This document shows, piece by piece, positions 1 through 64,000 of a stretch of 64,000 nt of DNA (the stretch's first letter is position 1; every line of letters begins with the position of its first letter). The notes beneath the pieces are model-generated. The model was not told the origin of the DNA and did not search any database. It saw only the letters and a program-made list of their open reading frames with translations. The stretch covers positions 2,379,501-2,443,500 of the forward strand of contig NZ_CP115463.1 in assembly GCF_027912495.1 (NCBI RefSeq). The letters are read 5' to 3'. The position numbers and the translations under genes were made by a program. This DNA is from Caulobacter sp. NIBR1757. GTDB taxonomy: Bacteria > Pseudomonadota > Alphaproteobacteria > Caulobacterales > Caulobacteraceae.

Positions 1-76
1 TCGTCAGGCCGCCAGCACCTTCGACTGACCGGGCCGACTGGCGGATCATGGCGGCGCGGTCTATCGATGCGCCGCC

Positions 77-502
77 ATGATCCCCGTCACCCCCGCCATA
101 GCCCTGGACGACAGCGAGGTTGAACTCAGCTTCATCCGCGCGTCCGGCCCCGGCGGCCAGAACGTCAACAAGGTGGCGACCGCTGTTCAGCTGCGGTTCG
201 ACGTTCGCAACTCGTCCGCCTTCAACGACTATGTCCGCGAACGCCTCGAAAAGCTGGCCGGCTCGCGCCTGACCAACGACGGCGAGATTGTCCTGACCGC
301 CAACCGGTTCCGCACCCAGGAGCGCAATCGCGCCGACGCCATCGAGCGCCTGGTGGCGCTGATCGCCAAGGCCGCCGAGCCGCCGCCTCCCAAACGCCGG
401 CCGACTCGCCCCACCAAGGCTTCCAAGGAGCGTCGACTTTCGGCAAAGTCGCGGCGGGGGACGATCAAGTCCGGGCGGGGACGTCCGAGCGGCGACGATT
501 AG
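77..502 (+). CDS. arfB: Peptidyl-tRNA hydrolase ArfB (YaeJ-type ribosome rescue factor)
   Basis: Rescues ribosomes stalled on mRNAs lacking a stop codon by hydrolysing peptidyl-tRNA, independently of tmRNA. The catalytic GGQ lies at residues 26-28 within SGPGGQNVNK, the release-factor domain-3 signature. The 141-residue length and the Lys/Arg-rich C-terminal tail (about residues 100-141, PPKRRPTRP onward) fit ArfB, whose basic tail inserts into the empty mRNA channel, rather than a full RF1/RF2. No codon-recognition domain is present. It appears to be a single-gene unit, followed by about 80 bp before the cytochrome gene. Confidence 0.95.
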   Translation: MIPVTPAIALDDSEVELSFIRASGPGGQNVNKVATAVQLRFDVRNSSAFNDYVRERLEKLAGSRLTNDGEIVLTANRFRTQERNRADAIERLVALIAKAAEPPPPKRRPTRPTKASKERRLSAKSRRGTIKSGRGRPSGDD

Positions 503-581
503 CCTCACTCACATAACACGGTGATGCCGTTGAAAGGCTCGCCGTCTCCACCTATCTGAACCATCAGTCCAGGGAATAGAA

Positions 582-1088
582 ATGCGCCACGCCTTCGTCG
601 TTTCAGGGATCGTCGTCCTCGCCGCCCTCGCCGCCGCCTGCGGCCCGACCTCGTCGGAGCCGGCCTCCGCCCCGGCCAGCGCACCCGCGACGCCGCCGGC
701 CCCGCAGATGACCGACGCCGAGAAGGCCGCGCTCCTGGCCACCCTCCCCGCCCCCTACAACACCGGCGACCTGGCCGCCGGCAAGCAGGCCTTCGCCCTC
801 TGCCAATCCTGCCACACCATCACCGACGGCGGCCCCGACAAGACCGGCCCCAACCTGCACGGCGTCTTCGGCCGCGTGGCCGGCACGCACGGGACGTTCA
901 AATACTCCGACGCCCTCAAGGCCGCCGGCTTCACCTGGGACGCCGAGAAGCTCGACGCCTGGCTGGCCAATCCGAAGACCTTTCTGCCCGGCAACCGGAT
1001 GACCTTCGTCGGCCTGAAGGACGAAACCAAACGCCGCGACCTGATCGCCTACCTGAAGGTCGAGACCGGCTACAAACCTGGAGAATGA
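582..1088 (+). CDS. Lipoprotein c-type cytochrome (class I, cytochrome c2-like)
   Basis: Membrane-anchored periplasmic electron carrier. Residues 1-20 form a signal peptide ending in a lipobox (LAAAC, Cys20), followed by an Ala/Pro-rich linker (about 21-45). The heme-binding CQSCH is at residues 74-78 and the probable axial Met is M140 in GNRMTF, the usual spacing for a class I cytochrome c. AGGGAA lies just upstream of the ATG. Partner oxidase or reductase is not encoded nearby, so its redox chain is unknown. It is followed after 10 bp by a SnoaL-like gene with which it may be co-transcribed. Confidence 0.92.
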   Translation: MRHAFVVSGIVVLAALAAACGPTSSEPASAPASAPATPPAPQMTDAEKAALLATLPAPYNTGDLAAGKQAFALCQSCHTITDGGPDKTGPNLHGVFGRVAGTHGTFKYSDALKAAGFTWDAEKLDAWLANPKTFLPGNRMTFVGLKDETKRRDLIAYLKVETGYKPGE

Positions 1089-1098
1089 CAAGGACGCC

Positions 1099-1452
1099 AT
1101 GGACGCGCGCAGAGCCCTCCTGCTGCGGTTCTACAAGGCTATCGACGCCAGAAACGTCGATGCGGTCATGGCCCAGTTGCACCCCGACGTCGATTTCCCG
1201 GACCAGTTGAATGAGGACCGGCGGTTGCACGGCGCCGCCGCTGTCCGGGCCTACTACGAGCGGGCGTTCGGCCTGATCGCGGGCGAAAACGCCTTGAGCG
1301 CCTTCCACCCACGCCCCGACGGCACGGTGGAGGTCCGGGTTCATCACCATGTGACCAGCCTCGATGGCGCCCTTTGGCATGAAGGTCCGGTCGACTACTG
1401 TTTCGGCTTCCGCGATGGCCTCATCGCGCGGCTGGACCGGCTTGACGGCTGA
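1099..1452 (+). CDS. SnoaL-like (NTF2-fold) protein, first of a tandem pair
   Basis: Small single-domain protein of 117 residues with the NTF2/SnoaL pattern: an N-terminal helix (LLLRFYKAIDARNVDAV), then LHPDVDFPD, a helix with AVRAYYERAF, and C-terminal beta strands. Members range from isomerases and hydrolases to ligand-binding proteins, so the reaction cannot be named. It lies 10 bp before a second SnoaL-like gene with the same layout, suggesting local duplication and possibly a heteromeric complex. Confidence 0.8.
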   Translation: MDARRALLLRFYKAIDARNVDAVMAQLHPDVDFPDQLNEDRRLHGAAAVRAYYERAFGLIAGENALSAFHPRPDGTVEVRVHHHVTSLDGALWHEGPVDYCFGFRDGLIARLDRLDG

Positions 1453-1462
1453 GGGCCGCCGC

Positions 1463-1819
1463 ATGGTCAACATCCAGAAGCGCCGCAGGAAGCTCGAGGC
1501 CCTCTACGAGGCTTACAACCGCCGTGATGTCGCCGCCATGGTCGCCGATCTCGATCCCCAGGCCGAATGGATGGACATGCTCCAGGGCGTGCCGATCAAG
1601 GGCCGCGAGGCCATCGGCGCCTACTGGACCGCGCAATTCAAGCTGATGGACATCGAGGTCTCGCCGCTGACCTTCGATCCGCTGCCCGATGGCCGGATGG
1701 TGGTCACCGCCGCCCAGACCATGAAGAAGCCCGACGGAACCCTGTGGGGCAACGAGCGGGTCACCCACGTCATCACCTTCGGCAAGGACGGCCTGATCCT
1801 GCGGATGGACCCCAGCTAG
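1463..1819 (+). CDS. SnoaL-like (NTF2-fold) protein, second of a tandem pair
   Basis: 118 residues, starting MVNIQKRRRKLEALYEAY; this ATG sits 10 bp after the preceding stop, so the pair is probably one operon. The typical motifs are DLDPQAEWMD (strand after helix 1), REAIGAYWTAQF and a C-terminal FGKDGLILRM strand. It shares the fold plan with the previous gene but the residues have diverged considerably. Its TAG stop overlaps the TAG of the converging hydrolase gene in the shared tetranucleotide CTAG. Function unknown beyond the fold. Confidence 0.8.
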   Translation: MVNIQKRRRKLEALYEAYNRRDVAAMVADLDPQAEWMDMLQGVPIKGREAIGAYWTAQFKLMDIEVSPLTFDPLPDGRMVVTAAQTMKKPDGTLWGNERVTHVITFGKDGLILRMDPS

Positions 1820-3264
1820 GCGATGCGGAACTTCGGGGCCGGCAGGCTGAGCCGGGCGTCGCCGACGGCATCCCCCCGGAAGAACCGGACCAGCAGGTCC
1901 CGCACCTGCGGGTGGGCCTCGAAGACATTGTGGCCGGCGTTGTCGACGATCACCCGCGCCTTGCGCCGGAACTGCGCGGCGACCTCGGCCTGCTCCTCCA
2001 GCGGCGTTCGGCCGTCGAGCGTGCCGGCGACCAGCAGGGCCGGATGGTCGATGCGCATCGGCGCTCGAAACCCCTGGCCGAGATCGACGCCGGGCACGGC
2101 GCCCAGCAGGTGGGGCATCGGGAAGTTCAGCGCGTCGCCCAGCACCGCCGTCCGGGCCTCGCGTGTCACCTGGGCCAGCCGAGCCTTCGAGATGCCCGAC
2201 GCCAGGTCCATCGTCTCGGGCATGCCGCCGATCGCCAGCAACCGGTCGATGTCCTGAAGGAACGGCGCCAGCACCGAGGCCTCGCCAGCGTCGAGCGCAA
2301 GGTAGAGTCCGGGCAGCATCGACAGGGTCTCCGGGTTGGCGATCAGGCTGCCGCTGATCATCTGCACGCCGAACCCTCCGACCTTCAGGTCGAACGGCGC
2401 GCCCCGGACGGTCACCTGCACGGTCGCCGGATTCGCCTCCAGCCGGGCGTGGACCCGCCGCATCAGGGCCGGCAGGTCCGGCACGGCCGCGCGCGCCGCC
2501 GGGTCTGCCCCGAGCAGGGCGTCGACGCGCCGCAGATAAGCGTCGATCCGGGCCGGCCGCTTCACCGTCTGGTCCTGCCCCTCCAGGCTGGCCAGCGCCA
2601 CCCGCCCGACCCGGTCCCCGTGCCGCCTCAGGATGGCCAGCGCCAGGTGCGTGCCATAGCTGATGCCCCAGAGATCGACCTTGTCGGCCCGCAGGTGTCG
2701 GCGCAGGGCCTCGACATCGTCGGCGCTCTCCCGGGTGTTGTAGCCGCGCATGGCGACGCCGGCCGCCGTCCAGTCGTTCCAGGCCCTGGCGAACTCGGCG
2801 CGCTGGTCGGCCGTCAAGGCCTCCCGGGTCAGGTCCGGCAAGGGGCCCATCCGCCGCTCTCGCGACGGAATGGCGCTGGCGGCGCCGGTCCCGCGCTGGT
2901 CGAAGGCGATGACGTCGGCCACCTCGCGTAGGGCCATGAAGATCGGAAAGCGCGGTCCGGTCGCCGTCCCCGTCGCCGTGCCGCCCGGCCCGCCGGCCAG
3001 ATAGACGATCGGCGGCCCGGGCCTCGCGGCGCGTGAGGGGAAGCGCACATAGGTCAGGCGGATCTGCCGGGAGGCCGGGTCGCGGCGATCCTCGGGAACC
3101 ATGAAGGCCCCGCGCTCGGCGTCGGTCTCCTCACCCCGCCAGCCCTTGAAGCGGAACGGACCCAGCGGGGGCGGCGCGGCAGGGGCTTGGGCCTGGGCGA
3201 TGGCGGGAAGGGCGAAGGCCGTGGCGGCGAGGATGGCGCGGCGGCTGATTTCTGTTCGGGTCAT
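1816..3264 (-). CDS. Tat-exported alpha/beta hydrolase, TAP-like peptidase family
   Basis: Probable secreted exopeptidase or esterase of the proline-iminopeptidase/tripeptidyl aminopeptidase group, 482 residues. The N-terminus carries a twin-arginine type signal (SRRAILAATAFALPAIAQA, RR at 8-9). The core shows the oxyanion segment YLAGGPGG, AFDQRGTG, the nucleophile elbow GISYG, an Asp-bearing strand (VAGTLDGRTP) and the catalytic His in NAGHNVFEAH, which belongs to the C-terminal TAP-like domain. The chosen ATG gives the Tat signal directly; upstream in-frame starts only add a basic, non-conserved leader. It is divergent from the LytTR regulator, which may control it. Confidence 0.88.
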   Translation of the reverse strand: MTRTEISRRAILAATAFALPAIAQAQAPAAPPPLGPFRFKGWRGEETDAERGAFMVPEDRRDPASRQIRLTYVRFPSRAARPGPPIVYLAGGPGGTATGTATGPRFPIFMALREVADVIAFDQRGTGAASAIPSRERRMGPLPDLTREALTADQRAEFARAWNDWTAAGVAMRGYNTRESADDVEALRRHLRADKVDLWGISYGTHLALAILRRHGDRVGRVALASLEGQDQTVKRPARIDAYLRRVDALLGADPAARAAVPDLPALMRRVHARLEANPATVQVTVRGAPFDLKVGGFGVQMISGSLIANPETLSMLPGLYLALDAGEASVLAPFLQDIDRLLAIGGMPETMDLASGISKARLAQVTREARTAVLGDALNFPMPHLLGAVPGVDLGQGFRAPMRIDHPALLVAGTLDGRTPLEEQAEVAAQFRRKARVIVDNAGHNVFEAHPQVRDLLVRFFRGDAVGDARLSLPAPKFRIA

Positions 3265-3376
3265 ACCCTCAGCTAGGCCGCCTCGAGCGCCGCTGTCCGG
3301 GCGGTTTCGGTGAATGGTCGCGCCCGTTCGGCGAACGGCGGGGCATTTTCCCGGACGGCGCGCTAGGGTCACGGCC

Positions 3377-4795
3377 ATGCGGCGACTGCTCCCCCTCCTC
3401 GTCTGTTTCCTGCTCTGCGCCCCGGCCGCGGCGCGGGCCCAGGTCCCGGCCCTGGACTGGCAAGCCTGTCGCGGCGTCACCACCGGCGGGGCGCCGAGGC
3501 TCAGCGACTGCCGTCCGCTCGGCGGCGTGATCGATCCGCAGGACCGCGAACTGTGGCTGCGCGCCACGGTCCGGCGGCCGGCGGACGACCGGCCGCGCGC
3601 CCTCTATCTCATCGGCGTCGCCTCCTCGGAGGCCTGGCTGAACGGCGCCCGGATCGGCGCCAACGGCCGCCCGTCGGCATTAGCCGCCGCCGAGCGGCCC
3701 GGCCGCTTCCAGATCGCCCTGCCCATCCGGGATTCGGCCTGGCGCCCCGGCGACAACGTCCTGGTCGTCCACATGTCGTCGCACCTGGGCGGACTGCGGC
3801 TGGACCGACCGATCGGGGCGGTCGTCGTCGCGCCCTACCCTGCGCCGTCGAACGCCATTCTGCTGGCCGTCACCTTCGCCGCGGCCGGCGCCCTGTTCGC
3901 GGCCGCCTTCGGCTTCGCCGTCATCCATACGCTGCGCCGCACCGGCTCCAGCCTGATTCTCGCCCTCATCGCCGGCGTCGCCGCCCTGCAGGCGGTGTTG
4001 GAGAGCCTGCGCAGTCTCGTTCCCTACGCCTATCCCCTGCACGTCTGGCGGCTGGTCGGTATCTGGAGCCTGGCCGCCGCCTTCTCGGTCCTCCTGGTCG
4101 CCTATGTCGCCGGCCGGTTCTGGCCCCGGGCCCGCCCGCACCTCGTCATCCTGGCCCTCGTCGCCGTCGGCGCCACCAGCCTGGCGCCGGGCTTCGACCT
4201 GAAGACCAGCCTCGCCCTGCTCACCGGCGTCGTCCTGGCGGCCGTCGCGGCCGGGGTCGGCGTGCGCCGCCGCCAGCCGCTGGCCGCTCTCACCCTGACC
4301 TATCTCGGCCTGTTCCTGGCCATCGCCGTCGCCTTCCCCGACTGGCTCGTCGATCTCTCCTACTTCCTGCTGGCCGCCGGCCTGGTCCTGCCGCTGCTGG
4401 CGGCCGAGGTCGTGCGGCTGGGCCGCGAGGATCGTGTGCGCGAGACGGCCCTGACCCTGGCCGTCGACCAGCCCGACTGCCTGACGGTCGTCTCGGCCCG
4501 GGGTGTCGAGCGCGTGCCGATCCCCGACATCGTCGCCGTCATCGGGGCCGACGACTACGTCGAGCTGCGCCTGAGCAGTGGCCGCAGCCTGCTGCACGCC
4601 GCCCGGCTCGACCGGCTGGAAACGGAGCTGCCCGCAGGCTTCCTGCGCGTCCACCGCTCGGCCATCGCCAACCTGGCCCAGGCGACAGGGCTGGAACGGG
4701 ACGGGGGCCGCTCACGCCTGTTGATGCGGGTCGGTCCCGCCCTGTCGATCAGCCGCGCCCGCCTGGCCACCGTCCGCGCGGCGCTCGGGGTCTAG
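3377..4795 (+). CDS. Membrane-bound LytTR regulator with periplasmic sensor and seven membrane segments
   Basis: 472 residues in three parts: a signal peptide (1-22) plus an extracytoplasmic beta-rich region (about 23-155, with ALYLIGVASSEAWLNGARIG, like a sugar-binding jelly-roll); seven hydrophobic segments (about 158-345); and a C-terminal LytTR DNA-binding domain (about 367-470; GADDYVELRL and GFLRVHRSAIANL are characteristic). This combines receptor and DNA-binding output in a single membrane polypeptide, with no kinase. The ATG that starts MRRLLPLL gives a clean signal peptide. It is divergent from the TAP-like hydrolase 112 bp away, a plausible target; the ligand is unknown. Confidence 0.85.
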   Translation: MRRLLPLLVCFLLCAPAAARAQVPALDWQACRGVTTGGAPRLSDCRPLGGVIDPQDRELWLRATVRRPADDRPRALYLIGVASSEAWLNGARIGANGRPSALAAAERPGRFQIALPIRDSAWRPGDNVLVVHMSSHLGGLRLDRPIGAVVVAPYPAPSNAILLAVTFAAAGALFAAAFGFAVIHTLRRTGSSLILALIAGVAALQAVLESLRSLVPYAYPLHVWRLVGIWSLAAAFSVLLVAYVAGRFWPRARPHLVILALVAVGATSLAPGFDLKTSLALLTGVVLAAVAAGVGVRRRQPLAALTLTYLGLFLAIAVAFPDWLVDLSYFLLAAGLVLPLLAAEVVRLGREDRVRETALTLAVDQPDCLTVVSARGVERVPIPDIVAVIGADDYVELRLSSGRSLLHAARLDRLETELPAGFLRVHRSAIANLAQATGLERDGGRSRLLMRVGPALSISRARLATVRAALGV

Positions 4796-7146
4796 ACCAG
4801 CAGATCCGCGCAGGCGTCAACGATGGCGTCGGCGTTCAGCCGGTACTTGGCATAGAGGTCCGGCAGGTCGCCCGACTGGCCAAAGCTCTCCGTGCCCAGC
4901 GCCCGCACCCGCTGGCCGCGCACCGATCCCAGCCACGACAGGGCCGCCGGCGAGCCGTCCAGCACCGTCACCAGCACAGCGTCGGCGGCCAGCGGCTCCA
5001 GCAGCCGTTCAGCCGTCGCCATCCGCGCCTCGCCGCCCGTCCAGCGAGACCGCCCGGCGGCGGTCCAGTCGGCGTGCAGCACGTCGGGCGAGGTCACGGC
5101 CAGCAGGCCCGCCTGCGGCAGGTCCTCCAGGATGGCCTCGAACGCCGCCAGGGCTTCCGGCGCAATGGCGCCGCTGTAGACCAGGGCCAGCTTCGCGCCC
5201 GGGGCCGGCGGCTTCATCCAGTAGCCGCCCTCGATGACGCCGCTGCGCCAGGCGTCGTCGGCGCGGACCGGCTGCTCCAGGCTGCGGGTCGACAGGCGCA
5301 GGTAGGTCGAGCCGCCGTCCTCGCGCTGGATGCGGTCGAAGGCATGGGCCATCAGCACCGCCGTCTCGTCGGCGAAGGCCGGCTCATAGGAATCCAGCCC
5401 CGGCTGGCTCATCCCGATCAGCGGCGTGCCGATCGACTGGTGGGCCCCGCCCTCCGGCGCCAGGGTCAGGCCGCTGGGCGTCGCCACCAGCAGGAAGCGG
5501 GCGTCCTGGTAGCAGGCGTAGTTGAGGGCATCGAGGCCCCGGGCGATGAAGGGGTCGTACAGGGTGCCGACGGGGAACAATCGCTCGCCGAACACCGAGG
5601 AACTCAACCCCAGCGCCGCCAGGGCGATGAACAGGTTGTTCTCGGCGATACCCAGCTCGACATGCTGGCCGGTCTCCACCATCGACCAGACCTGGGCCGA
5701 GGGGATGCGGCGGTTCTTGAACACGTCCTCATGCGCCCGCCGATGGAAGACGCCCCGCCGGTTCACGAAGCCGCCGAGGTTGGTCGACACCGTCACGTCC
5801 GGCGAGGTGGTCACCACCCGGCCCGAGAAGTCGTCGGTCCGCTTGGCGATCTCGAACATCACCTTGCCGAAGGCCGCCTGGGTCGAAATTTCCTTGTCGG
5901 CGGTGACCGCCGCCAGCAGGTCGTCGACGCCCGGCAAGGCCACCGTCGGCGCCACCTTGCGCCCATCCTTGCGGGCCGCGAACGGGGCCGTATCGACCGT
6001 GTGGCGCAGGGCCGCGCGCTCGTTGTCGCCAAGGCCTGAGAAGATGTCCCACTCCTCGCCCTCGATCACGCCGAGCCGGCCGCGCAGTTCGCCGATCTGG
6101 GTCGGCGTCATCAGGCCCGAATGGTTGTCCTTGTGGCCCTGGAACGGCAGCCGCCAGCCCTTGACCGTGTAGGCGATGAAAAACCGCGGCGCGTCGTCCT
6201 CGGCCGCCCGCTCGAAGGCCTCGAGGATGGTCTCCAGGCAGTGGCCGCCCAGCTCGGTCATCACCAGCGCCAGGTCGTCGTCGCTGTAGCCCTCGATCAG
6301 CTTCAGCGCCTTCCTGTCGCCGGCCAGATCGACCGACAGCCGTTCGCGCCAGGCCTTGCCGCCCTGATACGTCAGCGCCGAATAGAGATCGTTCGGCGCC
6401 GTCTCGATCCAGGTGCGCAACGCCTCGCCGCCGGGCCGCGCAAACGCCGTCAGCTGGCGCTTCGACCACTTCAGCGTCTCGACCCGCCAGCCGGCGGCCT
6501 CGAAGATCTCGCCATAGCGGGTGAACATGCGGTCCGACGTCGTCGCGTCCAGGCTCTGGCGGTTGTAGTCGACGATCCACCAGGTGTTGCGCACATCGTG
6601 TTTGCAGGCCTCGATCAGGGCCTCATAGATATTGCCCTCGTCCAGCTCGGCGTCGCCCAGCAACGAGATCATCCGCCCCATGGCGTCCGGCTTCACCGCC
6701 CCGCGCGCCGCCAGATAGTCCTGGGTCAGGCTGGCGAAGGCGGTCATCGCCACCCCCAGGCCCACCGAACCGGTCGAGAAATCGACGTCGTCGATGTCCT
6801 TGGTCCGCGAGGGATAGGACTGCGCGCCGCCAAGGCTGCGGAAGCGCTGCAGCTGGTCGAGGGTCTGGCGGCCGAACAGGTGCTGGATGGCGTGGAACAC
6901 CGGGCTGGCGTGTGGTTTGACCGCCACCCGGTCCTGCGGCCGCAGGGTGCGGAAATACAGCGCCGTCATCAGCGTCGTCATCGAGGCGCAGGACGCCTGG
7001 TGCCCGCCGACCTTCAGCCCGTCGCGGCTCTCGCGCAGATGGTTGGCGTTGTGGATCGTCCAGCTGGCCAGCCAAAGCACCCGCTCTTCCAGCCGCCGCA
7101 ACAGGGCGATGTCCTGCCGCCCCGGGCTCGCTGATCCGTCATCCAT
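4792..7146 (-). CDS. AceE/transketolase-family thiamine-diphosphate enzyme
   Basis: 784-residue protein related to homodimeric pyruvate dehydrogenase E1 (AceE) and transketolase. The N-terminal third has GGHQASCASMTTLM, KPHASPVFHAIQHLFG and YPSRT; the ThDP/Mg site is seen in LLGDAELDEGN with WWIVDYNRQSLDA downstream. A C-terminal transketolase-like half follows. It is shorter than typical AceE (about 890 residues), and no E2 or E3 gene is adjacent, so it may act as a standalone 2-oxoacid dehydrogenase/transketolase. ATG was preferred to an in-frame TTG two codons upstream. Its stop shares CTAG with the converging LytTR gene. Confidence 0.82.
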   Translation of the reverse strand: MDDGSASPGRQDIALLRRLEERVLWLASWTIHNANHLRESRDGLKVGGHQASCASMTTLMTALYFRTLRPQDRVAVKPHASPVFHAIQHLFGRQTLDQLQRFRSLGGAQSYPSRTKDIDDVDFSTGSVGLGVAMTAFASLTQDYLAARGAVKPDAMGRMISLLGDAELDEGNIYEALIEACKHDVRNTWWIVDYNRQSLDATTSDRMFTRYGEIFEAAGWRVETLKWSKRQLTAFARPGGEALRTWIETAPNDLYSALTYQGGKAWRERLSVDLAGDRKALKLIEGYSDDDLALVMTELGGHCLETILEAFERAAEDDAPRFFIAYTVKGWRLPFQGHKDNHSGLMTPTQIGELRGRLGVIEGEEWDIFSGLGDNERAALRHTVDTAPFAARKDGRKVAPTVALPGVDDLLAAVTADKEISTQAAFGKVMFEIAKRTDDFSGRVVTTSPDVTVSTNLGGFVNRRGVFHRRAHEDVFKNRRIPSAQVWSMVETGQHVELGIAENNLFIALAALGLSSSVFGERLFPVGTLYDPFIARGLDALNYACYQDARFLLVATPSGLTLAPEGGAHQSIGTPLIGMSQPGLDSYEPAFADETAVLMAHAFDRIQREDGGSTYLRLSTRSLEQPVRADDAWRSGVIEGGYWMKPPAPGAKLALVYSGAIAPEALAAFEAILEDLPQAGLLAVTSPDVLHADWTAAGRSRWTGGEARMATAERLLEPLAADAVLVTVLDGSPAALSWLGSVRGQRVRALGTESFGQSGDLPDLYAKYRLNADAIVDACADLLV

Positions 7147-7331
7147 GCTCAAACGCCATCCAAAGTCGCGGAATTCGACCCTTCATAGGCGTGGTCGGCG
7201 GCAAAGGCTACCGACGCAGCAGTCTCCACGCCCGCCCGATCGCGAGACGAAAGAACGGCGCCCCGGCCATCGCGCCCCGTTGCGCGACCACCGGCGCCCC
7301 CCAAGATACAGACTGTCGCGAGGATCGAACG

Positions 7332-7547
7332 ATGGATTGGCTGTACGCCCTTGGACTCCTGGTCGTCGTGGTGCTGCTCACCCCGCTCTGGTCATGGATG
7401 CTGCGCGACATGCGCCGCCGGGGCGGCGGCGGACTCGGCCCGGCGCTTGGCGAGTTGAACGCCGCCTTCGATCCGTCCAGCCGACGCCCGGCGGAAGTCC
7501 GCGAACAGCTGCCTGCCGACCGGACAAAGGACGATCCGCCCGCCTGA
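7332..7547 (+). CDS. Small single-pass membrane protein of unknown function
   Basis: 71 residues beginning MDWLYALGLLVVVVLLTPLW, one N-terminal membrane helix followed by a short basic stretch (RDMRRRGGGG) and a hydrophilic tail. The ATG was chosen because the hydrophobic helix starts there; the longer in-frame extension is basic and unlike a protein start. I do not recognise a family. It precedes the ABC exporter pair by about 110 bp and is divergent from the AceE-like gene. Confidence 0.55.
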   Translation: MDWLYALGLLVVVVLLTPLWSWMLRDMRRRGGGGLGPALGELNAAFDPSSRRPAEVREQLPADRTKDDPPA

Positions 7548-7655
7548 CCGCATGGCCATAGCGGCGAAGGGTCCCTCCGGCGTGGCTTCAATCTAGCCGC
7601 GATCAATCGCTTGGGTCATAACGGTCGGCCTGTCTTCAGAGGTTGAACCGCCCCC

Positions 7656-8410
<755 letters not shown>

Positions 8411-8411
<1 letters not shown>

Positions 8412-9949
8412 TGTTCAAGGCCGGTTCCATCCCATGGCTCGCCCTGCACGAGTTGCGCATGATGTCCCGCGAGATGCAGCGCGACAAGGCGCGGGTGTTT
8501 CAGTGGGTGATGCTGGCCATCTTCATGGTCTTCCTGCTGGGCTGTGGCGTCGGCCTGGGCCTGCTGATCCGCGAGACCGGCCTGCCGCCGATCAATCCCT
8601 TGATCGTCACCATGGTCGACCTGTCGGTGCTTGTGATGTTCAGCATCATGGCCTCCTCGACGCTCGCCCGGGCCGCCCAGGTGCTTTACCAGCGCGACGA
8701 TCTCGACCTGCTGTTTTCGTCGCCGATCCCGGCCCGCAAGATTCTCGCCGTCCGCTTCACCGGCATCGCCTTCAGCGTCACCATCTTCTGGCTGTTCATT
8801 GCCTTTGGGCTGAGCGTTCCGATCGCCGTGCTGGGCGAGCCCAGGGTGCTGGCTGTGCTGCCTGTGCTGCTGGCCCTGGGCCTGCTGTCCAGCGCCGCCG
8901 GTCTGCTCCTGACCACCCTGCTGTTCCGCCTGCTCGGCCCTCGCCGCACCCGCGTCCTGGCCCAGGTTCTGTCGGCCCTCATCGGGGCGGCCGTCTTCCT
9001 GGCCTTCCAGCTGCCCAACATCATGCGGGGCGTGGACTCGAACTACAGCCGCATGAGCTGGCTTCGTCCCTACATCACCGGCGAAGTCCAGATCGACCTG
9101 CCGCCACACGCGGACCTCCTGGCGCGCGCCGCGCTGGGTGAGCCCATCCCTCTGCTGATCGTGGTCGGCGTCTGCCTGGCGGCCTTCCTTCTGGTCACCC
9201 AGGGCCTGGGCCGCCGCTTCGCCCGGGACGCCTCGGTGGCGGTCGGCAGTGACGCCTCCCGGCGCAAGGCCGGCAAGACCGGCGCCTTTGCGTCCGGCGC
9301 CTTTGCCGCCACGCTGCGCAAGGAAATGCGCCTGCTCTTCCGCGACATCGCCCTGTTCAGCCAGGTGCTGCTGCGCGTCTTCTACATGCTGCCCCTGGCC
9401 TTCATCTTCGTGAAGAACGCCAGCACCGGCCACAGCCTACTGCTGCCCGGCGGCGCCGCGGCCCTCGCCCTGATGGCCGGCCAGCTGTCGTCCAGCTTCA
9501 CCTGGATCACCGTCTCGGCCGAGGATTCGCCCGAACTGCTGGTCGCCTCCCCGGCCCCGATGACGGTCATCACCCGCGCCAAGCTCTGGGCCGGGCTGCT
9601 GCCGACCCTGGCGCTGGTCGTTCTGCCGATCCTGGCGGTCGGCATCTGGTCGCCCTGGACCGGCGCGGTCGCCGCCGTCGGCGCCTTCGCCTCGGCCTGG
9701 GCCAGCGGCATGCTCAACATCTGGTACCAGAGGCCGGGCCGCCGGGCCGACTTCCGCCGGCGCGGCAACGTCCACTGGCTGCTGGTCATCCCGATCCTGC
9801 TGATCGGCGGCCTGATCGCCGGCGCCACCTTCCTGGCCGCGGCCCAGATGCTGTGGGCCATCGTTCCTGCCGTCCTGGCGGCGGTCGGCATGCTGGCCCT
9901 GCGCCGCACCGACCAGCAGATCCTCGAACGCCTGCGGAGCCCGGACTAG
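8411..9949 (+). CDS. ABC-2-type exporter permease
   Basis: 512-residue polytopic membrane protein with two clusters of hydrophobic segments: residues about 35-60, 75-95, 115-180 and 265-285, then 325-345 and 380-500. Fits the permease partner of the preceding ATPase, with which its start overlaps by one base. The hydrophilic centre (about 205-305) is probably cytoplasmic. The gene ends directly before the first copy of the intergenic repeat family; no conventional terminator was found. Confidence 0.85.
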
Positions 9950-9962
9950 GGGCCAGCGGTCG

Positions 9963-10232
9963 ATGAATATGTCTAGACATATTCATTTTCGCCGGTTTTG
10001 CCGCTGTCGTATCGCTGCGACGTTTACGACGGGCGTCTGTAGGGCGAGCGCCCGCAAACGCCCCAACAATCCCCGCCGCCCGGCCTACGCGACCCCTACG
10101 CCGGGACCCACATTCCCCGCGCCTCGGCCAACAGCCCAGGCACATTTCATCAATGATTTCAGCGACCGGCGGCTCGCCATACCCTCTCGCCGCCTGTGCG
10201 CGGGGTATAATGGTAGGCCGCTTCGATAGGCC
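9963..10232. repeat. Intergenic repeat family, copy 1 of 3
   Basis: Non-coding element filling the gap between convergent genes. The left end is a perfect 24-bp palindrome (9963-9986) with core AATATGTCTAGACATATT. The right end has TATAATG (10206) and GCCGCTTCGATAGG (10217-10230). The interior is C-rich with the words CCTACG and GACCCACA. It shares both ends, length and orientation with the elements at 26144 and 58468. The interior matches copy 2 best: ACCCACATTCCCCGCG here, ACCCACAATCCCCGCG there. Function unknown. Confidence 0.75.
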
Positions 10233-10249
10233 GACGCGGACCGGCTGCC

Positions 10250-13200
10250 CTACTCGGCGGCCTTCTGCAGCGCCTCTTCCTGTTCCTCGAAGGCCTCGAT
10301 CTGCTTGGCGGTGTACTCCGGCGACTTCGTGAACCGGGCCAGCAGGTTGTAGAACACCGGCACGATGAACAGGGTCAGCATGGTCGAGATCATGACCCCG
10401 AAGAAGATCACCACGCCGATGGTCTTGCGGCTCTCCGCCCCCGCCCCCGCCCAGAGGACCAGGGGCAGGGCGCCGAAACCGGCCGAGATACTGGTCATGA
10501 TGATCGGGCGCAGGCGCAGGGACGCCGCCTCGATCACCGCCTCGCGGATACTTCGGCCCTGGTCGCGCATCTGGTTGGCGAATTCGACGATCAGGATGCC
10601 GTTCTTGGCGGCGATGCCGATGAGGATGACCAACCCGATCTGACTGTAGGTGTTGATCGTCGAGCCGGTGATCAGCAGGCCGAACAGCCCGCCGAGCGCC
10701 GCCAAGGGGACCGTGAGCATGATCACCGCCGGATGGATCCAGCTTTCGAACTGCGCCGCCAGCACCAGGAAGACCAGCAGCAGCGCCAGGCCGAAGGCCA
10801 GCCCCACCGCCCCGGACGCCTCGAGGAAATCACGGGCCTGGCCGCCCCAGGCGATGGAGACCGACGAACTCTGCTGCTTGTCCGCCTCGGCCTTGAGGAA
10901 GTCGATGGCGTCGGCGACGGTGTAGCCGGGGTTCAGCTGCATGGTCAGGGTGATGGCCCGCAGCCGATCGACCCGCGGCCGGTCCGGCACGTCGCCGCGC
11001 ACCGTGGTCGTCACCACGCTCGACAACGGCACCAACGTGCCCGAACCCGAGCGCACGTACAGCGTATTGAGGTCGTCGATGGTCCGCCGCCGCTCCAGGT
11101 CGGTCTGGACGATGACGTTATATTCCTGGCCGTTCTTGATGTAGGTGCCGACCCGGCGCGAGCCGAACATGGTTTCCAGCACCCGGCCGACCGCCTGGGC
11201 CGAGACGCCGACGGCCGCCGCCTTGTCACGGTCGATGTCCACCGACAGGCGGGGGGCGTTGGGCTCGTAGTCGATGCGCGGCCGGGCCATGCCGGGGTTT
11301 TCCTGCGCCGCCTGCAGGATCGGCTGCAGCCAGCGATTGATCTCGGTGTAGTCGTTGCCGAGCGCGATCAGGTCGACGTTGGCGCCCCCGCCCCCGCCAC
11401 CGCCGCCGCCCCGCTGGAACGGCCCACGCACGCTGGCCACGGCGCGCACGCCGGTGATGCCGCTCAGCGATTTGTTGAGCTCGGCGGCCACTTCATCGGA
11501 GGTCTTCTTGCGTTCGCCCCAGCCCTTCATGACGACCACGCCGTTGCCGGTGTTGAACTGGCTCTGGCCGAACCGGGGCACGCTGATGATGTACCGCTCC
11601 GCCTCGCCCGCGTCGTAGTAGGTCTTGAGCTGCTTCTCGACCGCGTCGGCGGCCTTCAGGGTGTATTCGAAACCGGCGCCTTCGGGGCCATTGATGCTGA
11701 CGTCGACCCGGCCCCGGTCCTCGTTGGGAACCAGTTCCTGCGGCACGGTGGTGAACAGCAGCGCCGCCAGCCCCATCAGCACCACGACCAGGATCCCCGC
11801 CCCGATGCTGGCCGGCCGCCAGCCGAGCAGCATGTCGAGGCTGTCGTGATAGCTGGTCCGCAGACGGCTCATGCCGGCATCGACCTTGCGGGCCAGCCAG
11901 CCCTCGCTCTGGGCCGGCCGCAGCAGTTTCGAGGCCATCATCGGCGACAGGCTCAAGGCCAGCAGGGCCGAGAAGGCCACGGCCGAGGCGATGGCCACGG
12001 CCAGTTCGACGAACAGCCGGCCGATGTAGCCGGGCAGGAACATCAGCGGCGCGAAGACGCTGATCAGCACGATGGTCGTCGCCACGACCGCGAAGAACAC
12101 CTGCCGCGTGCCGCGCATGGCGGCCACCGCCGGCGGCTCGCCCTCGTCGACCCGCCGCTGGATGTTCTCGACCACGACGATGGCGTCATCGACGACCAGG
12201 CCGATGCTCAGGACCAGGGCCAGCAGGGTCAGCAGGTTCAGCGAGAAGCCCATCGGGGCCAGGACGATGAAGGTCGAAAGGAGACAGATCGGGGCCACCA
12301 CCGAGGGGATGATCGCCGCCCGCCAGCTGCCCAGGAAGACGAAGTTGACCAGCGCCACCAGGAACAGGGCGATGCCCATGGTGATCCACACCTCGTGGAT
12401 GGCCTCGGAGGTGAACTCGGAACTGTCGACGGCGACGATCAACTCGGTGCCCTGCGGCAGGGTCTCGTTGATCCGCGCCACCTCTTCCTTGGCCAGTTCG
12501 GCGATCTTCAGATCGTTGGCCTGCGACTGGCGGGTCAGGAACATGCCGATCTGCGGCTTGCCGTTGCCCCTGAACAGCCGGCGGCGCTCGTCGGGGCCTT
12601 CCTCGATGCGAGCGATGTCGCCCAGGCGGGTGACATAGGCCGGATTGTCGATGCCGGCGCTTTGCACCTGGCCGCTGTTGGAGCCGGTTGAGGTCGCCCC
12701 GGCGACGCCGCTGACCGATGTGGCCGCCTGGCTGCCGCCGCTCGCTGCCTTGACCGGCAGCCTGGCGAAGTCCTCGGGCCGGGAGTAGCCCCGGTTCACC
12801 CGGATAGTGAAGTCCTTGCTCTGGCTTTCCAGCGCCCCGGCCGGCAGTTCGACGTTCTGGCTGTTCAGGGCCGTCTCGACGTCCTCGACGGTCAGACCCC
12901 GCGCCGCCATGGCGTCGGAGTCCAGCCAGATGCGCATCGCGTACAGCGGCGCCCCGGACAGCCCGACGGTCGCAACCCCGGGGATGGTCGACAGCCGCTC
13001 GACCAGGTAGCGGTCGGCATAGTCCGCCATCTCGATCGGCGACAGCGTCGTCGAGGTCATGTTGAGGATGATGATGGGCGAGGAGTCGGCGTTGGCCTTG
13101 GCGATCTGCGGCGGGTCGGCCTGGTCTGGCAGCTGGGCGGTGACCCGGCTGACGGCGTCGCGCACGTCGTTGGCCGCCGTTTCCAGCCGGGTGTCGAGGG

Positions 13201-13483
13201 TGAAGGTGATGTTGACCCGCGAAACCCCGTCGCGGCTGGAGCTGTTGACCCGGTCTATGCCCTGCACGCCCGAGACCTGGCGCTCGATCACCTGGGTGAT
13301 CCGCTCCTCGATGACCTCGGCCGAGGCGCCGCGATAGGTGGTCGAGATCGACACCACCGGCGGATCGACGTTGGGCAGCTCGCGGATCGGCAGGGTGGCG
13401 AAGGCGGCGAGGCCGATGACGCAGAGGATGATGGCGGCGACGGCCGCGAAGATCGGTCGGCGAACGGAAAGGTCCGAGAGCAT
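10250..13483 (-). CDS. RND-family multidrug efflux permease (AcrB/MexF-type)
   Basis: 1077-residue inner-membrane proton/drug antiporter. It has the N-terminal helix followed by the periplasmic porter start (LPIRELPNVDPPVVSI), the proton-relay Asp pair in GLVVDDAIVVVEN, and the helix with Lys in GIAAKNGILIVEFANQ, as in AcrB. Two unusual low-complexity insertions are present: a Gly/Ser/Ala/Thr-rich stretch in the first porter half (SGGSQAATSVSG onward) and a run of nine glycines after GPFQR. The start overlaps the stop of the adaptor gene by one base. No outer-membrane channel gene is adjacent. Confidence 0.96.
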   Translation of the reverse strand: MLSDLSVRRPIFAAVAAIILCVIGLAAFATLPIRELPNVDPPVVSISTTYRGASAEVIEERITQVIERQVSGVQGIDRVNSSSRDGVSRVNITFTLDTRLETAANDVRDAVSRVTAQLPDQADPPQIAKANADSSPIIILNMTSTTLSPIEMADYADRYLVERLSTIPGVATVGLSGAPLYAMRIWLDSDAMAARGLTVEDVETALNSQNVELPAGALESQSKDFTIRVNRGYSRPEDFARLPVKAASGGSQAATSVSGVAGATSTGSNSGQVQSAGIDNPAYVTRLGDIARIEEGPDERRRLFRGNGKPQIGMFLTRQSQANDLKIAELAKEEVARINETLPQGTELIVAVDSSEFTSEAIHEVWITMGIALFLVALVNFVFLGSWRAAIIPSVVAPICLLSTFIVLAPMGFSLNLLTLLALVLSIGLVVDDAIVVVENIQRRVDEGEPPAVAAMRGTRQVFFAVVATTIVLISVFAPLMFLPGYIGRLFVELAVAIASAVAFSALLALSLSPMMASKLLRPAQSEGWLARKVDAGMSRLRTSYHDSLDMLLGWRPASIGAGILVVVLMGLAALLFTTVPQELVPNEDRGRVDVSINGPEGAGFEYTLKAADAVEKQLKTYYDAGEAERYIISVPRFGQSQFNTGNGVVVMKGWGERKKTSDEVAAELNKSLSGITGVRAVASVRGPFQRGGGGGGGGGANVDLIALGNDYTEINRWLQPILQAAQENPGMARPRIDYEPNAPRLSVDIDRDKAAAVGVSAQAVGRVLETMFGSRRVGTYIKNGQEYNVIVQTDLERRRTIDDLNTLYVRSGSGTLVPLSSVVTTTVRGDVPDRPRVDRLRAITLTMQLNPGYTVADAIDFLKAEADKQQSSSVSIAWGGQARDFLEASGAVGLAFGLALLLVFLVLAAQFESWIHPAVIMLTVPLAALGGLFGLLITGSTINTYSQIGLVILIGIAAKNGILIVEFANQMRDQGRSIREAVIEAASLRLRPIIMTSISAGFGALPLVLWAGAGAESRKTIGVVIFFGVMISTMLTLFIVPVFYNLLARFTKSPEYTAKQIEAFEEQEEALQKAAE

Positions 13484-14607
13484 CAGCTCTTGCCCTTCGG
13501 CCGGGCGCCGCCCTTGCCTTCGGGACCACCCTGCCCTGGCAGGCGCACCTGCTGGCCGTCCTGCAGACGGTTCAGCCCGTCGGCCACCACCGTGTCGCCG
13601 GCCTTCACGCCTTCGCGCAGCTCGACGAAGCCGCCCTCGGCGACACCGGGGGTGACTACCGCCTTGCGGGCCACGTTGCCGTTGTCGCGGGGAGTGATGA
13701 TGAAGACGAAGGCCTGGTCGCCCTCGTACTGGACGGCGCTTTCGGGCACGGCCAGGGCCGAGCGCTGGCCGTGCTCGACGTTCACCCGCATCATCATGCC
13801 GGGCTTGATGCGGCCGCCGGCGTTGGCGAACTCGGCGCGGGCGGTGAGGGTCCGGGTGGCGGTGTCGATGCGGGTATCGACCTGGGCGATCCGGCCGCTG
13901 ACTCCCTGGTCCGGATAGGCGTCCGGCGTCGCAACGATCGGCGCCCCCGGCCGCAGCACGGCGACATAGCGGTCCGGCACATCGAAATCGACGCGGATGA
14001 GGCTGAGGTCATCGAGGCTGACGATCGGCGAGCCGGGACTGATCAGGGCGCCCGGGGCGATATCGCTCAGGCCTACGACCCCGGCGAACGGCGCGCGGAT
14101 CACCCGGTCGCCCTTGCGCGCCTGCGCCGCCTTGGTGCTGGCCCGCGCCGTTTCCAGCGCCGCCAGATACTGTTCGGCCGTGGCGCGCGGGGCGATGCCC
14201 TTGTCGGCCAGGGTCTTCCAGCGGCCGTACTCGCGCTCGGCCTGGTTCTCACGGGCCAGGGCTTCGGCGACGCCGGCGTCCTGTTCGGTGGCCTTGAGGG
14301 TGACCAGGATCTGGCCGCGCGACACCGCCTGGCCATCGCGGAAATGCACCGCCGTCACCAGCTCGGCCGCGTCGGAGGTGATAGTCACCGACTGGCGGCC
14401 CTTGGCGACGCCCAGCACCGAGATCCTGTCGAGGAAGGCGCGCTCGCCCACCACCGCCGTGGCCACGCTGGCCGCCCGGCCGCCGCCGCCCGGACCGCCC
14501 TTGCCCTTGGAGGCTTCGCCGCCGCTGGCCATCTTCAGGCCGCCGAGCACCACCATCAGCAGCAGAACCGCGCCGGCGGCGATCAGGAAGAAATGACGAC
14601 GGACCAC
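13483..14607 (-). CDS. Efflux RND periplasmic adaptor (membrane fusion protein, AcrA/MdtA-like)
   Basis: 374 residues linking the RND permease to an outer-membrane channel. An N-terminal uncleaved or lipidless membrane anchor (FFLIAAGAVLLLMVVLGGL) is followed by the lipoyl/barrel-sandwich region (AELVTAVHFRDGQAVSRGQ), an alpha-hairpin (about 110-165), the second lipoyl half (VIRAPFAGVVGL) and the beta-barrel. GTG start with GGGAG upstream. Its stop and the permease start form TGATG. No regulator gene lies nearby. Confidence 0.93.
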   Translation of the reverse strand: MVRRHFFLIAAGAVLLLMVVLGGLKMASGGEASKGKGGPGGGGRAASVATAVVGERAFLDRISVLGVAKGRQSVTITSDAAELVTAVHFRDGQAVSRGQILVTLKATEQDAGVAEALARENQAEREYGRWKTLADKGIAPRATAEQYLAALETARASTKAAQARKGDRVIRAPFAGVVGLSDIAPGALISPGSPIVSLDDLSLIRVDFDVPDRYVAVLRPGAPIVATPDAYPDQGVSGRIAQVDTRIDTATRTLTARAEFANAGGRIKPGMMMRVNVEHGQRSALAVPESAVQYEGDQAFVFIITPRDNGNVARKAVVTPGVAEGGFVELREGVKAGDTVVADGLNRLQDGQQVRLPGQGGPEGKGGARPKGKS

Positions 14608-14809
14608 AAAACACTCCCGGGCGCTCGAGACAGAGCGGTCGTTGAACGCGCTATCTGGATCAAGGGCTGCGTCTGTAAAGCCGCTCCCCGTTCCGAATGC
14701 GTGTCAGGCCTGTTGCAACGCTGAAACAAACAGCAGGGCAATGCCTGTCCCGCGCCGGCTTTTCAACGGCGGGCGGTGCAAACGCCTGCAACAAATTTCT
14801 CGAATGACA

Positions 14810-14838
14810 AAGGCGCCTGTCCGGAGGGACAGGCGCCT
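14810..14838 (-). terminator. Rho-independent terminator of the class II aldolase gene
   Basis: Perfect stem AAGGCGCCTGTCC / GGACAGGCGCCTT with a 3-base GGA or CCT loop, followed on the minus strand by a short T-run (TTTGT). It lies about 35 bp past the aldolase stop codon and separates that gene from the efflux operon promoter. Confidence 0.8.
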
Positions 14839-14872
14839 TCGCCGAACGCATTCAGCGACCTACGTCGTGAAC

Positions 14873-15649
14873 TCAGGCGTCATATCCCGGCGAGCCGCGA
14901 TCCAGCTGACGCAGGCAGCCGGGCCAGGCGAGGTTGCCGATCGGCCCCAGGCCATTGCCCATCTGGCTACGCACTTCGGCCTGCGCCGCCTCCGGCGCGA
15001 ACAGCACGTTCTCCCGTCCGCCGCTCAGGGCCATCACCTGCTGCTGGCAGGCGCGCTCGAGGTAGAACATGCCGATCCAGCATTCGGCCGCCGTCGATCC
15101 GACCGCCAGGGTGCCGTGGTTGCGCAGCATCATCAGCCGCTTGGTCGGCCCCAGGTCCGCCACCAGCCGCTCGCGCTCGTCGAGGTTCAGGGCGATGCCC
15201 TCGTAGTCGTGATAGGCCAGCTGCGGCAGCACGATCAGCGCATGCTGGCTCAGCGGCAGCACGCCTTCCTTCTGGGCCGAGACGGCGACGCCCTGGTCCG
15301 AATGCAGATGCATGACGAACAGGGCGTCCTCGCGGGCCGCGTGCACGGCCGAGTGGATCGTGAAGCCCGCCGGATTGATGTAGAACGGCGTCTCCTGCAG
15401 CACCTTGCCGTCGAGGTCGATCTTGACCAGCGAGCTGGCGGTGATCTCGTCGAAGAACATGCCGTAGGGATTGATCAGGAAGTGGTGCTCCGGCCCCGGA
15501 ATGCGGGCGGAGATGTGGGTGAAGATCATGTCGTCCCACCCGTGCAGCGCCACCAGGCGGTAAAGCGCCGCCAGATCGACCCGCGCCTTCCACTCCTCGG
15601 CGGAGACCTTGTCCTTCAGCGATGACGGCAGCGTCGATCCATCGGCCAT
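14873..15649 (-). CDS. Class II aldolase/adducin family protein
   Basis: 258-residue protein of the AraD/FucA-adducin family. It shows DLAALYRLVALHGWDD (N-terminal helix), THISARIPG, the zinc-site histidines in VMHLHSD and the later RNHGTLAVG. Several bacterial paralogues have no assigned substrate, and nothing nearby suggests a sugar pathway, so the reaction is not named. The ATG is preceded by GGAAGGAA. It has its own terminator and probably its own promoter. Confidence 0.9.
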   Translation of the reverse strand: MADGSTLPSSLKDKVSAEEWKARVDLAALYRLVALHGWDDMIFTHISARIPGPEHHFLINPYGMFFDEITASSLVKIDLDGKVLQETPFYINPAGFTIHSAVHAAREDALFVMHLHSDQGVAVSAQKEGVLPLSQHALIVLPQLAYHDYEGIALNLDERERLVADLGPTKRLMMLRNHGTLAVGSTAAECWIGMFYLERACQQQVMALSGGRENVLFAPEAAQAEVRSQMGNGLGPIGNLAWPGCLRQLDRGSPGYDA

Positions 15650-15720
15650 GGCTGTGTTCCTTCCCGATTTGAACTGTTGTTTGAGAGGGTCGCGCCGGGG
15701 CGGCCCTGCGTCAACCCGTT

Positions 15721-15934
15721 CCTCCTCCGGGGGCGAAGCCCACGGGGGAGGGGGACCGCGCGCGAATACGCGCGTGGTGGAGGGGGCAACGCGGAATTCT
15801 CAGGCAAATCAGGGGTCTGGCGCGGGCAGTGACGATGGCGCCAGAACGCGCATCATTTCATCCGCCGGCGCTGCCCCCTCCACCACCGGCTTCGCCGGCG
15901 GTCCCCCTCCCCCGTCGCTTCGCGCCGAAGGAGG
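15721..15934. repeat. Long intergenic inverted repeat (purine/pyrimidine-rich arms)
   Basis: The two arms, about 15721-15787 and 15873-15934, are imperfect reverse complements. TGGTGGAGGGGGC in the left arm answers GCCCCCTCCACCA in the right, and ACGGGGGAGGGGGAC answers GTCCCCCTCCCCCGT. Each arm carries its own smaller hairpin (CGCGCG-AATA-CGCGCG; CCGGC-TTCG-CCGG). The unit lies between two same-strand genes (glycerol kinase and aldolase) and resembles dispersed intergenic palindromes common in alphaproteobacteria. Confidence 0.75.
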
Positions 15935-15939
15935 ATTTG

Positions 15940-17439
15940 TCACACCGTCCCGCGCACTTGCGCCACCGCGTCCAGCCAGCGCGCATAGGCCCCTTCGCGG
16001 GCGTGATCGTCGATCGTGCTGCGCAGCAGTTCGCCGTCCGGCCGCGCCTTCGCCGCCGCCTCGACCGAGGCGAACACCCCGCTCCCGACCCCGGCGAACA
16101 GCGCCGCGCCGAGCGCCGTGGTCTCCTCGTAGTTGACCCGGCAGACCGGCAGGTTGGTCAGGTCGGCCAGCCGCTGGCTGAACCAGGCGCTGCGCGACAT
16201 GCCGCCGTCGATGCGCAGTTCCGCCGCCGCGCCGAAGGCCTCCGGCGCATCGGCCTGCATGGCCTCGATCAGGTCCCGCGTCTGCAGGGCGCAGGCGTCG
16301 AAGGTCGCCGCCGCGATCTCGGCGAGCCCTGCGTCCCGCGTCAGCCCGAAGATCGCCCCTCGCGCCTCGGCGTCCCACCAGGGCGCGCCAAGGCCGGTGA
16401 AGGCCGGCACCACCACCACCCCGCTGCCCGGCTTCGCCGTCCTCGCCAACGCCTCGGCCGCGCGGGGCCCGCCGGTCATGCCCAGCCCCTCGCCGAGCCA
16501 CTGGATCGCCGCCCCGGCCACGAAGATCGAGCCCTCCAGCGCATAGGTCGTCCGCCCGTCCACGCGCGCCGCCACCGTCGTCAGCAGCCGCGAGCGCGAG
16601 ACCGGGCGCGTCTCGCCGGTGTTGAGCAGCATGAAGCAGCCCGTGCCGTAGGTCGCCTTCATTTCGCCGGCCCGGATACAGCCCTGCCCCATCAGCGCCG
16701 CCTGCTGGTCGCCGGCCACGCCGCGGATCGGCACGGGGGCGCCGAGCAGGTCGGCCGTCGTTTGCCCGTAGTCGGCCGCGCAGTCGAGGACGGTCGGCAA
16801 CAGCGCCGCCGGCACCTCGAACATCTCCAGCATTTCGTCCGACCAGGCCTGGGCCTCGATATCGAACAGAAGCGTCCGGCTGGCATTGGTCGCGTCGGTG
16901 GCATGCACCGCCCCGCCCGTCAGCTTCCAGATGCACCAGGTATCCATCGTCCCGGCCAGCAGCTCGCCGGCCTCGGCCCGCTTGCGGGCCCCCGGAACCT
17001 TGTCCAGCAGCCAGGCGATCTTCGTCGCCGAGAAATAGGGATCGAGCAGCAGGCCGGTGACCTCGGTCACCCGCCGCTCCACCCCGGCCTTGACCAGCGC
17101 CTCGCAGGCGTCGGCCGTCCGCCGGTCCTGCCAGACGATGGCCGGATGGATCGGCCGCCCGGTCTTGCGGTCCCAGACCACCACCGTCTCGCGCTGGTTG
17201 GTGATGCCGATGGCCGCCACCTCGCCGGCCGCCCTGCCCGACTTGCTCAAGGCCTCGCGCAATACCGCCTGCGCCGCCGTCCAGATCTCGTCGGCGTCAT
17301 GCTCGACCCAGCCGTCGGCCGGATAGCTCTGCCGCAGCGGCCGCGACGCCTCGGCCAGCGGCCTGCCGTCCAGCCCGAAGACGATGGCCCGGGTGCTGGT
17401 CGTGCCCTGGTCCAGCGCGAGAAGCACCTTGCCGGTCAT
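15940..17439 (-). CDS. glpK: Glycerol kinase
   Basis: Phosphorylates glycerol to sn-glycerol-3-phosphate using ATP. FGGY-family signatures are clear: LALDQGTTSTRA near the N-terminus, ITNQRET, IVWQDRRT, ATDATNASRTLLFDI, and GGMSRSAWFSQRLADL near the C-terminus; 499 residues is normal. ATG is preferred over an in-frame GTG five codons upstream because the GGGAGAGAG ribosome-binding site lies between them. No glpF or glpD neighbours are present, so this copy is unlinked from the usual regulon. Confidence 0.95.
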   Translation of the reverse strand: MTGKVLLALDQGTTSTRAIVFGLDGRPLAEASRPLRQSYPADGWVEHDADEIWTAAQAVLREALSKSGRAAGEVAAIGITNQRETVVVWDRKTGRPIHPAIVWQDRRTADACEALVKAGVERRVTEVTGLLLDPYFSATKIAWLLDKVPGARKRAEAGELLAGTMDTWCIWKLTGGAVHATDATNASRTLLFDIEAQAWSDEMLEMFEVPAALLPTVLDCAADYGQTTADLLGAPVPIRGVAGDQQAALMGQGCIRAGEMKATYGTGCFMLLNTGETRPVSRSRLLTTVAARVDGRTTYALEGSIFVAGAAIQWLGEGLGMTGGPRAAEALARTAKPGSGVVVVPAFTGLGAPWWDAEARGAIFGLTRDAGLAEIAAATFDACALQTRDLIEAMQADAPEAFGAAAELRIDGGMSRSAWFSQRLADLTNLPVCRVNYEETTALGAALFAGVGSGVFASVEAAAKARPDGELLRSTIDDHAREGAYARWLDAVAQVRGTV

Positions 17440-17540
17440 TTTTCTCTCTCCCACGGCCGAGACGCTGAAGACTCGCTCTCGGTTTTAAGCATGTTTTCAC
17501 GCCCGCCGTTCAGGGTGAAGATCACTGCACAGATTCGGGG

Positions 17541-18656
17541 ATGCCCGTGGCGCTCGCCGCCCAGACTGCCGAACTACTCGACCTGGCCCGCAACCGTGCG
17601 CCGGACGCAAGAGAACGATTGCTGGAAAGCATCATCGGCCTCTGCAACGCAGCCTCCGACATTATCGATACCGACAGCGTCCAGGGCCTGCTCGGCTCCA
17701 TCTTCATGCAGCTGGTGGCCGAGGCCGAGCGCGACATCCGCGCCCGCCTTTCCGAGAAGCTGTCGACCGCCAGCTGGGCGCCGCCGGCCCTGATCAACGT
17801 CCTGGCCCTTGACGACATCGCCGTCGCCGCGCCCGTCATCGCCAACAGCCCGGTTCTGCAGGACCACGACCTGATCAAGGTGCTGGTCGAGGCCACCCTC
17901 GATCACCAGATCGCCGTCGCCCGCCGCGGCCAGATCACCTCCACCGTCGTCGAGGCCATCCTGGCCGGAGACGAGCCCGCCGTCCTCACCGCCCTGGCCG
18001 CCAACGACACCGCCGCGGTCAGCGACGAGGGCATGGCCCGCCTGGTCGAGAGCAGCCGCCGCCACGCCGCCCTGCGCTCCCCACTCGCCCGCCACCCACG
18101 CCTGTCGTCGGACCTCGCCCTGCGGCTCTACCTCTGGGTCGGCCAGTCGCTGCGCGGCTCGCTGACCGACCGCTTCCGGCTCGAACCCGGCGTCATCGAC
18201 GCCGCCCTGGCCGAGGCCGTCCGCGAATCCCACGCCATGCCGGGGGCCGGCCAGACCCTGGTCGCCATGTCCTGGAAGGACGAGGTCGAGAACGAGCGCC
18301 GCCTGGTCGGCAAGCTGCACGACGCCGGCCAGCTGCGGCCCGGCTTCCTGCTGCGCATGCTGCGCGAGCGTAAACTGAACATCTTTGTCCTGTCCCTGGC
18401 CACCCTGGGCGGCTTCCAGGCCGACCACATCCGCCGCGCCATCGACAGCGACCGGCCCGAACTGCTCGCCCTGGCCTGCGTGGCCGTCGGCATCGACAAG
18501 AGCGCCTTCCCCGATATCCTCGAGCAGGTTCGCGCCATGAACGGCGGCCGCCCGGCCGGCGGCGCCGAGGGAACCCGCCGCGCGGTCGGCGCCTTTGGCC
18601 CCTTCGACCGGGACATCGCCGGCATGGCCTTCCGCCAGGCTGTCGCGATCGTTTGA
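17541..18656 (+). CDS. DUF2336 domain-containing protein
   Basis: 371-residue, mostly helical HEAT-like protein of the DUF2336 family, frequent in Caulobacterales and relatives. Characteristic features are repeated helical blocks with ARERLLESI, VAEAERDIRARLSEKL and HAGQL-type segments (KLHDAGQLRPGFLLRMLRER). No enzymatic motif is evident. Followed after 33 bp by NAD kinase, with which it may be co-transcribed. A second, divergent-in-sequence DUF2336 gene lies at 21639. Confidence 0.85.
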   Translation: MPVALAAQTAELLDLARNRAPDARERLLESIIGLCNAASDIIDTDSVQGLLGSIFMQLVAEAERDIRARLSEKLSTASWAPPALINVLALDDIAVAAPVIANSPVLQDHDLIKVLVEATLDHQIAVARRGQITSTVVEAILAGDEPAVLTALAANDTAAVSDEGMARLVESSRRHAALRSPLARHPRLSSDLALRLYLWVGQSLRGSLTDRFRLEPGVIDAALAEAVRESHAMPGAGQTLVAMSWKDEVENERRLVGKLHDAGQLRPGFLLRMLRERKLNIFVLSLATLGGFQADHIRRAIDSDRPELLALACVAVGIDKSAFPDILEQVRAMNGGRPAGGAEGTRRAVGAFGPFDRDIAGMAFRQAVAIV

Positions 18657-18689
18657 CAACGGCCGATCGGTCGGGCCTTTCTGCCCCCG

Positions 18690-19472
18690 ATGTTTGACGC
18701 CAGACCCGCCCTCACCCGTATCGCCTTCTGCGCCAGCGACCGGCCCGAAGCGCAGGAGGGCATGGCCGCGCTCGTCGCCCGCTACGGCGGCGTACCGGAA
18801 AGCGAGGCCCAGGTCATCGTCGCCCTCGGCGGCGACGGCTTCATGCTGGAGACCCTGCACCGCACCATGAGCCTGGGCAGGCCGATCTACGGCATGAACC
18901 GGGGCTCGGTCGGCTTCCTGATGAACGAGTACAGTGAAGAGGGCCTGATCGACCGGATCAACTCGGCCGAACGCGCCGTCATCCACCCCCTGACCATGGT
19001 CGCCATCGACAGCCACCGCCGCCAGCACCGGGCCCTGGCCATCAACGAGGTGTCTATGCTGCGCCAGACGCGCCAGACGGCCAAGCTGCGCATCTCCATC
19101 GACGGCAAGGTGCGGATGAACGAGCTGGTTTGCGACGGCGTCCTGGTCGCCACCCCGGCCGGATCGACCGCCTACAACCTCTCGGCCTATGGCCCCATCG
19201 TCCCCATCGACGCCAAGGTCCTGGCCCTGACCCCGATCAGCGCCTTCCGCCCCCGCCGCTGGCGTGGCGCCCTGCTCTCCCACACCGCCCGGGTGACCAT
19301 CGAGGTGCTGGAGGCCGACAAGCGCCCGGCCAGCGCCGTCGCCGACAACTTCGAGGTCCGCGACATCGTCGAAGTCCACATCGGCGAGGACCGCAGCGTC
19401 AGCATGGCGATGATGTTCGACGCCGGCCGCAGCCTCGAGGAACGGGTGCTGGCCGAGCAGTTCAGCGGCTAA
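18690..19472 (+). CDS. nadK: NAD kinase
   Basis: Phosphorylates NAD to NADP, the cell's only de novo NADP source. The GGDG motif is at residues 47-50 (ALGGDGFML), followed by [10 protein letters not shown], the NE pair in [10 protein letters not shown] and the conserved [15 protein letters not shown]. 260 residues matches the short alphaproteobacterial form. It sits between DUF2336 and Hpt genes; functional linkage is not apparent. Confidence 0.95.
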
Positions 19473-19628
19473 CCTCCACCTTCGGTAAGCTTAACGGCGC
19501 ACGCGACCCCGATTTTACCCGCATAAGTCACATTGCCGCACCCGCACCCAAGTGAAACCCCTGTCTCACAGGTTGTTAACTCCGCCCCCGTAGATTTCAG
19601 ACGGTAAACGCCAATTGGAGAGGCGCGC

Positions 19629-20120
19629 GTGAGCAGCAACACCCCCGTACAGGTCATCAACGCCCCCAACACCCTCAAGCTTCGGCTCGGTGGTGGCAAG
19701 TTCGGCGGCATCGATGCCGCGGCCATCGCCAAGGCCGAGGCCGCGCTCAAATCCCTGTCCGGGAACTTCAGCGAGTGGATGCAGGACGAGCTGACCAAGC
19801 TCGACGCCGCCCGCCAGGCCATCCGCGTCTCCGGCCTCAATGCTGAAACCGCCGAGGGCCTCTACTTCCGGGCCCATGATCTCAAGGGCTTGGGCGCCAC
19901 CTACGAATTCCCGCTGGTCACCCGCATTGCCGCCTCGCTGTGCAAGCTGATCGACGACCCGGACACCCGCCAGGGCGCGCCGATGTTCCTGGTCGACGCC
20001 CACATCGACGCCATCCGCGCCGCCGTCCGCGACGACATCAAGACCGACACCCATCCGGTCGGCAAAGTCCTGATCACCGAACTCGAACGCCGCGTGGCCG
20101 AAATCGCCCCGCCGGAGTAG
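19629..20120 (+). CDS. Hpt-domain phosphotransfer protein
   Basis: 163-residue cytoplasmic histidine phosphotransfer protein. The phospho-accepting His is H83 in the motif AHDLKGLGATY, on the second helix of a four-helix bundle (about 45-150). GTG start with GGAGAGG at the correct spacing. No kinase or regulator is fused. It could relay phosphate between a hybrid kinase such as the one at 22941 and a receiver protein; that pairing is inference from proximity only. Confidence 0.85.
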   Translation: MSSNTPVQVINAPNTLKLRLGGGKFGGIDAAAIAKAEAALKSLSGNFSEWMQDELTKLDAARQAIRVSGLNAETAEGLYFRAHDLKGLGATYEFPLVTRIAASLCKLIDDPDTRQGAPMFLVDAHIDAIRAAVRDDIKTDTHPVGKVLITELERRVAEIAPPE

Positions 20121-20154
20121 GCTCGCAGGTTCCCTCCCCTCGAGCTTAGTGAGA

Positions 20155-20180
20155 AGCCCCGGTCCCGGCCGGGGCTTTTT
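20155..20180 (+). terminator. Rho-independent terminator of the Hpt gene
   Basis: Stem AGCCCCGG / CCGGGGCT with a 6-base loop and an uninterrupted run of five T on the plus strand, 34 bp after the Hpt stop. Confidence 0.9.
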
Positions 20181-20197
20181 CGTTTCAGTTCATACGC

Positions 20198-20344
20198 TGT
20201 CATCCCGGCCGGAAGCCCGCAGGGCTGGAGAGCCGGGACCCAGGGGCCGCCGCCACGGCTGATCGCCGCCGCCAATAGCCAGCCCCGTCACTTCTGGGTC
20301 CCGGCTCTTCCCCCGGCTTTCGCCCGGGTGCGGCCGGGATGACA
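20198..20344. repeat. Long intergenic inverted repeat between convergent genes
   Basis: About 147 bp, ending in TGTCATCCCGGCC and GGCCGGGATGACA. An inner matching pair (GAGCCGGGACCCAG / CTGGGTCCCGGCTC) allows a long cruciform or RNA hairpin. It fills the space between the Hpt terminator and the NUDIX stop codon. It resembles the dispersed GTCATCCCGG palindromes seen in many proteobacteria; it may also terminate the NUDIX transcript. Confidence 0.8.
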
Positions 20345-20351
20345 GAGTTGG

Positions 20352-21134
20352 TTACCGCACCGCCGACAACGGCTCCTCGACCGCCCCGTAACCGGCCTCC
20401 GGCGGGATCACCAACACCCCGCCGCCCTCGCGCCGCTCGACCACTGGCAGCACCGTCACCAGCCTCCGTCCCGCCGCCCGCGCCGTCGCGTCGGCCGCGC
20501 TCGTCGCCTCGCCCAGCAGCTGCAGGTTCATCCGCGTCGGGAAGATGATCGTCCGCTCGCCGGCCTCGGCCAACCGCAGCGCCTCCAGCGGCGGGATCCA
20601 CTCCGCATCCACCGTCTCGCGCCCATCACAGGAAGCAAGCTGCTCGTCCGTCGCCGTCGCCACGTAGAACCAGGTGTCGAACCGCTTGGGCATCATGTCA
20701 GGCGTAATCCAGCGGGCGAACACCGTCAGGATGCTGAGATCCAGCCTTAGCCCCAGCCGCTGCACCACATCCATGAACGGCAGCTCGCCGCGGTCCACCT
20801 CGCCGCGCACCGACGCCGCCCAGTCGTCGCCATGGAACAGCTCGCCGTTCTCGTAGCGTCCGAGAATGATGCCGGTCTCCTCATAGGCCTCGCGGATGGC
20901 GCAGATGCGCAGCGGCCGCTGATCGGCCTCGACCGCCTCCCAGGCGACGCACCAGTCGGCCCAGGCCGGGTCGTGGTCGCCGTCGTGGGTCTTGCCGCCC
21001 GGAAACACCAGGGCGCCCGAGGCGAAGTCGATCTGGTGGTGCCGCTTGACCATCAGCACCTCGAACTGCGGATCGTCCCGCACCAGCAGGATGGTCGAGG
21101 CGGGGCGGATGGCGACGGCGGGCTTTTCTGACAT
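20352..21134 (-). CDS. NUDIX hydrolase
   Basis: 260-residue pyrophosphohydrolase. The N-terminal strand pair (STILLVRDDPQFEVLMVKRH) leads into an expanded Nudix box: GGKTHDGDHD, a 25-residue insertion, then CAIREAYEETGI, which keeps the REx2EE metal-binding core. Such long-spaced boxes occur in NUDT19/CoA-diphosphatase-like proteins. The substrate is unproven. It converges with the Hpt gene across the inverted repeat. Confidence 0.88.
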   Translation of the reverse strand: MSEKPAVAIRPASTILLVRDDPQFEVLMVKRHHQIDFASGALVFPGGKTHDGDHDPAWADWCVAWEAVEADQRPLRICAIREAYEETGIILGRYENGELFHGDDWAASVRGEVDRGELPFMDVVQRLGLRLDLSILTVFARWITPDMMPKRFDTWFYVATATDEQLASCDGRETVDAEWIPPLEALRLAEAGERTIIFPTRMNLQLLGEATSAADATARAAGRRLVTVLPVVERREGGGVLVIPPEAGYGAVEEPLSAVR

Positions 21135-21182
21135 GGGTGCAGGATGAGCGCCGCTCGGGCCCCTCGCAAGTCTGACCTAAGG

Positions 21183-21589
21183 TCAGGCCTCGCCCTCGAT
21201 CAGCCCTTTCAGACGGCGCAGATCGGCCGACACCAACGCCTCGTCCTCGTCGAACTGCGCGTCGTCGAAACCGTCCTGCCGGTAGAGGTTGAACACCACC
21301 AGGCAGCCGACCCCATTCTCCGTCACCCGGATGGCGTTGTGGAGCTCCTCGGTCCCGCCCGGCGGCGTCACCCAGTGATCGGCGACGCCCAGATCGTTCT
21401 CCGCGACCATCCGCACCTTGAACGGCCCGGTCCTGGTCCGCATGACCCAGTTGTCCCCATCCGGTCTGATCTCGTCGCCGAAGTTGGGCGCCCACTCGGG
21501 CAGCCTGCGGCATCCCGCAGATAGGCAGCGACCCCCTCGGGCGGCGCGGCGATGCTCACATGCACGAAGCGGACGTCGCGAAAGGCCAT
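21183..21589 (-). pseudogene. Frameshifted SRPBCC/START-like protein gene
   Basis: The N-terminal piece (MAFRDVRFVHVSIAAPPEGV) runs in one frame to about 21504-21511. The continuation (LPEWAPNFGDEIRPDGDNWV, then the C-terminal half to LKGLIEGEA) is in another frame. Restoring a single base near 21504-21509 (for example GCC AGG in place of GCA GG) joins both into one protein of about 135 residues, typical of polyketide-cyclase/START-like binding proteins. It is therefore either a recent one-base deletion or a sequencing error. An intact copy was not seen in the window. Confidence 0.8.
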
Positions 21590-21638
21590 GGCTGTCTCCT
21601 GCGCTGCTCCGGCCAAAACGCCGCCGGGCGGGCGAGGT

Positions 21639-22787
21639 TCAGGCCGCGCCCTTGCGGCGGACCGGCCGCACCCGCTCCTCGGCCAGCCGGTCCAGCTTGT
21701 CGAGCATGTAGTCGACATCCTCGCGCTGGGTGGTCTGGGCCTGGGTCAGGAAGCGCTGCAGCATCCGCTCCTGGAAGCGCTCGCGATCCCGCGGCCCGCC
21801 GTCGAACTCCATGCTGTGGTAGGTGTCGACCGCCACCCGGAAGGCCGAATACAGCCGCGCCGGCAGCCCGGCCCGCTCATAGATGGCCCGCAGGCCCAGC
21901 TGGCCGGCGTCGTGGATCATCAACCAGGTGCGATGGTGCGGCACCCCGGCCAGCTCGGCGATCCCGCACTCGAAGAAGCTCATGTGGCCGTGGGCCAGGG
22001 CCCGCAGCAGCAGGCTGGCGGTCAACCGCTTGGCCCGGTTCAGATGCAGGGCGAAGGCCTTGGGATCGGCGGCGCGGCCGGCCTGGTCGACCAGGTCGAC
22101 GATGGCCCGTTCCTTGGTCCCGATGGCGATCTGCAGGGCCAGTTCGGGCGACACCGAATGATGGCTGAGCAGATGCTCTCGCACCTGGTCGCCGACCAGG
22201 TCGATGAGCTTCTCGGTCACCGAGGCCGGCAGCACGTTGCGATAGGCGACCGCCGCCAGCACCTTCTCCGATTTCTCGAAGCGCTGCAGGGCCCGGGTCA
22301 GGGTGCGTTCGGAGAAGGTGGCGTTGTCGTTGGCCGCCGCCGTCTCCACCGCCGCCTCGACGCCGAATTCGACGATGGCCGCGGTCACCTTCTCGGACAC
22401 CGCCGGCCGCTTGGCGATCGCCACCTGGCGCACCGGCCCACCCAGCCGCACGATTTCCGACAGATCGTCGTCGGAAAAGGCCGGCGAGAAATTCAGCATC
22501 GGCAGGCAGATGCTCTCGACATCCCTGGCCAGCTTCATGGCCACGTCGCGCGGCACCAACGGCGAGGATTTCAGGGTCACCGCCAGGGCCCGGCGCACCA
22601 GCTCGGCCGCGTCGGCGGCCATCACCCGCAGGATATCGGCCGCCTTGGCGCGGTCCTCCGCGCTCAGCGCCTCGCGGTCCAGCACCCGGCACAGCTTGTG
22701 CGCGGCCAGAGCCCGTTCGTCGGCCGTCGCCCCCTTCAACAGGGTGCGCACATCGATGTCGGTCAGAGAGGCCCGCGTCGTGGTCAT
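21639..22787 (-). CDS. DUF2336 domain-containing protein
   Basis: 382-residue helical-repeat protein of the DUF2336 family. It starts with an N-terminal block (TDIDVRTLLKGATADERALAA) and continues through HEAT-like helices, including DVAMKLARDVESICLPML and FSERTLTRALQRFEKSE. The C-terminus is basic (RPVRRKGAA). No catalytic motif. Divergent from the hybrid histidine kinase 153 bp away, with which it may share control. It is only distantly similar to the DUF2336 protein at 17541. Confidence 0.85.
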   Translation of the reverse strand: MTTTRASLTDIDVRTLLKGATADERALAAHKLCRVLDREALSAEDRAKAADILRVMAADAAELVRRALAVTLKSSPLVPRDVAMKLARDVESICLPMLNFSPAFSDDDLSEIVRLGGPVRQVAIAKRPAVSEKVTAAIVEFGVEAAVETAAANDNATFSERTLTRALQRFEKSEKVLAAVAYRNVLPASVTEKLIDLVGDQVREHLLSHHSVSPELALQIAIGTKERAIVDLVDQAGRAADPKAFALHLNRAKRLTASLLLRALAHGHMSFFECGIAELAGVPHHRTWLMIHDAGQLGLRAIYERAGLPARLYSAFRVAVDTYHSMEFDGGPRDRERFQERMLQRFLTQAQTTQREDVDYMLDKLDRLAEERVRPVRRKGAA

Positions 22788-22940
22788 CTGTGCTGTCTCA
22801 AGGTCCCCGAGTCGGTAAACGATAATGCGGGATTAGGCTTAACGAGGCCTTGCTCAAAGACCTGTGGATTAACGCTGGCCCGTAACGGCTCGCAAACCCT
22901 GTCGACCCTATTGTGCCCCGGCAACAAGCGGGGATTTGTC

Positions 22941-24755
22941 GTGTTCGAAGCCGCCCATACCGACATTGCACCGCGAGGTGGCGCCAGTTTCATGGCCCAG
23001 TGCCTCGACGCCCAGCGGCGGCTGATGCCCTACGCCCTCGCCTGTTTCGCGGTCAGCCTGCCGGTCTTCGTCTGGGCCGGTTCCTTCGCCGAAAACTCCA
23101 TGTGGATGGCGGCCAGCTTCGCCATCTTCGCCCTCAACTGGGGGGCCTTCTACGCCGTCGTGAACTGGATGCGGGTGACCCCCGACATCCCGGTCGGCCG
23201 CCGCGTCCGCATCCACGTCCTCTCGGGCCTGCTGTGGGCCGGCGCCGTGGCCCAGGTCGCCGCCCTCGCCGACGGCGCGGGGCCGGCCCGCGAGCCGCTG
23301 CTGCTGATGGCCGCCGCCGGCGCCATTGTCTGCTTCTTCTTCAGCGCCCCGCTTCTGCCCGCGCTGCTGATCGTCGCCCCGGCCGCCGCCGCCGGTCCGC
23401 TGATCGCTCTCTTCAGCCACCCCGACAGCCGCAACCAGGGCCTGGCCGTCTGGGGCGCCATGGCCCTGGCCATGGCCCTCTGCCTGATCCTCAACCAGAT
23501 GATGCGCCAGCAGTTCGCCCTGGCCGCCGAGCGCGAGGCCCTGATCGCCGAACGCGGCGAAACCCTCGAACGGGCCCAGAAGCTGGCCCGCTCCAAGTCC
23601 GACATCGTCTCGACCCTCAGCCATGAGATCCGCAACGGCCTCAACGGCGTCACCCACGTGCTGGCCGCCGCCGCCGGCCAGGGCGGCCGCGCCGCGCCGA
23701 GCCGCGAACAGCTGGGCGCCGCCCTCACGGCCGCCAACGAACTGATCGCCGTGCTGAACGCCACCCTCGATTCGGAAACCGCCGAAGCCGGCCGCTTGGC
23801 CCTCGAAAGCCAGCCCTTCGATCCGGTCCGCCTGGCCCGCGAGCTGGTCCTGCTGAATCGCCCGCACGCCTCGGCCAAGGGCGTCGAACTGTCGGTCCAT
23901 ATCGAAGAGGCGCTCGAAGGCGCCCACGGCGCCGTGGTCGGCGACGTCACCCGCGCCCGCCAGGTGCTGTCCAACCTGATCGGCAACGCGGTGAAATACA
24001 CCCTGCGCGGCCGCATCGAGGTGCGGCTGGCGCTCGACGAGCAGGGCCGCGTCGTCATCGCCATCGCCGACACCGGCCCCGGCCTCAATGCCGAGGAGCT
24101 GGAACTGGCGTTCGAGCCCTTCCGCCGGGTCGAGCGCACCGGCGCCGGCGTGCCCGGCGCCGGCCTAGGCCTCTCCCTTTCCCGCCAGCTGGCCGCCCTG
24201 ATGGGCGGCGAACTGAAGGGCCAGAGCGCCCTGGGCGTCGGCAGCTGCTTCACCTTCGAACTGCCCTGGGACCACGCCGCCGTCGCCCCGACCGAGGCCG
24301 ACGAATCGACCCTGCGCAGCCCCATCGCCCCCTCCAAGCGGGCCATGCGCGTGCTGGTCGCCGAGGACGACGCCCTCAACGCCGCCATGCTGCGCGCCAT
24401 CCTCGAACAGCTCGGCCACCAGGTCGTCCATGCCCAGAACGGCAAGCGGGCGGTCGAACTGGCGGGCGCCCTCGACTTCGACCTGGTCATGCTCGACGGC
24501 CGCATGCCCGGCCTCGACGGGGCCCACACCGCCGCCGCCCTGCGCGGCCTCGACGGTCCGGCCGGCGCCATGCCGATCATCGCTGTCATCGGCGGCGACG
24601 CCGAGGAAGCCCGCGAATGCCTGGCCGCCGGCGCCGACGCCGTCCTGCGCAAACCCGTCACCGTCGCCGGCGTCGCCCGCGCCGTCGCCGACGCCGCCGC
24701 CAAGGGCCGGGACCAAGCGGCGGGCCGCGATCTGTCGGCCTTCGCGACGGGGTAG
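22941..24755 (+). CDS. Hybrid sensor histidine kinase with C-terminal receiver domain
   Basis: 604 residues. An N-terminal membrane region (about residues 30-190, six hydrophobic segments, little periplasmic sequence) is followed by a coiled coil and a HisKA domain with the H-box STLSHEIRNGLNG. The HATPase has N-box NLIGNAVKY and G-boxes ADTGPGL and GAGLGLSLSRQLAA. A receiver domain follows (VLVAEDDALNAAM, phospho-accepting Asp in VMLDGRMPG, Lys in LRKPV). GTG start with CGGGGA upstream; an ATG 17 codons later is an alternative. Hybrid layout implies relay through an Hpt protein, and the Hpt gene at 19629 is a candidate. Confidence 0.9.
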   Translation: MFEAAHTDIAPRGGASFMAQCLDAQRRLMPYALACFAVSLPVFVWAGSFAENSMWMAASFAIFALNWGAFYAVVNWMRVTPDIPVGRRVRIHVLSGLLWAGAVAQVAALADGAGPAREPLLLMAAAGAIVCFFFSAPLLPALLIVAPAAAAGPLIALFSHPDSRNQGLAVWGAMALAMALCLILNQMMRQQFALAAEREALIAERGETLERAQKLARSKSDIVSTLSHEIRNGLNGVTHVLAAAAGQGGRAAPSREQLGAALTAANELIAVLNATLDSETAEAGRLALESQPFDPVRLARELVLLNRPHASAKGVELSVHIEEALEGAHGAVVGDVTRARQVLSNLIGNAVKYTLRGRIEVRLALDEQGRVVIAIADTGPGLNAEELELAFEPFRRVERTGAGVPGAGLGLSLSRQLAALMGGELKGQSALGVGSCFTFELPWDHAAVAPTEADESTLRSPIAPSKRAMRVLVAEDDALNAAMLRAILEQLGHQVVHAQNGKRAVELAGALDFDLVMLDGRMPGLDGAHTAAALRGLDGPAGAMPIIAVIGGDAEEARECLAAGADAVLRKPVTVAGVARAVADAAAKGRDQAAGRDLSAFATG

Positions 24756-24759
24756 AAAC

Positions 24760-24833
24760 GGGGACACATTGAATTGCCGCTGGCGCCGCGCCTGGGCTCA
24801 CGCCGCCGGTGCGCGGCAATTCAATGTGTCCCC
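24760..24833. repeat. REP palindrome of the RAYT-associated type
   Basis: Perfect 21-bp inverted arms (24760-24780 and 24813-24833), GGGGACACATTGAATTGCCG on the left strand and its complement on the right, enclosing a 32-bp GC-rich loop. The GGGGACA...TGTCCCC ends are those of REP elements mobilised by Y1 (RAYT) transposases. It begins five bases after the kinase stop, so it may also serve as its terminator. No transposase gene is in the window. Confidence 0.85.
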
Positions 24834-24916
24834 TCTTCCGACCCCTTCCCCACCGACAACCTTCCCTCGCCCCCCTCACCCCGCCATGATGGCGCAAACA
24901 ACGGGAGAGCGTCGAA

Positions 24917-26110
24917 GTGCTGAAGGGTCTCAAGGTCGTCGAACTGGCCACCTACATCGCTGCTCCCGGCGCCGCGGCGATCATGGCCGACTGGGGCGCC
25001 TCGGTGATCAAGATCGAGTCGCCCAAGGGCGACCCGATGCGGATGTTCTTCGACGCCTTCGACACCGGCGAGAACGACAACCCGGTCTTCGACATGGACA
25101 ACCGCGGCAAGCGCGGCGTCGTCCTCGACATCAGCAAGCCGGAAGGCCGCGAGGCCGCCCTGAAGCTCGTGCGCGAGGCCGACGTCTTCCTGACCAACAA
25201 CCGGCCGGGCTCCCTCAGCCGCTCGGGCTTCGACTACGAGAGCCTGAAGGCGGTAAACCCGCGCCTGATCTACGCCAGCCTCACCGGCTATGGCCTCGAA
25301 GGCCCCGACATCGACAAGGCCGGCATGGACGTGGCTAGCTTCTGGTCGCGCTCCGGCGTCGCCGCCATCACCGCCCCCAAGGGGGTCGAGCCCTTCCCGA
25401 TCCGCACGGCCATGGGCGACCACATCACCTCCATGGCCACGGTGTCGGCCATCCTGGCGGCGGTGTTCGAACGCCAGACCACCGGCGTCGGCCGCCTGGT
25501 GGAAACCAGCCTGCTGCGCACTGGCGTCTATTCGATCGGCTCGGACATGGCCATCCAGCTGCGCTTCGGCAAACTGGCCTCGACCCGGCCCCGTCACGCG
25601 GCGGTCAACCCGCTGGCCAACTTCTTCAAGACCTCCGACGGCCGCTGGATCTGCCTGCTGGTCCGCACCGGCGGCGTCGACTGGCCGCAGATCGCCAAGG
25701 CCGTCGGCCATTCCGAATGGGTCGAAGATGAGCGCTTCCTCAAGAATCGCGACCGTCGCCTCAACGGCGAGGCCCTGGTCACCCTGATGGACGAGGCCAT
25801 CGGCGCCATGACCCTGGAGGAGCTCACCGTCCGCTTCGACGCCGAGGACCTGACCTGGGCCCCGGTCCAGACCCCGCGCGAGGTCGTGCAGGACGAACAG
25901 GCCATCGCCGCCGGCTGCTTCGCCGAGATCCCGGACGGCAAGGGCGGCTTCAACAAGACCCCCGCCTCCCCGGCCCGCTTCCCGGGCGCCGAGGACGGAC
26001 CGCGCGGACCGGCCCCGAAACTGGGTGAACACACCGACGAGGTGCTGGCTGAGCTGGGCTATTCCGCTGACGCCATCGCCGCCCTCAGAGAGGCCGGAGC
26101 GGCGGCCTAG
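24917..26110 (+). CDS. Class III CoA-transferase (CaiB/BaiF family)
   Basis: Transfers CoA between carboxylic acids through an enzyme-bound aspartyl-CoA intermediate. 397 residues with the family N-terminus (LKGLKVVELATYIAAPGAA), WGASVIKIESPKGDP and NRGKRGVVLDI. The catalytic Asp is probably the one in GMDVASFWSRSG. The C-terminus has EVVQDEQAIAAGCFAEI and the G-E-H-T-DEVL tail. GTG start with GGGAGAG. The substrate is unknown; no linked acyl-CoA genes are nearby. Confidence 0.93.
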   Translation: MLKGLKVVELATYIAAPGAAAIMADWGASVIKIESPKGDPMRMFFDAFDTGENDNPVFDMDNRGKRGVVLDISKPEGREAALKLVREADVFLTNNRPGSLSRSGFDYESLKAVNPRLIYASLTGYGLEGPDIDKAGMDVASFWSRSGVAAITAPKGVEPFPIRTAMGDHITSMATVSAILAAVFERQTTGVGRLVETSLLRTGVYSIGSDMAIQLRFGKLASTRPRHAAVNPLANFFKTSDGRWICLLVRTGGVDWPQIAKAVGHSEWVEDERFLKNRDRRLNGEALVTLMDEAIGAMTLEELTVRFDAEDLTWAPVQTPREVVQDEQAIAAGCFAEIPDGKGGFNKTPASPARFPGAEDGPRGPAPKLGEHTDEVLAELGYSADAIAALREAGAAA

Positions 26111-26143
26111 GCGGGGTAAAACCCCATAAATCACAATAACTTA

Positions 26144-26425
26144 AATAATATGTCTAGGCATATTCATCGTCTGTGACGCCCCTCCAACGCCGTGGCAGGC
26201 CACAGCGCCGCGGCCGTAGGTCGCTTCGTGGGCCTGGGCGACCCACAATCCCCGCGCATCGACCTACCCATCGACCTACGCTCCGACCCACGACCGCGTG
26301 ACGCCGGCCCACGCAAAAGCCCACGGGCCATGGCTTTGGGCCCGCGTCGCGCGGTCCGCGAAAGACGTCGCTTGTTTTTGTGGGTCGAGCGGCGGCGGTA
26401 TAATGGCCTGCCGCTTCGATAGGCC
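26144..26425. repeat. Intergenic repeat family, copy 2 of 3
   Basis: Lies between convergent genes. The left end is the palindromic box with one change in the core (ATATGTCTAGGCATATTCAT). The right end has TATAATG at 26399 and GCCGCTTCGATAGG at 26410-26423, finishing three bases before the next stop codon. The interior contains near-tandem 12-mers (CATCGACCTACC, CATCGACCTACG, CTCCGACCCACG) and GTGGGTCG at 26380, complementary to CGACCCAC upstream, so a folded structure is possible. A small GGGGT-AAA-ACCCC hairpin (26113-26125) precedes it. Confidence 0.75.
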
Positions 26426-26428
26426 GCT

Positions 26429-26650
26429 TCAGTCTTCGGGCGGGATCCGCCTGGCCGGATCGGCGAGCGGCCGCTGGCTGACCTTGCGGGCCACCGTCTC
26501 GGTCGCCGCCGCCAGCCCGGGCTCGGCGAACAGGGTCTGGACCTTGACGGTCTTGTTCGGCTGACCGGCGATCAGCCTGGCCCGCGCATGATCGGCGGCC
26601 CGCTCGGCGGCGTTGACGGTGGTGACGGGGGCCAGTGGTTTGGAAGTCAT
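26429..26650 (-). CDS. Small hypothetical protein, partner of the Ntn-hydrolase-like gene
   Basis: 73-residue soluble protein (MTSKPLAPVTTVNAAERAA...), rich in Ala, Thr and charged residues, with a predicted helix over about 12-28. It begins three bases after the stop of the preceding proteasome-like gene, so it is almost certainly co-transcribed and perhaps a subunit or regulator. No known family recognised. Confidence 0.65.
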   Translation of the reverse strand: MTSKPLAPVTTVNAAERAADHARARLIAGQPNKTVKVQTLFAEPGLAAATETVARKVSQRPLADPARRIPPED

Positions 26651-26653
26651 CGC

Positions 26654-27910
26654 CTAAGGCTCCGTTGGGTGGCTGAGGACCGCGCCGGCCTTGGACAGAC
26701 GCAGGATCGAGAACGGACGCGCCACGGTCATGTTCCCCATCATCTCCGACTCGGTCAGCGGCAGCGAAAGGAGTTGTCCCGCCAGATCGCCCAATGGCCC
26801 GACGCTGGCGGTGCGGACCTTCTGGTCGAAGCTGGCCTCGATAGCCTCGCGCCAGGACAGGCGCGTCGAATAGAGCCCCAGCAGCGCCGACTGCATCACC
26901 GCCTGGTCGACCTGACCCCAGAACTCGGCGTCGCCGGTCTTGCCGGCGGCGGTCTTCAGCCGCTCGATCTCGCTCATGGTCAGGATGGCCACCCGGCGGA
27001 AGGCCTCGCCGGTGAACTCCTCGTCCGCCCCATAGAGGAACCGGTCCACCGCCCCGTTCTGCGCGAAGGAGCGCACCACCACCGGATTGTCCCGCCCGAC
27101 CCGCTCGGCGTCGGCGATGCGGTATTTCAGGAGGTCCCCGATCAGCCCCATGACATGCAGCTCGATATAGGCCGGCGACACCTCGTCGGCCCCGAAGCCG
27201 GCGATGACCACGCCGGTGTAGCGCGCCCCCGACGGCATCCAGCTGGTGATCAGCCCGGTGCGCACCGCCGCCGCCAGCCGCAGCCGGACATCCGGCCCGA
27301 TGACCTGGCCCTCGAAAAAGGCGTCCAGGGCCAGGCCGACGATGTTGTCGAGATTGTCGTCGATGATGGCCTTCAGCCGGGGCGTCTCGGTCCCGATCCG
27401 CTCGCGCTGCACATAGGAGAGTTCGCCATCGACCCAGGCCGCCTCGGTCCCGACCTCGTGCTCCAGCTGGCCGACCGCCTCGGTCAGCACCTCGTCCGGC
27501 CTCAGCGAGGGATGGGCCTCGCCGATCTGGTCGGCGGCGCGTCGGAAGTCGGCGATGGCCTGCACCGCGAAGATGCGGAACGTCATCACCCCGTCCCCGG
27601 CCTCGACCAGGTCGGAGTTGCAGAGGCCATTGAGGCGGGACATGAAGCCGGCGACGGTGTCGGCCAGCGTCGCTTCACCGCCCAGGCCCTGGCCGCGCAT
27701 GTGATCGACCACGGTGCTCCACGGACAGCCGCAGAACTCGGCCGAGGCGAAGATCATCATGCCGCTGGGCGTGCGGCCGCTAAGCACGAAGGTCTTCACC
27801 ACCCCCGTCTGGCTGATCTGGTAGGGCGGCTGGTCGGAGGTGATGGTGACGGCGCTGTCGGCGGCCATGGCCACCGCCGTCCGGTTCATGAGCAGAACTT
27901 CAACCGTCAT
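26654..27910 (-). CDS. Putative proteasome/HslV-like Ntn hydrolase, unknown family
   Basis: 418 residues with no family that I can name. The N-terminus reads M-TVEVLLMNRTAVAMAADS-AVTI. After Met removal (expected before Thr) Thr becomes residue 1 and the Asp of AADS falls at position 17, exactly the T1/D17 spacing of HslV and proteasome beta subunits. T21 also matches, and a Lys in GVVKTFVLS lies at 38 (33 in HslV, so a five-residue insertion). The next strand-helix unit (GMMIFASAEFCGCPW) resembles the beta-subunit pattern. The long helical C-terminus (about 200-418) is unlike any proteasome subunit. Fold assignment is inference. Confidence 0.6.
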   Translation of the reverse strand: MTVEVLLMNRTAVAMAADSAVTITSDQPPYQISQTGVVKTFVLSGRTPSGMMIFASAEFCGCPWSTVVDHMRGQGLGGEATLADTVAGFMSRLNGLCNSDLVEAGDGVMTFRIFAVQAIADFRRAADQIGEAHPSLRPDEVLTEAVGQLEHEVGTEAAWVDGELSYVQRERIGTETPRLKAIIDDNLDNIVGLALDAFFEGQVIGPDVRLRLAAAVRTGLITSWMPSGARYTGVVIAGFGADEVSPAYIELHVMGLIGDLLKYRIADAERVGRDNPVVVRSFAQNGAVDRFLYGADEEFTGEAFRRVAILTMSEIERLKTAAGKTGDAEFWGQVDQAVMQSALLGLYSTRLSWREAIEASFDQKVRTASVGPLGDLAGQLLSLPLTESEMMGNMTVARPFSILRLSKAGAVLSHPTEP

Positions 27911-27994
27911 GGAACGCCCCCGCCCACCAAACCGGCGGCAACCCTAGCCGGTCCGGCGGCGGGGCGTGAACGGCTTTCGCCTTCCGGGTTAGCC

Positions 27995-28804
27995 TCAGCG
28001 CGATTCCGACAGGACGCGCAGCATCTCGGCGGAGAAGACCGACCCGGCCAAGCCCGATCCGCCGCCGCGCCCCTCGGCCCCTTGCGAGCCCCGCAGGATC
28101 AACGCCACCAGGGCGTCCTCCTCGGCCTGGCGATTGCCGCGGCCGGCGGCGTACTGCAGGAAGCCCTGGTCGCGCTCGCCCCCTTTGTCGCGCAGGGCCG
28201 AGGCCGCGCCGCCGGTGGCAGTCAGGTTGTTGTAGAGCTCGGCCACCGACACCGGGCGGCCGGCCTTGTAGAACAACGGGCGGTTGGCCGCCGCCGCATC
28301 GGGGAACAGGCCGGCGGCGCTGACGCCCGGCTGGGTCCGCGCCGCCTCGATCAGCCGCGCCGAGCCCTTCGGCCCCAGGAAGTGGGCGGCGTAGAGCTCA
28401 CCCGCCGTCGCCGAACGGCCGATGCGGCCGCGCAGATAGTCGGCATGGTCACTGGTCAGTTCGCCGGCCATCAGCGAGGCGGCGCGGGCGTCGTAGCGCA
28501 GGTTCATCACCGTCGCCCGCGCCTCGGGGCTGTTCACCCGGTAGCGGCCGTCGGTCCCTTGCGTGATCAGGTCGGCATAGCGGGCATAGCCGTACTTGCC
28601 GCCATGGCGCTTGAGGGTCGATAGCCAGGTCTGCTCGACGAACTGGAACAGGCCGGCGGCGGACGAGGTCTGGGCCTTGGCGTGGGGTCTCAGCCCGCTC
28701 TCCCGCTTGGCCGTGCCGAGCAGGAAGGAGAAGTCGACGCCCGTCGCCTCGGACGCCCGCTGGATCGCCGATTCGACGACCCCTCTGATGGACTCTACCG
28801 CCAT
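27995..28804 (-). CDS. Lytic transglycosylase (SLT domain)
   Basis: 269-residue peptidoglycan-cleaving protein. The SLT domain occupies about residues 20-160: catalytic Glu35 in TAKRESGLRP, then AQTSSAAGLFQFVEQTWL (the GLFQ motif) and the tyrosine-bearing GELYAAHFLG. No N-terminal signal peptide is visible, so it may be exported by a flagellar or pilus system, as are soluble transglycosylases of appendage assembly. A CtrA-type box lies 26-50 bp upstream, suggesting cell-cycle control. Confidence 0.88.
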   Translation of the reverse strand: MAVESIRGVVESAIQRASEATGVDFSFLLGTAKRESGLRPHAKAQTSSAAGLFQFVEQTWLSTLKRHGGKYGYARYADLITQGTDGRYRVNSPEARATVMNLRYDARAASLMAGELTSDHADYLRGRIGRSATAGELYAAHFLGPKGSARLIEAARTQPGVSAAGLFPDAAAANRPLFYKAGRPVSVAELYNNLTATGGAASALRDKGGERDQGFLQYAAGRGNRQAEEDALVALILRGSQGAEGRGGGSGLAGSVFSAEMLRVLSESR

Positions 28805-28829
28805 GACCCCACTGTGTGGGCCGGTTCGG

Positions 28830-28854
28830 TTAAGACCTGATTAACCACGATTAA
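28830..28854 (-). promoter_or_regulatory. CtrA-type binding box ahead of the transglycosylase gene
   Basis: TTAA-GACCTGA-TTAA (28830-28844) is an exact TTAA-N7-TTAA, the full CtrA recognition pattern of Caulobacter and relatives. A third TTAA follows after six bases (28851-28854). It is 25 bp from the start codon of the minus-strand transglycosylase gene and in a genome where AT-only tetramers are rare. CtrA could act on this gene and, less likely, on the divergent tonB. Confidence 0.7.
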
Positions 28855-28930
28855 AGGGGCCGCCCAACGCCTGTTTGACAATTGTGCAATCTAAGACTTT
28901 ACGCACGTCAAATCATATGGCTTACATATG

Positions 28931-28944
28931 TCATTCTCGTTATC
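28931..28944 (+). promoter_or_regulatory. Fur-box-like sequence upstream of tonB
   Basis: TCATTCTCGTTATC read on the minus strand is GATAACGAGAATGA, close to the GATAATGATAAT repeat of classical Fur boxes. It sits directly upstream of the ribosome-binding site (TCAGGAGGA) of a tonB gene, a common iron-controlled target. A TTGACA (28873) lies about 60 bp further up. The match is partial. Confidence 0.35.
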
Positions 28945-28956
28945 AGGAGGACTGAC

Positions 28957-29682
28957 ATGTCCGTCGCCACCTTCTCCGACCACCCCTTCCCCGTCTCGGA
29001 CGATCCGCAGGGCCGCAAGCGCCTCAGCACCCCCTTCGTGGTCGCCCTCACCCTCTCGGTCGCCGCCCACGCCGGCGTCGGCGCCTACCTGGCCTACAAG
29101 AAGTTCGTCATGCCGGTGACCCGCATCGAGCCGGACTACATCGACGGGGAATTCTACAAGCCCCCGCCGCCGCCTCCCCCGCCCGAACCCAAGCCTTCGC
29201 CGGAGCCGCAGGTGAAGCAGACCTCGACGGTGCAGCTTCATGACCCGGTCATTCCACCGGACTTCGTCGATGTTACGCCGCTGGCGGCCGATCCCAAGCC
29301 TGTCGTGATCGCTGAAGGCCCGCGACCGCCACCGATCACCATCAACCCTGGTCCAGTGACGCCGCCGACGGTCAAGCCGCCCTCAGTGATCGGCAAACCC
29401 GACTGGCTGCGCAAGCCGACCCCGGCCCAGATGATGGGCGCCTATCCGGACCGGGCCCTGCGCCAGAACATCTCCGGCACGGCGCGGCTGAGCTGCAAGG
29501 TCACGACCACCGGCAATGTCCGCGACTGCGTGGTGCTCAGCGAGACCCCGTCCGAATACGGCTTCGGCGGCGCCGCCCTGAAGGTCAGCCGGAACTTCCG
29601 GATGAAGCCGCAGACCGTCGACGGACAGGTCATCGACGGGGCGACCGTGCAGATCCCCCTCAACTTCCGCCTGGAGGAATGA
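28957..29682 (+). CDS. Energy transducer TonB (solitary)
   Basis: 241-residue TonB-family protein that couples inner-membrane proton motive force to outer-membrane receptors. A short cytoplasmic start, a membrane anchor ([19 protein letters not shown]), a Pro-rich spacer beginning [17 protein letters not shown], and a C-terminal TonB domain (about 150-241; [20 protein letters not shown]). Good ribosome-binding site. No exbB/exbD adjacent; it probably shares the ExbBD complex encoded at 59560-60911. Second TonB in the window. Confidence 0.9.
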
Positions 29683-29685
29683 CCC

Positions 29686-30855
29686 CTAGTAGCTCTTGGG
29701 CAGCAGCAGCACCCGTTCAGCGATGAAGTTGAGGATCATCTCACGGCTGACGGGTGCGATGCGGGCGATCATCGCCTCGCGCATGTAGCGCTCGACATCG
29801 TACTCCTTGGCGTAGCCCATGCCGCCGTGCGCCAGCACGGCGGCTTCGGCGGCCCGGAAGCCGGCCTCGGCGCCCAGGTACTTGGCGGCGTTGGCCTCAG
29901 CCCCGCAGTCCTTGCCGGCGTCGTAGAGAGCCGCCGCCTTGAAGGCCAGCAGGTTGGCGGCCTCCAGCTCGGCCCAGCTCTTGGCCAGGGGGTGCTGCAC
30001 CCCCTGGTTCTGGCCGATGGGCCGGCCGAAGACGATGCGTTCCTTGGCGTAGGTCGCCGCCTTGGCCAGGGCGGCGCGGCCGATGCCCACCGCCTCGACC
30101 CCGAACAGCACCCGCTCGGGGTTCAGGCCGGCCAGCAGATACTGGAAGCCCTTGCCTTCCTCACCGATCAAATCCTCGGCCGGGACCTGCAGGTCCTCGA
30201 TGAAAAGCATATTACATTCAACGGCTTTGCGGCCCATCTTGGGAATGGGTTTGGCGTCGATCCGGGCCCGGTCGAAGTCGGTGTAGAACAGGCTCAGCCC
30301 CTGCATCGGCTTGGCCGTCTGCTCCTTGGGCGTGGTGCGGGCGATCAGCAGGATCTTGTTGGCCCGCTGGGCCATGGTGGTCCAGATTTTCCGGCCGTTG
30401 ATGCGGTAGCCGTTGCCGTGCTTCTCGGCCCGGGTCTCCAGGCTGGCGGTGTCCAGCCCGCTGTTGGGCTCCGTCACCGCGAAACAGGCCTTGTCCTCGC
30501 CGGCGATAGTGCGCGGCAGGTGACGGCGCTTCTGGTCCTCGGTGCCGAACTTCACGATCGGCATCAGGCCGAAGATGTTCAGGTGGATGGCGCTGGCCCC
30601 GGTGAAGGCCGCCCCCGACTGCGCCACCGTCTGCATGACGATCGCCGCCTCGGTCAGGCCCAGGCCGGCGCCGCCGTATTCCTCCGGCATGGCCACGCCC
30701 AGCCAGCCGCCGGCCGCCATGGCGGAGACGAACTCCTCCGGAAACCGCCCGGTCTCGTCGGCATTGCGCCAGTACTCGTCGCCGAAGTCGGCCATCACCT
30801 TCGAAACGCCCTCGCGGATCGCTTCCTGCTCTTCGGTCAGCCAGAACCCCGACAT
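29686..30855 (-). CDS. Acyl-CoA dehydrogenase
   Basis: 389-residue FAD enzyme introducing a double bond into acyl-CoA thioesters. It has the ACAD pattern: N-terminal helices (LTEEQEAIREGV), FAVTEPNSGLDTASLET (flavin/substrate region), GRKIWTTMAQRANKI, MGRKAVECNMLFIED and C-terminal AVLAHGGMGYAKEYDVERYMREA. The ATG directly follows GGAGG. The start overlaps the stop of the upstream oxidase by one base (TGATG), so the two are co-expressed. Chain-length specificity is unknown. Confidence 0.95.
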   Translation of the reverse strand: MSGFWLTEEQEAIREGVSKVMADFGDEYWRNADETGRFPEEFVSAMAAGGWLGVAMPEEYGGAGLGLTEAAIVMQTVAQSGAAFTGASAIHLNIFGLMPIVKFGTEDQKRRHLPRTIAGEDKACFAVTEPNSGLDTASLETRAEKHGNGYRINGRKIWTTMAQRANKILLIARTTPKEQTAKPMQGLSLFYTDFDRARIDAKPIPKMGRKAVECNMLFIEDLQVPAEDLIGEEGKGFQYLLAGLNPERVLFGVEAVGIGRAALAKAATYAKERIVFGRPIGQNQGVQHPLAKSWAELEAANLLAFKAAALYDAGKDCGAEANAAKYLGAEAGFRAAEAAVLAHGGMGYAKEYDVERYMREAMIARIAPVSREMILNFIAERVLLLPKSY

Positions 30856-31844
30856 CAATCCTCCGACTTTTCTGCTTTGGCCGTGAACCGGCGCGCATCC
30901 AGCATCGCCGTCCAGGGCCCGGTATCATCGCCGGCCAGATACGCCCGCATCATCGCCGCCACAAGCGGAGCCAGCAGCCAGCCGTTCCGCCGCGCGCCCA
31001 TGGCCAGCCACACCCTCGGCGCGGCGCTGGGCCCGACCAGCGGCAGGCCATCGGGGGTCGCGCCCCGCACGCCGACCCGCACCTGCCCCTTGAAGGCCTG
31101 GGCCCCCATTTCGGCCGGAAGCAGCCTGGCCAGCAGGTCGTAGATGGCCGCGTCCGGCGCCAGATCGGTCACCCCCGGCTGCATGGTCGCCCCGACCAGG
31201 GCGCCGCCGGGCGCGGGGGCGATATAGCCGGCGTCGCGGCGCAGAACCGGTCCCTCGTGCGGCGCCGCTCCGGTCTTGATGATCTGGCCCTTGATGCCTG
31301 TAACCACAGCGCTTTCCGGGGCCCAGCCGACAGGCGACCAGCCGGTGGCGGCGATGGTGTGCGAGCGAGGCGAGGCCGCCGTGATCGGCTCGTCCATGAA
31401 GGCCACGCCATGGTCGATGGCCACGCCCCGCAGTCGCGCCAGCGCCTGCTCCGGATCGATCCTCAGGTCCTCGGGGGTGAAGACGCCTTCCGGCCGCACC
31501 TCATGGGCGATGCCCCGCAGCTTGAAGGCGTCGGCGACCACCTGCTGCCGGTCATCGACGTACAAGGCGCCCGACCGGTCCAGGACGATGCCCATTCGGG
31601 CGGCGAAGCTCGGCCACATGTCCCGCGCCGCCCGGTAGAGCGGCAGGTGCGGCGCCGAGAAGGCATCCAGTCCCGCCTCGAAGGCCGGGGCCAGCATGCC
31701 GGCCGCCACACTGGAGGCGCTGGTCCCCGGCGAGGGATCGAACACCGCCACGGTCGCTCCGGCGCGGCCAAGTTCCGCCGCGATGGACAGCCCCAGCACG
31801 CCCGCGCCGGCCACCCGCACTGTCTTGCCTCGTAGACTCGTCAT
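30855..31844 (-). CDS. FAD-dependent amino-acid oxidase (DAO/ThiO-like)
   Basis: 329 residues starting MTSLRGKTVRVAGAGVLGLS, a dinucleotide-binding GxGxxG fold. Other DAO features are SSVAAGMLAPAFEA, YIAPAPGGALVGATM and PDGLPLVGPSAAPRV. Glycine oxidase (ThiO) and D-amino acid dehydrogenases share this layout. No thiamine genes are nearby, so ThiO activity is not assumed. It is translationally coupled to the acyl-CoA dehydrogenase, hinting at a joint degradation pathway. Divergent from the CinA-family gene. Confidence 0.85.
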   Translation of the reverse strand: MTSLRGKTVRVAGAGVLGLSIAAELGRAGATVAVFDPSPGTSASSVAAGMLAPAFEAGLDAFSAPHLPLYRAARDMWPSFAARMGIVLDRSGALYVDDRQQVVADAFKLRGIAHEVRPEGVFTPEDLRIDPEQALARLRGVAIDHGVAFMDEPITAASPRSHTIAATGWSPVGWAPESAVVTGIKGQIIKTGAAPHEGPVLRRDAGYIAPAPGGALVGATMQPGVTDLAPDAAIYDLLARLLPAEMGAQAFKGQVRVGVRGATPDGLPLVGPSAAPRVWLAMGARRNGWLLAPLVAAMMRAYLAGDDTGPWTAMLDARRFTAKAEKSED

Positions 31845-31942
31845 CGCCGTCAGCAACCCTTTCGACGCCGTCCGGTCAAGCCGGAACCAATTGCTCCGCC
31901 GAGCGATTACCGAGGCTGGACTAAGTCGGGAACCCCACACAC

Positions 31943-32470
31943 GTGAGCGCCACCGAAGCCCTTGCCCCGGCCGTAAGCCCGGCAATCGATCGCAAGGCCC
32001 TGCGCGTCCTCCGCGCCGCCTGCGCCCAGAACCGCACCCTCGCCACCGCCGAAAGCTGCACCGGCGGCCTGCTGGCCTCGTTGCTGACCGACGTGCCGGG
32101 CTGCTCCCACGCCTTCGAGCGCGGCTTTGTCGCCTACACCGATACCGCCAAGATCGATCTGCTGGGCGTGCCCGAACGCATGCTGGAGGACGAGGGCGCG
32201 GTCAGCCAGCCGGTCGCCGCCGCCATGGCCCGCGGCGCCCTGAAGGCCTCCGAGGCGGACATCACCCTGTCGGTCACCGGCTATTGCGAGGCGACGCCGG
32301 ACGATCCCGACTCCGTCGCCGGCCTGGTGCATTTCGCCTGCGCCACCCGCGAGGGCGGCCTGAGGACCCATGTCGAGTTCTACGGCGACATCGGCCGGGC
32401 GGCCGTTCGCCTGCGCTGCCTGGAGACCAGCCTCGACCTGATCGCCGGGGCGCTGGACCTCAGGGCGTAA
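31943..32470 (+). CDS. CinA-C-domain (nicotinamide-nucleotide amidase-like) protein with variant loop
   Basis: 175-residue stand-alone CinA C-terminal domain, the family that deamidates NMN (PncC). Conserved are TAESCTGGLLASLLTDVPG, GFVAYTDTAKIDLLGVP and VSQPVAAAMARGAL. The normally invariant VTGIAGPGGG loop reads VTGYCEATPDDP, so the activity may be altered or absent. GTG start. Overlaps the converging TonB receptor gene by 11 bases at the 3' ends. Confidence 0.8.
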   Translation: MSATEALAPAVSPAIDRKALRVLRAACAQNRTLATAESCTGGLLASLLTDVPGCSHAFERGFVAYTDTAKIDLLGVPERMLEDEGAVSQPVAAAMARGALKASEADITLSVTGYCEATPDDPDSVAGLVHFACATREGGLRTHVEFYGDIGRAAVRLRCLETSLDLIAGALDLRA

Positions 32471-34442
32471 ACTTCAGCCCGATGCGCAGGGTGCGCGGGG
32501 CGTCGAAGCTCTCGATGCCGTCCGCCGTCTGCCCCGTCTCGACCGCCTCGTCGGTGACATTGTCGAGCGCCAGCCACAGGCCGGCCTTCCCCGAGATCCG
32601 CCAGTCGGCCCGCAGGTCCAGCATCGTCGCCGCGCCGAGCGAGCGGCTGTTGAGGTCGTCCTCCCAGCGCTGGCCCTCGTAACGCACCGAGGCCAACAGC
32701 TTCAGCGGCGGGACCACCCGCCAGGTCAGGTCGGCGCTGGCGCTCACCCTCGGCGTCTGGGCCGGGCGCAGGCCGGTCAGCTGTGGCGCGGCGCTGCCGC
32801 CATCGACCTCGGCGTCGGTCCAGGCGCCGGCCAGGCGCAGCCCGAACACCTCGCCCCACTGCCGCGAGACCTCCGCCTCTACGCCGACCGCATCGATGTC
32901 GCCGGCGTTCTGGCGCTGGCGCAGCACGCCGCCCGCCGGGATGAAGCCGGCCATCGGGAAGGTCCCGGGACCGACGCCGATGGTGACATTGGTCACCGCC
33001 CCCTCAAGCCGGCTGGTGAACAGGGTGGCGCTCCAGCGCCAGCTCCCCTCCCCGCCGAGACCCAGCTCGGCCCCGTACAGCACCTCCGGCTCCAGCCTCG
33101 CGTTGGCCTCGGTGACGTCGTTGCCGACCCGGAAGGGCCGGTGCAGCTCGTTCAGCGTCGGCGGCCGGAAACCGGCATAGGCGGCGGCGCGGAAGACCAG
33201 CGGGCCGGACCGGCGCACGCCGATCCGCGCCGTCGGCTGCCAGCCCTCGGCGTCGTCCGGCGTGAAGTTCAGGGTCGAGGCGCCGGTGGCCAGGTCCCGT
33301 TCCTGCCGGCTGCCGTCGAAGCTGGACCAGTGGTCGATGCGGCCGCCGCCGGTCAACCGCCAGGGACCCAGGTCCTGCCAGGCCTCGCCATACAGGCCGC
33401 CGACCGTCTGCGATCCGCCGGCCACCCGACCTCGCGTGAAGGCGCCGGCCATGAAGCGGTAATGCTCGCGGGTTTCGCCGTCGGCGTAGCGGAAGTCGCC
33501 GCCGACTTCCCAGCCGCCGGTCCCCCGGTCCATGCGCAGGGCGGCATTGACCCCGACCCCGACCGCCGGCGTCGCATACTGCTCGCTGGCCGGCGTGGTC
33601 GATGCCCGCCCCGCCGCCACCGCGACCGAGCTGTTCTCGAGATCGGAAACCCGGCCCCACAGCTGCAGCCGCCACTCGGTCCCCAGCCCCGGCGAGCGTC
33701 CCGCCACGGCCGCGGACAGCGCCGCGCCGGTCGCCCGCGACTCGGCCCCGACCAGACCGCTGTCGCGTTTCTCCTCATAGGCCGAAGCCCGCAACGCCAG
33801 ATCGACGGGGCCCAGGCTCGGCGCATAGCGCACCACCCCCGACATCGCCTCATAGGCCAGAGGCGCGTCGGCCGCGCCACGCCCGGCCCGCACCGGCGTC
33901 CAGCCGTCGCTCTGTTGCCAGGCGCCGGCCAGGAAGACGTCGCCGGTCGCGAAAGCGCCCTGCGCGCCATAGGACGACCGCTCGCCGGCGAAGATCTCGT
34001 ACTCACCATGGCTCGGCACACGGGTCCGCTCGGACAGCTGCACGACACCGGTCAGCGCCCCCGCCCCATAGGGCCCGGCCCCCGCGCCCCGTACGATCAG
34101 CGCGCCCTCGATGCTGACCGGCGGCAGGCCCGACCAGATGACCCAGCCGCCGAAAGGATCGTTCTGCGGCGCGCCGTCGAGGGTGACCAGGGCCCGGCCC
34201 GCGCCGGAGCCGGCGATCGAGCGCACCGACAGCCCCTGGGTGGTCGGATTGGCGGCGACGCTGGAGGTGCGGCGGAACAGCTGCACGCCGGGGACGCCGG
34301 TCAACGCCTCGTCGAGACGCGGCGCGGTGGCGATGGCCTCATTGACTTTGACCACGGAGAAGACAGCATCGACCGGCGACGGCGACAGTCGGGCGGCTTC
34401 GACGACAACCTGGTCGACGGTCGGGGGAAGGTCCTGGAGCAT
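32460..34442 (-). CDS. TonB-dependent outer-membrane receptor
   Basis: About 660-residue receptor. A plug domain (RLDEALTGVPGVQLFRRTSS, GAGRALVTLDGAPQNDPFGG, VRGAGAGPYGAGALTGV) is followed by a beta-barrel with many aromatic strands and a terminal TLRIGLKFTP strand ending in Pro. A signal peptide is not visible: the frame is closed by TAG three codons before the GTG/ATG, and the protein begins directly with MLQDLPPTVDQVVVEA. Either the export signal was lost or it lies in another frame. Ligand unknown; a LysR gene lies 48 bp upstream on the same strand. Confidence 0.85.
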   Translation of the reverse strand: MLQDLPPTVDQVVVEAARLSPSPVDAVFSVVKVNEAIATAPRLDEALTGVPGVQLFRRTSSVAANPTTQGLSVRSIAGSGAGRALVTLDGAPQNDPFGGWVIWSGLPPVSIEGALIVRGAGAGPYGAGALTGVVQLSERTRVPSHGEYEIFAGERSSYGAQGAFATGDVFLAGAWQQSDGWTPVRAGRGAADAPLAYEAMSGVVRYAPSLGPVDLALRASAYEEKRDSGLVGAESRATGAALSAAVAGRSPGLGTEWRLQLWGRVSDLENSSVAVAAGRASTTPASEQYATPAVGVGVNAALRMDRGTGGWEVGGDFRYADGETREHYRFMAGAFTRGRVAGGSQTVGGLYGEAWQDLGPWRLTGGGRIDHWSSFDGSRQERDLATGASTLNFTPDDAEGWQPTARIGVRRSGPLVFRAAAYAGFRPPTLNELHRPFRVGNDVTEANARLEPEVLYGAELGLGGEGSWRWSATLFTSRLEGAVTNVTIGVGPGTFPMAGFIPAGGVLRQRQNAGDIDAVGVEAEVSRQWGEVFGLRLAGAWTDAEVDGGSAAPQLTGLRPAQTPRVSASADLTWRVVPPLKLLASVRYEGQRWEDDLNSRSLGAATMLDLRADWRISGKAGLWLALDNVTDEAVETGQTADGIESFDAPRTLRIGLKFTP

Positions 34443-34489
34443 CGCCACCGTCTAGCGCGCTCGCCCCGCCGGGCGAAGGGGATTTCCGG

Positions 34490-35386
34490 TCAGGAGGCGA
34501 ACGGCGCGGCCTGGACCAGCAACCACTCCCGAAAGGCGGCGATCTTCGGCGAGCGCCGCCGGTCCTTCGGATAGACCAGCCAGTATCCATGGCCGAGCGG
34601 CATGACCGGCGCGAACGGCCGCACCAGCCGTCCCGCCGCGATCTCGGGCGAGAACAGGATCGGGGAGCCGAGCGCCACCCCCTGCCCGCCCAGCGCCGAC
34701 GCGACTTCCAGGGTCTGGGTGTCGGCCATCAGCCGGGTCGGGGCGGCCGGGCCGAGCACCGAGGTCACGCCGGCCTCCGAGAACCAGACCGCCCATTCCG
34801 CCTCCGAGCCGATGCGGGGCGCGGTCAGCAGGTCCTCAGGCCGCGTCAGGCCCAGCCGGTCGCGCATGTCCGGCGTACACAGGGGGGTCTGGATGTTGGG
34901 GAAGAGGTAGTGCGCTTCCAGGCCCGGCCACTGACCGTGACCGGCGCGGATGGCGATGTCGATGCTGTCGTGGGCCAGATCGACCAGCCGGTTGCTGGTC
35001 TCCAGCCGCACGGCGATTTTCGGGTGCGCAACCTGGAAAGCCCCGATGCGCGGCGCCAGCCAGTGTGCCGCCAGGCTGTTGACCGTGGTGATGGCCAGCA
35101 CCCCCTCGCCGGTCTCCGTCAGGTCGGAGATCGCCGCCCGCAGCAGATTGACCGCCTCGCTGGATGCGCGCGCCAACCGCTCGCCCGATGGGGTCAGGAC
35201 GACCTCGCGCGGCAGCCGTTGGAACAGCGCTTGATCGAGCCGACGCTCCAACGCCTTCACCTGCCAGCTGACCGCCGCCTGGGTGATGCCCAGCTCTTCG
35301 GCCGCGCGGGTGAAGCTCTTCAGGCGGGCGGCCGCCTCGAAGATCCGAATGGCGCTGAGCGGAACGGTGGCGAGGACGTCTGACAT
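34490..35386 (-). CDS. LysR-family transcriptional regulator
   Basis: 298 residues. The N-terminal helix-turn-helix (about 8-65: LSAIRIFEAAARLKSFTRAAEELGITQAAVSWQVKALE) is followed by a periplasmic-binding-protein-like ligand domain with GcvA-type features (DIAIRAGHGQWPGLEAHYLF). The start ATG lies in a 100-bp gap facing a small divergent gene, the usual LysR arrangement, so that gene is the likeliest target. The TonB receptor follows downstream. Confidence 0.92.
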   Translation of the reverse strand: MSDVLATVPLSAIRIFEAAARLKSFTRAAEELGITQAAVSWQVKALERRLDQALFQRLPREVVLTPSGERLARASSEAVNLLRAAISDLTETGEGVLAITTVNSLAAHWLAPRIGAFQVAHPKIAVRLETSNRLVDLAHDSIDIAIRAGHGQWPGLEAHYLFPNIQTPLCTPDMRDRLGLTRPEDLLTAPRIGSEAEWAVWFSEAGVTSVLGPAAPTRLMADTQTLEVASALGGQGVALGSPILFSPEIAAGRLVRPFAPVMPLGHGYWLVYPKDRRRSPKIAAFREWLLVQAAPFAS

Positions 35387-35486
35387 AAGGCTGACTAATG
35401 GATAGAGCAGGAGGACCCGTTTGTCACCAGCCGTCCCTGGCGCGATCTTCTCCCCGCCCGACAACGACATTGGACGGAGAAAGACG

Positions 35487-35660
35487 ATGGAAGAACTCAG
35501 CAGACAGCATAAGGACGTTCCGTATGGCTGGTTCGCCCTGCTGCAGGAATTTCTGGCCGCGCGGGCCGAGCGCCGGGCGCGGAAAGGCGCGTCGCGACGG
35601 TGGAACGAGGGCTTTCCCACGCTCCCGGGCGACCTGCACAACCTTGCGGGTCCGCACTGA
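35487..35660 (+). CDS. Small basic protein divergent from LysR
   Basis: 57 residues (MEELSRQHKDVPYGWFALLQ...), containing a helix rich in Arg and Ala (LAARAERRARKGASRRW) and a polar tail. Preceded by a good GGACGGAGA ribosome-binding site. Its position opposite a LysR gene suggests regulation by it. I recognise no family; it is somewhat like DUF1127-type small Arg-rich proteins but lacks their signature. Confidence 0.55.
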   Translation: MEELSRQHKDVPYGWFALLQEFLAARAERRARKGASRRWNEGFPTLPGDLHNLAGPH

Positions 35661-35685
35661 GCTTCGTGAGTTCGCCTCGGGGCGC

Positions 35686-35709
35686 CCTTCTCCCGCCGGG
35701 GGAGAAAGG
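35686..35709. terminator. Hairpin between converging small gene and PQQ dehydrogenase
   Basis: CCTTCTCCC / GGGAGAAAGG stem with one bulge and a GCCGG loop, located 26 bp after the small gene's stop and 37 bp from the dehydrogenase stop. It has no strong T-run; it resembles the dispersed CTTCTCCC-GGGAGAAG palindromes of alphaproteobacteria and could act in both directions. Confidence 0.4.
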
Positions 35710-35745
35710 ACACACACCGAGGCTGATCCGATCTTGGCCGAACCG

Positions 35746-37869
35746 CTACTTCGCCGCGACGGCCTTCTGCATCTCCTGCTGACGCCGCGCCAGGTTCAGC
35801 AGGTACTGCCGAACCGATTCCGCCTCATCGGCTGTCAGCAGGCTGGCGAAGGACACCATCCCCTGCTCCTTGCGGTCGCCGTCGATGACGATGCTCTTGA
35901 AGATGGCCGCGTCGGTGATGGCCGGTGAGTAGCGCAGGTCGGGGATCGAGAAGTTCGACACCCCGCTGGCCCCGTGACAGACCCCGCAGTTGGCGGCGAA
36001 CACCGCCGTGCCGGTGGCGATCTGCTGCGGCGTGCCGGGGGTGGCCGGCAGGGTCAACGGCGTCTTGGTCGATGCCGGCCGCGCCGGCAGCTTGCCCTTG
36101 GCCCCCAGTTTGAAGACCAGCAGGCGGCGCGGGCCTTCCGAGCGCGGATCGACCCCGGCCCCGGCCGAAACCGCGAAGCCGCCACCGTAGCCGGCCATCA
36201 GGGCGACATACTGCTCGCCGTCGATCTCATAGGTCATGGACGGCGCGACGACGCCGGTCTGGGTGTCGAAGCCCCACAGCTTCTTGCCGCTGCCGGCGTC
36301 ATAGGCCGCGAACTCGCCCGTGGCGCTGCCCTGGAAGACCAGGTTGCCCGCCGTGGCCAGAACCCCGCCGTTCCAGGGCCCGTCATAGTTGACGGTCCAC
36401 TTGGCCGACTGCGTCACCGGATCCCAGGCCACCAGCTTGCCCTTCAGCGAGGCGCGGATCGCCTTCAGCTGCGCCTCGTCGTCCGGCAGACCGGCGACCA
36501 GGAAGTCGATGCCGACATTCCAGCCCTGCGGCCGGTACTTGAAGTTGGCCTTGTCGCCACCCGGCTGCATGTAGGGGAAGGGAATTTCCTGGGCCGGGAT
36601 GTAGACCAGCCCGGTCTTCGGGCTGAAGGCCATCGGGTGCCAGTTGTGGGCGCCCAGCGGGCCGGGGTTGGACAGGTGGATGGTCTTTTCGTAGCGCGCC
36701 CCGGGCGCCTCGATCGGCCGGCCGGTGGCCTTGTCGATGCCGGTCGCCCAGTTAACGGCGCTGACGTACTTTTCGGCCGAGATGAACTTCCCGTTGGTGC
36801 GATCCAGCACATAGAAGAAGCCGTTCTTGGGCGCCTGCATCAGCACCTTGCGCGGCTTGCCGTCGATGGTGAGGTCGGCCAGCACGATATGCTGCGTCGC
36901 CGTATAGTCCCAGCTCTCGCCGGGCGTGGTCTGATAGTGCCAGACGTATTCGCCGGTCTCCGGCTTGAGGGCGACGATCGAGGACAGGAACAGGTTGTCG
37001 CCGCCGCCGGGGCTGCGGATGTCGCGGTTCCAGGGCGAGCCATTGCCGACGCCGATATAGAGCAGGTCGAGCTCGGGGTCATAGGCCATCGAGTCCCAGA
37101 CCGTGCCGCCGCCGCCGACCTTCCACCATTCGCCGTTCCAGGTCTTGCGGGCGACGTCCTTCATCGCCTTGTCGGAAGCGGCGCCATCCGTCTCCTTCTC
37201 GCCGGGCACGGTGTAGAAGCGCCAGGCCATGTCGCCGGTCTCGGCGTCATAGGCCGAAAGATAGCCGCGCACGCCCAGCTCGGCGCCGCCGTTGCCAATC
37301 AGCACCTTGCCCTTCACCACGCGCGGCGCGCCGGTGATGGTGTAGGGCTTGGATTGGTCGACCGTGACCTTGGACCAGACCAGCTTGCCGGTTTTGGCGT
37401 CGAGCGCTTCCAGGCGACCGTCGAGCGTGCCGTAGAACACCTTGCCGCCCCACAGGGCGACGCCCCGGTTGACGCTGTCGCAACAGGCCTTGACGCCCGT
37501 CGACTTGGGCACCGCCGGATCGTGTTCCCAGAGCAGCTTGCCGGTCTTGGCGTCGAAGGCGCGTACGATCGACCAGCTGCTGGTCGTGTACATCACGCCA
37601 TCGGCGACCAGCGGCGTCGCCTCGATGCCGCGCGTTTCTGGCAGGTCGAAGGACCAGGCCAGGCCCAGCTCGCCGATGTTCGAGGCGTTGATCTTCTCCA
37701 GCGGGCTGAAGCGCTGTTCGGAATAGGTGCGGCCGTGGGTGATCCACTCGCCCGGGTTACTGTCGGCGGCGGCGATCCGCGCCGCATCGACCGGTTTTGG
37801 TCCGCCACAGGCCGCCAAGGCCAGGCTCGCGACCGCCACGGCGGCCCAGATTGCGCGTTTGGCGCCCAT
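35746..37869 (-). CDS. PQQ-dependent quinohemoprotein alcohol dehydrogenase (lipoprotein)
   Basis: 707-residue periplasmic enzyme oxidising alcohols with PQQ and passing electrons to its own heme. The signal peptide ends in a lipobox (LAAC, Cys21). An eight-bladed PQQ propeller follows, with the vicinal disulfide CC at 129-130 and repeated W-motifs ([33 protein letters not shown]). A C-terminal cytochrome c domain carries CGVCH at 628-632. The ATG follows GGGAG at good spacing. No pqq biosynthesis genes are in the window, so the cofactor must come from elsewhere. Confidence 0.93.
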
Positions 37870-37915
37870 CCCGAATTCTCCCATACAGATGAGTCGCCGG
37901 GTCTGACGCCCGACG

Positions 37916-38920
37916 TTAGGGCCGACTATGGCCGCGCGACGCTGCGTCAATCAACGGTCCTTTCAAGGCCCGCGTCACCGGCTTTTCGAACAGTCTCCAG
38001 ACCAGCCAGCCGATGCCGCAGGCCAGCACCAGCGACAGCGGAATGAACAGCCACGGCCGCCAGGTTCCCAACAGCACCGCCACCGCCCCGATGACCAGCG
38101 GATGGGTCAGGTAGAGGCTGTAGCTGGCGTCGCCCAAGGCCAGCAGGACCGGAATCCGAGGCAGGCCGCCCTCGGCCTCGACCGCCGTCAGGCCGGCGAC
38201 GATCAGCAGGGCCGGCATGCCCCAGAACAGCGGCCGCCACAGGTCCCATTCGCTCTGGATCACGGCCATGGCGGCGTACCAGGCAATCGCGGCGGCCAGC
38301 ATGAGCCAGCCGGCCCCGCGCCCGGGTCGAAAATCGGTGGTCAGCACCTTGGCCAGCAGGACGCCGGCCAGGAATTCGAGGATCAGCGGGTTGGCCAGCA
38401 TCTCGTAGGCCGGCGGATAGAAGAAGCCGCCCAGACCCAGCGCCAGGAGCCCGCAGGTCAGCACCAGCAGGCGGCGCGGCTGGGGGATCAGCAGGGCGAC
38501 GGCGAAGATCAGGTAGAAGATCGCCTCATAGTTCAGGGTCCAGCCCGGGGCCAGGATCGGAAACGGCTGGCCGGCGGGGTTGCGGTGCTGAATGAAGGCC
38601 AGCGACTGCAGGACGTGGCTCCAGGTCGGCTGCACATCTGGAAATCGCGGCGGAAACAGCAGCGCCGCCGCCACCAGCCCGAGGGTCACCACCCAGTATA
38701 GCGGCGCGATGCGCACGGCCCGCCGGCGCAGGAACTCCAGCGGCCTGACGCCCGTCCCCTCGGTCGTGCGCCACATGATGAAGCCGCTGATGACGAAGAA
38801 GATATCGACCCCGGCCGCGCCGATGTCGAAGTCCAGCCGGGCCCACTGGAAGGCGTGAAACACCGCCACCGCCAGGGCCGCCAGGGCGCGCAGATACTGG
38901 ATCGACAGCAGAGGCCGCAT
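37916..38920 (-). CDS. Acyltransferase-3 family membrane protein
   Basis: 334-residue integral-membrane O-acyltransferase of the OafA/Acyl_transf_3 family. About ten hydrophobic segments; the N-terminal signature [20 protein letters not shown] with its His, then [12 protein letters not shown] and [12 protein letters not shown]. Typically acetylates polysaccharide or lipid head groups. It lies upstream of the PQQ dehydrogenase on the same strand with a 46-bp gap. Confidence 0.9.
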
Positions 38921-39063
38921 CCGTCCTCCCCAGGCCGCGCGCGGGGCTAGTGATGCGCTGGATGAGGGCGATCGGCAATGGGGACAAGATCAGTCATGGG
39001 ATGTGATCCTGGTGCGGAACGGACGGGATCAACACCGCCCCTCGCCTGTGGCAGACTTCCGCC

Positions 39064-39612
39064 ATGGCCAAGCAATTCGACCGCATCGGCGCCCAGCACG
39101 CCGACTTCATCTCCAGGCAGCACATCTTCTTCACGGCCAGCGCCACGGCCGACAGCCGCATCAACCTGTCACCCAAGGGGCTCGACGCCCTGCGCGTGCT
39201 GGACGAGCACAGCGTCTGCTGGCTGGACCTGACCGGCAGCGGCGCCGAAACCGCGGCCCACATGCGCCACGACGGCCGCCTGACTGTGATGGTGTGCGCC
39301 TTTCAGGGCCCGCCCCTGATCCTGCGCCTCTACGGTCGGGGACAAGTCCTGCCGCGCGGCGGCGAGGCCTACGCCGCCCTCCTCGCCTCCGCCTTCGACG
39401 ACAAGGAACCACCCGGGGCCCGCCAGATCGTCCGCCTCGACGTCGATCTGGTGCAGACCTCCTGCGGCTTCGGCGTGCCCCTCTATGACTACCAGGGCGA
39501 ACGCGACAGCCTAATCCGCTGGGCCGAAGCCAAGGGCGAGGATGGCCTCGTCGAGTATCGCGCCGAGAAGAACGCCGTCAGCCTCGATGGCCTGCCCACC
39601 GGCGTCGCCTGA
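39064..39612 (+). CDS. Pyridoxamine 5'-phosphate oxidase-fold flavoprotein
   Basis: 182-residue split-beta-barrel protein of the PNPOx-like superfamily. Features are HIFFTASATADSRINLSPKG near the N-terminus, VCWLDLTGSGAETAAHM, and RLTVMVCAFQGPPLILRLYGRG, the usual FMN/F420-binding barrel pattern. It lacks the residues specific to true PdxH, so reductase or binding activity is more probable. It is followed after 58 bp by an SDR gene. Confidence 0.85.
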   Translation: MAKQFDRIGAQHADFISRQHIFFTASATADSRINLSPKGLDALRVLDEHSVCWLDLTGSGAETAAHMRHDGRLTVMVCAFQGPPLILRLYGRGQVLPRGGEAYAALLASAFDDKEPPGARQIVRLDVDLVQTSCGFGVPLYDYQGERDSLIRWAEAKGEDGLVEYRAEKNAVSLDGLPTGVA

Positions 39613-39670
39613 CCTCTTGCCGAACCTTGCGGAAGGCAGGCACAGGGCGTCCGACACGAGGAGAATCCCC

Positions 39671-40438
39671 ATGACCGAACAGACCCACGCCGGCCGCACC
39701 ATCCTGATCACCGGCGGCTCCTCGGGCCTCGGCCGCCGCTTCGCCGTGATGCTGGCCGCCGCCGGGGCCAAGGTCGCCGTCTGCGCCCGCCGTACCGACC
39801 GCCTGGCCGACCTGGTCAGCGAGATCCAGACGGCCGGCGGGACCGCCGCCGCCTTCGCCATGGACGTCCAGGACGAAGCCAGCGTCATCGCCGCCTTCGA
39901 GGCCGCGCAGGAGCAGCTCGGCCCCATCGACACCGTCATCGCCAACGCCGGCATGAACAACGAGGGTCTGGCTGTCGATCTGCCGGTCGAGGACTTCCGC
40001 ACCGTGCTCGACATCAACGTCACCGGCGCCTTCCTGACCGCGCGCGAAGGGGCCCGGCGGATGATGGCCGCCGGTTCGAAGGACACGGGCCGCGGCCGCA
40101 TCGTCCTCATCGCCTCGATCGGAGCCCACAAGGTGCTGCCGGGTCTGGCCGTCTACTGCGCCTCCAAGGCCGCCGTCGCCCACATGGGCAAGACCCTGGC
40201 CCGCGAATGGGCCAACCGGGGCATCAACGTCAACGTCGTCTGCCCGGGCTACATCGAGACCGAGATCAACAGCGACTGGTTCGCCAGCGAGGGCGGCAAG
40301 AAGCAGATCGCCAGCTTCCCGCGCCGCCGCCTGATGGACCCGTCCGATCTCGACCCGGTCATCGCCTGGCTGACCTCCGATGCTTCGAAGTCGGTGACCG
40401 GCAGCGTGGTGACGGTGGACGACGGGCAGTCGATCTAG
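39671..40438 (+). CDS. Short-chain dehydrogenase/reductase
   Basis: 255-residue NAD(P)-dependent oxidoreductase. The TGGSSGLGRRF cofactor motif, NAG (ANAGMNN), catalytic YCASK and PGYIETEIN are present; the Ser partner lies in IASIGAHK. The Arg in CARRTDR after beta-2 favours NADP. The ATG has GAGGAG upstream. Substrate is unknown. Its stop shares CTAG with the converging secreted-protein gene. Confidence 0.93.
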   Translation: MTEQTHAGRTILITGGSSGLGRRFAVMLAAAGAKVAVCARRTDRLADLVSEIQTAGGTAAAFAMDVQDEASVIAAFEAAQEQLGPIDTVIANAGMNNEGLAVDLPVEDFRTVLDINVTGAFLTAREGARRMMAAGSKDTGRGRIVLIASIGAHKVLPGLAVYCASKAAVAHMGKTLAREWANRGINVNVVCPGYIETEINSDWFASEGGKKQIASFPRRRLMDPSDLDPVIAWLTSDASKSVTGSVVTVDDGQSI

Positions 40439-41196
40439 TTGTCCCGTTTGAGGGTCGGCGGCGGCCTGATCGGCGCAAAGTCGACAACGCCGGTATTGCC
40501 CGTCTTGCGATCATAGGCAGTCAACAGGACGCTGAACGCTCCGGGAGCGTCCTCGATCGTGACGGAAAAGGTCGAGGGCTTGCCGGCGTAGGTCAGCTTT
40601 ACCCGCCTGTCCGGGGCGCCCAAAGGCGCCGCGCTGATCACGGCTTCGACCTCATAGTCATCCGAATTCCACAGCCCGCCGGGCGTCAACGGACATCCGC
40701 ACATCAGGGTGACATTGGCGGTCAGAACGGCGGCCTGGCCCTCGAACCGGACGGTGGGGTCTATGGTCAGGCCCGGAAATTCGATGATCCAGCCGTCGCC
40801 GACGCTGGACTTGCCGGGCAGGATCCAGGCGCTCGAGCTCACGGTCACGGCTCCGCCTGCCGGGCGCGCTGGCCCCTCGGCTTTCAGAAGAACCAAGGTC
40901 GGCTTGTCGATGTCGATGGTCGCGGTGAAGGCGGCATCGCCTTCACCCGCCAGTCGCTCGCCCCGCAGGCGCGGCTTTACCATCAGGCGGTCGGTATCGC
41001 CGGTCCCGCCTTCGGTTCGCCCCTTGGCGAGCACCTTGCCCTTGACATCGGTGAGCGTCACTTCGACCCCACCCATGCTCGTGCCGATGAACTTGGCATC
41101 CTTGGCAAGCGCCCGGACGGTGATGGTCGTCGGCTCGGCGAAGGCCGGCGCCGCCAGGCCAAGGGCGATCAGAACAGCCAGGATCAACGGTCTCAT
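40435..41196 (-). CDS. Secreted protein of unknown function, end of the MoxR operon
   Basis: 253 residues with a cleavable signal peptide (MRPLILAVLIALGLAAPAFA). The mature protein looks all-beta with Ig-like character (VRALAKDAKFIGTSMGGVEV, VTLTDVKGKVLAKGR) and a distinctive CGCP in the middle. It starts 7 bp after the RDD gene and so is probably the last gene of the operon. No family recognised; probably periplasmic. Confidence 0.65.
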   Translation of the reverse strand: MRPLILAVLIALGLAAPAFAEPTTITVRALAKDAKFIGTSMGGVEVTLTDVKGKVLAKGRTEGGTGDTDRLMVKPRLRGERLAGEGDAAFTATIDIDKPTLVLLKAEGPARPAGGAVTVSSSAWILPGKSSVGDGWIIEFPGLTIDPTVRFEGQAAVLTANVTLMCGCPLTPGGLWNSDDYEVEAVISAAPLGAPDRRVKLTYAGKPSTFSVTIEDAPGAFSVLLTAYDRKTGNTGVVDFAPIRPPPTLKRDN

Positions 41197-41203
41197 CAGG
41201 TCC

Positions 41204-42082
41204 TCACGCCTTGTCGAACTTGTCCTTGCGCCGGTGCCCAAACAGCATCCGCTGCTCCAGCCGCGCCCTTAGGCCGGCATAGTAGGCTTGCAGGAACTGT
41301 TCGTCGCTCTCGTATTCGCCGGGCGTCCAGTCGATCTTGCGGCGGATGCGGTCGGCGACGGCGGTCATGGTCTTGCGATCGCGGTTGCGCAGCACCTGCT
41401 CCAGCACGTGCAGCTCCTTGATGCCGTAGGCCGACAGCTGGGCGTCGGTGAACTTGAAATGACCGCTGGCGTCAGTGTCGGAGAGGTCGGGCAGCAGGGT
41501 GCGCTTGGGCGTGCGCACCACCCAGGTGCCGGCGATCAGGTCGCCGGCCCGCAGGCGGTCCTTGTTGAACAGCGGGAAGAACAGGAAAATCCCCGTCCAG
41601 ATGGCCATGAACAGCATGGTCAGACCATCGGCGGAGCCCTGCGAGAAGGCCCCGATGATCATGAACTTCACCGGCGCCGCGAACTCGATCTCGCGCATGA
41701 TATTGCGGGCCACGACCGCCTCGGCCGTCAGCCGCCCGCCGTCCCGCGCCGCGACCCTCAGGCCCATGATCCGCTTGCCGATGGTGGCGGCCCGCGGCGA
41801 CAGCTCGAAGCCGATGAACCAGCCGTTGCTGAGGATGAAGAAGCCCAGGAAGCCGATGATCCAGATATGGCCGGCGTCCTTGCCGCCCATCGACGCCAGG
41901 GTCCAGCCGACCGCCCACAGGAACAGGCCGATGCAGATCATCTGCAGCACCCAGTCGATCAGGAAGGCCCCGATGCGCTGGCCGGCGTCGCCGATGCGCA
42001 GGTTGAGGTCGACGCCCTCCGGCGTGACCAGCGAGCGGCGCAGGGCCGCCTCGGCCTTGGCCGTGGCGTCATAGGCGGACAT
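41204..42082 (-). CDS. RDD-family membrane protein
   Basis: 292 residues with the RDD signature: LRIGDAGQRIGAFLIDWVLQ at the first helix, then SPRAATIGKRIMGLRV and the RAGDLIAGTWVV loop. Four membrane segments sit at about 35-65, 75-95 and 145-175; a long charged cytoplasmic tail (about 195-292) follows. Start overlaps the upstream SpoIIM-like gene by 14 bases. RDD proteins occur in MoxR operons where they probably help form an envelope complex. Confidence 0.9.
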   Translation of the reverse strand: MSAYDATAKAEAALRRSLVTPEGVDLNLRIGDAGQRIGAFLIDWVLQMICIGLFLWAVGWTLASMGGKDAGHIWIIGFLGFFILSNGWFIGFELSPRAATIGKRIMGLRVAARDGGRLTAEAVVARNIMREIEFAAPVKFMIIGAFSQGSADGLTMLFMAIWTGIFLFFPLFNKDRLRAGDLIAGTWVVRTPKRTLLPDLSDTDASGHFKFTDAQLSAYGIKELHVLEQVLRNRDRKTMTAVADRIRRKIDWTPGEYESDEQFLQAYYAGLRARLEQRMLFGHRRKDKFDKA

Positions 42083-43079
42083 TGGCGAGCCCCTTGCGAC
42101 GGCGCGGCAGGTAGAAATAGCTCATCCACAGCACGCCCGAGCCGATGCCGATGGCGTAGCGGGCCACGTCCGAGGTGATCAGCTGGCGCCCGAAGCCCTC
42201 GATAATGCCGGCGATCAGCAGCATCAGCACCACCCCGGCCATCGCCCCGCCGCAGGCCCTGCCGGCCTCCGAGGCCGCGTCCAGCCGGGTCTTATCGCCC
42301 GGGAAGGCGACGGCCAGCCCGATCTTGAAGCCCGCCCCGCCGGCCAGGATGATGGCGTAGAGCTCGGTCACCCCGTGGATCATGATCCAGCCGGCGAAAT
42401 TCCACCCCAGGCCCTTGGCGGCGAACACCGCCAGCATGGCCCCGAGCATGGAGCCGTTCTGGATCAGCAACATCGCAGTCGGCACACAGAAGGCGAAACC
42501 GAGCGCGAAACAGAACAGCGAGATCTGCGCATTGTGCTGGAACAGGCTGGCGGCGAACGGCCCCAGCTGGCCGGCCGGGCCGCCGTCGTAGAGGCCGTCG
42601 CGCAGGGTCTTGTAGGTGGCGGTCGGATCGCGGCCCTGGGCCATGTCCGGCGAGACGAAGGAGAAGTAGAGATCGGGGTTCTGGCTAACGAGCACATAGC
42701 CCAGCACGGCCGCGAAAATGGTGATCAACCCCGCCGCCAGGGTTTCCTTCCAGATCGAGGTCACCGCCCGCGACCAGCCGGTGGTGAAGAAATGGACCAG
42801 CCGCTCGCCGATCCATGGCCGCGTGCCGTAGACCAGGAAATAGGCCCGGGCGCAGAGGCCCTCGAGGTATTCGATCAGGCTGTGGTCCAGCGAGGTGGCG
42901 CGGGCCACCGACAGGGACGACAGGGCCGAACGGTACAGCACCGGAATGGCCAGCAACTGTTCGTCGGTCAGCGACCGGGCGCCGCGCGACTCGACCTTCT
43001 CGAGCAGGCCCGACAGCCGGCTCCAGTCATGCTGCCGCTCCTGGCGGAACTTGGCGCTTTTCAGCTGCAGGGCGGCCAT
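42069..43079 (-). CDS. SpoIIM-like (DUF95) membrane protein
   Basis: 336 residues: a cytosolic N-terminus (about 1-110) followed by five or six membrane helices. The DUF95/SpoIIM core is seen in FALGFAFCVPTAMLLIQNGSM and GVTELYAIILAGGAGFKIG. It shares its function context with the MoxR operon rather than sporulation. Strong GGAGGAAAG ribosome-binding site; overlaps the RDD gene by 14 bases downstream. Confidence 0.88.
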   Translation of the reverse strand: MAALQLKSAKFRQERQHDWSRLSGLLEKVESRGARSLTDEQLLAIPVLYRSALSSLSVARATSLDHSLIEYLEGLCARAYFLVYGTRPWIGERLVHFFTTGWSRAVTSIWKETLAAGLITIFAAVLGYVLVSQNPDLYFSFVSPDMAQGRDPTATYKTLRDGLYDGGPAGQLGPFAASLFQHNAQISLFCFALGFAFCVPTAMLLIQNGSMLGAMLAVFAAKGLGWNFAGWIMIHGVTELYAIILAGGAGFKIGLAVAFPGDKTRLDAASEAGRACGGAMAGVVLMLLIAGIIEGFGRQLITSDVARYAIGIGSGVLWMSYFYLPRRRKGLANVRL

Positions 43080-43089
43080 GTCTTTCCTC

Positions 43090-44399
43090 CTACAGCAGGT
43101 TGCGGCGTTTGATGTCGAGGTAGGCGTTGATCAGCGCCGGGCCGACCGCGCCGGCCGGCGCCTCGACCAGTTGCACCCCCATCCGGCGCAGGCGCATCAT
43201 CACCACCTCCCGCTCGCGGATCAGCGTCGCCGCCGTCACCGCCCGCGACAGATCGGCCCCCTCGAGCGGCTCGGCCCTGGCCATCGCCTCCAGCTCCTCG
43301 TCCCGCATCAGCACGAACAGCACCAGATGGCGCTTCAGCAGCCGGCGCAGGTTCTCCATCATCAGCTCGGCGCCGATGCTGTCGGTGAACTCGGTGAACA
43401 TGACGATCAGGCTGCGGCGGTCCAGATCGCCGGCCAGGGTGGTCAGGCCCAGCGTGAAATTGGTTTCCTCGGCCGCGTAGTCGAGCCGCGAGACCAGCCG
43501 CTGGATCAGCGGAAACGACTGCACCCCGCTGGTCGCCCCGGTCGACAAGCGCGGCCTGGCATCGAAGGCGAACATGCCGACCCGGTCGCCGGTGGCCAGC
43601 CCGACATAGGCCAGCAGCAGGGCCGCGTTGATCGCCCGGTCGATGCGCGGCAGGCCCTCAAGGGGCTCGCTCATGGTGCGGCCGGTGTCCATGGCCATGA
43701 CGATGGTGTGGTTGCGCTCCGTGCGCCGTTCCTGGGCGACAAGCTTGCCGTGCCGGGCCGACTGCTTCCAGTCGATGGTGCGGTGGTCCATGCCGGCGAC
43801 GAAGTCGCGCAGGGCGTGGAACTCGGTCCCCTCGCCGGTCTCGATCTGCTCCTTCAGGCCGTGCAGGGCGTCGCGGGAGAACAGCCGCAGGGCCTCCTCC
43901 TTCACCGCCGCGATGTTCGGCGTCACCGGGGCGGCGTAGTCGAGCGGATGCTGGATCTGGGCCCAGGCCAGGCCCAGCGGCCCCTTCCAGCGCAGCCACA
44001 GCTTCTCCAGCACCGCCTCGCCCCGCCTGAACGGCGTCAGGGTGAAGGCGGCGGCCGTCTCCTTGGCCTCGACCGCGACAAAGGCGCGGCGCGGTTCGAC
44101 GGCGATGATGTCATTGCCCTCCAGCATCATCTCGACCCGGGCGGGCGTGAAAATGCTGTTGAACAGCACGCCCGCCCTGGCCTCGCCGCCCGCCCCGACG
44201 GCCAGCGATCCCGGCGCGTCGAGCACCACCTCGGGCGGCGTCCGCAGCCGGGTCAGGCCGGCGTCGAGCAGCATCAGCAGGACCACCAGCGCCGACCAGC
44301 CGACCCCGACCACCCAGTAGCTGGCCGCGAACACGCCGGCGCCGGCGGCCAGGGGCGCGCCCACGGCCGTCAGCACCACAGCGGTCCGCGTCGGATAGA

Positions 44400-44403
<4 letters not shown>
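43090..44403 (-). CDS. DUF58 domain-containing protein (von Willebrand A-like)
   Basis: 437-residue partner of MoxR ATPases. Two N-terminal membrane helices (about 10-55), then an Ig-like region and the DUF58 core, whose signature is EFHALRDFVAGMDHRTIDWKQSAR. A VWA-like domain follows (TIVMAMDTGRTMS, the metal-site motif). GTG start overlapping the MoxR stop in GTGA. Likely receives chaperone action from MoxR in assembling an envelope complex. Confidence 0.92.
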
Positions 44404-45342
<939 letters not shown>

Positions 45343-45356
<14 letters not shown>

Positions 45357-46575
45357 GGGTCATCTCCAGTCTCCAGGAATACAGGCGGCGAGCGGCGGCG
45401 AGCGCCTCGCCGATGTCTTTGGCCGCGGCCGCCTTGGCGCGCAGCTCGGTGAAGGGGGCAAGGTCCGCCTGGGCCGACAGCCGGTCCAGCAGGGCCTCGA
45501 GATCATCGTCCGACAGGGCGTGCGGCGCGCCCACGGCCCGCGCCGCCTCGGCCCGCACCCACAGGGCGTAGCGTTCGACCATGCGGTGCTCGCGCCTGGC
45601 CAGGCGGATCAGGGCGGCGGTGTTGTCGGCCAGGCCGCGCTTGCCCAGCGCGATGGCGCGGGCCTTCTCGATCGGCGGGCCGAACCGGCCCATGGCCTGC
45701 ATGGCCAGCAACAGGGCGGCCAGGCCCAGAGACAGGCTGACCCCTAGGAACGGCGGCTTGAGCATCGTCTCCAGCATGCCCTTGCGGTTCTGCAGGCCGT
45801 TCAGCGAGACGTCGAAGACGATCCCGTCGCCCTCGGCGCGGGCGAGCGCGAGGATCTTCAGCCCGGCCAGGGCCGTGGCCTTGTCGCTGATCCCTTGCGT
45901 ATTGAGCAGGTCCGGATCGGAGAGGAGCCAGGTGTCGCCGTTCCGGGCCAGCACCACCCCGCCGCGCTCGGCGACCAGCACCGGCCGCCAGTCCTTGCCG
46001 AGCTTGAGCATGCGCAGCTGGTCGATCTTGCCGGTGACGGCGAACAGCGAGCCGTCGGCCCGTAGCAGCCGGCGCGGACCGATCACCGCGTCCTGCCCCA
46101 GCTTCGTCCCCTTGGCGATGTCCTCCAGAACGCCGACCACCATCCCGCCCGGCATCAGCTCACGGCCGCGCACCCAGCCCCGGTGGGTGTTGTGCGGCCC
46201 CGCCGCCCACTTCCTCAACACGATCAGCCGGTCGCCCTCATAGACCACCTCGTCCAGCGCCTGGGGCGAGGCGTAGGGCTCCGGCGCGACGATCAGCAGC
46301 GGATCGGCGCCCTCGGCCCCATAGCCGGTGCGGTCGATGCTGACCTCGACGCCACTGGCCCGCAGCAGTTCGATGATCCCGGCATAGCCGACCGCCGAGC
46401 GCGACAGCGCATGGGCCCCGCCATTGTCGCCCTTGTTGAAGTCGTCGCCGAAGGCGCCCATCACCAGGCTGCCGATGAAGGCGAGCACGCCGATCACCAC
46501 CAGCCACAGGACCAGCACCGCCGAGAAGGGGTTACGGCTGCGCTTGATCGACCGGCGGCCGGGAACCAGGGTCAT
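45343..46575 (-). CDS. DUF4350 domain-containing membrane protein
   Basis: 410-residue protein: an N-terminal membrane helix (FSAVLVLWLVVIGVLAFIGS), an extracytoplasmic DUF4350-type domain (GAHALSRSAVGYAGIIELLRASGVEV), and a second membrane helix around PFLGVSLSLGLAALLLAMQAM with a cytosolic helical tail. Overlaps DUF4129 by four bases upstream and MoxR by 14 bases downstream. Probably a structural subunit of the MoxR complex. Confidence 0.85.
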
Positions 46576-47240
46576 GACCAGGTCCCCGACAGCACCAGCT
46601 GCTCATAGGCCTCGCGGGCCCGCAGCCAGCCGGCCTCATCGACCGGGCGGCCGCCGAAGAAGCTGCGCTCGACGATCTCGGCGATCAGGGCAAAGGCGGG
46701 CCTGGCCTGCTCCGGCAGGTCCGGCAGGGCGGCGATGTCGCGGCTGGTCAGGGCCGGGCCGATCAGGCGTGGACGCCGCGCGATGATGTCGGCGACGCCG
46801 CGCAGCAGCAGCATGTGCACCGCCTCGTCGAACCGGCCTTCGGCGGCCAGGGCGTCAGCGTCGAGCAGCAGGATGCGGGCCTTCTCGCGGTCCGGCCGCC
46901 AGTCTGTGGCCCCGAGCTTCTTGAAGTCCTTGCCCCCCTTCCAGCCGAGCCGAACGCCAAACAGCTCGCGCACGATCAGAAAGACGATGAGCAGCACCCC
47001 AAGGCCGATGACGGTCCAGATGACGATGGTCAGCGGCTGGCCGATCGCCGCGATGGCCTCGATCAGCGGCCTCAGCCAGTCGGGCGGCGGCTTGGGTGGA
47101 TCGACGCCGGGCAGGCTGTGCTGCAGGGTCTTGTCGGCCATCATCGCCGCATGCGCGCGGTCGAACCCCGACGGATCCAGTGACCCGTCAGGCGGTACGC
47201 GCGGCACGGAATTTGTCGGCTGGCCCATCCCCGGAGCCAT
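46572..47240 (-). CDS. DUF4129-type membrane protein, first gene of MoxR operon
   Basis: 222 residues (MAPGMGQPTNSVPRV...). A Pro-rich N-terminus (about 1-60), one membrane helix (LTIVIWTVIGLGVLLIVFLI), and a cytosolic domain with DALAAEGRFDEAVHMLLLRGV, typical of DUF4129. The start is uncertain: an ATG four codons later is equally possible and neither has a clear ribosome-binding site. Promoter is expected in the 184-bp gap to the divergent glycosyltransferase. Confidence 0.75.
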   Translation of the reverse strand: MAPGMGQPTNSVPRVPPDGSLDPSGFDRAHAAMMADKTLQHSLPGVDPPKPPPDWLRPLIEAIAAIGQPLTIVIWTVIGLGVLLIVFLIVRELFGVRLGWKGGKDFKKLGATDWRPDREKARILLLDADALAAEGRFDEAVHMLLLRGVADIIARRPRLIGPALTSRDIAALPDLPEQARPAFALIAEIVERSFFGGRPVDEAGWLRAREAYEQLVLSGTWS

Positions 47241-47424
47241 ACTAGGCGAGCGGCGTGACAACACAACCAAGGCCGAGTGCCTGCCTGACGAAAAGGCGGC
47301 GATTGCCCGTTTTGCGTGCTGCCCGCGACACGACCCGCATTGCGAAAAACGTGAAGGAACCAAGCGGCGGCGAAGCGTCTTCCGCTCCTTGCCGGGTTCG
47401 GCGCCAGCGTACGGAGTAGCCCCA

Positions 47425-48531
47425 GTGAAAATCGCCCAGGTCGCCCCCCTCTACGAGGCCGTTCCGCCCCTGCTCTACGGCGGCACCGAACGGGTCGTCG
47501 CCTATCTGACCGACGCCCTGGTCGAGCTCGGCCACGACGTCACCCTGTTCGCCAGCGGCGAATCGAAGACCCTGGCCACCTTGAGCCCCGGCCGCGACCA
47601 GGCCATCCGCCTCGACCCCGCCGGCCTGAAGTCGGACCTGGCCGCCCACATGGCCATGCTCAGCGAGGTACGCCGCCGGGCCCATGAGTTCGACCTCATC
47701 CACTTCCACACCGACATGATCCAGTTCCCGCTGTTCGAGGACATGGCCCATCGCACGCTCACCACCCTGCACGGCCGCCTCGACCTGAAGGATCTGCCCG
47801 CCGTCTACGAGCGCTGGCCGATGTATCCGATGGTCTCGATTTCCGACGACCAGCGTCGCGGCCTGCCCTTCGCCAATTGGGCCGGAACCGTGCAGCACGG
47901 CCTGCCCGCCAATCTGCTGAACTTCTCACCCACCGGCTCTGGCTACCTGGCCTTCCTCGGCCGCATTTCGCCGGAAAAGCGCCCTGACCGCGCCATCGCC
48001 ATCGCCAAGGCGGCCGGCCTGCCGCTGAAGATCGCCGCCAAGGTCGATGCCGCCGACAAGCAGTATTTCGCCGAGGTCATCGAACCGCTGATCGCCGGCG
48101 ATCCCTCGATCGAATTCATCGGCGAGATCAACGAGCAGCAGAAGTCCGTATTCCTGGGCAATGCCGAGGCCCTGCTCTTCCCCATCGACTGGCCGGAACC
48201 CTTCGGCCTGGTGATGATCGAGGCCATGGCCTGCGGCACGCCGGTCATCGCCTGGCGCAACGGCTCGACCACCGAGGTCATCGAACCGGGCGAGACCGGC
48301 TACCTGGTCGACAGCCTGGAAGCGGCCGTCGCCGCCGTGCCGCGGGCCCGGGCCCTCGACCGCGCCGCCATCCGCGCCCGCTTCGAGCTGCGTTTCTCGG
48401 CCGTGGCCATGGCTCGCCGCTACGTGACACTCTATGGAGATCGGCTGGCCAGCCTGCCGTTCGGCGAAACCGACCCGGCTGATTCGCCGTTGACCTCGGG
48501 AGACGACCTGACGCTCGCCCGTATCGCCTGA
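47425..48531 (+). CDS. GT4-family glycosyltransferase
   Basis: 368-residue GT-B fold retaining glycosyltransferase, starting GTG-AAA-ATC with GGAG 9 bases upstream. VAPLYEAVPPLLYGGTERVV at the N-terminus, the conserved FLGRISPEKRPDRAI nucleotide-binding strand and the GT4 C-terminal motif EPFGLVMIEAMACGTPVIA with its two Glu. Followed after 19 bp by a glucosidase, suggesting a unit for alpha-glucan or other storage-carbohydrate handling. Confidence 0.92.
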   Translation: MKIAQVAPLYEAVPPLLYGGTERVVAYLTDALVELGHDVTLFASGESKTLATLSPGRDQAIRLDPAGLKSDLAAHMAMLSEVRRRAHEFDLIHFHTDMIQFPLFEDMAHRTLTTLHGRLDLKDLPAVYERWPMYPMVSISDDQRRGLPFANWAGTVQHGLPANLLNFSPTGSGYLAFLGRISPEKRPDRAIAIAKAAGLPLKIAAKVDAADKQYFAEVIEPLIAGDPSIEFIGEINEQQKSVFLGNAEALLFPIDWPEPFGLVMIEAMACGTPVIAWRNGSTTEVIEPGETGYLVDSLEAAVAAVPRARALDRAAIRARFELRFSAVAMARRYVTLYGDRLASLPFGETDPADSPLTSGDDLTLARIA

Positions 48532-48550
48532 CCCACAGCCGGGAGACTGC

Positions 48551-50695
48551 ATGAACGATATCGCCGTCATCGCCCCGGCCCTGGACGAACATCGCGACGA
48601 AGGCCCCCTGCGCATGCTGGCGCTGAAGGCCGGCGACTGCTTCCTGGTGGCTGACGGTCACGGCGACATCCTCGGGGGCTCCGACGGTCTGTTCGACGCC
48701 GACACCCGCATTCTGTCCCGCCTCAAGCTTCTGATCGGCGGCAGCGGCCCGACCCTGCTCAGCTCCGGGGTCTCCAGCGATAATGTCGTTTTCACCTTCC
48801 ACGGCGCCAACCGCCCCCTGCCCCCGGCCGGCGGGCGCCAGGTGCCGCCCGGCGTCCTTCACGTCGAGCGCCAGCGCGTCGTCCACGCCGACCGCCTGTA
48901 CGAGCGTATCAGGCTGACCAACCACGGCCTCGACGAGGTGCTGGCCCCCCTCTCCATCGAGTTCGCCGCCGACTTCAAGGACATCTTCGAGGTCCGCGGC
49001 CAGACCCGCCGCAAGCGCGGCCGCCTCGAACGTCCGGTCATCAACGGCCGCCAGGTCAGCTTCCGCTACGAGGGCCTCGACGGCGTCGTCCGCACCAGCG
49101 TCATCGCCTTCTCCGAGCCCCCGGCCCGCCTCTACCCCGACCGCGCCGACTTCCTGGCCAGCTTCCAGCCCCGCACCTCCTACGAGCTCTTCCTCGAGGT
49201 CGGCCCCGCCTTCGAGGACATTCCCGACGAGCGCCGCTTCCGCATCGCCACCGCCGCGGCCCGCAAGGCCATGCGCACCCGCGCCCGCCTCGGCGTCACC
49301 CCGCGCAGCGACAGCCCGGCCTTCAACCGCTGGACCACCCAGTCGCGGGTCGACCTGGCCCTGCTGACTACCGAGCTTCCGACCGGCCGCTACCCCTATG
49401 CCGGCATCCCCTGGTTCTCGACGCCGTTCGGCCGCGACGGCATCCTCACCGCCTGGCAGATGCTGCTGTTCGACCCCGGCCTGGCCAGGGGCGTGCTCAG
49501 CTACCTGGCCAGCCGCCAGTCGACCGAGACCAACGCCTTCCGCGACTCCGCGCCGGGCAAGATCATGCACGAGACCCGCAAGGGCGAGATGTCGGCCCTC
49601 GGCGAGGTGCCCTTCGGCCTCTACTACGGCGGCGTCGACACCACCCCTCTGTTCGTCGCCCTGGCCGGCGACTACGCCCGCCGCACCGGCGACATGGTCC
49701 TGATCCGCCAGATCTGGCCGGCCCTCAGGAAGGCCGTCGAATGGCTTGAAACCCAAGGCGATTCCAACGGCGACGGCCTGATCGACTACGCCCGCGCCGC
49801 CGAGACCGGCCTCTCCAACCAGGGCTGGAAGGACAGCTACGACAGCGTCTTCCACAGCGACGGCCGCTTTCCCAAAGGCCCCGTCGCCCTGGTCGAGGTG
49901 CAGGGCTACGCCTTCGCCGCCTGGCGGGCCATGGGCCAGCTTGCCAGCCGCCTGGGCGAACCGGGCGGCGAGGCCTGGACCGCCCGTGCCGAAACCATGC
50001 GCCAGGCCGTCGAGGACCGCTTCTGGATGGACGACGTCGGCGGCTACGGCATCGCCATCGACGGCGACGGGCGGCTCTGCCGCCCCCTGACCTCCAACGC
50101 CGGCCACCTGCTGTTCGTCGGCCTGCCCAGCCCCGAGCGCGCCAACCGGGTCATCGAGACCCTGTCGGGCGCCGCCTTCAACACCGGCTGGGGCATCCGC
50201 ACGCTGGCCAGGGGCGAGAGCCGATACAATCCCATGAGCTACCACAACGGCTCCATCTGGCCGCACGACAACAGCCTCTGCGCCGCCGGCATGGGCCGCT
50301 ACGGCGAACGCGAGCACCTGGGCCGCCTGCTCCGCGGCCTCTTCGACACCGCCTCCGACATGGGCATGCGCCTGCCCGAACTCTTCTGCGGCTTCCCCCG
50401 CCGCCCGGGCGAGCCCCCCGTCCCCTACCCGGTCAGCTGCTCACCCCAGGCCTGGGCGGCCGGCTCGGTCTTCCTGATGCTGCAGAGCCTGCTCGGCATC
50501 GAGGTCGACGCCTTCGCCGGCGAGGTCCGCATCACCCGGCCGCGTCTGCCGGCCGGGGTGAACCGGCTCAGCCTGCCCAACTTGGCGGTCGGCGACTGCG
50601 AGGTGGACCTGGTGTTCGAGCGGGTGCGCGAAGGGCTGGTGGTGGCGTCAGCGACGCGTTGCCACGAGCGGCTGCGGGTGACGACGGTCAGCTGA
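48551..50695 (+). CDS. Amylo-alpha-1,6-glucosidase-type glycogen debranching protein
   Basis: 714 residues. The N-terminal glycogen-debranching domain (about 20-215; LFDADTRILSRLKLLI) is followed by a six-hairpin (alpha/alpha)6 glycosidase (about 275-700) with AGIPWFSTPFGRDGILTAWQM, SNQGWKDSYDSV and NPMSYHNGSIWPHDNSLCA, including the acid/base carboxylates around GWKDSYD. Such proteins act on alpha-glucans. Co-transcribed with the upstream GT4. Confidence 0.93.
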   Translation: MNDIAVIAPALDEHRDEGPLRMLALKAGDCFLVADGHGDILGGSDGLFDADTRILSRLKLLIGGSGPTLLSSGVSSDNVVFTFHGANRPLPPAGGRQVPPGVLHVERQRVVHADRLYERIRLTNHGLDEVLAPLSIEFAADFKDIFEVRGQTRRKRGRLERPVINGRQVSFRYEGLDGVVRTSVIAFSEPPARLYPDRADFLASFQPRTSYELFLEVGPAFEDIPDERRFRIATAAARKAMRTRARLGVTPRSDSPAFNRWTTQSRVDLALLTTELPTGRYPYAGIPWFSTPFGRDGILTAWQMLLFDPGLARGVLSYLASRQSTETNAFRDSAPGKIMHETRKGEMSALGEVPFGLYYGGVDTTPLFVALAGDYARRTGDMVLIRQIWPALRKAVEWLETQGDSNGDGLIDYARAAETGLSNQGWKDSYDSVFHSDGRFPKGPVALVEVQGYAFAAWRAMGQLASRLGEPGGEAWTARAETMRQAVEDRFWMDDVGGYGIAIDGDGRLCRPLTSNAGHLLFVGLPSPERANRVIETLSGAAFNTGWGIRTLARGESRYNPMSYHNGSIWPHDNSLCAAGMGRYGEREHLGRLLRGLFDTASDMGMRLPELFCGFPRRPGEPPVPYPVSCSPQAWAAGSVFLMLQSLLGIEVDAFAGEVRITRPRLPAGVNRLSLPNLAVGDCEVDLVFERVREGLVVASATRCHERLRVTTVS

Positions 50696-50757
50696 GGGCT
50701 CAGTCGCCGCAAAGACCGCCTGAGCCATGCTGAGAAGCGCAGGCTCGTGACGCCTGA

Positions 50758-50800
50758 GAGAGTAATAACTCATAATAAGTACACGTATGAGTCGACTCTC
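50758..50800. promoter_or_regulatory. Dyad operator upstream of the propeller gene
   Basis: GAGAGT-AATA-ACTCAT (50758-50773) and ATGAGT-CG-ACTCTC (50787-50800) form a symmetrical pair around an AT-rich spacer, in the AT-richer stretch before the propeller gene. It probably binds a repressor or activator near the promoter. No regulator gene is adjacent. Confidence 0.45.
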
Positions 50801-50860
50801 GTACTGCTTCCCCTCTAGGTACATCTCCTCCGCATTTCGCCGAGGTGCAGGAGATGTCCG

Positions 50861-51757
50861 ATGTCGCAAATTCCCAAAGGCCTCGTCATAAATCCCGGCG
50901 ACGCCAATACGCTGTCGCCGCCTTGCGTCACCAACGACGCGATCTACTTCCGCGGAACCGACAACGCCCTCAAAAAGGTTTCGACCGTCGAGTCCGGCTC
51001 TCCGATCCGCCTTAACGACGAATCAACGGTGACGACCCCCTTCGTTTCGGGGGATCGGGTCTTCTTCATGGGCGCCGACAACGCCCTGAAGTCGGTCAAG
51101 ACCGACGGCTCGGATCGTCAGGAATACGGCCTGGCGACCATGTCGACCCCGTGGGTGAACAACGACTGGATCGTGTTCCACGGGACCGACGACCGGCTGC
51201 TCCGGTATGACCGCCACGGCCAGGGGATCTTCGACTACAATGTGACGACCAGTTCCAGCCCGGTGGTCGCCGGCGACAACGTCTATTTTCAGGGTACAGA
51301 CAACCGGCTCCTGACGGTTCCGCTGACCGGAGGCGCCTGCACCTCGATCGGCGGCATGAAGGTGGACGGCGCGGTCAGTGTGGATGACGGCGGGACCATC
51401 GTTTTCAAGGCGTACGATCCCGAGGCTGGCCAAACGATCCCCGGCCCGGGCGGCGCGCCTATCCCAAAGACATCCGGCCCCGATCAACTGCTCCTGGCGT
51501 TCAAGCCAGGTGGGCCCGCTCGGCGGCTCTCAAAGACTGTCGTGCACGTTTCACCGTCCGCGCCGCTGGCTTCGGCCGGGTGGGTGTATTTCAGGGGCGC
51601 GCACAACAACGGCCTGTTCCGTTGCACGGTCGATGGCGACGACCTCCAGCAGGTCGGCGAGACGATGCAGACCTGGTCCACGCCCGGCGGCTACAAGGGC
51701 AAGATCGCCTGGCAAGGCGTCAGCGACAACCGGCTCTGGTACGTCGATCTCAGCTAG
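50861..51757 (+). CDS. Repeat protein with beta-propeller-like blades
   Basis: 298 residues built from about six near-repeats containing [IV][YF]FxG[TA]DN: IYFRGTDNALKKVS, VFFMGADNALKSVK, IVFHGTDDRLLRYD, VYFQGTDNRLLTVP, VYFRGAHNNGLFRC and IAWQGVSDNRLWYVDLS. This is the pattern of six-bladed lectin-like or DUF5050-type propellers. No signal peptide, so cytosolic or exported otherwise. Sits behind a dyad operator; good GCAGGAG ribosome-binding site. Function unknown. Confidence 0.7.
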   Translation: MSQIPKGLVINPGDANTLSPPCVTNDAIYFRGTDNALKKVSTVESGSPIRLNDESTVTTPFVSGDRVFFMGADNALKSVKTDGSDRQEYGLATMSTPWVNNDWIVFHGTDDRLLRYDRHGQGIFDYNVTTSSSPVVAGDNVYFQGTDNRLLTVPLTGGACTSIGGMKVDGAVSVDDGGTIVFKAYDPEAGQTIPGPGGAPIPKTSGPDQLLLAFKPGGPARRLSKTVVHVSPSAPLASAGWVYFRGAHNNGLFRCTVDGDDLQQVGETMQTWSTPGGYKGKIAWQGVSDNRLWYVDLS

Positions 51758-51843
51758 ACGCCTCAACGCAAACGAAGGGGCCGGGCGCACATCGTCCGGC
51801 CCTGTTCCGCCCGGCAGCTCAGGCCGACCATCCCGCCACGTGC

Positions 51844-51885
51844 GGCCGGATCGTCCGCTGGTTGCTGGAAGAGATCGGCCAGCCC
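51844..51885 (+). pseudogene. Relic of a glutathione S-transferase N-terminus
   Basis: 42 bp matching the intact gst gene at 52794-52835 with three mismatches; encodes GRIVRWLLEEIGQP, versus GRVVRWMLEEIGQP in the intact protein. Nothing beyond aligns, no start codon or ribosome-binding site belongs to it. It is a leftover of a duplicated copy whose body is now the unrelated gene at 51901. Confidence 0.7.
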
Positions 51886-51900
51886 GTTGGCCGTCCCTCG

Positions 51901-52596
51901 CTACGGCGGCGCGGCAACCTCCGGGAGGAGCGGCGCGCCGGCTCTTACCCGTTCACTCTGGCTCAGCAGCAGAGCGCGCAGATCGACGCCGCTGGGACAG
52001 ACGAAAGAGACCTCACGGGTGTTGCCGGGAGCCGCCCAATCCTCAGCCACCTGACAGCCGGACGGCGCGATCACCCATGCGGCCGACCTGGCCCAGTCAT
52101 CAGGTTGCCAGGTCGCAAAGCCCGGCTCGCCGCCACCAGGCCTGAGCCAGATGGTATTGTGGACCGGGTGCACCACGCCAACGACGTTTCGGCCCCCGGC
52201 TCCGGTTCTGAACACGGCGTCGCCTTCATAGCCACGACCACCCGGCCTGCGCTGACCCGCTACAGCACTGGCCCGCACGAGTTCAGGCTGCGTGAAGCAC
52301 GCCTCGCGAAGCCGCTGCATCACAAGTTCGCGGGCCTCGTTTCTCGCCCTTCCGCGACGGCGAGCGGCCCGCTCACCCAGCGGCCAGATGGCAATACGCC
52401 CAATGGTCCTGAGAGCGTTCTTGCCCTTCTCCTCGCTCCACTCGTAGGCGTCGGCCTTGGCGGCAACGCAGTCTGCCGTGTTCGCCTTGGGGTCGGCGCC
52501 GACCATGTCGGCCAACTGGCTCGGCAAGGTGTCAGCGTGAGCGGGGCCGGCGATCGCCACGGCCAACCCCAGGATGACGATAATAGAACGCCGCAT
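51901..52596 (-). CDS. Secreted protein of unknown function
   Basis: 231 residues with a signal peptide (MRRSIIVILGLAVAIAGPAHA). The mature protein has five Cys (two in the C-terminal half: SGCQVAEDW and SFVCPSG), an Arg-rich middle and a long acidic/basic mix. No recognised family. Lies between a gst relic and an intact gst gene on the opposite strand, so it may have arrived by insertion between two former gst copies. Confidence 0.65.
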   Translation of the reverse strand: MRRSIIVILGLAVAIAGPAHADTLPSQLADMVGADPKANTADCVAAKADAYEWSEEKGKNALRTIGRIAIWPLGERAARRRGRARNEARELVMQRLREACFTQPELVRASAVAGQRRPGGRGYEGDAVFRTGAGGRNVVGVVHPVHNTIWLRPGGGEPGFATWQPDDWARSAAWVIAPSGCQVAEDWAAPGNTREVSFVCPSGVDLRALLLSQSERVRAGAPLLPEVAAPP

Positions 52597-52754
52597 AGCC
52601 CCCCCAACTGGCCCTGCTACTCAGTGGCCGTCATTCAAGCTGCATGGGCGGCGGGTCCTTGGCAACCACCTCCCGGTCGGCGAACGGCCGACTGCTGCTG
52701 CCACAACCCTGTCAGCAGCCAGGGACTAGGGTCCGCCAATCAACGGAGCCAGCC

Positions 52755-53393
52755 ATGTCCAACCTCGTCTTCTACACCAACCCCATGTCCCGCGGCCGGG
52801 TTGTCCGCTGGATGCTGGAAGAGATCGGCCAGCCCTATGACACCCGGATCCTTCGCTGGGAGACCGGCGACACCAAGCGCCCCGACTTCCTGGCCATCAA
52901 CCCGATGGGCAAGGTGCCGGCCATCGTCCACGACGGCGTGGTCGTCACTGAGTGCGCCGCCATCTGCGCCTATCTCGCCGACGCCTTCCCCCAGGCGGGT
53001 CTGGCGCCGCCGGCCGACAGCCCGTTGCGCGGCCCCTATTACCGCTGGCTGTTCTTCGGGGCCGGCCCGGTCGAGCAAGCCATGGGGGCCAAGACCGTGA
53101 ACCTCGAACCGACCCCCGAGCAACGCGTCTCCCTCGGCTTCGGTTGTCTGGACGATGTTCTGGGGGCCGTCGAGGGCGCGGTGCGGGACCGCGCCTACCT
53201 CGTTGGCGATGGATTCACCGCCGCCGATCTCTACCTCGCCTCGTTCCTGTCGTGGGGCATGACCTTTGGCTCCATCGAAAAGCGCCCGGCCTTCGAAGCC
53301 TACGTCGAGCCCCATCTCCAACGCCCGGCCGCCCGGCGGGCCGACGACATCGACGACGCCCTGATCGCGGCCGCTGGACAGGCCGTGGCCTGA
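52755..53393 (+). CDS. Glutathione S-transferase family protein
   Basis: 212 residues with the thioredoxin-like N-domain (MSNLVFYTNPMSRGRVVRWM; a Ser occupies the catalytic region) and the conserved NPMGKVPAIVHDGVVVTECAA cis-Pro segment. The C-terminal all-helical domain contains the GDGFTAADLYLASF motif typical of bacterial GSTs. Often involved in detoxification. A relic copy of its 5' end lies 950 bp upstream. Confidence 0.92.
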   Translation: MSNLVFYTNPMSRGRVVRWMLEEIGQPYDTRILRWETGDTKRPDFLAINPMGKVPAIVHDGVVVTECAAICAYLADAFPQAGLAPPADSPLRGPYYRWLFFGAGPVEQAMGAKTVNLEPTPEQRVSLGFGCLDDVLGAVEGAVRDRAYLVGDGFTAADLYLASFLSWGMTFGSIEKRPAFEAYVEPHLQRPAARRADDIDDALIAAAGQAVA

Positions 53394-53405
53394 CGCCAGG
53401 GCCCA

Positions 53406-53647
53406 TCACGCCGCCGGATCGGCCAACACCACCGAGAGGACGACCTCTGCCCTGGCGAGGTCGTCCGCTTTCGCCTGCGCCAGCCCTGTCGCCAGGATCA
53501 GCGCCTTCCACAACGCCCACCCCCTCCCTCGCGCCCAGGTCCCGGCGTCCAGCGGCAGCCCGGCCCGAAAGGCGCTGCGGGCGTCTCCCTCCAGAAAGCT
53601 CCACGCCACCGCCAGGTCGCAGGCCGGGTCGCCGACCGCCATGCCGC
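53406..53647 (-). pseudogene. Truncated aminoglycoside-phosphotransferase-like gene (C-terminal part)
   Basis: Encodes MAVGDPACDLAVAWSFLE onward to the C-terminus, matching the corresponding part of the intact gene at 55145. The match is nearly identical over the central 110-150 bp (including RGRGWALWKALILATGLAQ). The extreme C-terminus differs (AEVVLSVVLADPAA here), so this is a paralogue rather than a fresh copy. Homology stops abruptly at about 53647, where lower-GC sequence begins; the ATP- and substrate-binding N-terminal two thirds are absent. Confidence 0.85.
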
Positions 53648-55144
53648 AGAAGCGCAGCCCTTTAAAATACTTAGCGGACTGTAGCAGTAACGTGGTGCCA
53701 TCAGCTCCGTGAACAGGAGGAAAAACGAACCACTTTTCTTCAGGCTTGGAGAGAGACTATTCCGCCGCCCCCTTCTTGGAAGATGCTGCTGAGGCAATGT
53801 TTCCGACCGCAGTTACGACCTCAGAGCCACCAAAGAATGCAGTGGATATTCCGACCGCAATGTTCGGGGACACGCCAAGCTGAGTCATAGCAAGTGTGGC
53901 CAAAGCAACGCCGCCAACACTAATGCCTGCTTTAAGCGTCGCGCGACCGTTCTGCTTTGCCCAGTCAGTGAGTACCGCTCCAAGGTCGTTTAGAATAGCT
54001 CGAGATTTCACAACCTGCTGCTTCTGTGCAAGGTCGCCGGCCTGCTCTGCCGCGCCTAATAGACTCACGACCAACTGAAGTTGCTCGATGACATGGTCCA
54101 TCAACTCAACGTAACGTTCGTAGAGATTTAGAGCATCCGGATCATTGGGCTTAATTGCCGAAATTGCCGTCAAATCTAATTTTAGACGTTCAGTCAGGGC
54201 GACCGCTACCTCCCGAACACCCGTAGCCAGCGTAGTACCGCCAGCCTGATGCACGGAGTCAGGACCGCTATCAACCGCCGGCAGACCGTCAAGGTCAGAC
54301 GAACTCGGCGGAGCTATGTCGCTAACCGCGCTCCTCAATTCGGCGGCCTCAACTCCAGAGGCTGTCCGCTGAACGAGTTCGCCACGCTCGAAGGAGTACA
54401 TCGTGAAGGCAGGCAGACGAGAGAGGGCTCGCAGAAGTTTGACACCGTCAAACAGCGTGTTCTCATCAACGACTACATCGTCGAGCGTGCATTCCTCATT
54501 CATGGATACGCCGCGAAAGTCGGCCCCCCTAAGGTCAGCTCGATCAAACTTCGCCCCATACAAGGCAGCCCCAGTAGGCTTGCCGCCGCGGCTCCGGGAT
54601 GCGGTGAAATTTGCCGCCTTAAGGTTGGCTCCCTGGAAGTTCGTCTTGATCATTTGGGCTGTGGACAAATCCGCACCAGATAGATCAGCGCCAGAAAGAT
54701 CAGTTTGACTAAGCACAACGCCAGGGAGGCGCATGCCTGACAGGTTCGCACCTGTTAGATTTGCCTTAGCGAAAAGGCATCCATCCAAGTTGCGCCCCCT
54801 AAGGTCTATGCCGGATAGATCGGCAGATCGGAAGTCACACTTCGAAAGGTCGGACGCGCCAGAGAAGAGCAAGTCCAAGTCATCGGCATCAGCCATCTAC
54901 ATCAAATCCTCCACAAGCGGTGCGAGAAGGAATAGCCTGACTCGCCCAACAACTGCACGCCGGGGCTAGACGGTGTTGGCGCGCATCAAACCGCATCACG
55001 CCTCGGCTCGCCCCAGTCACCCGAGCCAGCCCGGCCCGCCTAGCGTTCCGCCCTGCCTCCAAGCGGGCAACAATGCATAGAACGGGCTCGTTTTTCCCAG
55101 CGGCAATTGTGATGACAGTGCACTCAATCCGGCCCAGATAGAGC
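53648..55144. other. Lower-GC insert between truncated and intact phosphotransferase genes
   Basis: About 1.5 kb of visibly lower GC and different codon use than the surrounding DNA, containing only the pentapeptide-repeat gene. Its left edge is the break in the truncated gene; its right edge is next to the intact paralogue. The 248 bp after the pentapeptide gene (54897-55144) hold no gene I can support. No integrase, transposase or clear terminal repeats were found. This is most simply horizontally acquired DNA. Confidence 0.6.
53757..54896 (-). CDS. Pentapeptide-repeat protein with hydrophobic C-terminus
   Basis: 379 residues. Residues about 15-130 are A(D/N)LxG-type pentapeptide repeats (LSGADLSGADLSTAQ, FDRADLRGADFRGV), which fold as a right-handed beta-helix. 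A middle helical region (about 150-315; LKLDLTAISAIKPNDPD, VEQLQLVVSLLGAA) leads to a hydrophobic Gly/Ala-rich segment (about 320-370; AGISVGGVALATLAMTQLGV), suited to membrane insertion. Sits in a lower-GC insert. Function unknown; a defence or toxin effector role is speculation. Confidence 0.75.
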   Translation of the reverse strand: MADADDLDLLFSGASDLSKCDFRSADLSGIDLRGRNLDGCLFAKANLTGANLSGMRLPGVVLSQTDLSGADLSGADLSTAQMIKTNFQGANLKAANFTASRSRGGKPTGAALYGAKFDRADLRGADFRGVSMNEECTLDDVVVDENTLFDGVKLLRALSRLPAFTMYSFERGELVQRTASGVEAAELRSAVSDIAPPSSSDLDGLPAVDSGPDSVHQAGGTTLATGVREVAVALTERLKLDLTAISAIKPNDPDALNLYERYVELMDHVIEQLQLVVSLLGAAEQAGDLAQKQQVVKSRAILNDLGAVLTDWAKQNGRATLKAGISVGGVALATLAMTQLGVSPNIAVGISTAFFGGSEVVTAVGNIASAASSKKGAAE

Positions 55145-56044
55145 CTAGGTTAGGTCGAGCGGCTCGCTCACCACAACCGGCAGCGTCGCCCCGGCCCGCG
55201 CCACCTCCTCCGCTTTCGCCTGCGCCAGCCCTGTCGCCAGGATCAGCGCCTTCCACAACGCCCACCCCCTCCCTCGCGCCCAGGTCCCGGCGTCCAGCGG
55301 CAGCCCGGCCCGAAAGGCGCTGCGGGCGCCTCCCTCCAGAAACGCCCACGCGACGGCCAGGTCGCAGGCCGGGTCGCCGACCGCCATGCCGCCAAAGTCG
55401 ATGACCGCGCACAGCCGCCCGTCCCGCACCAGCAGGTTTCCCGGCGCGACGTCGCCATGCACCCAGACCGCCGGCCCCTCGAACCGCGCCGCCAGCGCCG
55501 CCTCCCAGACCGCCGTCGCCGCCGCCGCATCGAACCGGCCATCGAGCCTCCCGATCGCCGCCCGGGTTTCGCCGTCATAGGTCGCCAGGTCCCCGCCCCG
55601 GTGGAAGTTGCGAACGCCCGGAGCCGGCCCTTCGGCCGCGTCCAGGCCCTGCAAGGCCGACAGAAACCGGGCCAGGTCCGCTCCAAAGGCCGCGTCGCCG
55701 CCGACCCCGGCCGACATCGCCGTCTCCCCCTCGATCCACCGCGCCACCGTCCACGGCCAGGGATAGCCCTCGCCCGGCTCTCCCCGCGCCAGCGGCTGCG
55801 GGATCGGCAAGGGCAGCCCCGGCCCCAGGACCGGCAGCCAGCCGTGCTCGGCCTCGACCTGCGGCGCGTACCAGGCGGCGCTCGGCAGCCGGACCAGCAT
55901 CTCCGCGCCGAGGCGGAAGGTGCGGTTGTCCCAGCCGCTCTCGGGCACGGGGCGAACGGCCAGATCGGCCCATTGCGGAAACTGCGCGGCGATCAGCCGC
56001 TCGACCAGCGCGGTATTGATGAAAGGTCTGGTCCGGGCTTCCAT
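55145..56044 (-). CDS. Aminoglycoside phosphotransferase/choline-kinase-like protein
   Basis: 299 residues of the APH/kinase-like fold. N-lobe with an ESGWDNRTFRLGAEMLVRLP nucleotide-binding region, hinge PWTVARWIEGE, catalytic loop WVHGDVAPGNLLV and the metal-binding VIDFGGMAVGDPACDLA. The ATG is placed just behind GGAGGGAGG, the clear ribosome-binding site. Real substrates in this family range from antibiotics to sugars; no resistance is implied. A truncated paralogue lies at 53406. Confidence 0.9.
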   Translation of the reverse strand: MEARTRPFINTALVERLIAAQFPQWADLAVRPVPESGWDNRTFRLGAEMLVRLPSAAWYAPQVEAEHGWLPVLGPGLPLPIPQPLARGEPGEGYPWPWTVARWIEGETAMSAGVGGDAAFGADLARFLSALQGLDAAEGPAPGVRNFHRGGDLATYDGETRAAIGRLDGRFDAAAATAVWEAALAARFEGPAVWVHGDVAPGNLLVRDGRLCAVIDFGGMAVGDPACDLAVAWAFLEGGARSAFRAGLPLDAGTWARGRGWALWKALILATGLAQAKAEEVARAGATLPVVVSEPLDLT

Positions 56045-56214
56045 CAGACCTCCCTCCAGGGCCGGCGTCTGGGGCTTCCTATTGTCCTGTCCACGACGTC
56101 TGCTCCCATTCCGATCTCCCGCTTCGCCTCGACCTTCAACGGTCGGCTTCTCTCTCGCCTGATCGTCCCCGACATCGGATAGTGCCCATCGCAACGCGAG
56201 CCTGAGACAACGCC

Positions 56215-57330
56215 ATGGCCAAGGCCAAGAGAAAACTGCTTCCGAAGGACTTCGACGTCATGCTCAAGGCGGGCGACCTCGCGGCGCTGAGGGCGGTGTT
56301 CGACGTCTGCGACCTTGAGGCCCGCGGTGGCTACAGCAAGCATACGACGTTGTCGTTTCTCGACTGCCCGGACGACCTTGGTCGCTGGCTGGTCGGTCAA
56401 GGCGCCGATATCGAGGCGCGGGACAGCTACCAGCGCACCGCTCTGCACGCCCGCGCGGCCAGCCGAAGGGGCGAGATCGGCCTCCTCCTGGAACTAGGCG
56501 CCGACATCCACGCCGTGGACTATCAAGGCGATACGCCGCTCCATTGCGCCGCACAGTTCGCCAATCTCGATGCCGTCCGCCGCCTGATCGACCAGGGCGC
56601 CCGCACTGACGCCCTGAACGTCATGAAGCTGACCCCGCTTGAGGCCGCGCTTCAGCGATGCAGCAACATCGACATCCCGGCCATGGCCGATATCGCGGCG
56701 CTCCTGCTCCCGGCTGATCCTCAACCGGCCAAGGGATTGGGCGCCCTGATCAAGGGCGTCTTCCGGCGCACCGAGAGCCGCGCTTCCGTCACGCCCCGGA
56801 TGCGCGAACTCGTCCAACGCATCGGGGAGACCTTCGAGTTTCACCGCCAGGGCTTCAACCCCGACTCCGTCGACGCCACCAGCGCCGCGCTAGACCGGCT
56901 GTACCAGCTGTTCGGCGTGACCCCGGTCCCTCGCCGGATCATGCACGACGGCCGAACGCCCATCGTCGCGCGCTCGAAGCGTTGGGAGGACCAGCATCAG
57001 GAGCTCTGGGACACGCTGGTTCCCTCGGGCGGAGCCGCCTCGACGGTTCAGGGCGAGGTCATCCGCATCACCGGCCGCGTCGCCAACGAGATCGAGGGCA
57101 ACGGCGGCGGCAACTGGGACGCCGACTACCGCAAGATGACCAGAGCTCTTCTGACGCACCTGGCGTCGGGGGCGTCCCTGCCGCCGGAGGACCTGGACCG
57201 TGCGGCGAAGCTCGTCGCCGAGGTCCGAACCCGCGACGGGGCCGCCGCGGACCTGTGCCAACTGGCCGTGCAGTGGGTGGCGCTGAACCCCGCCCCCATG
57301 CCCCTTGACCCGCCTGACTACCGCCGGTGA
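56215..57330 (+). CDS. Ankyrin-repeat protein
   Basis: 371 residues. Four ankyrin repeats occupy about 15-170 (TALHARAASRRGEIGLLLELGAD, TPLHCAAQFANLDAVRRLID, LTPLEAALQRC). The remaining half (about 190-371) is an unrecognised, mostly helical domain with GRTPIVARSKRWEDQHQELW and many acidic residues. Probably cytosolic, a protein-protein adaptor. Not obviously in an operon; its stop is 35 bp before the tRNA-His terminator. Confidence 0.85.
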   Translation: MAKAKRKLLPKDFDVMLKAGDLAALRAVFDVCDLEARGGYSKHTTLSFLDCPDDLGRWLVGQGADIEARDSYQRTALHARAASRRGEIGLLLELGADIHAVDYQGDTPLHCAAQFANLDAVRRLIDQGARTDALNVMKLTPLEAALQRCSNIDIPAMADIAALLLPADPQPAKGLGALIKGVFRRTESRASVTPRMRELVQRIGETFEFHRQGFNPDSVDATSAALDRLYQLFGVTPVPRRIMHDGRTPIVARSKRWEDQHQELWDTLVPSGGAASTVQGEVIRITGRVANEIEGNGGGNWDADYRKMTRALLTHLASGASLPPEDLDRAAKLVAEVRTRDGAAADLCQLAVQWVALNPAPMPLDPPDYRR

Positions 57331-57367
57331 GCGGGTGACCGCCGGCAGGACGCCGTCCTGAAATGCA

Positions 57368-57398
57368 AACGGGCCGGACGCTTGCGCGCCGGCCCGTT
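57368..57398 (-). terminator. Terminator of tRNA-His
   Basis: Stem AACGGGCCGG / CCGGCCCGTT with an 11-base loop, 10 bp downstream of the tRNA on the minus strand, followed by a short broken T-run. Confidence 0.75.
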
Positions 57399-57408
57399 GG
57401 AGCTCCGA

Positions 57409-57485
57409 TGGTACCACCTCTCGGGTTCGAACCGAGGACCTCTAGATCCACAATCTAGCGCTCTAACCAGCTGAGCTAAGGCGGC
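57409..57485 (-). tRNA. tRNA-His (GTG)
   Basis: 77 bases including an encoded CCA. Acceptor GCCGCCT pairs with AGGTGGT (two G-U pairs); D-arm, anticodon loop TTGTGGA with GTG, and T-loop TTCGAAC are normal. The base before the first acceptor residue is T, not G, and the discriminator is A73. This is the alphaproteobacterial form of tRNA-His that lacks the otherwise nearly universal G-1. Confidence 0.97.
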
Positions 57486-57575
57486 ATGCCATCGAAGAGG
57501 CGTTCGTTTAGTCGCTTCGGGCGAATCGATCAAGGCACACTTGCGCGAACCGGGTTCCGCCCGCAGGCTGGGGCC

Positions 57576-58460
57576 ATGACCGCCATCCGAACCCGCCAGA
57601 TCGAGGCCAACGGCCTGACCTTCACCATCGACGAATGCGGCGAAGGCGACAACGTCGCCCTCTGCCTGCACGGCTTCCCCGAAAGCCGCTTCTCCTGGCG
57701 CTTCCAGATGCCCCTGCTGGCGAAGCTGGGCTGGCGGGTCGTCGCCCCCGACCTGCGCGGTTACGGCGACAGCAGCAGGCCGGCCGGCAAGGCCGCCTAC
57801 CGACTGCCGCATCTGCTGGACGACGTGGAAGCCCTCTACGACGCCCTGGGCGCGAAGAAGCGCCTGCTGGTCGCCCACGACTGGGGGGCGCTGATCGCCT
57901 GGGCCTTCGCCATCGAGCGGCGGCGGCCCCTCGACGGACTGGTGATCATGAACGTGCCGCACCCGGTGGTCTTCCAGGAGGTCTACAGGTCCAGCCCCGC
58001 CCAGCGGAAGAAGTCCTGGTACGCCGTCTTCTTCCAGCTGCCCTGGCTGCCCGAATGGGCCCTGACCCGAAACGGCGCCAAGGCCATCGGCCAGGCCTTC
58101 TCCGGCATGGCCATCGACAAGAGCCGCTTCCCCGAAGAGGTGCTGGCCCACTACCGCGCCAACGCCCTGAAGCCGGGCGCCATGACGGCGATGATCAACT
58201 ACTACCGGGCCAACACCAGCGAACTGAACCGCTGGACCCGGGCCAGCTGTCCGGTCATCGAGACCCCGACCCTGATGGTCTGGGGCGAGGAGGACGCCGC
58301 CCTCGGCCTGGAGCTCACCGAAGGCTACGAGGGCCTGGTCAGCGACCTGACCCTCAATCGCCTGCCCGGCGTCTCCCACTGGGTGCAGCAGGAAGCGCCC
58401 GAGGCCGTGAACGAACGCCTGGAGGCCTGGCTGAAGGCCAGGAACCTGGCCCTGGCCTGA
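57576..58460 (+). CDS. Alpha/beta hydrolase, epoxide-hydrolase-like
   Basis: 294 residues. HGFPESRFSWR (oxyanion HGxP), the nucleophile elbow with Asp in VAHDWGALIAW (Asp, not Ser, as in epoxide hydrolases and haloalkane dehalogenases), a cap domain (about 130-210), and the catalytic His in PGVSHWVQQEAP. The lid pattern RYxxW-like is partly present (HYRANALKPGAM). The ATG sits close to the tRNA-His on the other strand. Followed by the third copy of the intergenic repeat family. Confidence 0.88.
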   Translation: MTAIRTRQIEANGLTFTIDECGEGDNVALCLHGFPESRFSWRFQMPLLAKLGWRVVAPDLRGYGDSSRPAGKAAYRLPHLLDDVEALYDALGAKKRLLVAHDWGALIAWAFAIERRRPLDGLVIMNVPHPVVFQEVYRSSPAQRKKSWYAVFFQLPWLPEWALTRNGAKAIGQAFSGMAIDKSRFPEEVLAHYRANALKPGAMTAMINYYRANTSELNRWTRASCPVIETPTLMVWGEEDAALGLELTEGYEGLVSDLTLNRLPGVSHWVQQEAPEAVNERLEAWLKARNLALA

Positions 58461-58467
58461 GCGAATA

Positions 58468-58746
58468 TGAATATGTCTAGACATATTGCGGCGGATGATG
58501 GCGCCTGAACGGCCGCATTCCGCCGCCTGACGGCTTTTCGCCAGCGCGTCAGACCCACCTTGTCGCAAGCCGCTCCCCCGGTCGCCCTACCATCGGCCCA
58601 CCTAAGCCCCACCCTCGCCCCTCCCGCCCGCCGCCGGCGCCCCCCGTTCAACCCCTTGCGCCGTCGGACAAGGGTCGCCGGCTGGTGGCGGAATCGGCGG
58701 TTGCGAAGCCCGGGTGGGGTATAATGATCCTGCCGCTTCGATAGCC
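58468..58746. repeat. Intergenic repeat family, copy 3 of 3
   Basis: Begins eight bases after the hydrolase stop. The palindromic core AATATGTCTAGACATATT is at 58470-58487; TATAATG at 58720; GCCGCTTCGATAG at 58732-58744. Interior is C-rich (CGCCCTACCATCGGCCCACC) and only weakly like the other two copies. The tonB terminator follows 35 bp further on. The 374-bp gap holds no gene. Confidence 0.72.
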
Positions 58747-58780
58747 GCCTGCCCTCTGATCGGACCAGGGCCAATAGCAA

Positions 58781-58808
58781 AAGGCCCCGGAGTTTCCTCC
58801 AGGGCCTT
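58781..58808 (-). terminator. Terminator of the exbB-exbD-tonB operon
   Basis: AAGGCCCTGGA / TCCGGGGCCTT stem with one mismatch and a GGAAAC loop, followed on the minus strand by TTTTGC; 26 bp after the tonB stop. Confidence 0.85.
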
Positions 58809-58834
58809 CGCTTTGTCGCCGGTAAGGGCTGTCT

Positions 58835-59554
58835 TTACTCGGGAGCCGTGAAGGCCAGCGGGATCTTGACACTGGCGCCGCCGACAGGCTGTCCGTCCGC
58901 GGTTTGAGGCCGCATCTTGAACTGCTTGCTGAGGCGGATCGCGGCGTCCCCGAAGCCGTAGTCGGTCGGGTTTTCCGAGATCACCGAGCAGCCGCTGACC
59001 GTACCGTCGGCGTTGACGGTGCAGGACAGGGTGACCTTGCCACTGACGTTCTGGCGCAGAGCCCGATCCGGATAGGCCCGGTTCACGGCGTCGCCGCTCG
59101 GCTTGCGCACCCAGTCCGGCCTGGTGATCACCGGGTTCCGGGGCGGCGCCGGCGGAGCCGGCGGAGCCAGGATCGGCGGAGCCGGCGGCTGGACTTCCCG
59201 CTTCTCGACAGGCGGAGCCTGCAGGATCGGCGGCGGCGGGATGTTATCCGGCACGGCGACCGGCGGACGCGGCTGCAGCTTGGCCGGCGGCGGAGGCTTA
59301 TCCGTCGGAGGCGGCGGCGGCGGCGGCGGCGGAGGCGGCGGCGGCGGCTTGATCAGCTGGGTGTCCAGCTTCTCGTCCTCGAAGATCCGCTCCTTGATGG
59401 TGAAGCGCATCGTGTAGAGGTAGTAGCCGATGATCGCATGGATCAGCAGCACAAAGCCGAGAGCGACGATCCACGCTACCGGACTCGTCTTCTGCTTGGG
59501 AGCATCAAACGGGTTGTGGAGCGGGTGGGTGATATCGACGGTCTGATCTGTCAT
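58835..59554 (-). CDS. tonB: Energy transducer TonB
   Basis: 239 residues: N-terminal membrane helix (VAWIVALGFVLLIHAIIGYYL), a very long proline spacer beginning with about 13 consecutive Pro (residues about 71-83) and continuing with PPA/APP repeats to about 145, then the C-terminal TonB domain ([40 protein letters not shown]). Last gene of the exbB-exbD-tonB operon with a terminator. Shares the same C-terminal pattern as the solitary TonB at 28957. Confidence 0.95.
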   Translation of the reverse strand: MTDQTVDITHPLHNPFDAPKQKTSPVAWIVALGFVLLIHAIIGYYLYTMRFTIKERIFEDEKLDTQLIKPPPPPPPPPPPPPPTDKPPPPAKLQPRPPVAVPDNIPPPPILQAPPVEKREVQPPAPPILAPPAPPAPPRNPVITRPDWVRKPSGDAVNRAYPDRALRQNVSGKVTLSCTVNADGTVSGCSVISENPTDYGFGDAAIRLSKQFKMRPQTADGQPVGGASVKIPLAFTAPE

Positions 59555-59559
59555 GGGCG

Positions 59560-60009
59560 TTACTGACCCTCGGCCCGGCTGTCATCCTGACCGATCAGAG
59601 CAACGCTGTAGAAGTAGTTATCCTGCAGCGCGTTCAACACGGTCATGAAGGTTCCGTACCGGACCTCTTTGTCAGCCCGGATGAAGATCCGCTCTTTCGA
59701 GGGGTCCCGCGTCCCGATCTGCTTCTTGAGGTCGTCGCCAATGGAGGCCAGGTCGGTGGGGAAGTCCCCGATGTACAGGGCCCCACCTTTCTGGATCGAG
59801 ATATAGACCGGCTTAGGCGGGTTCGGCCTGGGCTTCGCCACCGCTTTGGGCAGCTTCAGCTCGACCGACACGCTGGCGAGAGGCGCAGCCACCATGAAGA
59901 TGATCAGAAGGACCAGCATGACGTCCACGAAGGGCGTAACGTTGATCTCGCTGTTCTGTTCGACCTGGTACCTGCCGCCGCCGCCGGAGCCTGCGAGTTT
60001 GGCGGCCAT
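59560..60009 (-). CDS. exbD: Biopolymer transport protein ExbD
   Basis: 149-residue single-pass protein of the proton channel that powers TonB. The membrane helix with the essential Asp (INVTPFVDVMLVLLIIFMV) follows a short cytosolic N-terminus; the periplasmic part has SVELKLPKAVAKP and the ExbD/TolR fold. Start lies 5 bp from the exbB stop and stop 5 bp from tonB. Confidence 0.95.
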   Translation of the reverse strand: MAAKLAGSGGGGRYQVEQNSEINVTPFVDVMLVLLIIFMVAAPLASVSVELKLPKAVAKPRPNPPKPVYISIQKGGALYIGDFPTDLASIGDDLKKQIGTRDPSKERIFIRADKEVRYGTFMTVLNALQDNYFYSVALIGQDDSRAEGQ

Positions 60010-60014
60010 CTGCG

Positions 60015-60911
60015 TTAGGCCCCCTTGTCGAGCTGCCGGGAAATGGCGTTCATCAGTTCAGCGGTGAAACCATCGGTGCGGACCCCAAAGCCCGAGATGC
60101 GGGTCTGGAAGTAGTTGTAGAAGATAACCGCGGGGATGGCGGCGAACAGACCGATACCGGTGGCCAGGAGGGCCTCGGCGATACCCGGCGCGACGACGGC
60201 CAGGTTGGTCGTGTTGGTGTTCGCGATACCGATGAAGGAGTTCATGATCCCGTACACCGTACCGAACAGACCGATGAACGGACCCGACGAACCGACCGAG
60301 GCCAGGAAGGTCATGCCGCCCGAAAGGCGCTTGGAGAGGGTGGACTGAACAGCGCCGACGGCCGTTTGGGCGCGGGCGATGGTCGATTCACGGTGCTCGC
60401 CGCCGACCTGCAGGCCCGCCTGGCGGGACAGCTCGACTTCGGAGGCGGCCGCGGCGGCCATGTCGGCCAGCGGGTTGCCTTCGAACTCTTCGGAGATGGC
60501 GATACGGCCCATGTCGTTGATCGACTTGGCGCCGCGGAAAGCTTCGACGAAGCGGTCCGACTTGCGGTTCAGCGAGCCGAACTCGATGAGCTTGGTGATC
60601 AGCAGGACCCAGCTGAAGATCGAGGCCAGGATCAGGCCGATCATGACGACCTTAACGATCAGTTCCGCGTCGAGGAACATGGTGATCGGGGTCAGTTTGC
60701 CGCCATGGCTGTCGATGGTCGGCGGGGCCTTTCCTTCTTCGGCCGGCGCGGGGGCATCCGCGGCGGGGGTCGCCGGAGCAGCAGCGGCCGGAGCGGCGGC
60801 GGCGTCGGCAGTGGGAGCCGCGGCTTCCTGAGCGAAAGCGGGGGCGCTCGCCATCAGCGCCAGAGCGCCGATCATAGCGATGAGGGGGGTCTTTCGTTTG
60901 TTGTCGAGCAT
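60015..60911 (-). CDS. exbB: Biopolymer transport protein ExbB (MotA/TolQ/ExbB family)
   Basis: 298 residues with an unusual N-terminal extension: a signal-peptide-like start (LIAMIGALALMASAPAFA) and an Ala/Pro-rich periplasmic linker (about 28-75), then three membrane helices with the conserved channel signatures (LASVGSSGPFIGLFGTVYGI, GIAEALLATGIGLFAAIPA). First gene of the operon. Forms the pentameric ExbB ring around ExbD. Confidence 0.95.
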   Translation of the reverse strand: MLDNKRKTPLIAMIGALALMASAPAFAQEAAAPTADAAAAPAAAAPATPAADAPAPAEEGKAPPTIDSHGGKLTPITMFLDAELIVKVVMIGLILASIFSWVLLITKLIEFGSLNRKSDRFVEAFRGAKSINDMGRIAISEEFEGNPLADMAAAAASEVELSRQAGLQVGGEHRESTIARAQTAVGAVQSTLSKRLSGGMTFLASVGSSGPFIGLFGTVYGIMNSFIGIANTNTTNLAVVAPGIAEALLATGIGLFAAIPAVIFYNYFQTRISGFGVRTDGFTAELMNAISRQLDKGA

Positions 60912-61242
60912 CTTTCGCCAGTTCCTGCTTGGTCTAGCACTTATTGGACCGAAGGGTCGTCGCGCGGAAGCGTCTCTACCCTAGACTAATTGTTGCCCGC
61001 GCGCGATCCGGAATGGACCACGAACGAGACGCTTTCGCTGCGCCCGACCCAATCCGCCTGTCGCTGTTTGTGCAAACCAGCGAAGACGTTTTGAAGGCGC
61101 ATAAATCACGTGCGGTCGGAAACCCCACGCGATCTCCACCAAGTTAGACTTGGCGCAGTGGCCCTTTGGCAACCCCTTTCTGTATCGTCAAGGGGCCAGT
61201 GCAACATGAATGTTCTGCGACACCCATCGTTCCACGGGCTTA

Positions 61243-61323
61243 TGTTGCGTTGCAGCACGCGGAATGCCTCATCGTTCGAAGAAATTTCCCTTTGCGGGGG
61301 AAAGCACATGCTGCACTGCAACA
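61243..61323. promoter_or_regulatory. Pair of facing TGCTGCA-N2-GCAACA-like motifs in the exbB upstream region
   Basis: TGTTGCGTTGCAGCA (61243-61257) and TGCTGCACTGCAACA (61309-61323) are reverse complements apart from two bases and lie about 66 bp apart around a TTTCCC-GGGAAA hairpin. The half sites recall the TGC-rich operators of PhaR regulators. This region (60912-61434, 523 bp) has no gene I can support and is less GC-rich than its surroundings; the exbB promoter should lie in its left part. Confidence 0.3.
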
Positions 61324-61434
61324 AATCGGCGGAACGACGTTTGTCGATTGAGTGGATTTTTGGACGGTTCGCGCGGCGGGCGAAGCATATCAACCGCTAC
61401 AGATCTGGAGGGTTCGCCGAGGGACTTGGGGGAG

Positions 61435-61510
61435 TGGTGCCTGAGGGCGGATTCGAACCACCGACACGCGGATTTTCAATCCGCTGCTCTACCAACTGAG
61501 CTACTCAGGC
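61435..61510 (-). tRNA. tRNA-Phe (GAA)
   Basis: 76 bases including encoded CCA. Acceptor GCCTGAG / CTCAGGC, D-loop AGTTGGTAGAG, anticodon loop TTGAAAA with GAA, T-loop TTCGAAT, all arms fully paired. Followed by yacG on the same strand upstream (83 bp). Confidence 0.98.
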
Positions 61511-61592
61511 CTATGCCCTGGAAAGGCCCCGCCTCGCGGGAGACGGGTCTATAAAAGAGGGACTCGCGCAAGTCCAGCAGGGTTTTGAGAGA

Positions 61593-61760
61593 TTATTCGT
61601 CACCCTCGCCGTCATCGGCGGGCGGGTCGTCGTCCAGACCGGGGATGACATAGGTCCCCGACAGCCAGCGATGCAGGTCCACATCGGCGCAGCGCTTGGA
61701 GCAGAAGGGCCGGAAGTCGGGTGAGACCGGCTTGGCGCAGATCGGGCAGCCATTGCTCAT
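61593..61760 (-). CDS. yacG: DNA gyrase inhibitor YacG (zinc-binding)
   Basis: 55-residue protein beginning MSNGCPICAKPVSPDFRPFC; four zinc ligands C5, C8, C20 and C24 (SKRC). YacG family members bind GyrB and block its activity. Short length matches the family. The ATG overlaps the RNase E/G stop in ATGA, so it is translationally coupled to it. Confidence 0.93.
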   Translation of the reverse strand: MSNGCPICAKPVSPDFRPFCSKRCADVDLHRWLSGTYVIPGLDDDPPADDGEGDE

Positions 61761-62800
61761 GATGCAGTCACTTCAAGACGATCAGTCGGCCATCCAGCCT
61801 GGGGTGAGAGCGTGAATCGCCCGCCGAGCCGCTCGGCCAGGGCCGGCTGCAGGCTCTTGAAGGATTCGGCGACCAGCGGCCCACAGCGCGCCTCCAGCCG
61901 TCCGCCGGGGTCCGCCCTGCCCTCCCGCTCGATCAGCCGCGCCAGCCTCAGCGCGGCGCTCAGGGGGCTGAGGCGACCGCTCTCGTCCAGCAGGCGCTCC
62001 AGCACCGGCTGGCGCCGCCGCGGGATGGTCAGCTCGAGCGTCCCGAACCGGCTGACCGGCCCAATCGCTACCCCAGGGTTGTCGGCGGAAAAGGCCGCAC
62101 GCATGGCGGCCAGAATCGCTGTCCCGTCGTGGCCGCGACCGGCCAGGTCGATGACCACCAGCCCGCCCAGGCCCTTGAGCCGAAGCAGCCGGGCCGCCTG
62201 GGTGATGGCCGCCAGGTTGGCGGCCCGCGACACCCGTTTCGAATCGCCTCCGGTCCGCTCGCCGGTATCGACGTCGATGGCGGTCAGGGCGCGCGTAGGT
62301 TCGATGGCCAGGCTGCCGCCGCCCGGCAGGGCGTGGACGACCGCCAGGGCCTCGTCCTCGGCCTCGTCGGCGACCACCCGGGCCTCATCGCCCATGGTGA
62401 CCATGTCGGCCCTGGAAAGCTGGCGCAGTTCTTCCTCGATGGACGGCGCGGGGTTCAGAAGGCGCGGAGCGCCCTGTCCTTCCCCCAGCAGCCAGGCGTT
62501 GGCCAGCTTGCCGCGCCGGGCCTCACCACGAATCTCCACCTCGACGGACGCCCCGCGCACCGGCTTCTCCGCATCGGTCCGCAGCGGGGCGATCGCCTCC
62601 GCCCCGTCCGGCATATCCAGGAAGACCGAATTGAAGGCCGCCTCGACGCTGCGCACCCGCGCCACGCTACGGGCCCCGACCATCAGGGCCGGCGCATCGC
62701 CGTCCCGCTGGATCAGCAGCCGCTCGGGCCGCCCATCGAGCAGCACCACGCCCCGCGTCTCGCCGACGCCCCGATCGAGAAAGGCTTCCCGCCGGCTCAC
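61757..62800 (-). CDS. Ribonuclease E/G family protein (short form)
   Basis: 347 residues, shorter than RNase G (about 490). Contains a partial RNase E/G core: the S1-like start (VRSVEAAFNSVFLDM), AIDVDTGERTGG with the catalytic Asp-bearing strand, GGLVVIDLAGRGHD and VSRFGTLELTIPRR. GTG start overlapping the Maf stop (GTGA). The C-terminal Zn-link and scaffolding regions are absent. This compact form is normal next to maf and yacG in Caulobacterales. Confidence 0.9.
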   Translation of the reverse strand: MSRREAFLDRGVGETRGVVLLDGRPERLLIQRDGDAPALMVGARSVARVRSVEAAFNSVFLDMPDGAEAIAPLRTDAEKPVRGASVEVEIRGEARRGKLANAWLLGEGQGAPRLLNPAPSIEEELRQLSRADMVTMGDEARVVADEAEDEALAVVHALPGGGSLAIEPTRALTAIDVDTGERTGGDSKRVSRAANLAAITQAARLLRLKGLGGLVVIDLAGRGHDGTAILAAMRAAFSADNPGVAIGPVSRFGTLELTIPRRRQPVLERLLDESGRLSPLSAALRLARLIEREGRADPGGRLEARCGPLVAESFKSLQPALAERLGGRFTLSPQAGWPTDRLEVTAS

Positions 62801-63375
62801 GGCTGTTTCCAGCCGAGGCCGGTGAGCAGCGCCAGGGTTTCATAGAGCGGCAGGCCGACCACGCCGGTGAAACTGCCCTGCAGGTTGGTGACGAAGGCGC
62901 CGGCCCGCTGGTGGATCTTGTAGCCGCCGGCCGCGTCGTCCCAGTCGCGCGAGGCGATGAAGTCGTCAATCTCGGCCTGGGTCAGCCGCTTGAAGGTGAT
63001 GCGGCTCTCGACGATGCGGCTGGCGGTCCGGCCGCCCGGGGCGACCACGGCGACGCCGGTCAGCACCTTGTGGTTGCGCCCCGACAGCAGCTTCAGCATC
63101 CGCCGCGCGTCCGCCTCGCCCTCCGGCTTGCCCAGCACGCGGGTCCCGACCGCGACGATGGTGTCCGCCCCCAGCACGAAGGCGTCCGGATGCCTCGCGG
63201 CCACGGCCGAGGCCTTGCCGGTCGCCAGTCGTTTGACCAGCATGCGCGGCGTCTCGTCCTTGAGGACGGTCTCGTCGATGTCGGCGGGATCGACCAGATC
63301 CGGCGTCACGCCGACCTGGGCCAGAAGCTGCAGGCGGCGGGGGCTGGCGCTGCCCAGCACCAGGCGGCTGGTCAT
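62797..63375 (-). CDS. maf: Maf-like nucleotide pyrophosphatase
   Basis: 192-residue nucleoside-triphosphate pyrophosphatase that removes non-canonical or excess dNTP/NTP. The N-terminal LGSASPRRLQLLAQVG, the Lys-bearing VKRLATGKASAV and the catalytic Asp in VLGADTIVAVG are present, as is the SGRNHKVLTGVAV stretch. Part of an infA-maf-RNase-yacG operon. Confidence 0.95.
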   Translation of the reverse strand: MTSRLVLGSASPRRLQLLAQVGVTPDLVDPADIDETVLKDETPRMLVKRLATGKASAVAARHPDAFVLGADTIVAVGTRVLGKPEGEADARRMLKLLSGRNHKVLTGVAVVAPGGRTASRIVESRITFKRLTQAEIDDFIASRDWDDAAGGYKIHQRAGAFVTNLQGSFTGVVGLPLYETLALLTGLGWKQP

Positions 63376-63379
63376 CGGC

Positions 63380-63598
63380 TTACTTGAAGCGGTAGGTGAT
63401 GCGGCCCTTGGTCAGGTCGTAGGGCGTCATTTCGACCAGGACCTTGTCGCCGGCCAGCACGCGGATACGGTTCTTGCGCATCTTGCCCGCCGTGTGGGCG
63501 ATGATCTCGTGGTTGTTCTCGAGCGTCACGCGGAACGTCGCGTTGGGCAGCAACTCGCTGACGGTGCCCGGAAACTCGAGCAGTTCTTCCTTAGCCAT
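63380..63598 (-). CDS. infA: Translation initiation factor IF-1
   Basis: 72 residues, full family length: [59 protein letters not shown], the S1/OB-fold of IF-1. Four bases separate its stop from the maf start. Binds the ribosomal A-site during initiation. Confidence 0.98.
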
Positions 63599-63632
63599 TC
63601 GGCCTCTCAGTTAGGTCATTCCGCAAAGCAAC

Positions 63633-63666
63633 ACGGCCCGCGCACCCGATTCGGAGCGCGAGCCGT
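63633..63666 (-). terminator. Hairpin between the phosphatase gene and infA
   Basis: ACGGCTCGCGC / GCGCGGGCCGT stem (one G-U pair) with a 12-base loop, followed on the minus strand by GTTGCTTTG. 48 bp after the phosphatase stop and 34 bp before the infA start; it probably ends the upstream transcript. Confidence 0.6.
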
Positions 63667-63714
63667 CGCTCGGTGGCGGGCCTTATAACGCAAAGCGGGG
63701 GCAAAGGTCGATGG

Positions 63715-64000
63715 CTATCCACCGGCCGTGACAACCCGGCCAAATCGGCGCCGAATCCGTCCGTACAGCTCGTCGCGGACCTGGCGGTAGGCATCGAGGA
63801 CCTGCTCGCGCGAGCCGGTCGCCAGGGTCGGGTCATAGGTCGGCCAGTATTCGATATCGACCGCCCTGCCCCGCGACAGCTCGACCGCCCGGTGCTGCGC
63901 CTCGGCGGTCAGGGAGATGACGACGTCGAAGCTGTCGTCCTCCAGCATGTCGAACGTCTTTGGCATGTGACCCTGAGCCTCGATGCCCAGCTCCTCGAGC
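63715..64000 (-). CDS. Low-molecular-weight protein-tyrosine-phosphatase/arsenate-reductase-like protein, 5' part outside the window
   Basis: The visible 95 residues include HMPKTFDMLEDDSFDVVISL, TYDPTLATGSREQVLDAYRQ (the acid/base Asp region as DPTLATG) and a C-terminal helix. The CX5R phosphate loop would be at the N-terminus beyond the window. Located just upstream of infA, the usual place in this group. Confidence 0.8.
   Translation of the reverse strand, partial: LEELGIEAQGHMPKTFDMLEDDSFDVVISLTAEAQHRAVELSRGRAVDIEYWPTYDPTLATGSREQVLDAYRQVRDELYGRIRRRFGRVVTAGG

Follow-up and report, generated by a model that had tools for sequence, protein, structure and literature searches.

A family of about 100 intergenic elements with predicted HutC operators and helically phased interiors in a Caulobacter chromosome

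Results

An unnamed element family in the chromosome

The 4.47-Mb chromosome of the Caulobacter strain analyzed here (G000) carries about 100 copies of a previously unnamed intergenic element of ~270 bp, in which constant ends enclose an array of short words, and the distances from the array to either end step by about one helical turn. The window, a 64,000-nucleotide stretch, comprises bases 2,379,501–2,443,500 of the single-contig, 4,470,728-bp genome. About a quarter of the genome sequence was read directly, whereas motif counts are from genome-wide pattern searches; gene calls were made with a small Markov-model caller trained in this analysis.

A first-pass annotation of the window had described a three-copy element with no matching named family. 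All three copies were found, each with a left palindrome and a right end (Table 1), and the family is indeed unnamed, but three is an underestimate by far. A genome-wide search with the right end TATAATG(N)CCGCTTCGATAG gave 28 exact hits, whereas its reversed control gave 0, and a looser right-end pattern gave 71. The left palindrome AATATGTCTAGACATATT has 72 exact matches, or 96 when up to three mismatches are allowed, again against 0 for the reversed controls. Matches to the element ends are thus far above chance. The majority of the first 50 exact palindromes are paired with a right end 227–309 bp away; several of the remaining exact palindromes come with a variant right end or occur in different settings, hut among them. 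The family total of about 100 counts further variant copies besides the exact matches, and because some copies were located through end matches, degenerate copies are under-counted.

Table 1. Positions of the three element copies in the window (window coordinates).
Feature	Position	Strand	Remarks
Copy 1 left palindrome AATATGTCTAGACATATT	9966..9983	.	exact; identical to inferred HutC operator
Copy 1 interior	10038..10133	+	inverted GTAGG at 10038; phased YC[TCA]AC words at 10063, 10084, 10095, 10107, 10128
Copy 1 right end TATAATGGTAGGCCGCTTCGATAG	10206..10229	+	3' end of opposing gene 20 bp beyond
Copy 2 left palindrome AATATGTCTAGGCATATT	26147..26164	.	one mismatch
Copy 2 interior words	26215..26384	+	26242, 26263, 26275, 26287, 26308, 26320
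Copy 2 inverted GTRGG words	26215 and 26379		within interior 26215..26384
Copy 2 right end TATAATGGCCTGCCGCTTCGATAG	26399..26422	+	
Copy 3 left palindrome AATATGTCTAGACATATT	58470..58487	.	exact
Copy 3 interior, degenerate array	58554..58613	+	words at 58554, 58586, 58597, 58608
Copy 3 right end TATAATGATCCTGCCGCTTCGATAG	58720..58744	+	

The annotation had staked its proposal on the existence of further copies, in this genome or in relatives, and on a conserved spacing between the ends, and neither was contradicted when the genomes were searched and the spacing was compared across copies. Its claim of a constant end-to-end length has to be modified: the ends are constant, whereas the lengths step by about one helical turn. 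In the window, the distance from palindrome start to TATAAT is 240 bp in copy 1, 252 bp in copy 2 and 250 bp in copy 3. The selection on ends and size that had been suggested is supported by the constant ends together with these quantised distances.

Several copies depart from the common plan. A variant class (G000:C1:2504128, 1485826, 3222535, 3353076, 3822121, and locus L081) has the right end TGCTATAATGGC, GGTGG/GGTAGG words in the opposite orientation and an AT-rich stretch; the HutC palindrome is present except in 3822121, and palindrome–TATAAT distances are similar to those of the main family. Two mosaic copies (645388 and 664393 of the same chromosome) have, upstream of the left palindrome, an additional inverted sequence that resembles a right end (CTTATCGAAGCGGC...CCATTATCCC), and the copies at 2107560 and 2469665 have a common left end, TCGTCCCTACAGCCTAGACATATT, with the left half of the palindrome replaced.

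The left palindrome is a predicted HutC operator

HutC regulons have been reconstructed in Caulobacterales (PMC5343134). In G000, a palindrome copy without a right end is located between hutF and hutI, and the exact 18-mer is found in this divergent hutF/hutI promoter not only in G000 but also in the congeners G014, G074, G078 and G081, where the 18-mer is kept and the surrounding intergenic DNA is different. A further relative, G017, contains a single palindrome copy, which adjoins hutH and hutF/hutC. Six species retain the exact 18-mer at hut promoters, and G000 encodes no UTRA-domain protein other than HutC. Based on these two observations, the left palindrome is very probably a HutC operator, as predicted from this phylogenetic footprint. 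The footprint argues well for recognition of the palindrome by HutC, and we infer that HutC also binds at the elements. To our knowledge, about 95 sites for one pathway repressor would be unprecedented, which speaks against this reading.

In a minority of copies, the left end is a different palindrome, close to ATTTTACCCGGGTAAAAT and equally distant from TATAAT (218 or 209 bp). Since these copies lack the HutC palindrome and keep both array and right end, HutC is not essential to the element. Orthologous palindromes are sometimes not intact (loci L109 and L083). At another locus (L265, G000:C1:2820001-2832000), tandem ACCCGGT-type sites at ~2824940-2824993, with half-sites related to the ATTTTACCCGGGTAAAAT-type palindrome, precede a small operon whose products we take to resemble GIY-YIG and DUF2239 proteins; these tandem sites are a possible source of the second left-palindrome type.

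The interior is a helically phased array

When 63 copies are aligned, the ends prove constant and the interior consists of an array of words. YC[TCA]AC[AG] words are placed at 0, +21, +32, +44, +65 and +77 (spacings of 21, 11–12, 12, 21 and 12 bp). An inverted GTRGG word precedes the first of them by about 25 bp, and one subfamily has another inverted GTRGG word just upstream of TATAAT. The two linkers flanking the array vary independently of each other, and both are quantised. Palindrome-to-array distances are 84, 94–97 and 105 bp (R=0.81 at 10.6 bp), and array-to-TATAAT distances are 57, 68 and 80 bp (R=0.83 at 11.6 bp). With jittered nulls, R never exceeded 0.43, and the phasing is significant (p<0.001) even when each distance is counted only once. 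Steps of one helical turn would be natural for protein bound on one face of the DNA and are hard to explain for an RNA.

The annotation had also suggested a structured RNA, and some of the changes in the inverted GTRGG/CCYAC words do match (z=3.3 within length classes). The matching changes of the R1-F1 stem are in part due to the likeness among all words within an element, the third pair of the candidate GTRGG/CCYAC stem is mispaired in about half of the copies, and R1-F1 was rejected because pair 3 fails. In addition, interiors fold only weakly better than shuffled sequence, to the same degree on either strand (z about -0.7), and an Rfam scan of the window returned two tRNAs and no family matching the element. 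Together with the phasing at the DNA level, these results make a structured RNA or small-RNA family highly improbable. The quantisation of the linkers by about one helical turn and the absence of a strong RNA fold point to double-stranded DNA as the functional form.

A phased interior, a position at gene 3' ends and wide spacing would also suit a wrapping site for gyrase or a nucleoid protein, comparable to BIME-2, in which the palindrome is incidental. Gyrase motifs span about 130 bp with a 10.75-bp periodicity, and BIME-2 elements are gyrase targets (PMC6379681). The strongest AT period in the array is 14.25 bp (F1-30 to F1+90) rather than 10.75 bp, the array words are sequence-specific, and the exact HutC operator and TATAAT would be left unexplained, so that we regard such a site as improbable.

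The copies were inserted and are old

Right-end matches occur in G000 and five congeners among the 75 genus members searched, with 20 exact matches in G014, 16 in G074, 9 in G078, 3 in G081 and 1 in G092; several of the relatives' genomes are drafts. A scan of a genome collection with the right end matched contigs named Caulobacter sp. RYN_457 and Caulobacteraceae bacterium PMG_203. Outside the genus, the right end had no match among 299 genomes from the order, and the viral contigs searched had no element match.

Comparison of orthologous loci shows that the element was gained locus by locus. G000 and G014 carry the element at the copy-3 locus, where the junction is short and empty in ten other congeners. 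The purD locus holds two different versions of the element in G000 and G014 and is empty in G074, G076, G078 and many others, whereas the copy at 770766 is common to G000, G078 and G081. As judged by these empty sites, the copies were inserted. No clear target duplication was seen at the two loci inspected, where the relatives are too diverged to fix the junctions. Between G000 copies, the best interior identity is 76% and the median 58%, against 55% for shuffled sequence; the 76% maximum equals the between-species level at the shared 770766 locus. The copies are thus old and have been kept, with the strongest constraint on the ends. The annotation's alternatives of a regulator site or a non-autonomous element agree with the operator footprint and with the insertion into sites that are empty in relatives.

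The empty sites and the locus-by-locus gain are what a dormant non-autonomous mobile element without host function would leave behind, whether MITE-like or resembling a single-strand transposon, with the ends reflecting the needs of its mobiliser and the orientation reflecting insertion into one replication strand. In line with this, Y1_Tnp genes were detected in 6 of 6 element-bearing genomes tested, as compared with 2 of 8 without right ends. The ends could in part mirror a mobiliser's needs. Neutral decay, however, would predict neither exact ends around interiors that have fallen to 58% identity nor linkers quantised by helical turns, and recent copies are absent. A Y1 transposase as the mover was rejected: none of the four Y1_Tnp matches in G000 has the element on its flanks, and other inverted repeats adjoin at least two of them. 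Two Y1_Tnp regions (G000:C1:3921873-3922508 and 4178780-4179578) have their own inverted repeats, unrelated to the element (GGGGACACGCACCATTTTCC; GGGGACAGGT...ACCTGTCCCC). On balance, we consider a dormant element without function unlikely, though it is the most serious of the alternatives.

Copies are biased in position and orientation

Full copies lie between convergent genes in 29 of 69 cases (42%), as compared with 122 of 721 gene pairs in general (17%). The remaining contexts are ++ (17), -- (16), -+ (6) and one unresolved, and divergent placement is accordingly rare (6/69). The convergent setting noted in the annotation is therefore correct for the three window copies and does not extend to the family as a whole.

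Two readings in terms of the neighboring genes have to be weighed against these contexts. In a regulated promoter cassette, TATAAT would drive the right-hand gene, the array would provide activator sites, and HutC would repress from a distance. TATAAT is near-invariant, the right gene usually starts 38–87 bp downstream in the ++ cases, and one subfamily has TTGTAG 16 bp upstream. The right-hand gene is oppositely oriented in 45 of 69 full copies, there is no constant -35 box, and no conservation was detected downstream of GATA in the 63-copy alignment, all of which makes a promoter cassette improbable. In a Rho-dependent terminator, the C-rich, G-poor array strand (48% C, about 20% G) would form a rut site behind the left gene, and the element does often lie directly behind a co-oriented gene (29 +- and 17 ++). 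Nevertheless, 22 of 69 copies have no co-oriented left gene, and the stepping of both linkers by helical turns belongs to the level of DNA, so that a terminator is very unlikely.

Along the chromosome, the 96 mapped copies are over-dispersed (CV 0.76 versus 0.83–1.20 for a null that ignores the intergenic constraint), with a smallest gap of 8.6 kb. Element orientation agrees with the local four-fold-site GC skew at 81 of 96 loci (p=4e-12), and the sense skew is -0.30 in genes co-oriented with the element and -0.06 in counter-oriented genes (p=1.5e-33). A skew limited to the element neighborhood was ruled out, since the effect reaches at least 12 kb and is seen on both gene strands. The parS sites place the origin near 75 kb (cluster at 75–76.6 kb), and a simple switch of orientation at origin and terminus was rejected, as orientation follows the local skew instead. 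The skew flips over tens of kb and departs from the two replichores expected from parS; because it lacks a replichore pattern, past inversions are a likely cause, and the assignment of a lagging strand is presumptive. In the region G000:C1:3620001-4420000, the four-fold-site skew reverses at intervals of a few tens of kb rather than once per replichore. A lone parS-like site is located at G000:C1:2331699, far from the origin cluster.

The observed agreement between orientation and skew would be expected of a mobile element that inserted into lagging-strand DNA, for which IS200/IS605 provides a precedent (PMC6006769). With element orientation and GC skew matched in this way, strand-specific insertion or selection becomes open to testing.

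Discussion

Based on these observations, we tentatively favor, at somewhat less than even odds, an inserted and retained REP/BIME-like element on which a HutC-anchored wrapped or looped complex would form over an outward TATAAT box. Elements of ~270 bp would have entered intergenic sites in one Caulobacter clade, typically right behind stop codons, and selection would then have retained the inserted copies. Each copy would be an assembly site on double-stranded DNA and not an RNA gene: (i) the left end would be a repressor operator, for HutC in most copies and with the second palindrome in a minority; (ii) the phased YC[TCA]AC[AG] array would line up bound protein along a single face of the helix; and (iii) the right end provides the TATAAT box and the fixed downstream sequence CCGCTTCGATA. 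HutC and an array-binding or wrapping protein might then close a loop or wrap over the outward-facing TATAAT, which might act as a promoter, and this loop or wrap might restrain topology and transcription at gene 3' ends, as in REP/BIMEs. The quantisation on both sides of the array may be taken as a sequence-level sign of a selected nucleoprotein complex within a repeat family.

If HutC binds the elements, the clade would offer a natural example of a repressor dedicated to one pathway that has about 95 additional operators, which would either titrate HutC or give it a genome-wide role; HutC, the histidine-catabolism repressor and a local metabolic switch protein, may thus act chromosome-wide. 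A bolder proposal, which we think rather improbable, is that HutC has taken on an architectural role across the chromosome: about 95 operator-bearing elements, at least 8.6 kb apart and oriented according to local strand polarity, would form wrapped complexes anchored by HutC, and these would mark or hold topological domains coupled to the histidine/urocanate state.

Comparison with known systems

The element departs from REP/BIMEs, MITEs and CIR elements in at least one tested feature each. As with MITEs, it is short, non-coding, intergenic and inserted, with empty sites in relatives, but its two ends are different sequences rather than terminal inverted repeats and there are no near-identical copies. 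With the CIR elements of Caulobacter crescentus it shares the genus and a strictly intergenic position. CIR elements (Chen and Shapiro 2003, cited in PMC10969869) are characterized by CcrM (GANTC) sites in inverted repeats; measured against that description, the element is set apart, as inspection of AATATGTCTAGACATATT and TATAATG..CCGCTTCGATA finds no GANTC. Gyrase sites and BIME-2 likewise combine phased sequence with gene 3' ends, but the element has sequence-specific words and lacks the 10.75-bp AT periodicity.

REP/BIMEs with TnpA-REP (RAYT) resemble the element in being many-copy, extragenic and mostly at gene 3' ends, and in a link to chromosome organisation, which is proposed here for the element. 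The GT[AG]G and C[TC]AC words of the element also resemble REP guide "feet" (PMC6006769). It differs in having neither a canonical short hairpin nor inverted REP pairs: a REP-type GT[AG]G foot on a short, fully paired hairpin was not found, R1-F1 having a 30-nt span, a long center and a z of -0.66. Nor was a REP-like cognate transposase flanked by the same repeat encountered, and the element in turn has a predicted operator for a host repressor, together with its helically phased array. Finally, compared with the HutC regulon, the element palindrome is the same operator as that at hutF/hutI, whereas the elements adjoin unrelated genes, mostly at their 3' ends.

Follow-up and report, generated by a model that had tools for sequence, protein, structure and literature searches.

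A probable PMI-4-type proteasome homolog in Caulobacter and the small gene behind it that probably encodes its partner

In their survey, Fuchs, Alva and Lupas (2021; PMC8665760) described 22 proteasome homologs, with no clue to their functions from genomic context. One of them is the proteasome homolog with multiple insertions 4 (PMI-4), which carries long insertions after H1/H2 and between H3 and H4. Comprising 501 sequences at 90%, it is the largest PMI group and the only one that the survey lists in phages; besides these, it ranges over Proteobacteria, Firmicutes, Actinobacteria, Bacteroidetes, PVC, Cyanobacteria and Euryarchaeota, with HDY66466.1 as reference sequence. The survey assigns no function to PMI-4 and reports no genomic context that would suggest one. 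Connectase, a monomeric ligase, belongs to the same family, and insertions were argued to be capable of excluding ring assembly (PMC8665760).

The locus described here lies on a stretch of 64,000 nucleotides from Caulobacter sp. NIBR1757 (contig NZ_CP115463.1, positions 2,379,501 to 2,443,500), which is referred to as the window. An enzyme gene and a small open reading frame (ORF) are found there between two flanking genes:

27995..28804, minus strand: SLT-type lytic transglycosylase gene, one border of the insert, present in most of the genus
26654..27910, minus strand: proteasome-like Ntn hydrolase, very probably of PMI-4 type, 418 aa, start ATG, stop TAG; match to phrog_5990 (E 9.9e-27)
26429..26650, minus strand: small putative partner ORF, 73 aa, in frame with the enzyme gene, whose TAG stop lies 3 bp ahead of it
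24917..26110, plus strand: CoA-transferase-like gene, the other border of the insert

The CoA-transferase-like gene is named tentatively from its sequence. The original prediction had proposed a new proteasome/HslV-like Ntn hydrolase with its own small partner gene, and the coordinates of the 73-residue ORF coupled at 3 bp to the enzyme gene agree with it.

For the window enzyme, Pfam, NCBIfam and PADLOC returned no credible match, and a single-sequence search of the PDB gave weak matches only, elongation factor Ts being one of several and none of them a proteasome. The PHROGs family that it matches is of unknown function and was matched by 74 of the 74 aligned members. PF00227 (Proteasome) was found at E 1 or better in 9 of these 74 (best E 1.6e-4), the window enzyme not being among them. 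In a profile search of PDB sequences the Thermoplasma proteasome beta subunit ranked first (E 0.029); N-terminal Thr1 and Lys33 as well as the GG-x-(I/V)-DVAVI strand fall into register, in an alignment whose segments are all weak. The Thermoplasma lysine opposite Lys39 of the enzyme lies in a very weak HMMER segment and was counted as Lys33, which we assume it to be. In the same weak profile alignment, ETVGG of the enzyme is placed opposite SASGG of the beta subunit, whose serine we take to be the accessory Ser169; the enzyme has a valine at this position and thus its set of accessory residues may differ.

The AlphaFold2 model computed on the 74-row alignment (mean pLDDT 91.3, pTM 0.89) shows a proteasome-like Ntn sandwich (alpha-beta-beta-alpha). 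Its N-terminal strands (4-8, 12-18, 21-24, 31-34, 40-44 and 49-56) are followed by helices 64-73 and 82-98, the later core is built from strands 232-238, 247-257, 260-270 and 278-283 and helices 285-293 and 297-321, and the C-terminal part comprises the inserted helix 328-367, helix 370-390 and strands 400-406 and 409-413. Neither an insertion between S3 and S4 nor a helix after the last strand is present in this monomer model. Two insertions are seen:

27218..27616, minus strand: residues 99-231, helical insertion after H1/H2 with predicted helices 106-132, 138-161, 177-199 and 206-220
26804..26947, minus strand: insertion of residues 322-369 that separates H3 from H4, the predicted helix 328-367 lying between helices 297-321 and 370-390

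Each of the best 50 rows listed by Foldseek against the PDB was a 20S proteasome subunit, the lowest E being 3.8e-4; the TM scores were low, which we attribute to the insertions of the enzyme. In VIA-align 2, Anbu occupied the top rows (Z 16.8, 16.2 and 16.1; best row 5nyw_R, 193 aligned, rmsd 3.1), followed by a 20S beta subunit at Z 15.7. All rows to rank 50 were either Anbu or 20S with Z of at least 14.6, Anbu exceeding many 20S rows by about 2 or less, and in most rows residue 2 of the model was aligned first, opposite residue 1. In BFVD just one match, an uncharacterised protein from a Gordonia phage, was better than E 1e-3. Judged from the model, the enzyme almost certainly has the fold of the proteasome-like Ntn superfamily, an assignment that is based on fold and conserved residues rather than on sequence identity. 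The Ntn sandwich that the original prediction had assumed is recovered by AlphaFold2, Foldseek and VIA-align alike.

The N-terminus of the enzyme reads MTVEVLLMNRTAVAMAADSAVT, and its ATG is the earliest ATG, GTG or TTG in the open frame, so that a propeptide is impossible in the window. Counted from the threonine of the Met-Thr start, Asp17, Thr21 (Thr22 of the window protein) and Lys38 stand where they had been proposed to stand. The three positions of main interest are:

27905..27907, minus strand: codon of Thr2, mature Thr1, the predicted N-terminal nucleophile
27857..27859, minus strand: codon of Asp18 (the Asp of AADS), mature Asp17, invariant in 74 of 74 members at a position partly covered by the recruitment pattern
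27794..27796, minus strand: codon of Lys39, mature Lys38, candidate counterpart of proteasome Lys33 by a weak HMMER alignment to the Thermoplasma beta subunit, invariant in 74 of 74 members

Variation of Thr1 among homologs would have spoken against such an enzyme. Directly after the start codon, 115 of 116 non-redundant relatives have threonine and one has serine. Among 160 loci, threonine follows the matched start in 158, the other two being the serine locus (L164) and a partial match (L216). The viral member in question (L164:207-1496) begins Met-Ser, not Met-Thr, and retains a hydroxyl nucleophile. Invariant in the 74 aligned members are N9, A16, D18, S19, A20, K39, P63, G233, G238, P246 and G294. 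Since many members were recruited by a pattern around AADSA, the conservation of D18, S19 and A20 is partly built in, a bias that does not affect Thr2 and Lys39. Methionine aminopeptidase would take off the Met and expose Thr1 without a propeptide. Thr1 could then be covalently acylated by its substrate, a protein or a peptide, and acyl transfer would involve Asp17 and the lysine.

The proteasome-like half of the proposed classification stands, given the Ntn fold with residues of the Thr1/Asp17/Lys33 type. A specific likeness to HslV does not, as the top structural rows are Anbu and 20S and hhalign found nothing. The same genome also encodes HslV in a separate gene (279265-279780); when the family profile was compared with this HslV, hhalign gave a probability of 1% and no N-terminal alignment, and an HslV relationship was rejected. 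Inspection by eye of the ORFs that the window carries at 24.5-30 kb showed no hslU, the recurring neighbour clusters contained none, and neither an alpha subunit gene nor an AAA+ gene was seen beside the enzyme gene. The family had also been proposed as new, which it is not, since it fits PMI-4 as characterised in the 2021 survey (PMC8665760). We consider the family very probably identical to PMI-4, judged by the features in the published description. The enzyme is a distant cousin of the cutting subunit of the proteasome, of a computationally described type; PMI-4 itself is already known, and the coupled gene of its putative partner is added here. A limited literature search found no later functional study of a PMI-4-type family.

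Of 150 genomes, 29 have a relative, counting that of the window itself. Thirteen phage or satellite records contain one at E 3e-4 or better, the 4 further records listed being at E 8, and so do 10 plasmid records, the 9 further ones listed being Escherichia records at E 2. A pattern search was positive in 365 of 453 candidate stretches of genomic contigs and in 104 of 145 of viral contigs, and 80 of each were kept. The 80 genomic records listed include archaea, Firmicutes, Planctomycetes and Bacteroidetes, with no cyanobacterial relative among them.

The small ORF behind the enzyme gene could be a regulatory or chance ORF rather than a protein partner, the enzyme acting alone. We counted ORFs of 30-100 codons with a ribosome-binding-like site and a start between 30 nt before and 40 nt after the enzyme stop, in the 111 non-redundant loci whose downstream sequence was long enough; other ORFs of at least 200 residues in the same loci served as controls. 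Such an ORF follows the enzyme in 80 of the 111 loci, compared to 103 of 721 control genes (Fisher p 5e-35, with loci that are partly dependent and mechanical ORF calls). The excess is found in all three GC classes (22/27 vs 26/153, 35/50 vs 45/300 and 23/34 vs 30/253), in viral loci (43/48 vs 59/274) and in cellular and plasmid loci (36/61 vs 43/437). Furthermore, the small ORF is under purifying selection between the window and its closest relative G014 (dN/dS 0.215, compared to 0.133 for the enzyme and 0.12 for the flanking SLT gene). One phage partner belongs to a PHROG family of unknown function (phrog_26281, E 3.4e-41). In 15 Parvularculaceae loci (L031-L045), the gene directly behind the enzyme is kept in 13, the next most common neighbour in 8. 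However, no such ORF was found in 31 of the 111 loci, and there is little sequence conservation between partner groups: 27 groups from the 80 partners are singletons, and decoys enter some groups at the same threshold. On balance we consider a chance or regulatory ORF very unlikely, and the tiny neighbouring gene probably makes the partner protein of the enzyme. The positional excess and the purifying selection bear out the proposal that the enzyme has its own small partner gene, and a functional partnership of the two is, in our estimation, likely.

The partner proteins have a median length of 58 and a median net charge of +4. The 19 members of their largest group come from archaea, phages and several phyla of bacteria. 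The motif (F/Y/W)F(P/N), searched as [FYW]F[PN], was counted post hoc in 16 of 80 partners compared to 1.2 in shuffles. Among nine partners scanned, Pfam gave no family at E 0.1 and PHROGs three weak matches (E 0.07 to 0.27). In an AlphaFold2 model of an in-frame phage enzyme-partner pair the partner is poorly defined, with blocks of pLDDT 51-72 and a tail below 50. The partner in Parvularculaceae is longer (about 147 aa) and ends with F-G-(I/L)-F in 8 of 15 loci, an ending that may resemble C-terminal docking tails, and one phage partner group mostly ends with F-(N/S/T)-W. Since the last residues are mixed outside these two sets, a shared C-terminal docking motif was dropped as a feature of the family.

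At the level of the genus, the two genes behave as one insert. The SLT gene was found in 83 of 101 genomes, and in 59 of 61 of the window's genus; the enzyme was found in 8 of 75 genomes of this genus. In the window, G014 and G060 the enzyme and its partner lie between the SLT and the CoA-transferase-like gene; the G060 partner was missed by tblastn from the window partner, the ORF being nonetheless present. In relatives without the pair at this site (G017, G028 and G047), the two flanking genes nearly abut, their matched residues being separated by 40, 44 and 16 nt. Thus the two genes were gained or lost together, as one unit, in the window's genus. In G037 and G048 the pair is flanked by the SLT gene and the gene of a histidine kinase, and this stretch gave no CoA-transferase match; the G039 locus ends at a contig end. 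G028 holds another family member elsewhere in its genome, and one Caulobacteraceae genome has two enzyme copies (G503:C2:76362-77624 and G503:C23:338870-340105). Scans for promoters and terminators remained at chance level and Rfam gave no match.

The surroundings in phages and satellites were read in seven annotated records. One enzyme gene adjoins holin and lysozyme genes, another lies two genes ahead of such genes, in one prophage it is the last gene, after the lysis genes, and in one phage it is found within the head-to-tail region. In Streptococcus satellites it occupies the end of the element or a place close to it, with further genes behind it in one. Three of these satellite phages (L023, L063 and L064) have the enzyme directly behind a putative transcription regulator gene, the integrase of L023 being at the opposite end. 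Plasmid copies L061, L062 and L056 are shortened to open frames of 122, 251 and 357 residues and are probably decaying or frameshifted.

A toxin-antitoxin-like or abortive-infection module, with the hydrolase as toxin and the small protein as its inhibitor, would protect phages, satellites or plasmids from competitors. Carriage by such elements, in several phages near lysis genes or the element end, is consistent with it, and so is gain or loss of the pair as a two-gene unit. The same holds for its patchy occurrence: the family is present in 17 of 385 Alphaproteobacteria (one row marginal, E 5e-4) and in 11 of 398 genomes of the phylum Proteobacteria (one row marginal, E 9.8e-4). However, 57 of 60 Parvularculaceae genomes have the enzyme, and the copy within the head-to-tail region does not fit well either. 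PADLOC showed scattered defence-type genes among 150 neighbours, the most frequent in 2 of 150, with no control set. In addition, antitoxin genes usually lie upstream of the toxin gene, the reverse of the order found here. We regard such a module as unlikely. The 150 neighbours were taken from 168 selected ones at non-viral loci, with Parvularculaceae-type and some Caulobacterales loci left out, and besides the small ORF no Pfam family recurred in more than 3 of them. The pair may rather be accessory cargo in phages and satellites and a fixed cellular system in Parvularculaceae.

Some members lie beside genes of bacterial ubiquitin-like systems, and one might speculate that the enzyme is their degradation arm, processing proteins tagged by neighbouring multiubiquitin/ThiF machinery. 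On Rhizobium and Mesorhizobium plasmids, multiubiquitin and ThiF genes are found a few kb or less from the family member, in some cases together with DUF6527 and a Clp-type protease, and 4 of 116 non-redundant loci show the linkage, one of them in the window's genus (L046). The adjacent members are L054, L056 and L060 (Rhizobium plasmids), L055 and L138 (Mesorhizobium) and L046. However, in 385 alphaproteobacterial genomes Multi_ubiq was found in 11 and the enzyme family in 17, with both only in G153, on different contigs. Multiubiquitin relatives occur in 161 plasmid records, and of the 40 listed 4 also hold the enzyme family; near the window enzyme no multiubiquitin-type gene was seen among the ORFs, inspected by eye. 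A general link was rejected for the family as a whole, since linkage to Ub-like/E1 genes is not constant and fails at class level. We consider a role as degradation arm highly improbable.

With respect to activity, a connectase-like protein ligase has to be weighed, in which the Thr1 acyl-enzyme formed on a specific site is passed to another amine and the small protein is a dedicated substrate or acceptor. The enzyme has two insertions, and according to the 2021 account a monomeric ligase of the same family exists and insertions can exclude rings (PMC8665760). Moreover, a (D/N)-P-x-x-(hydrophobic)-G stretch recurs, by eye, after the aromatic-P motif in the largest partner group. However, this stretch is not invariant and is missing from the other partner groups, and the helical pair between S3 and S4 that gives connectase its specificity has no counterpart in the enzyme model. 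We consider a ligase quite unlikely and lean, by a little over even chances, towards a regulated hydrolase as the predicted activity.

Following the argument of PMC8665760, the insertions would speak against a classical stacked barrel or closed double ring, and the enzyme may be active as a monomer or in a small open assembly and have no AAA+ unfoldase of its own. The small, mostly basic, helix-plus-disordered partner would bind the enzyme and restrain or aim it, as a stoichiometric regulator or adaptor and less likely as a substrate. Taken together, we slightly favor a PMI-4-type Thr1 hydrolase that forms a two-part system together with the product of the small gene behind it. More tentatively, and with somewhat less than even confidence, PMI-4 enzymes may belong to an undescribed two-component type of threonine hydrolase, whose other half is an obligatory tiny protein that binds the enzyme via the aromatic-Pro motif and a helix. 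This would be a minimal proteasome-and-regulator pair that phages, satellites and plasmids carried through bacteria and archaea and that became fixed in Parvularculaceae as a cellular system. The small gene accompanying the largest PMI group offers a direct handle on function where the 2021 census lacked context (PMC8665760). Parvularculaceae with their near-universal enzyme are possible knockout hosts, and phages and satellites connect the pair with phage biology. Should the partner prove to regulate the enzyme, a proteasome-type active site would have a very small system controlling it.

Compared to known systems, HslV shares the Met-Thr start and the Ntn fold with the enzyme but differs in giving no hhalign match. 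The 20S beta subunit resembles it in fold, in the Thr1/Lys33 register, in the GG-x-(I/V)-DVAVI strand and through PF00227 in 9 of 74 members; sequence identity is, however, very low and the two insertions are found in the enzyme. Anbu provides the top structural rows, which are tied with other rows, and, according to PMC8665760, likewise lacks a propeptide. In contrast to Anbu, the enzyme has more than 150 extra residues in two insertions and no match at the sequence level. The Anbu split-ring assembly has a long H5 coiled coil; in our monomer model no helix follows the last strand. Connectase belongs to the same superfamily and is, as there described, a lone subunit with insertions, but its specificity-giving helical pair sits between S3 and S4, where the enzyme model has no insertion. 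PMI-3 has both insertions too, but is a small group that the survey does not list in phages (PMC8665760). PMI-4, as far as described there, agrees with the enzyme family in both insertions, in the lack of an S3/S4 insertion, in Thr1/Asp17/Lys33-type residues, in its occurrence in bacteria, euryarchaea and phages and in its size. What differs is the setting: the published account gives PMI-4 no informative context, whereas the enzyme gene studied here has a small gene coupled to it, forms a two-gene insert with it in the window's genus and is nearly fixed in Parvularculaceae.
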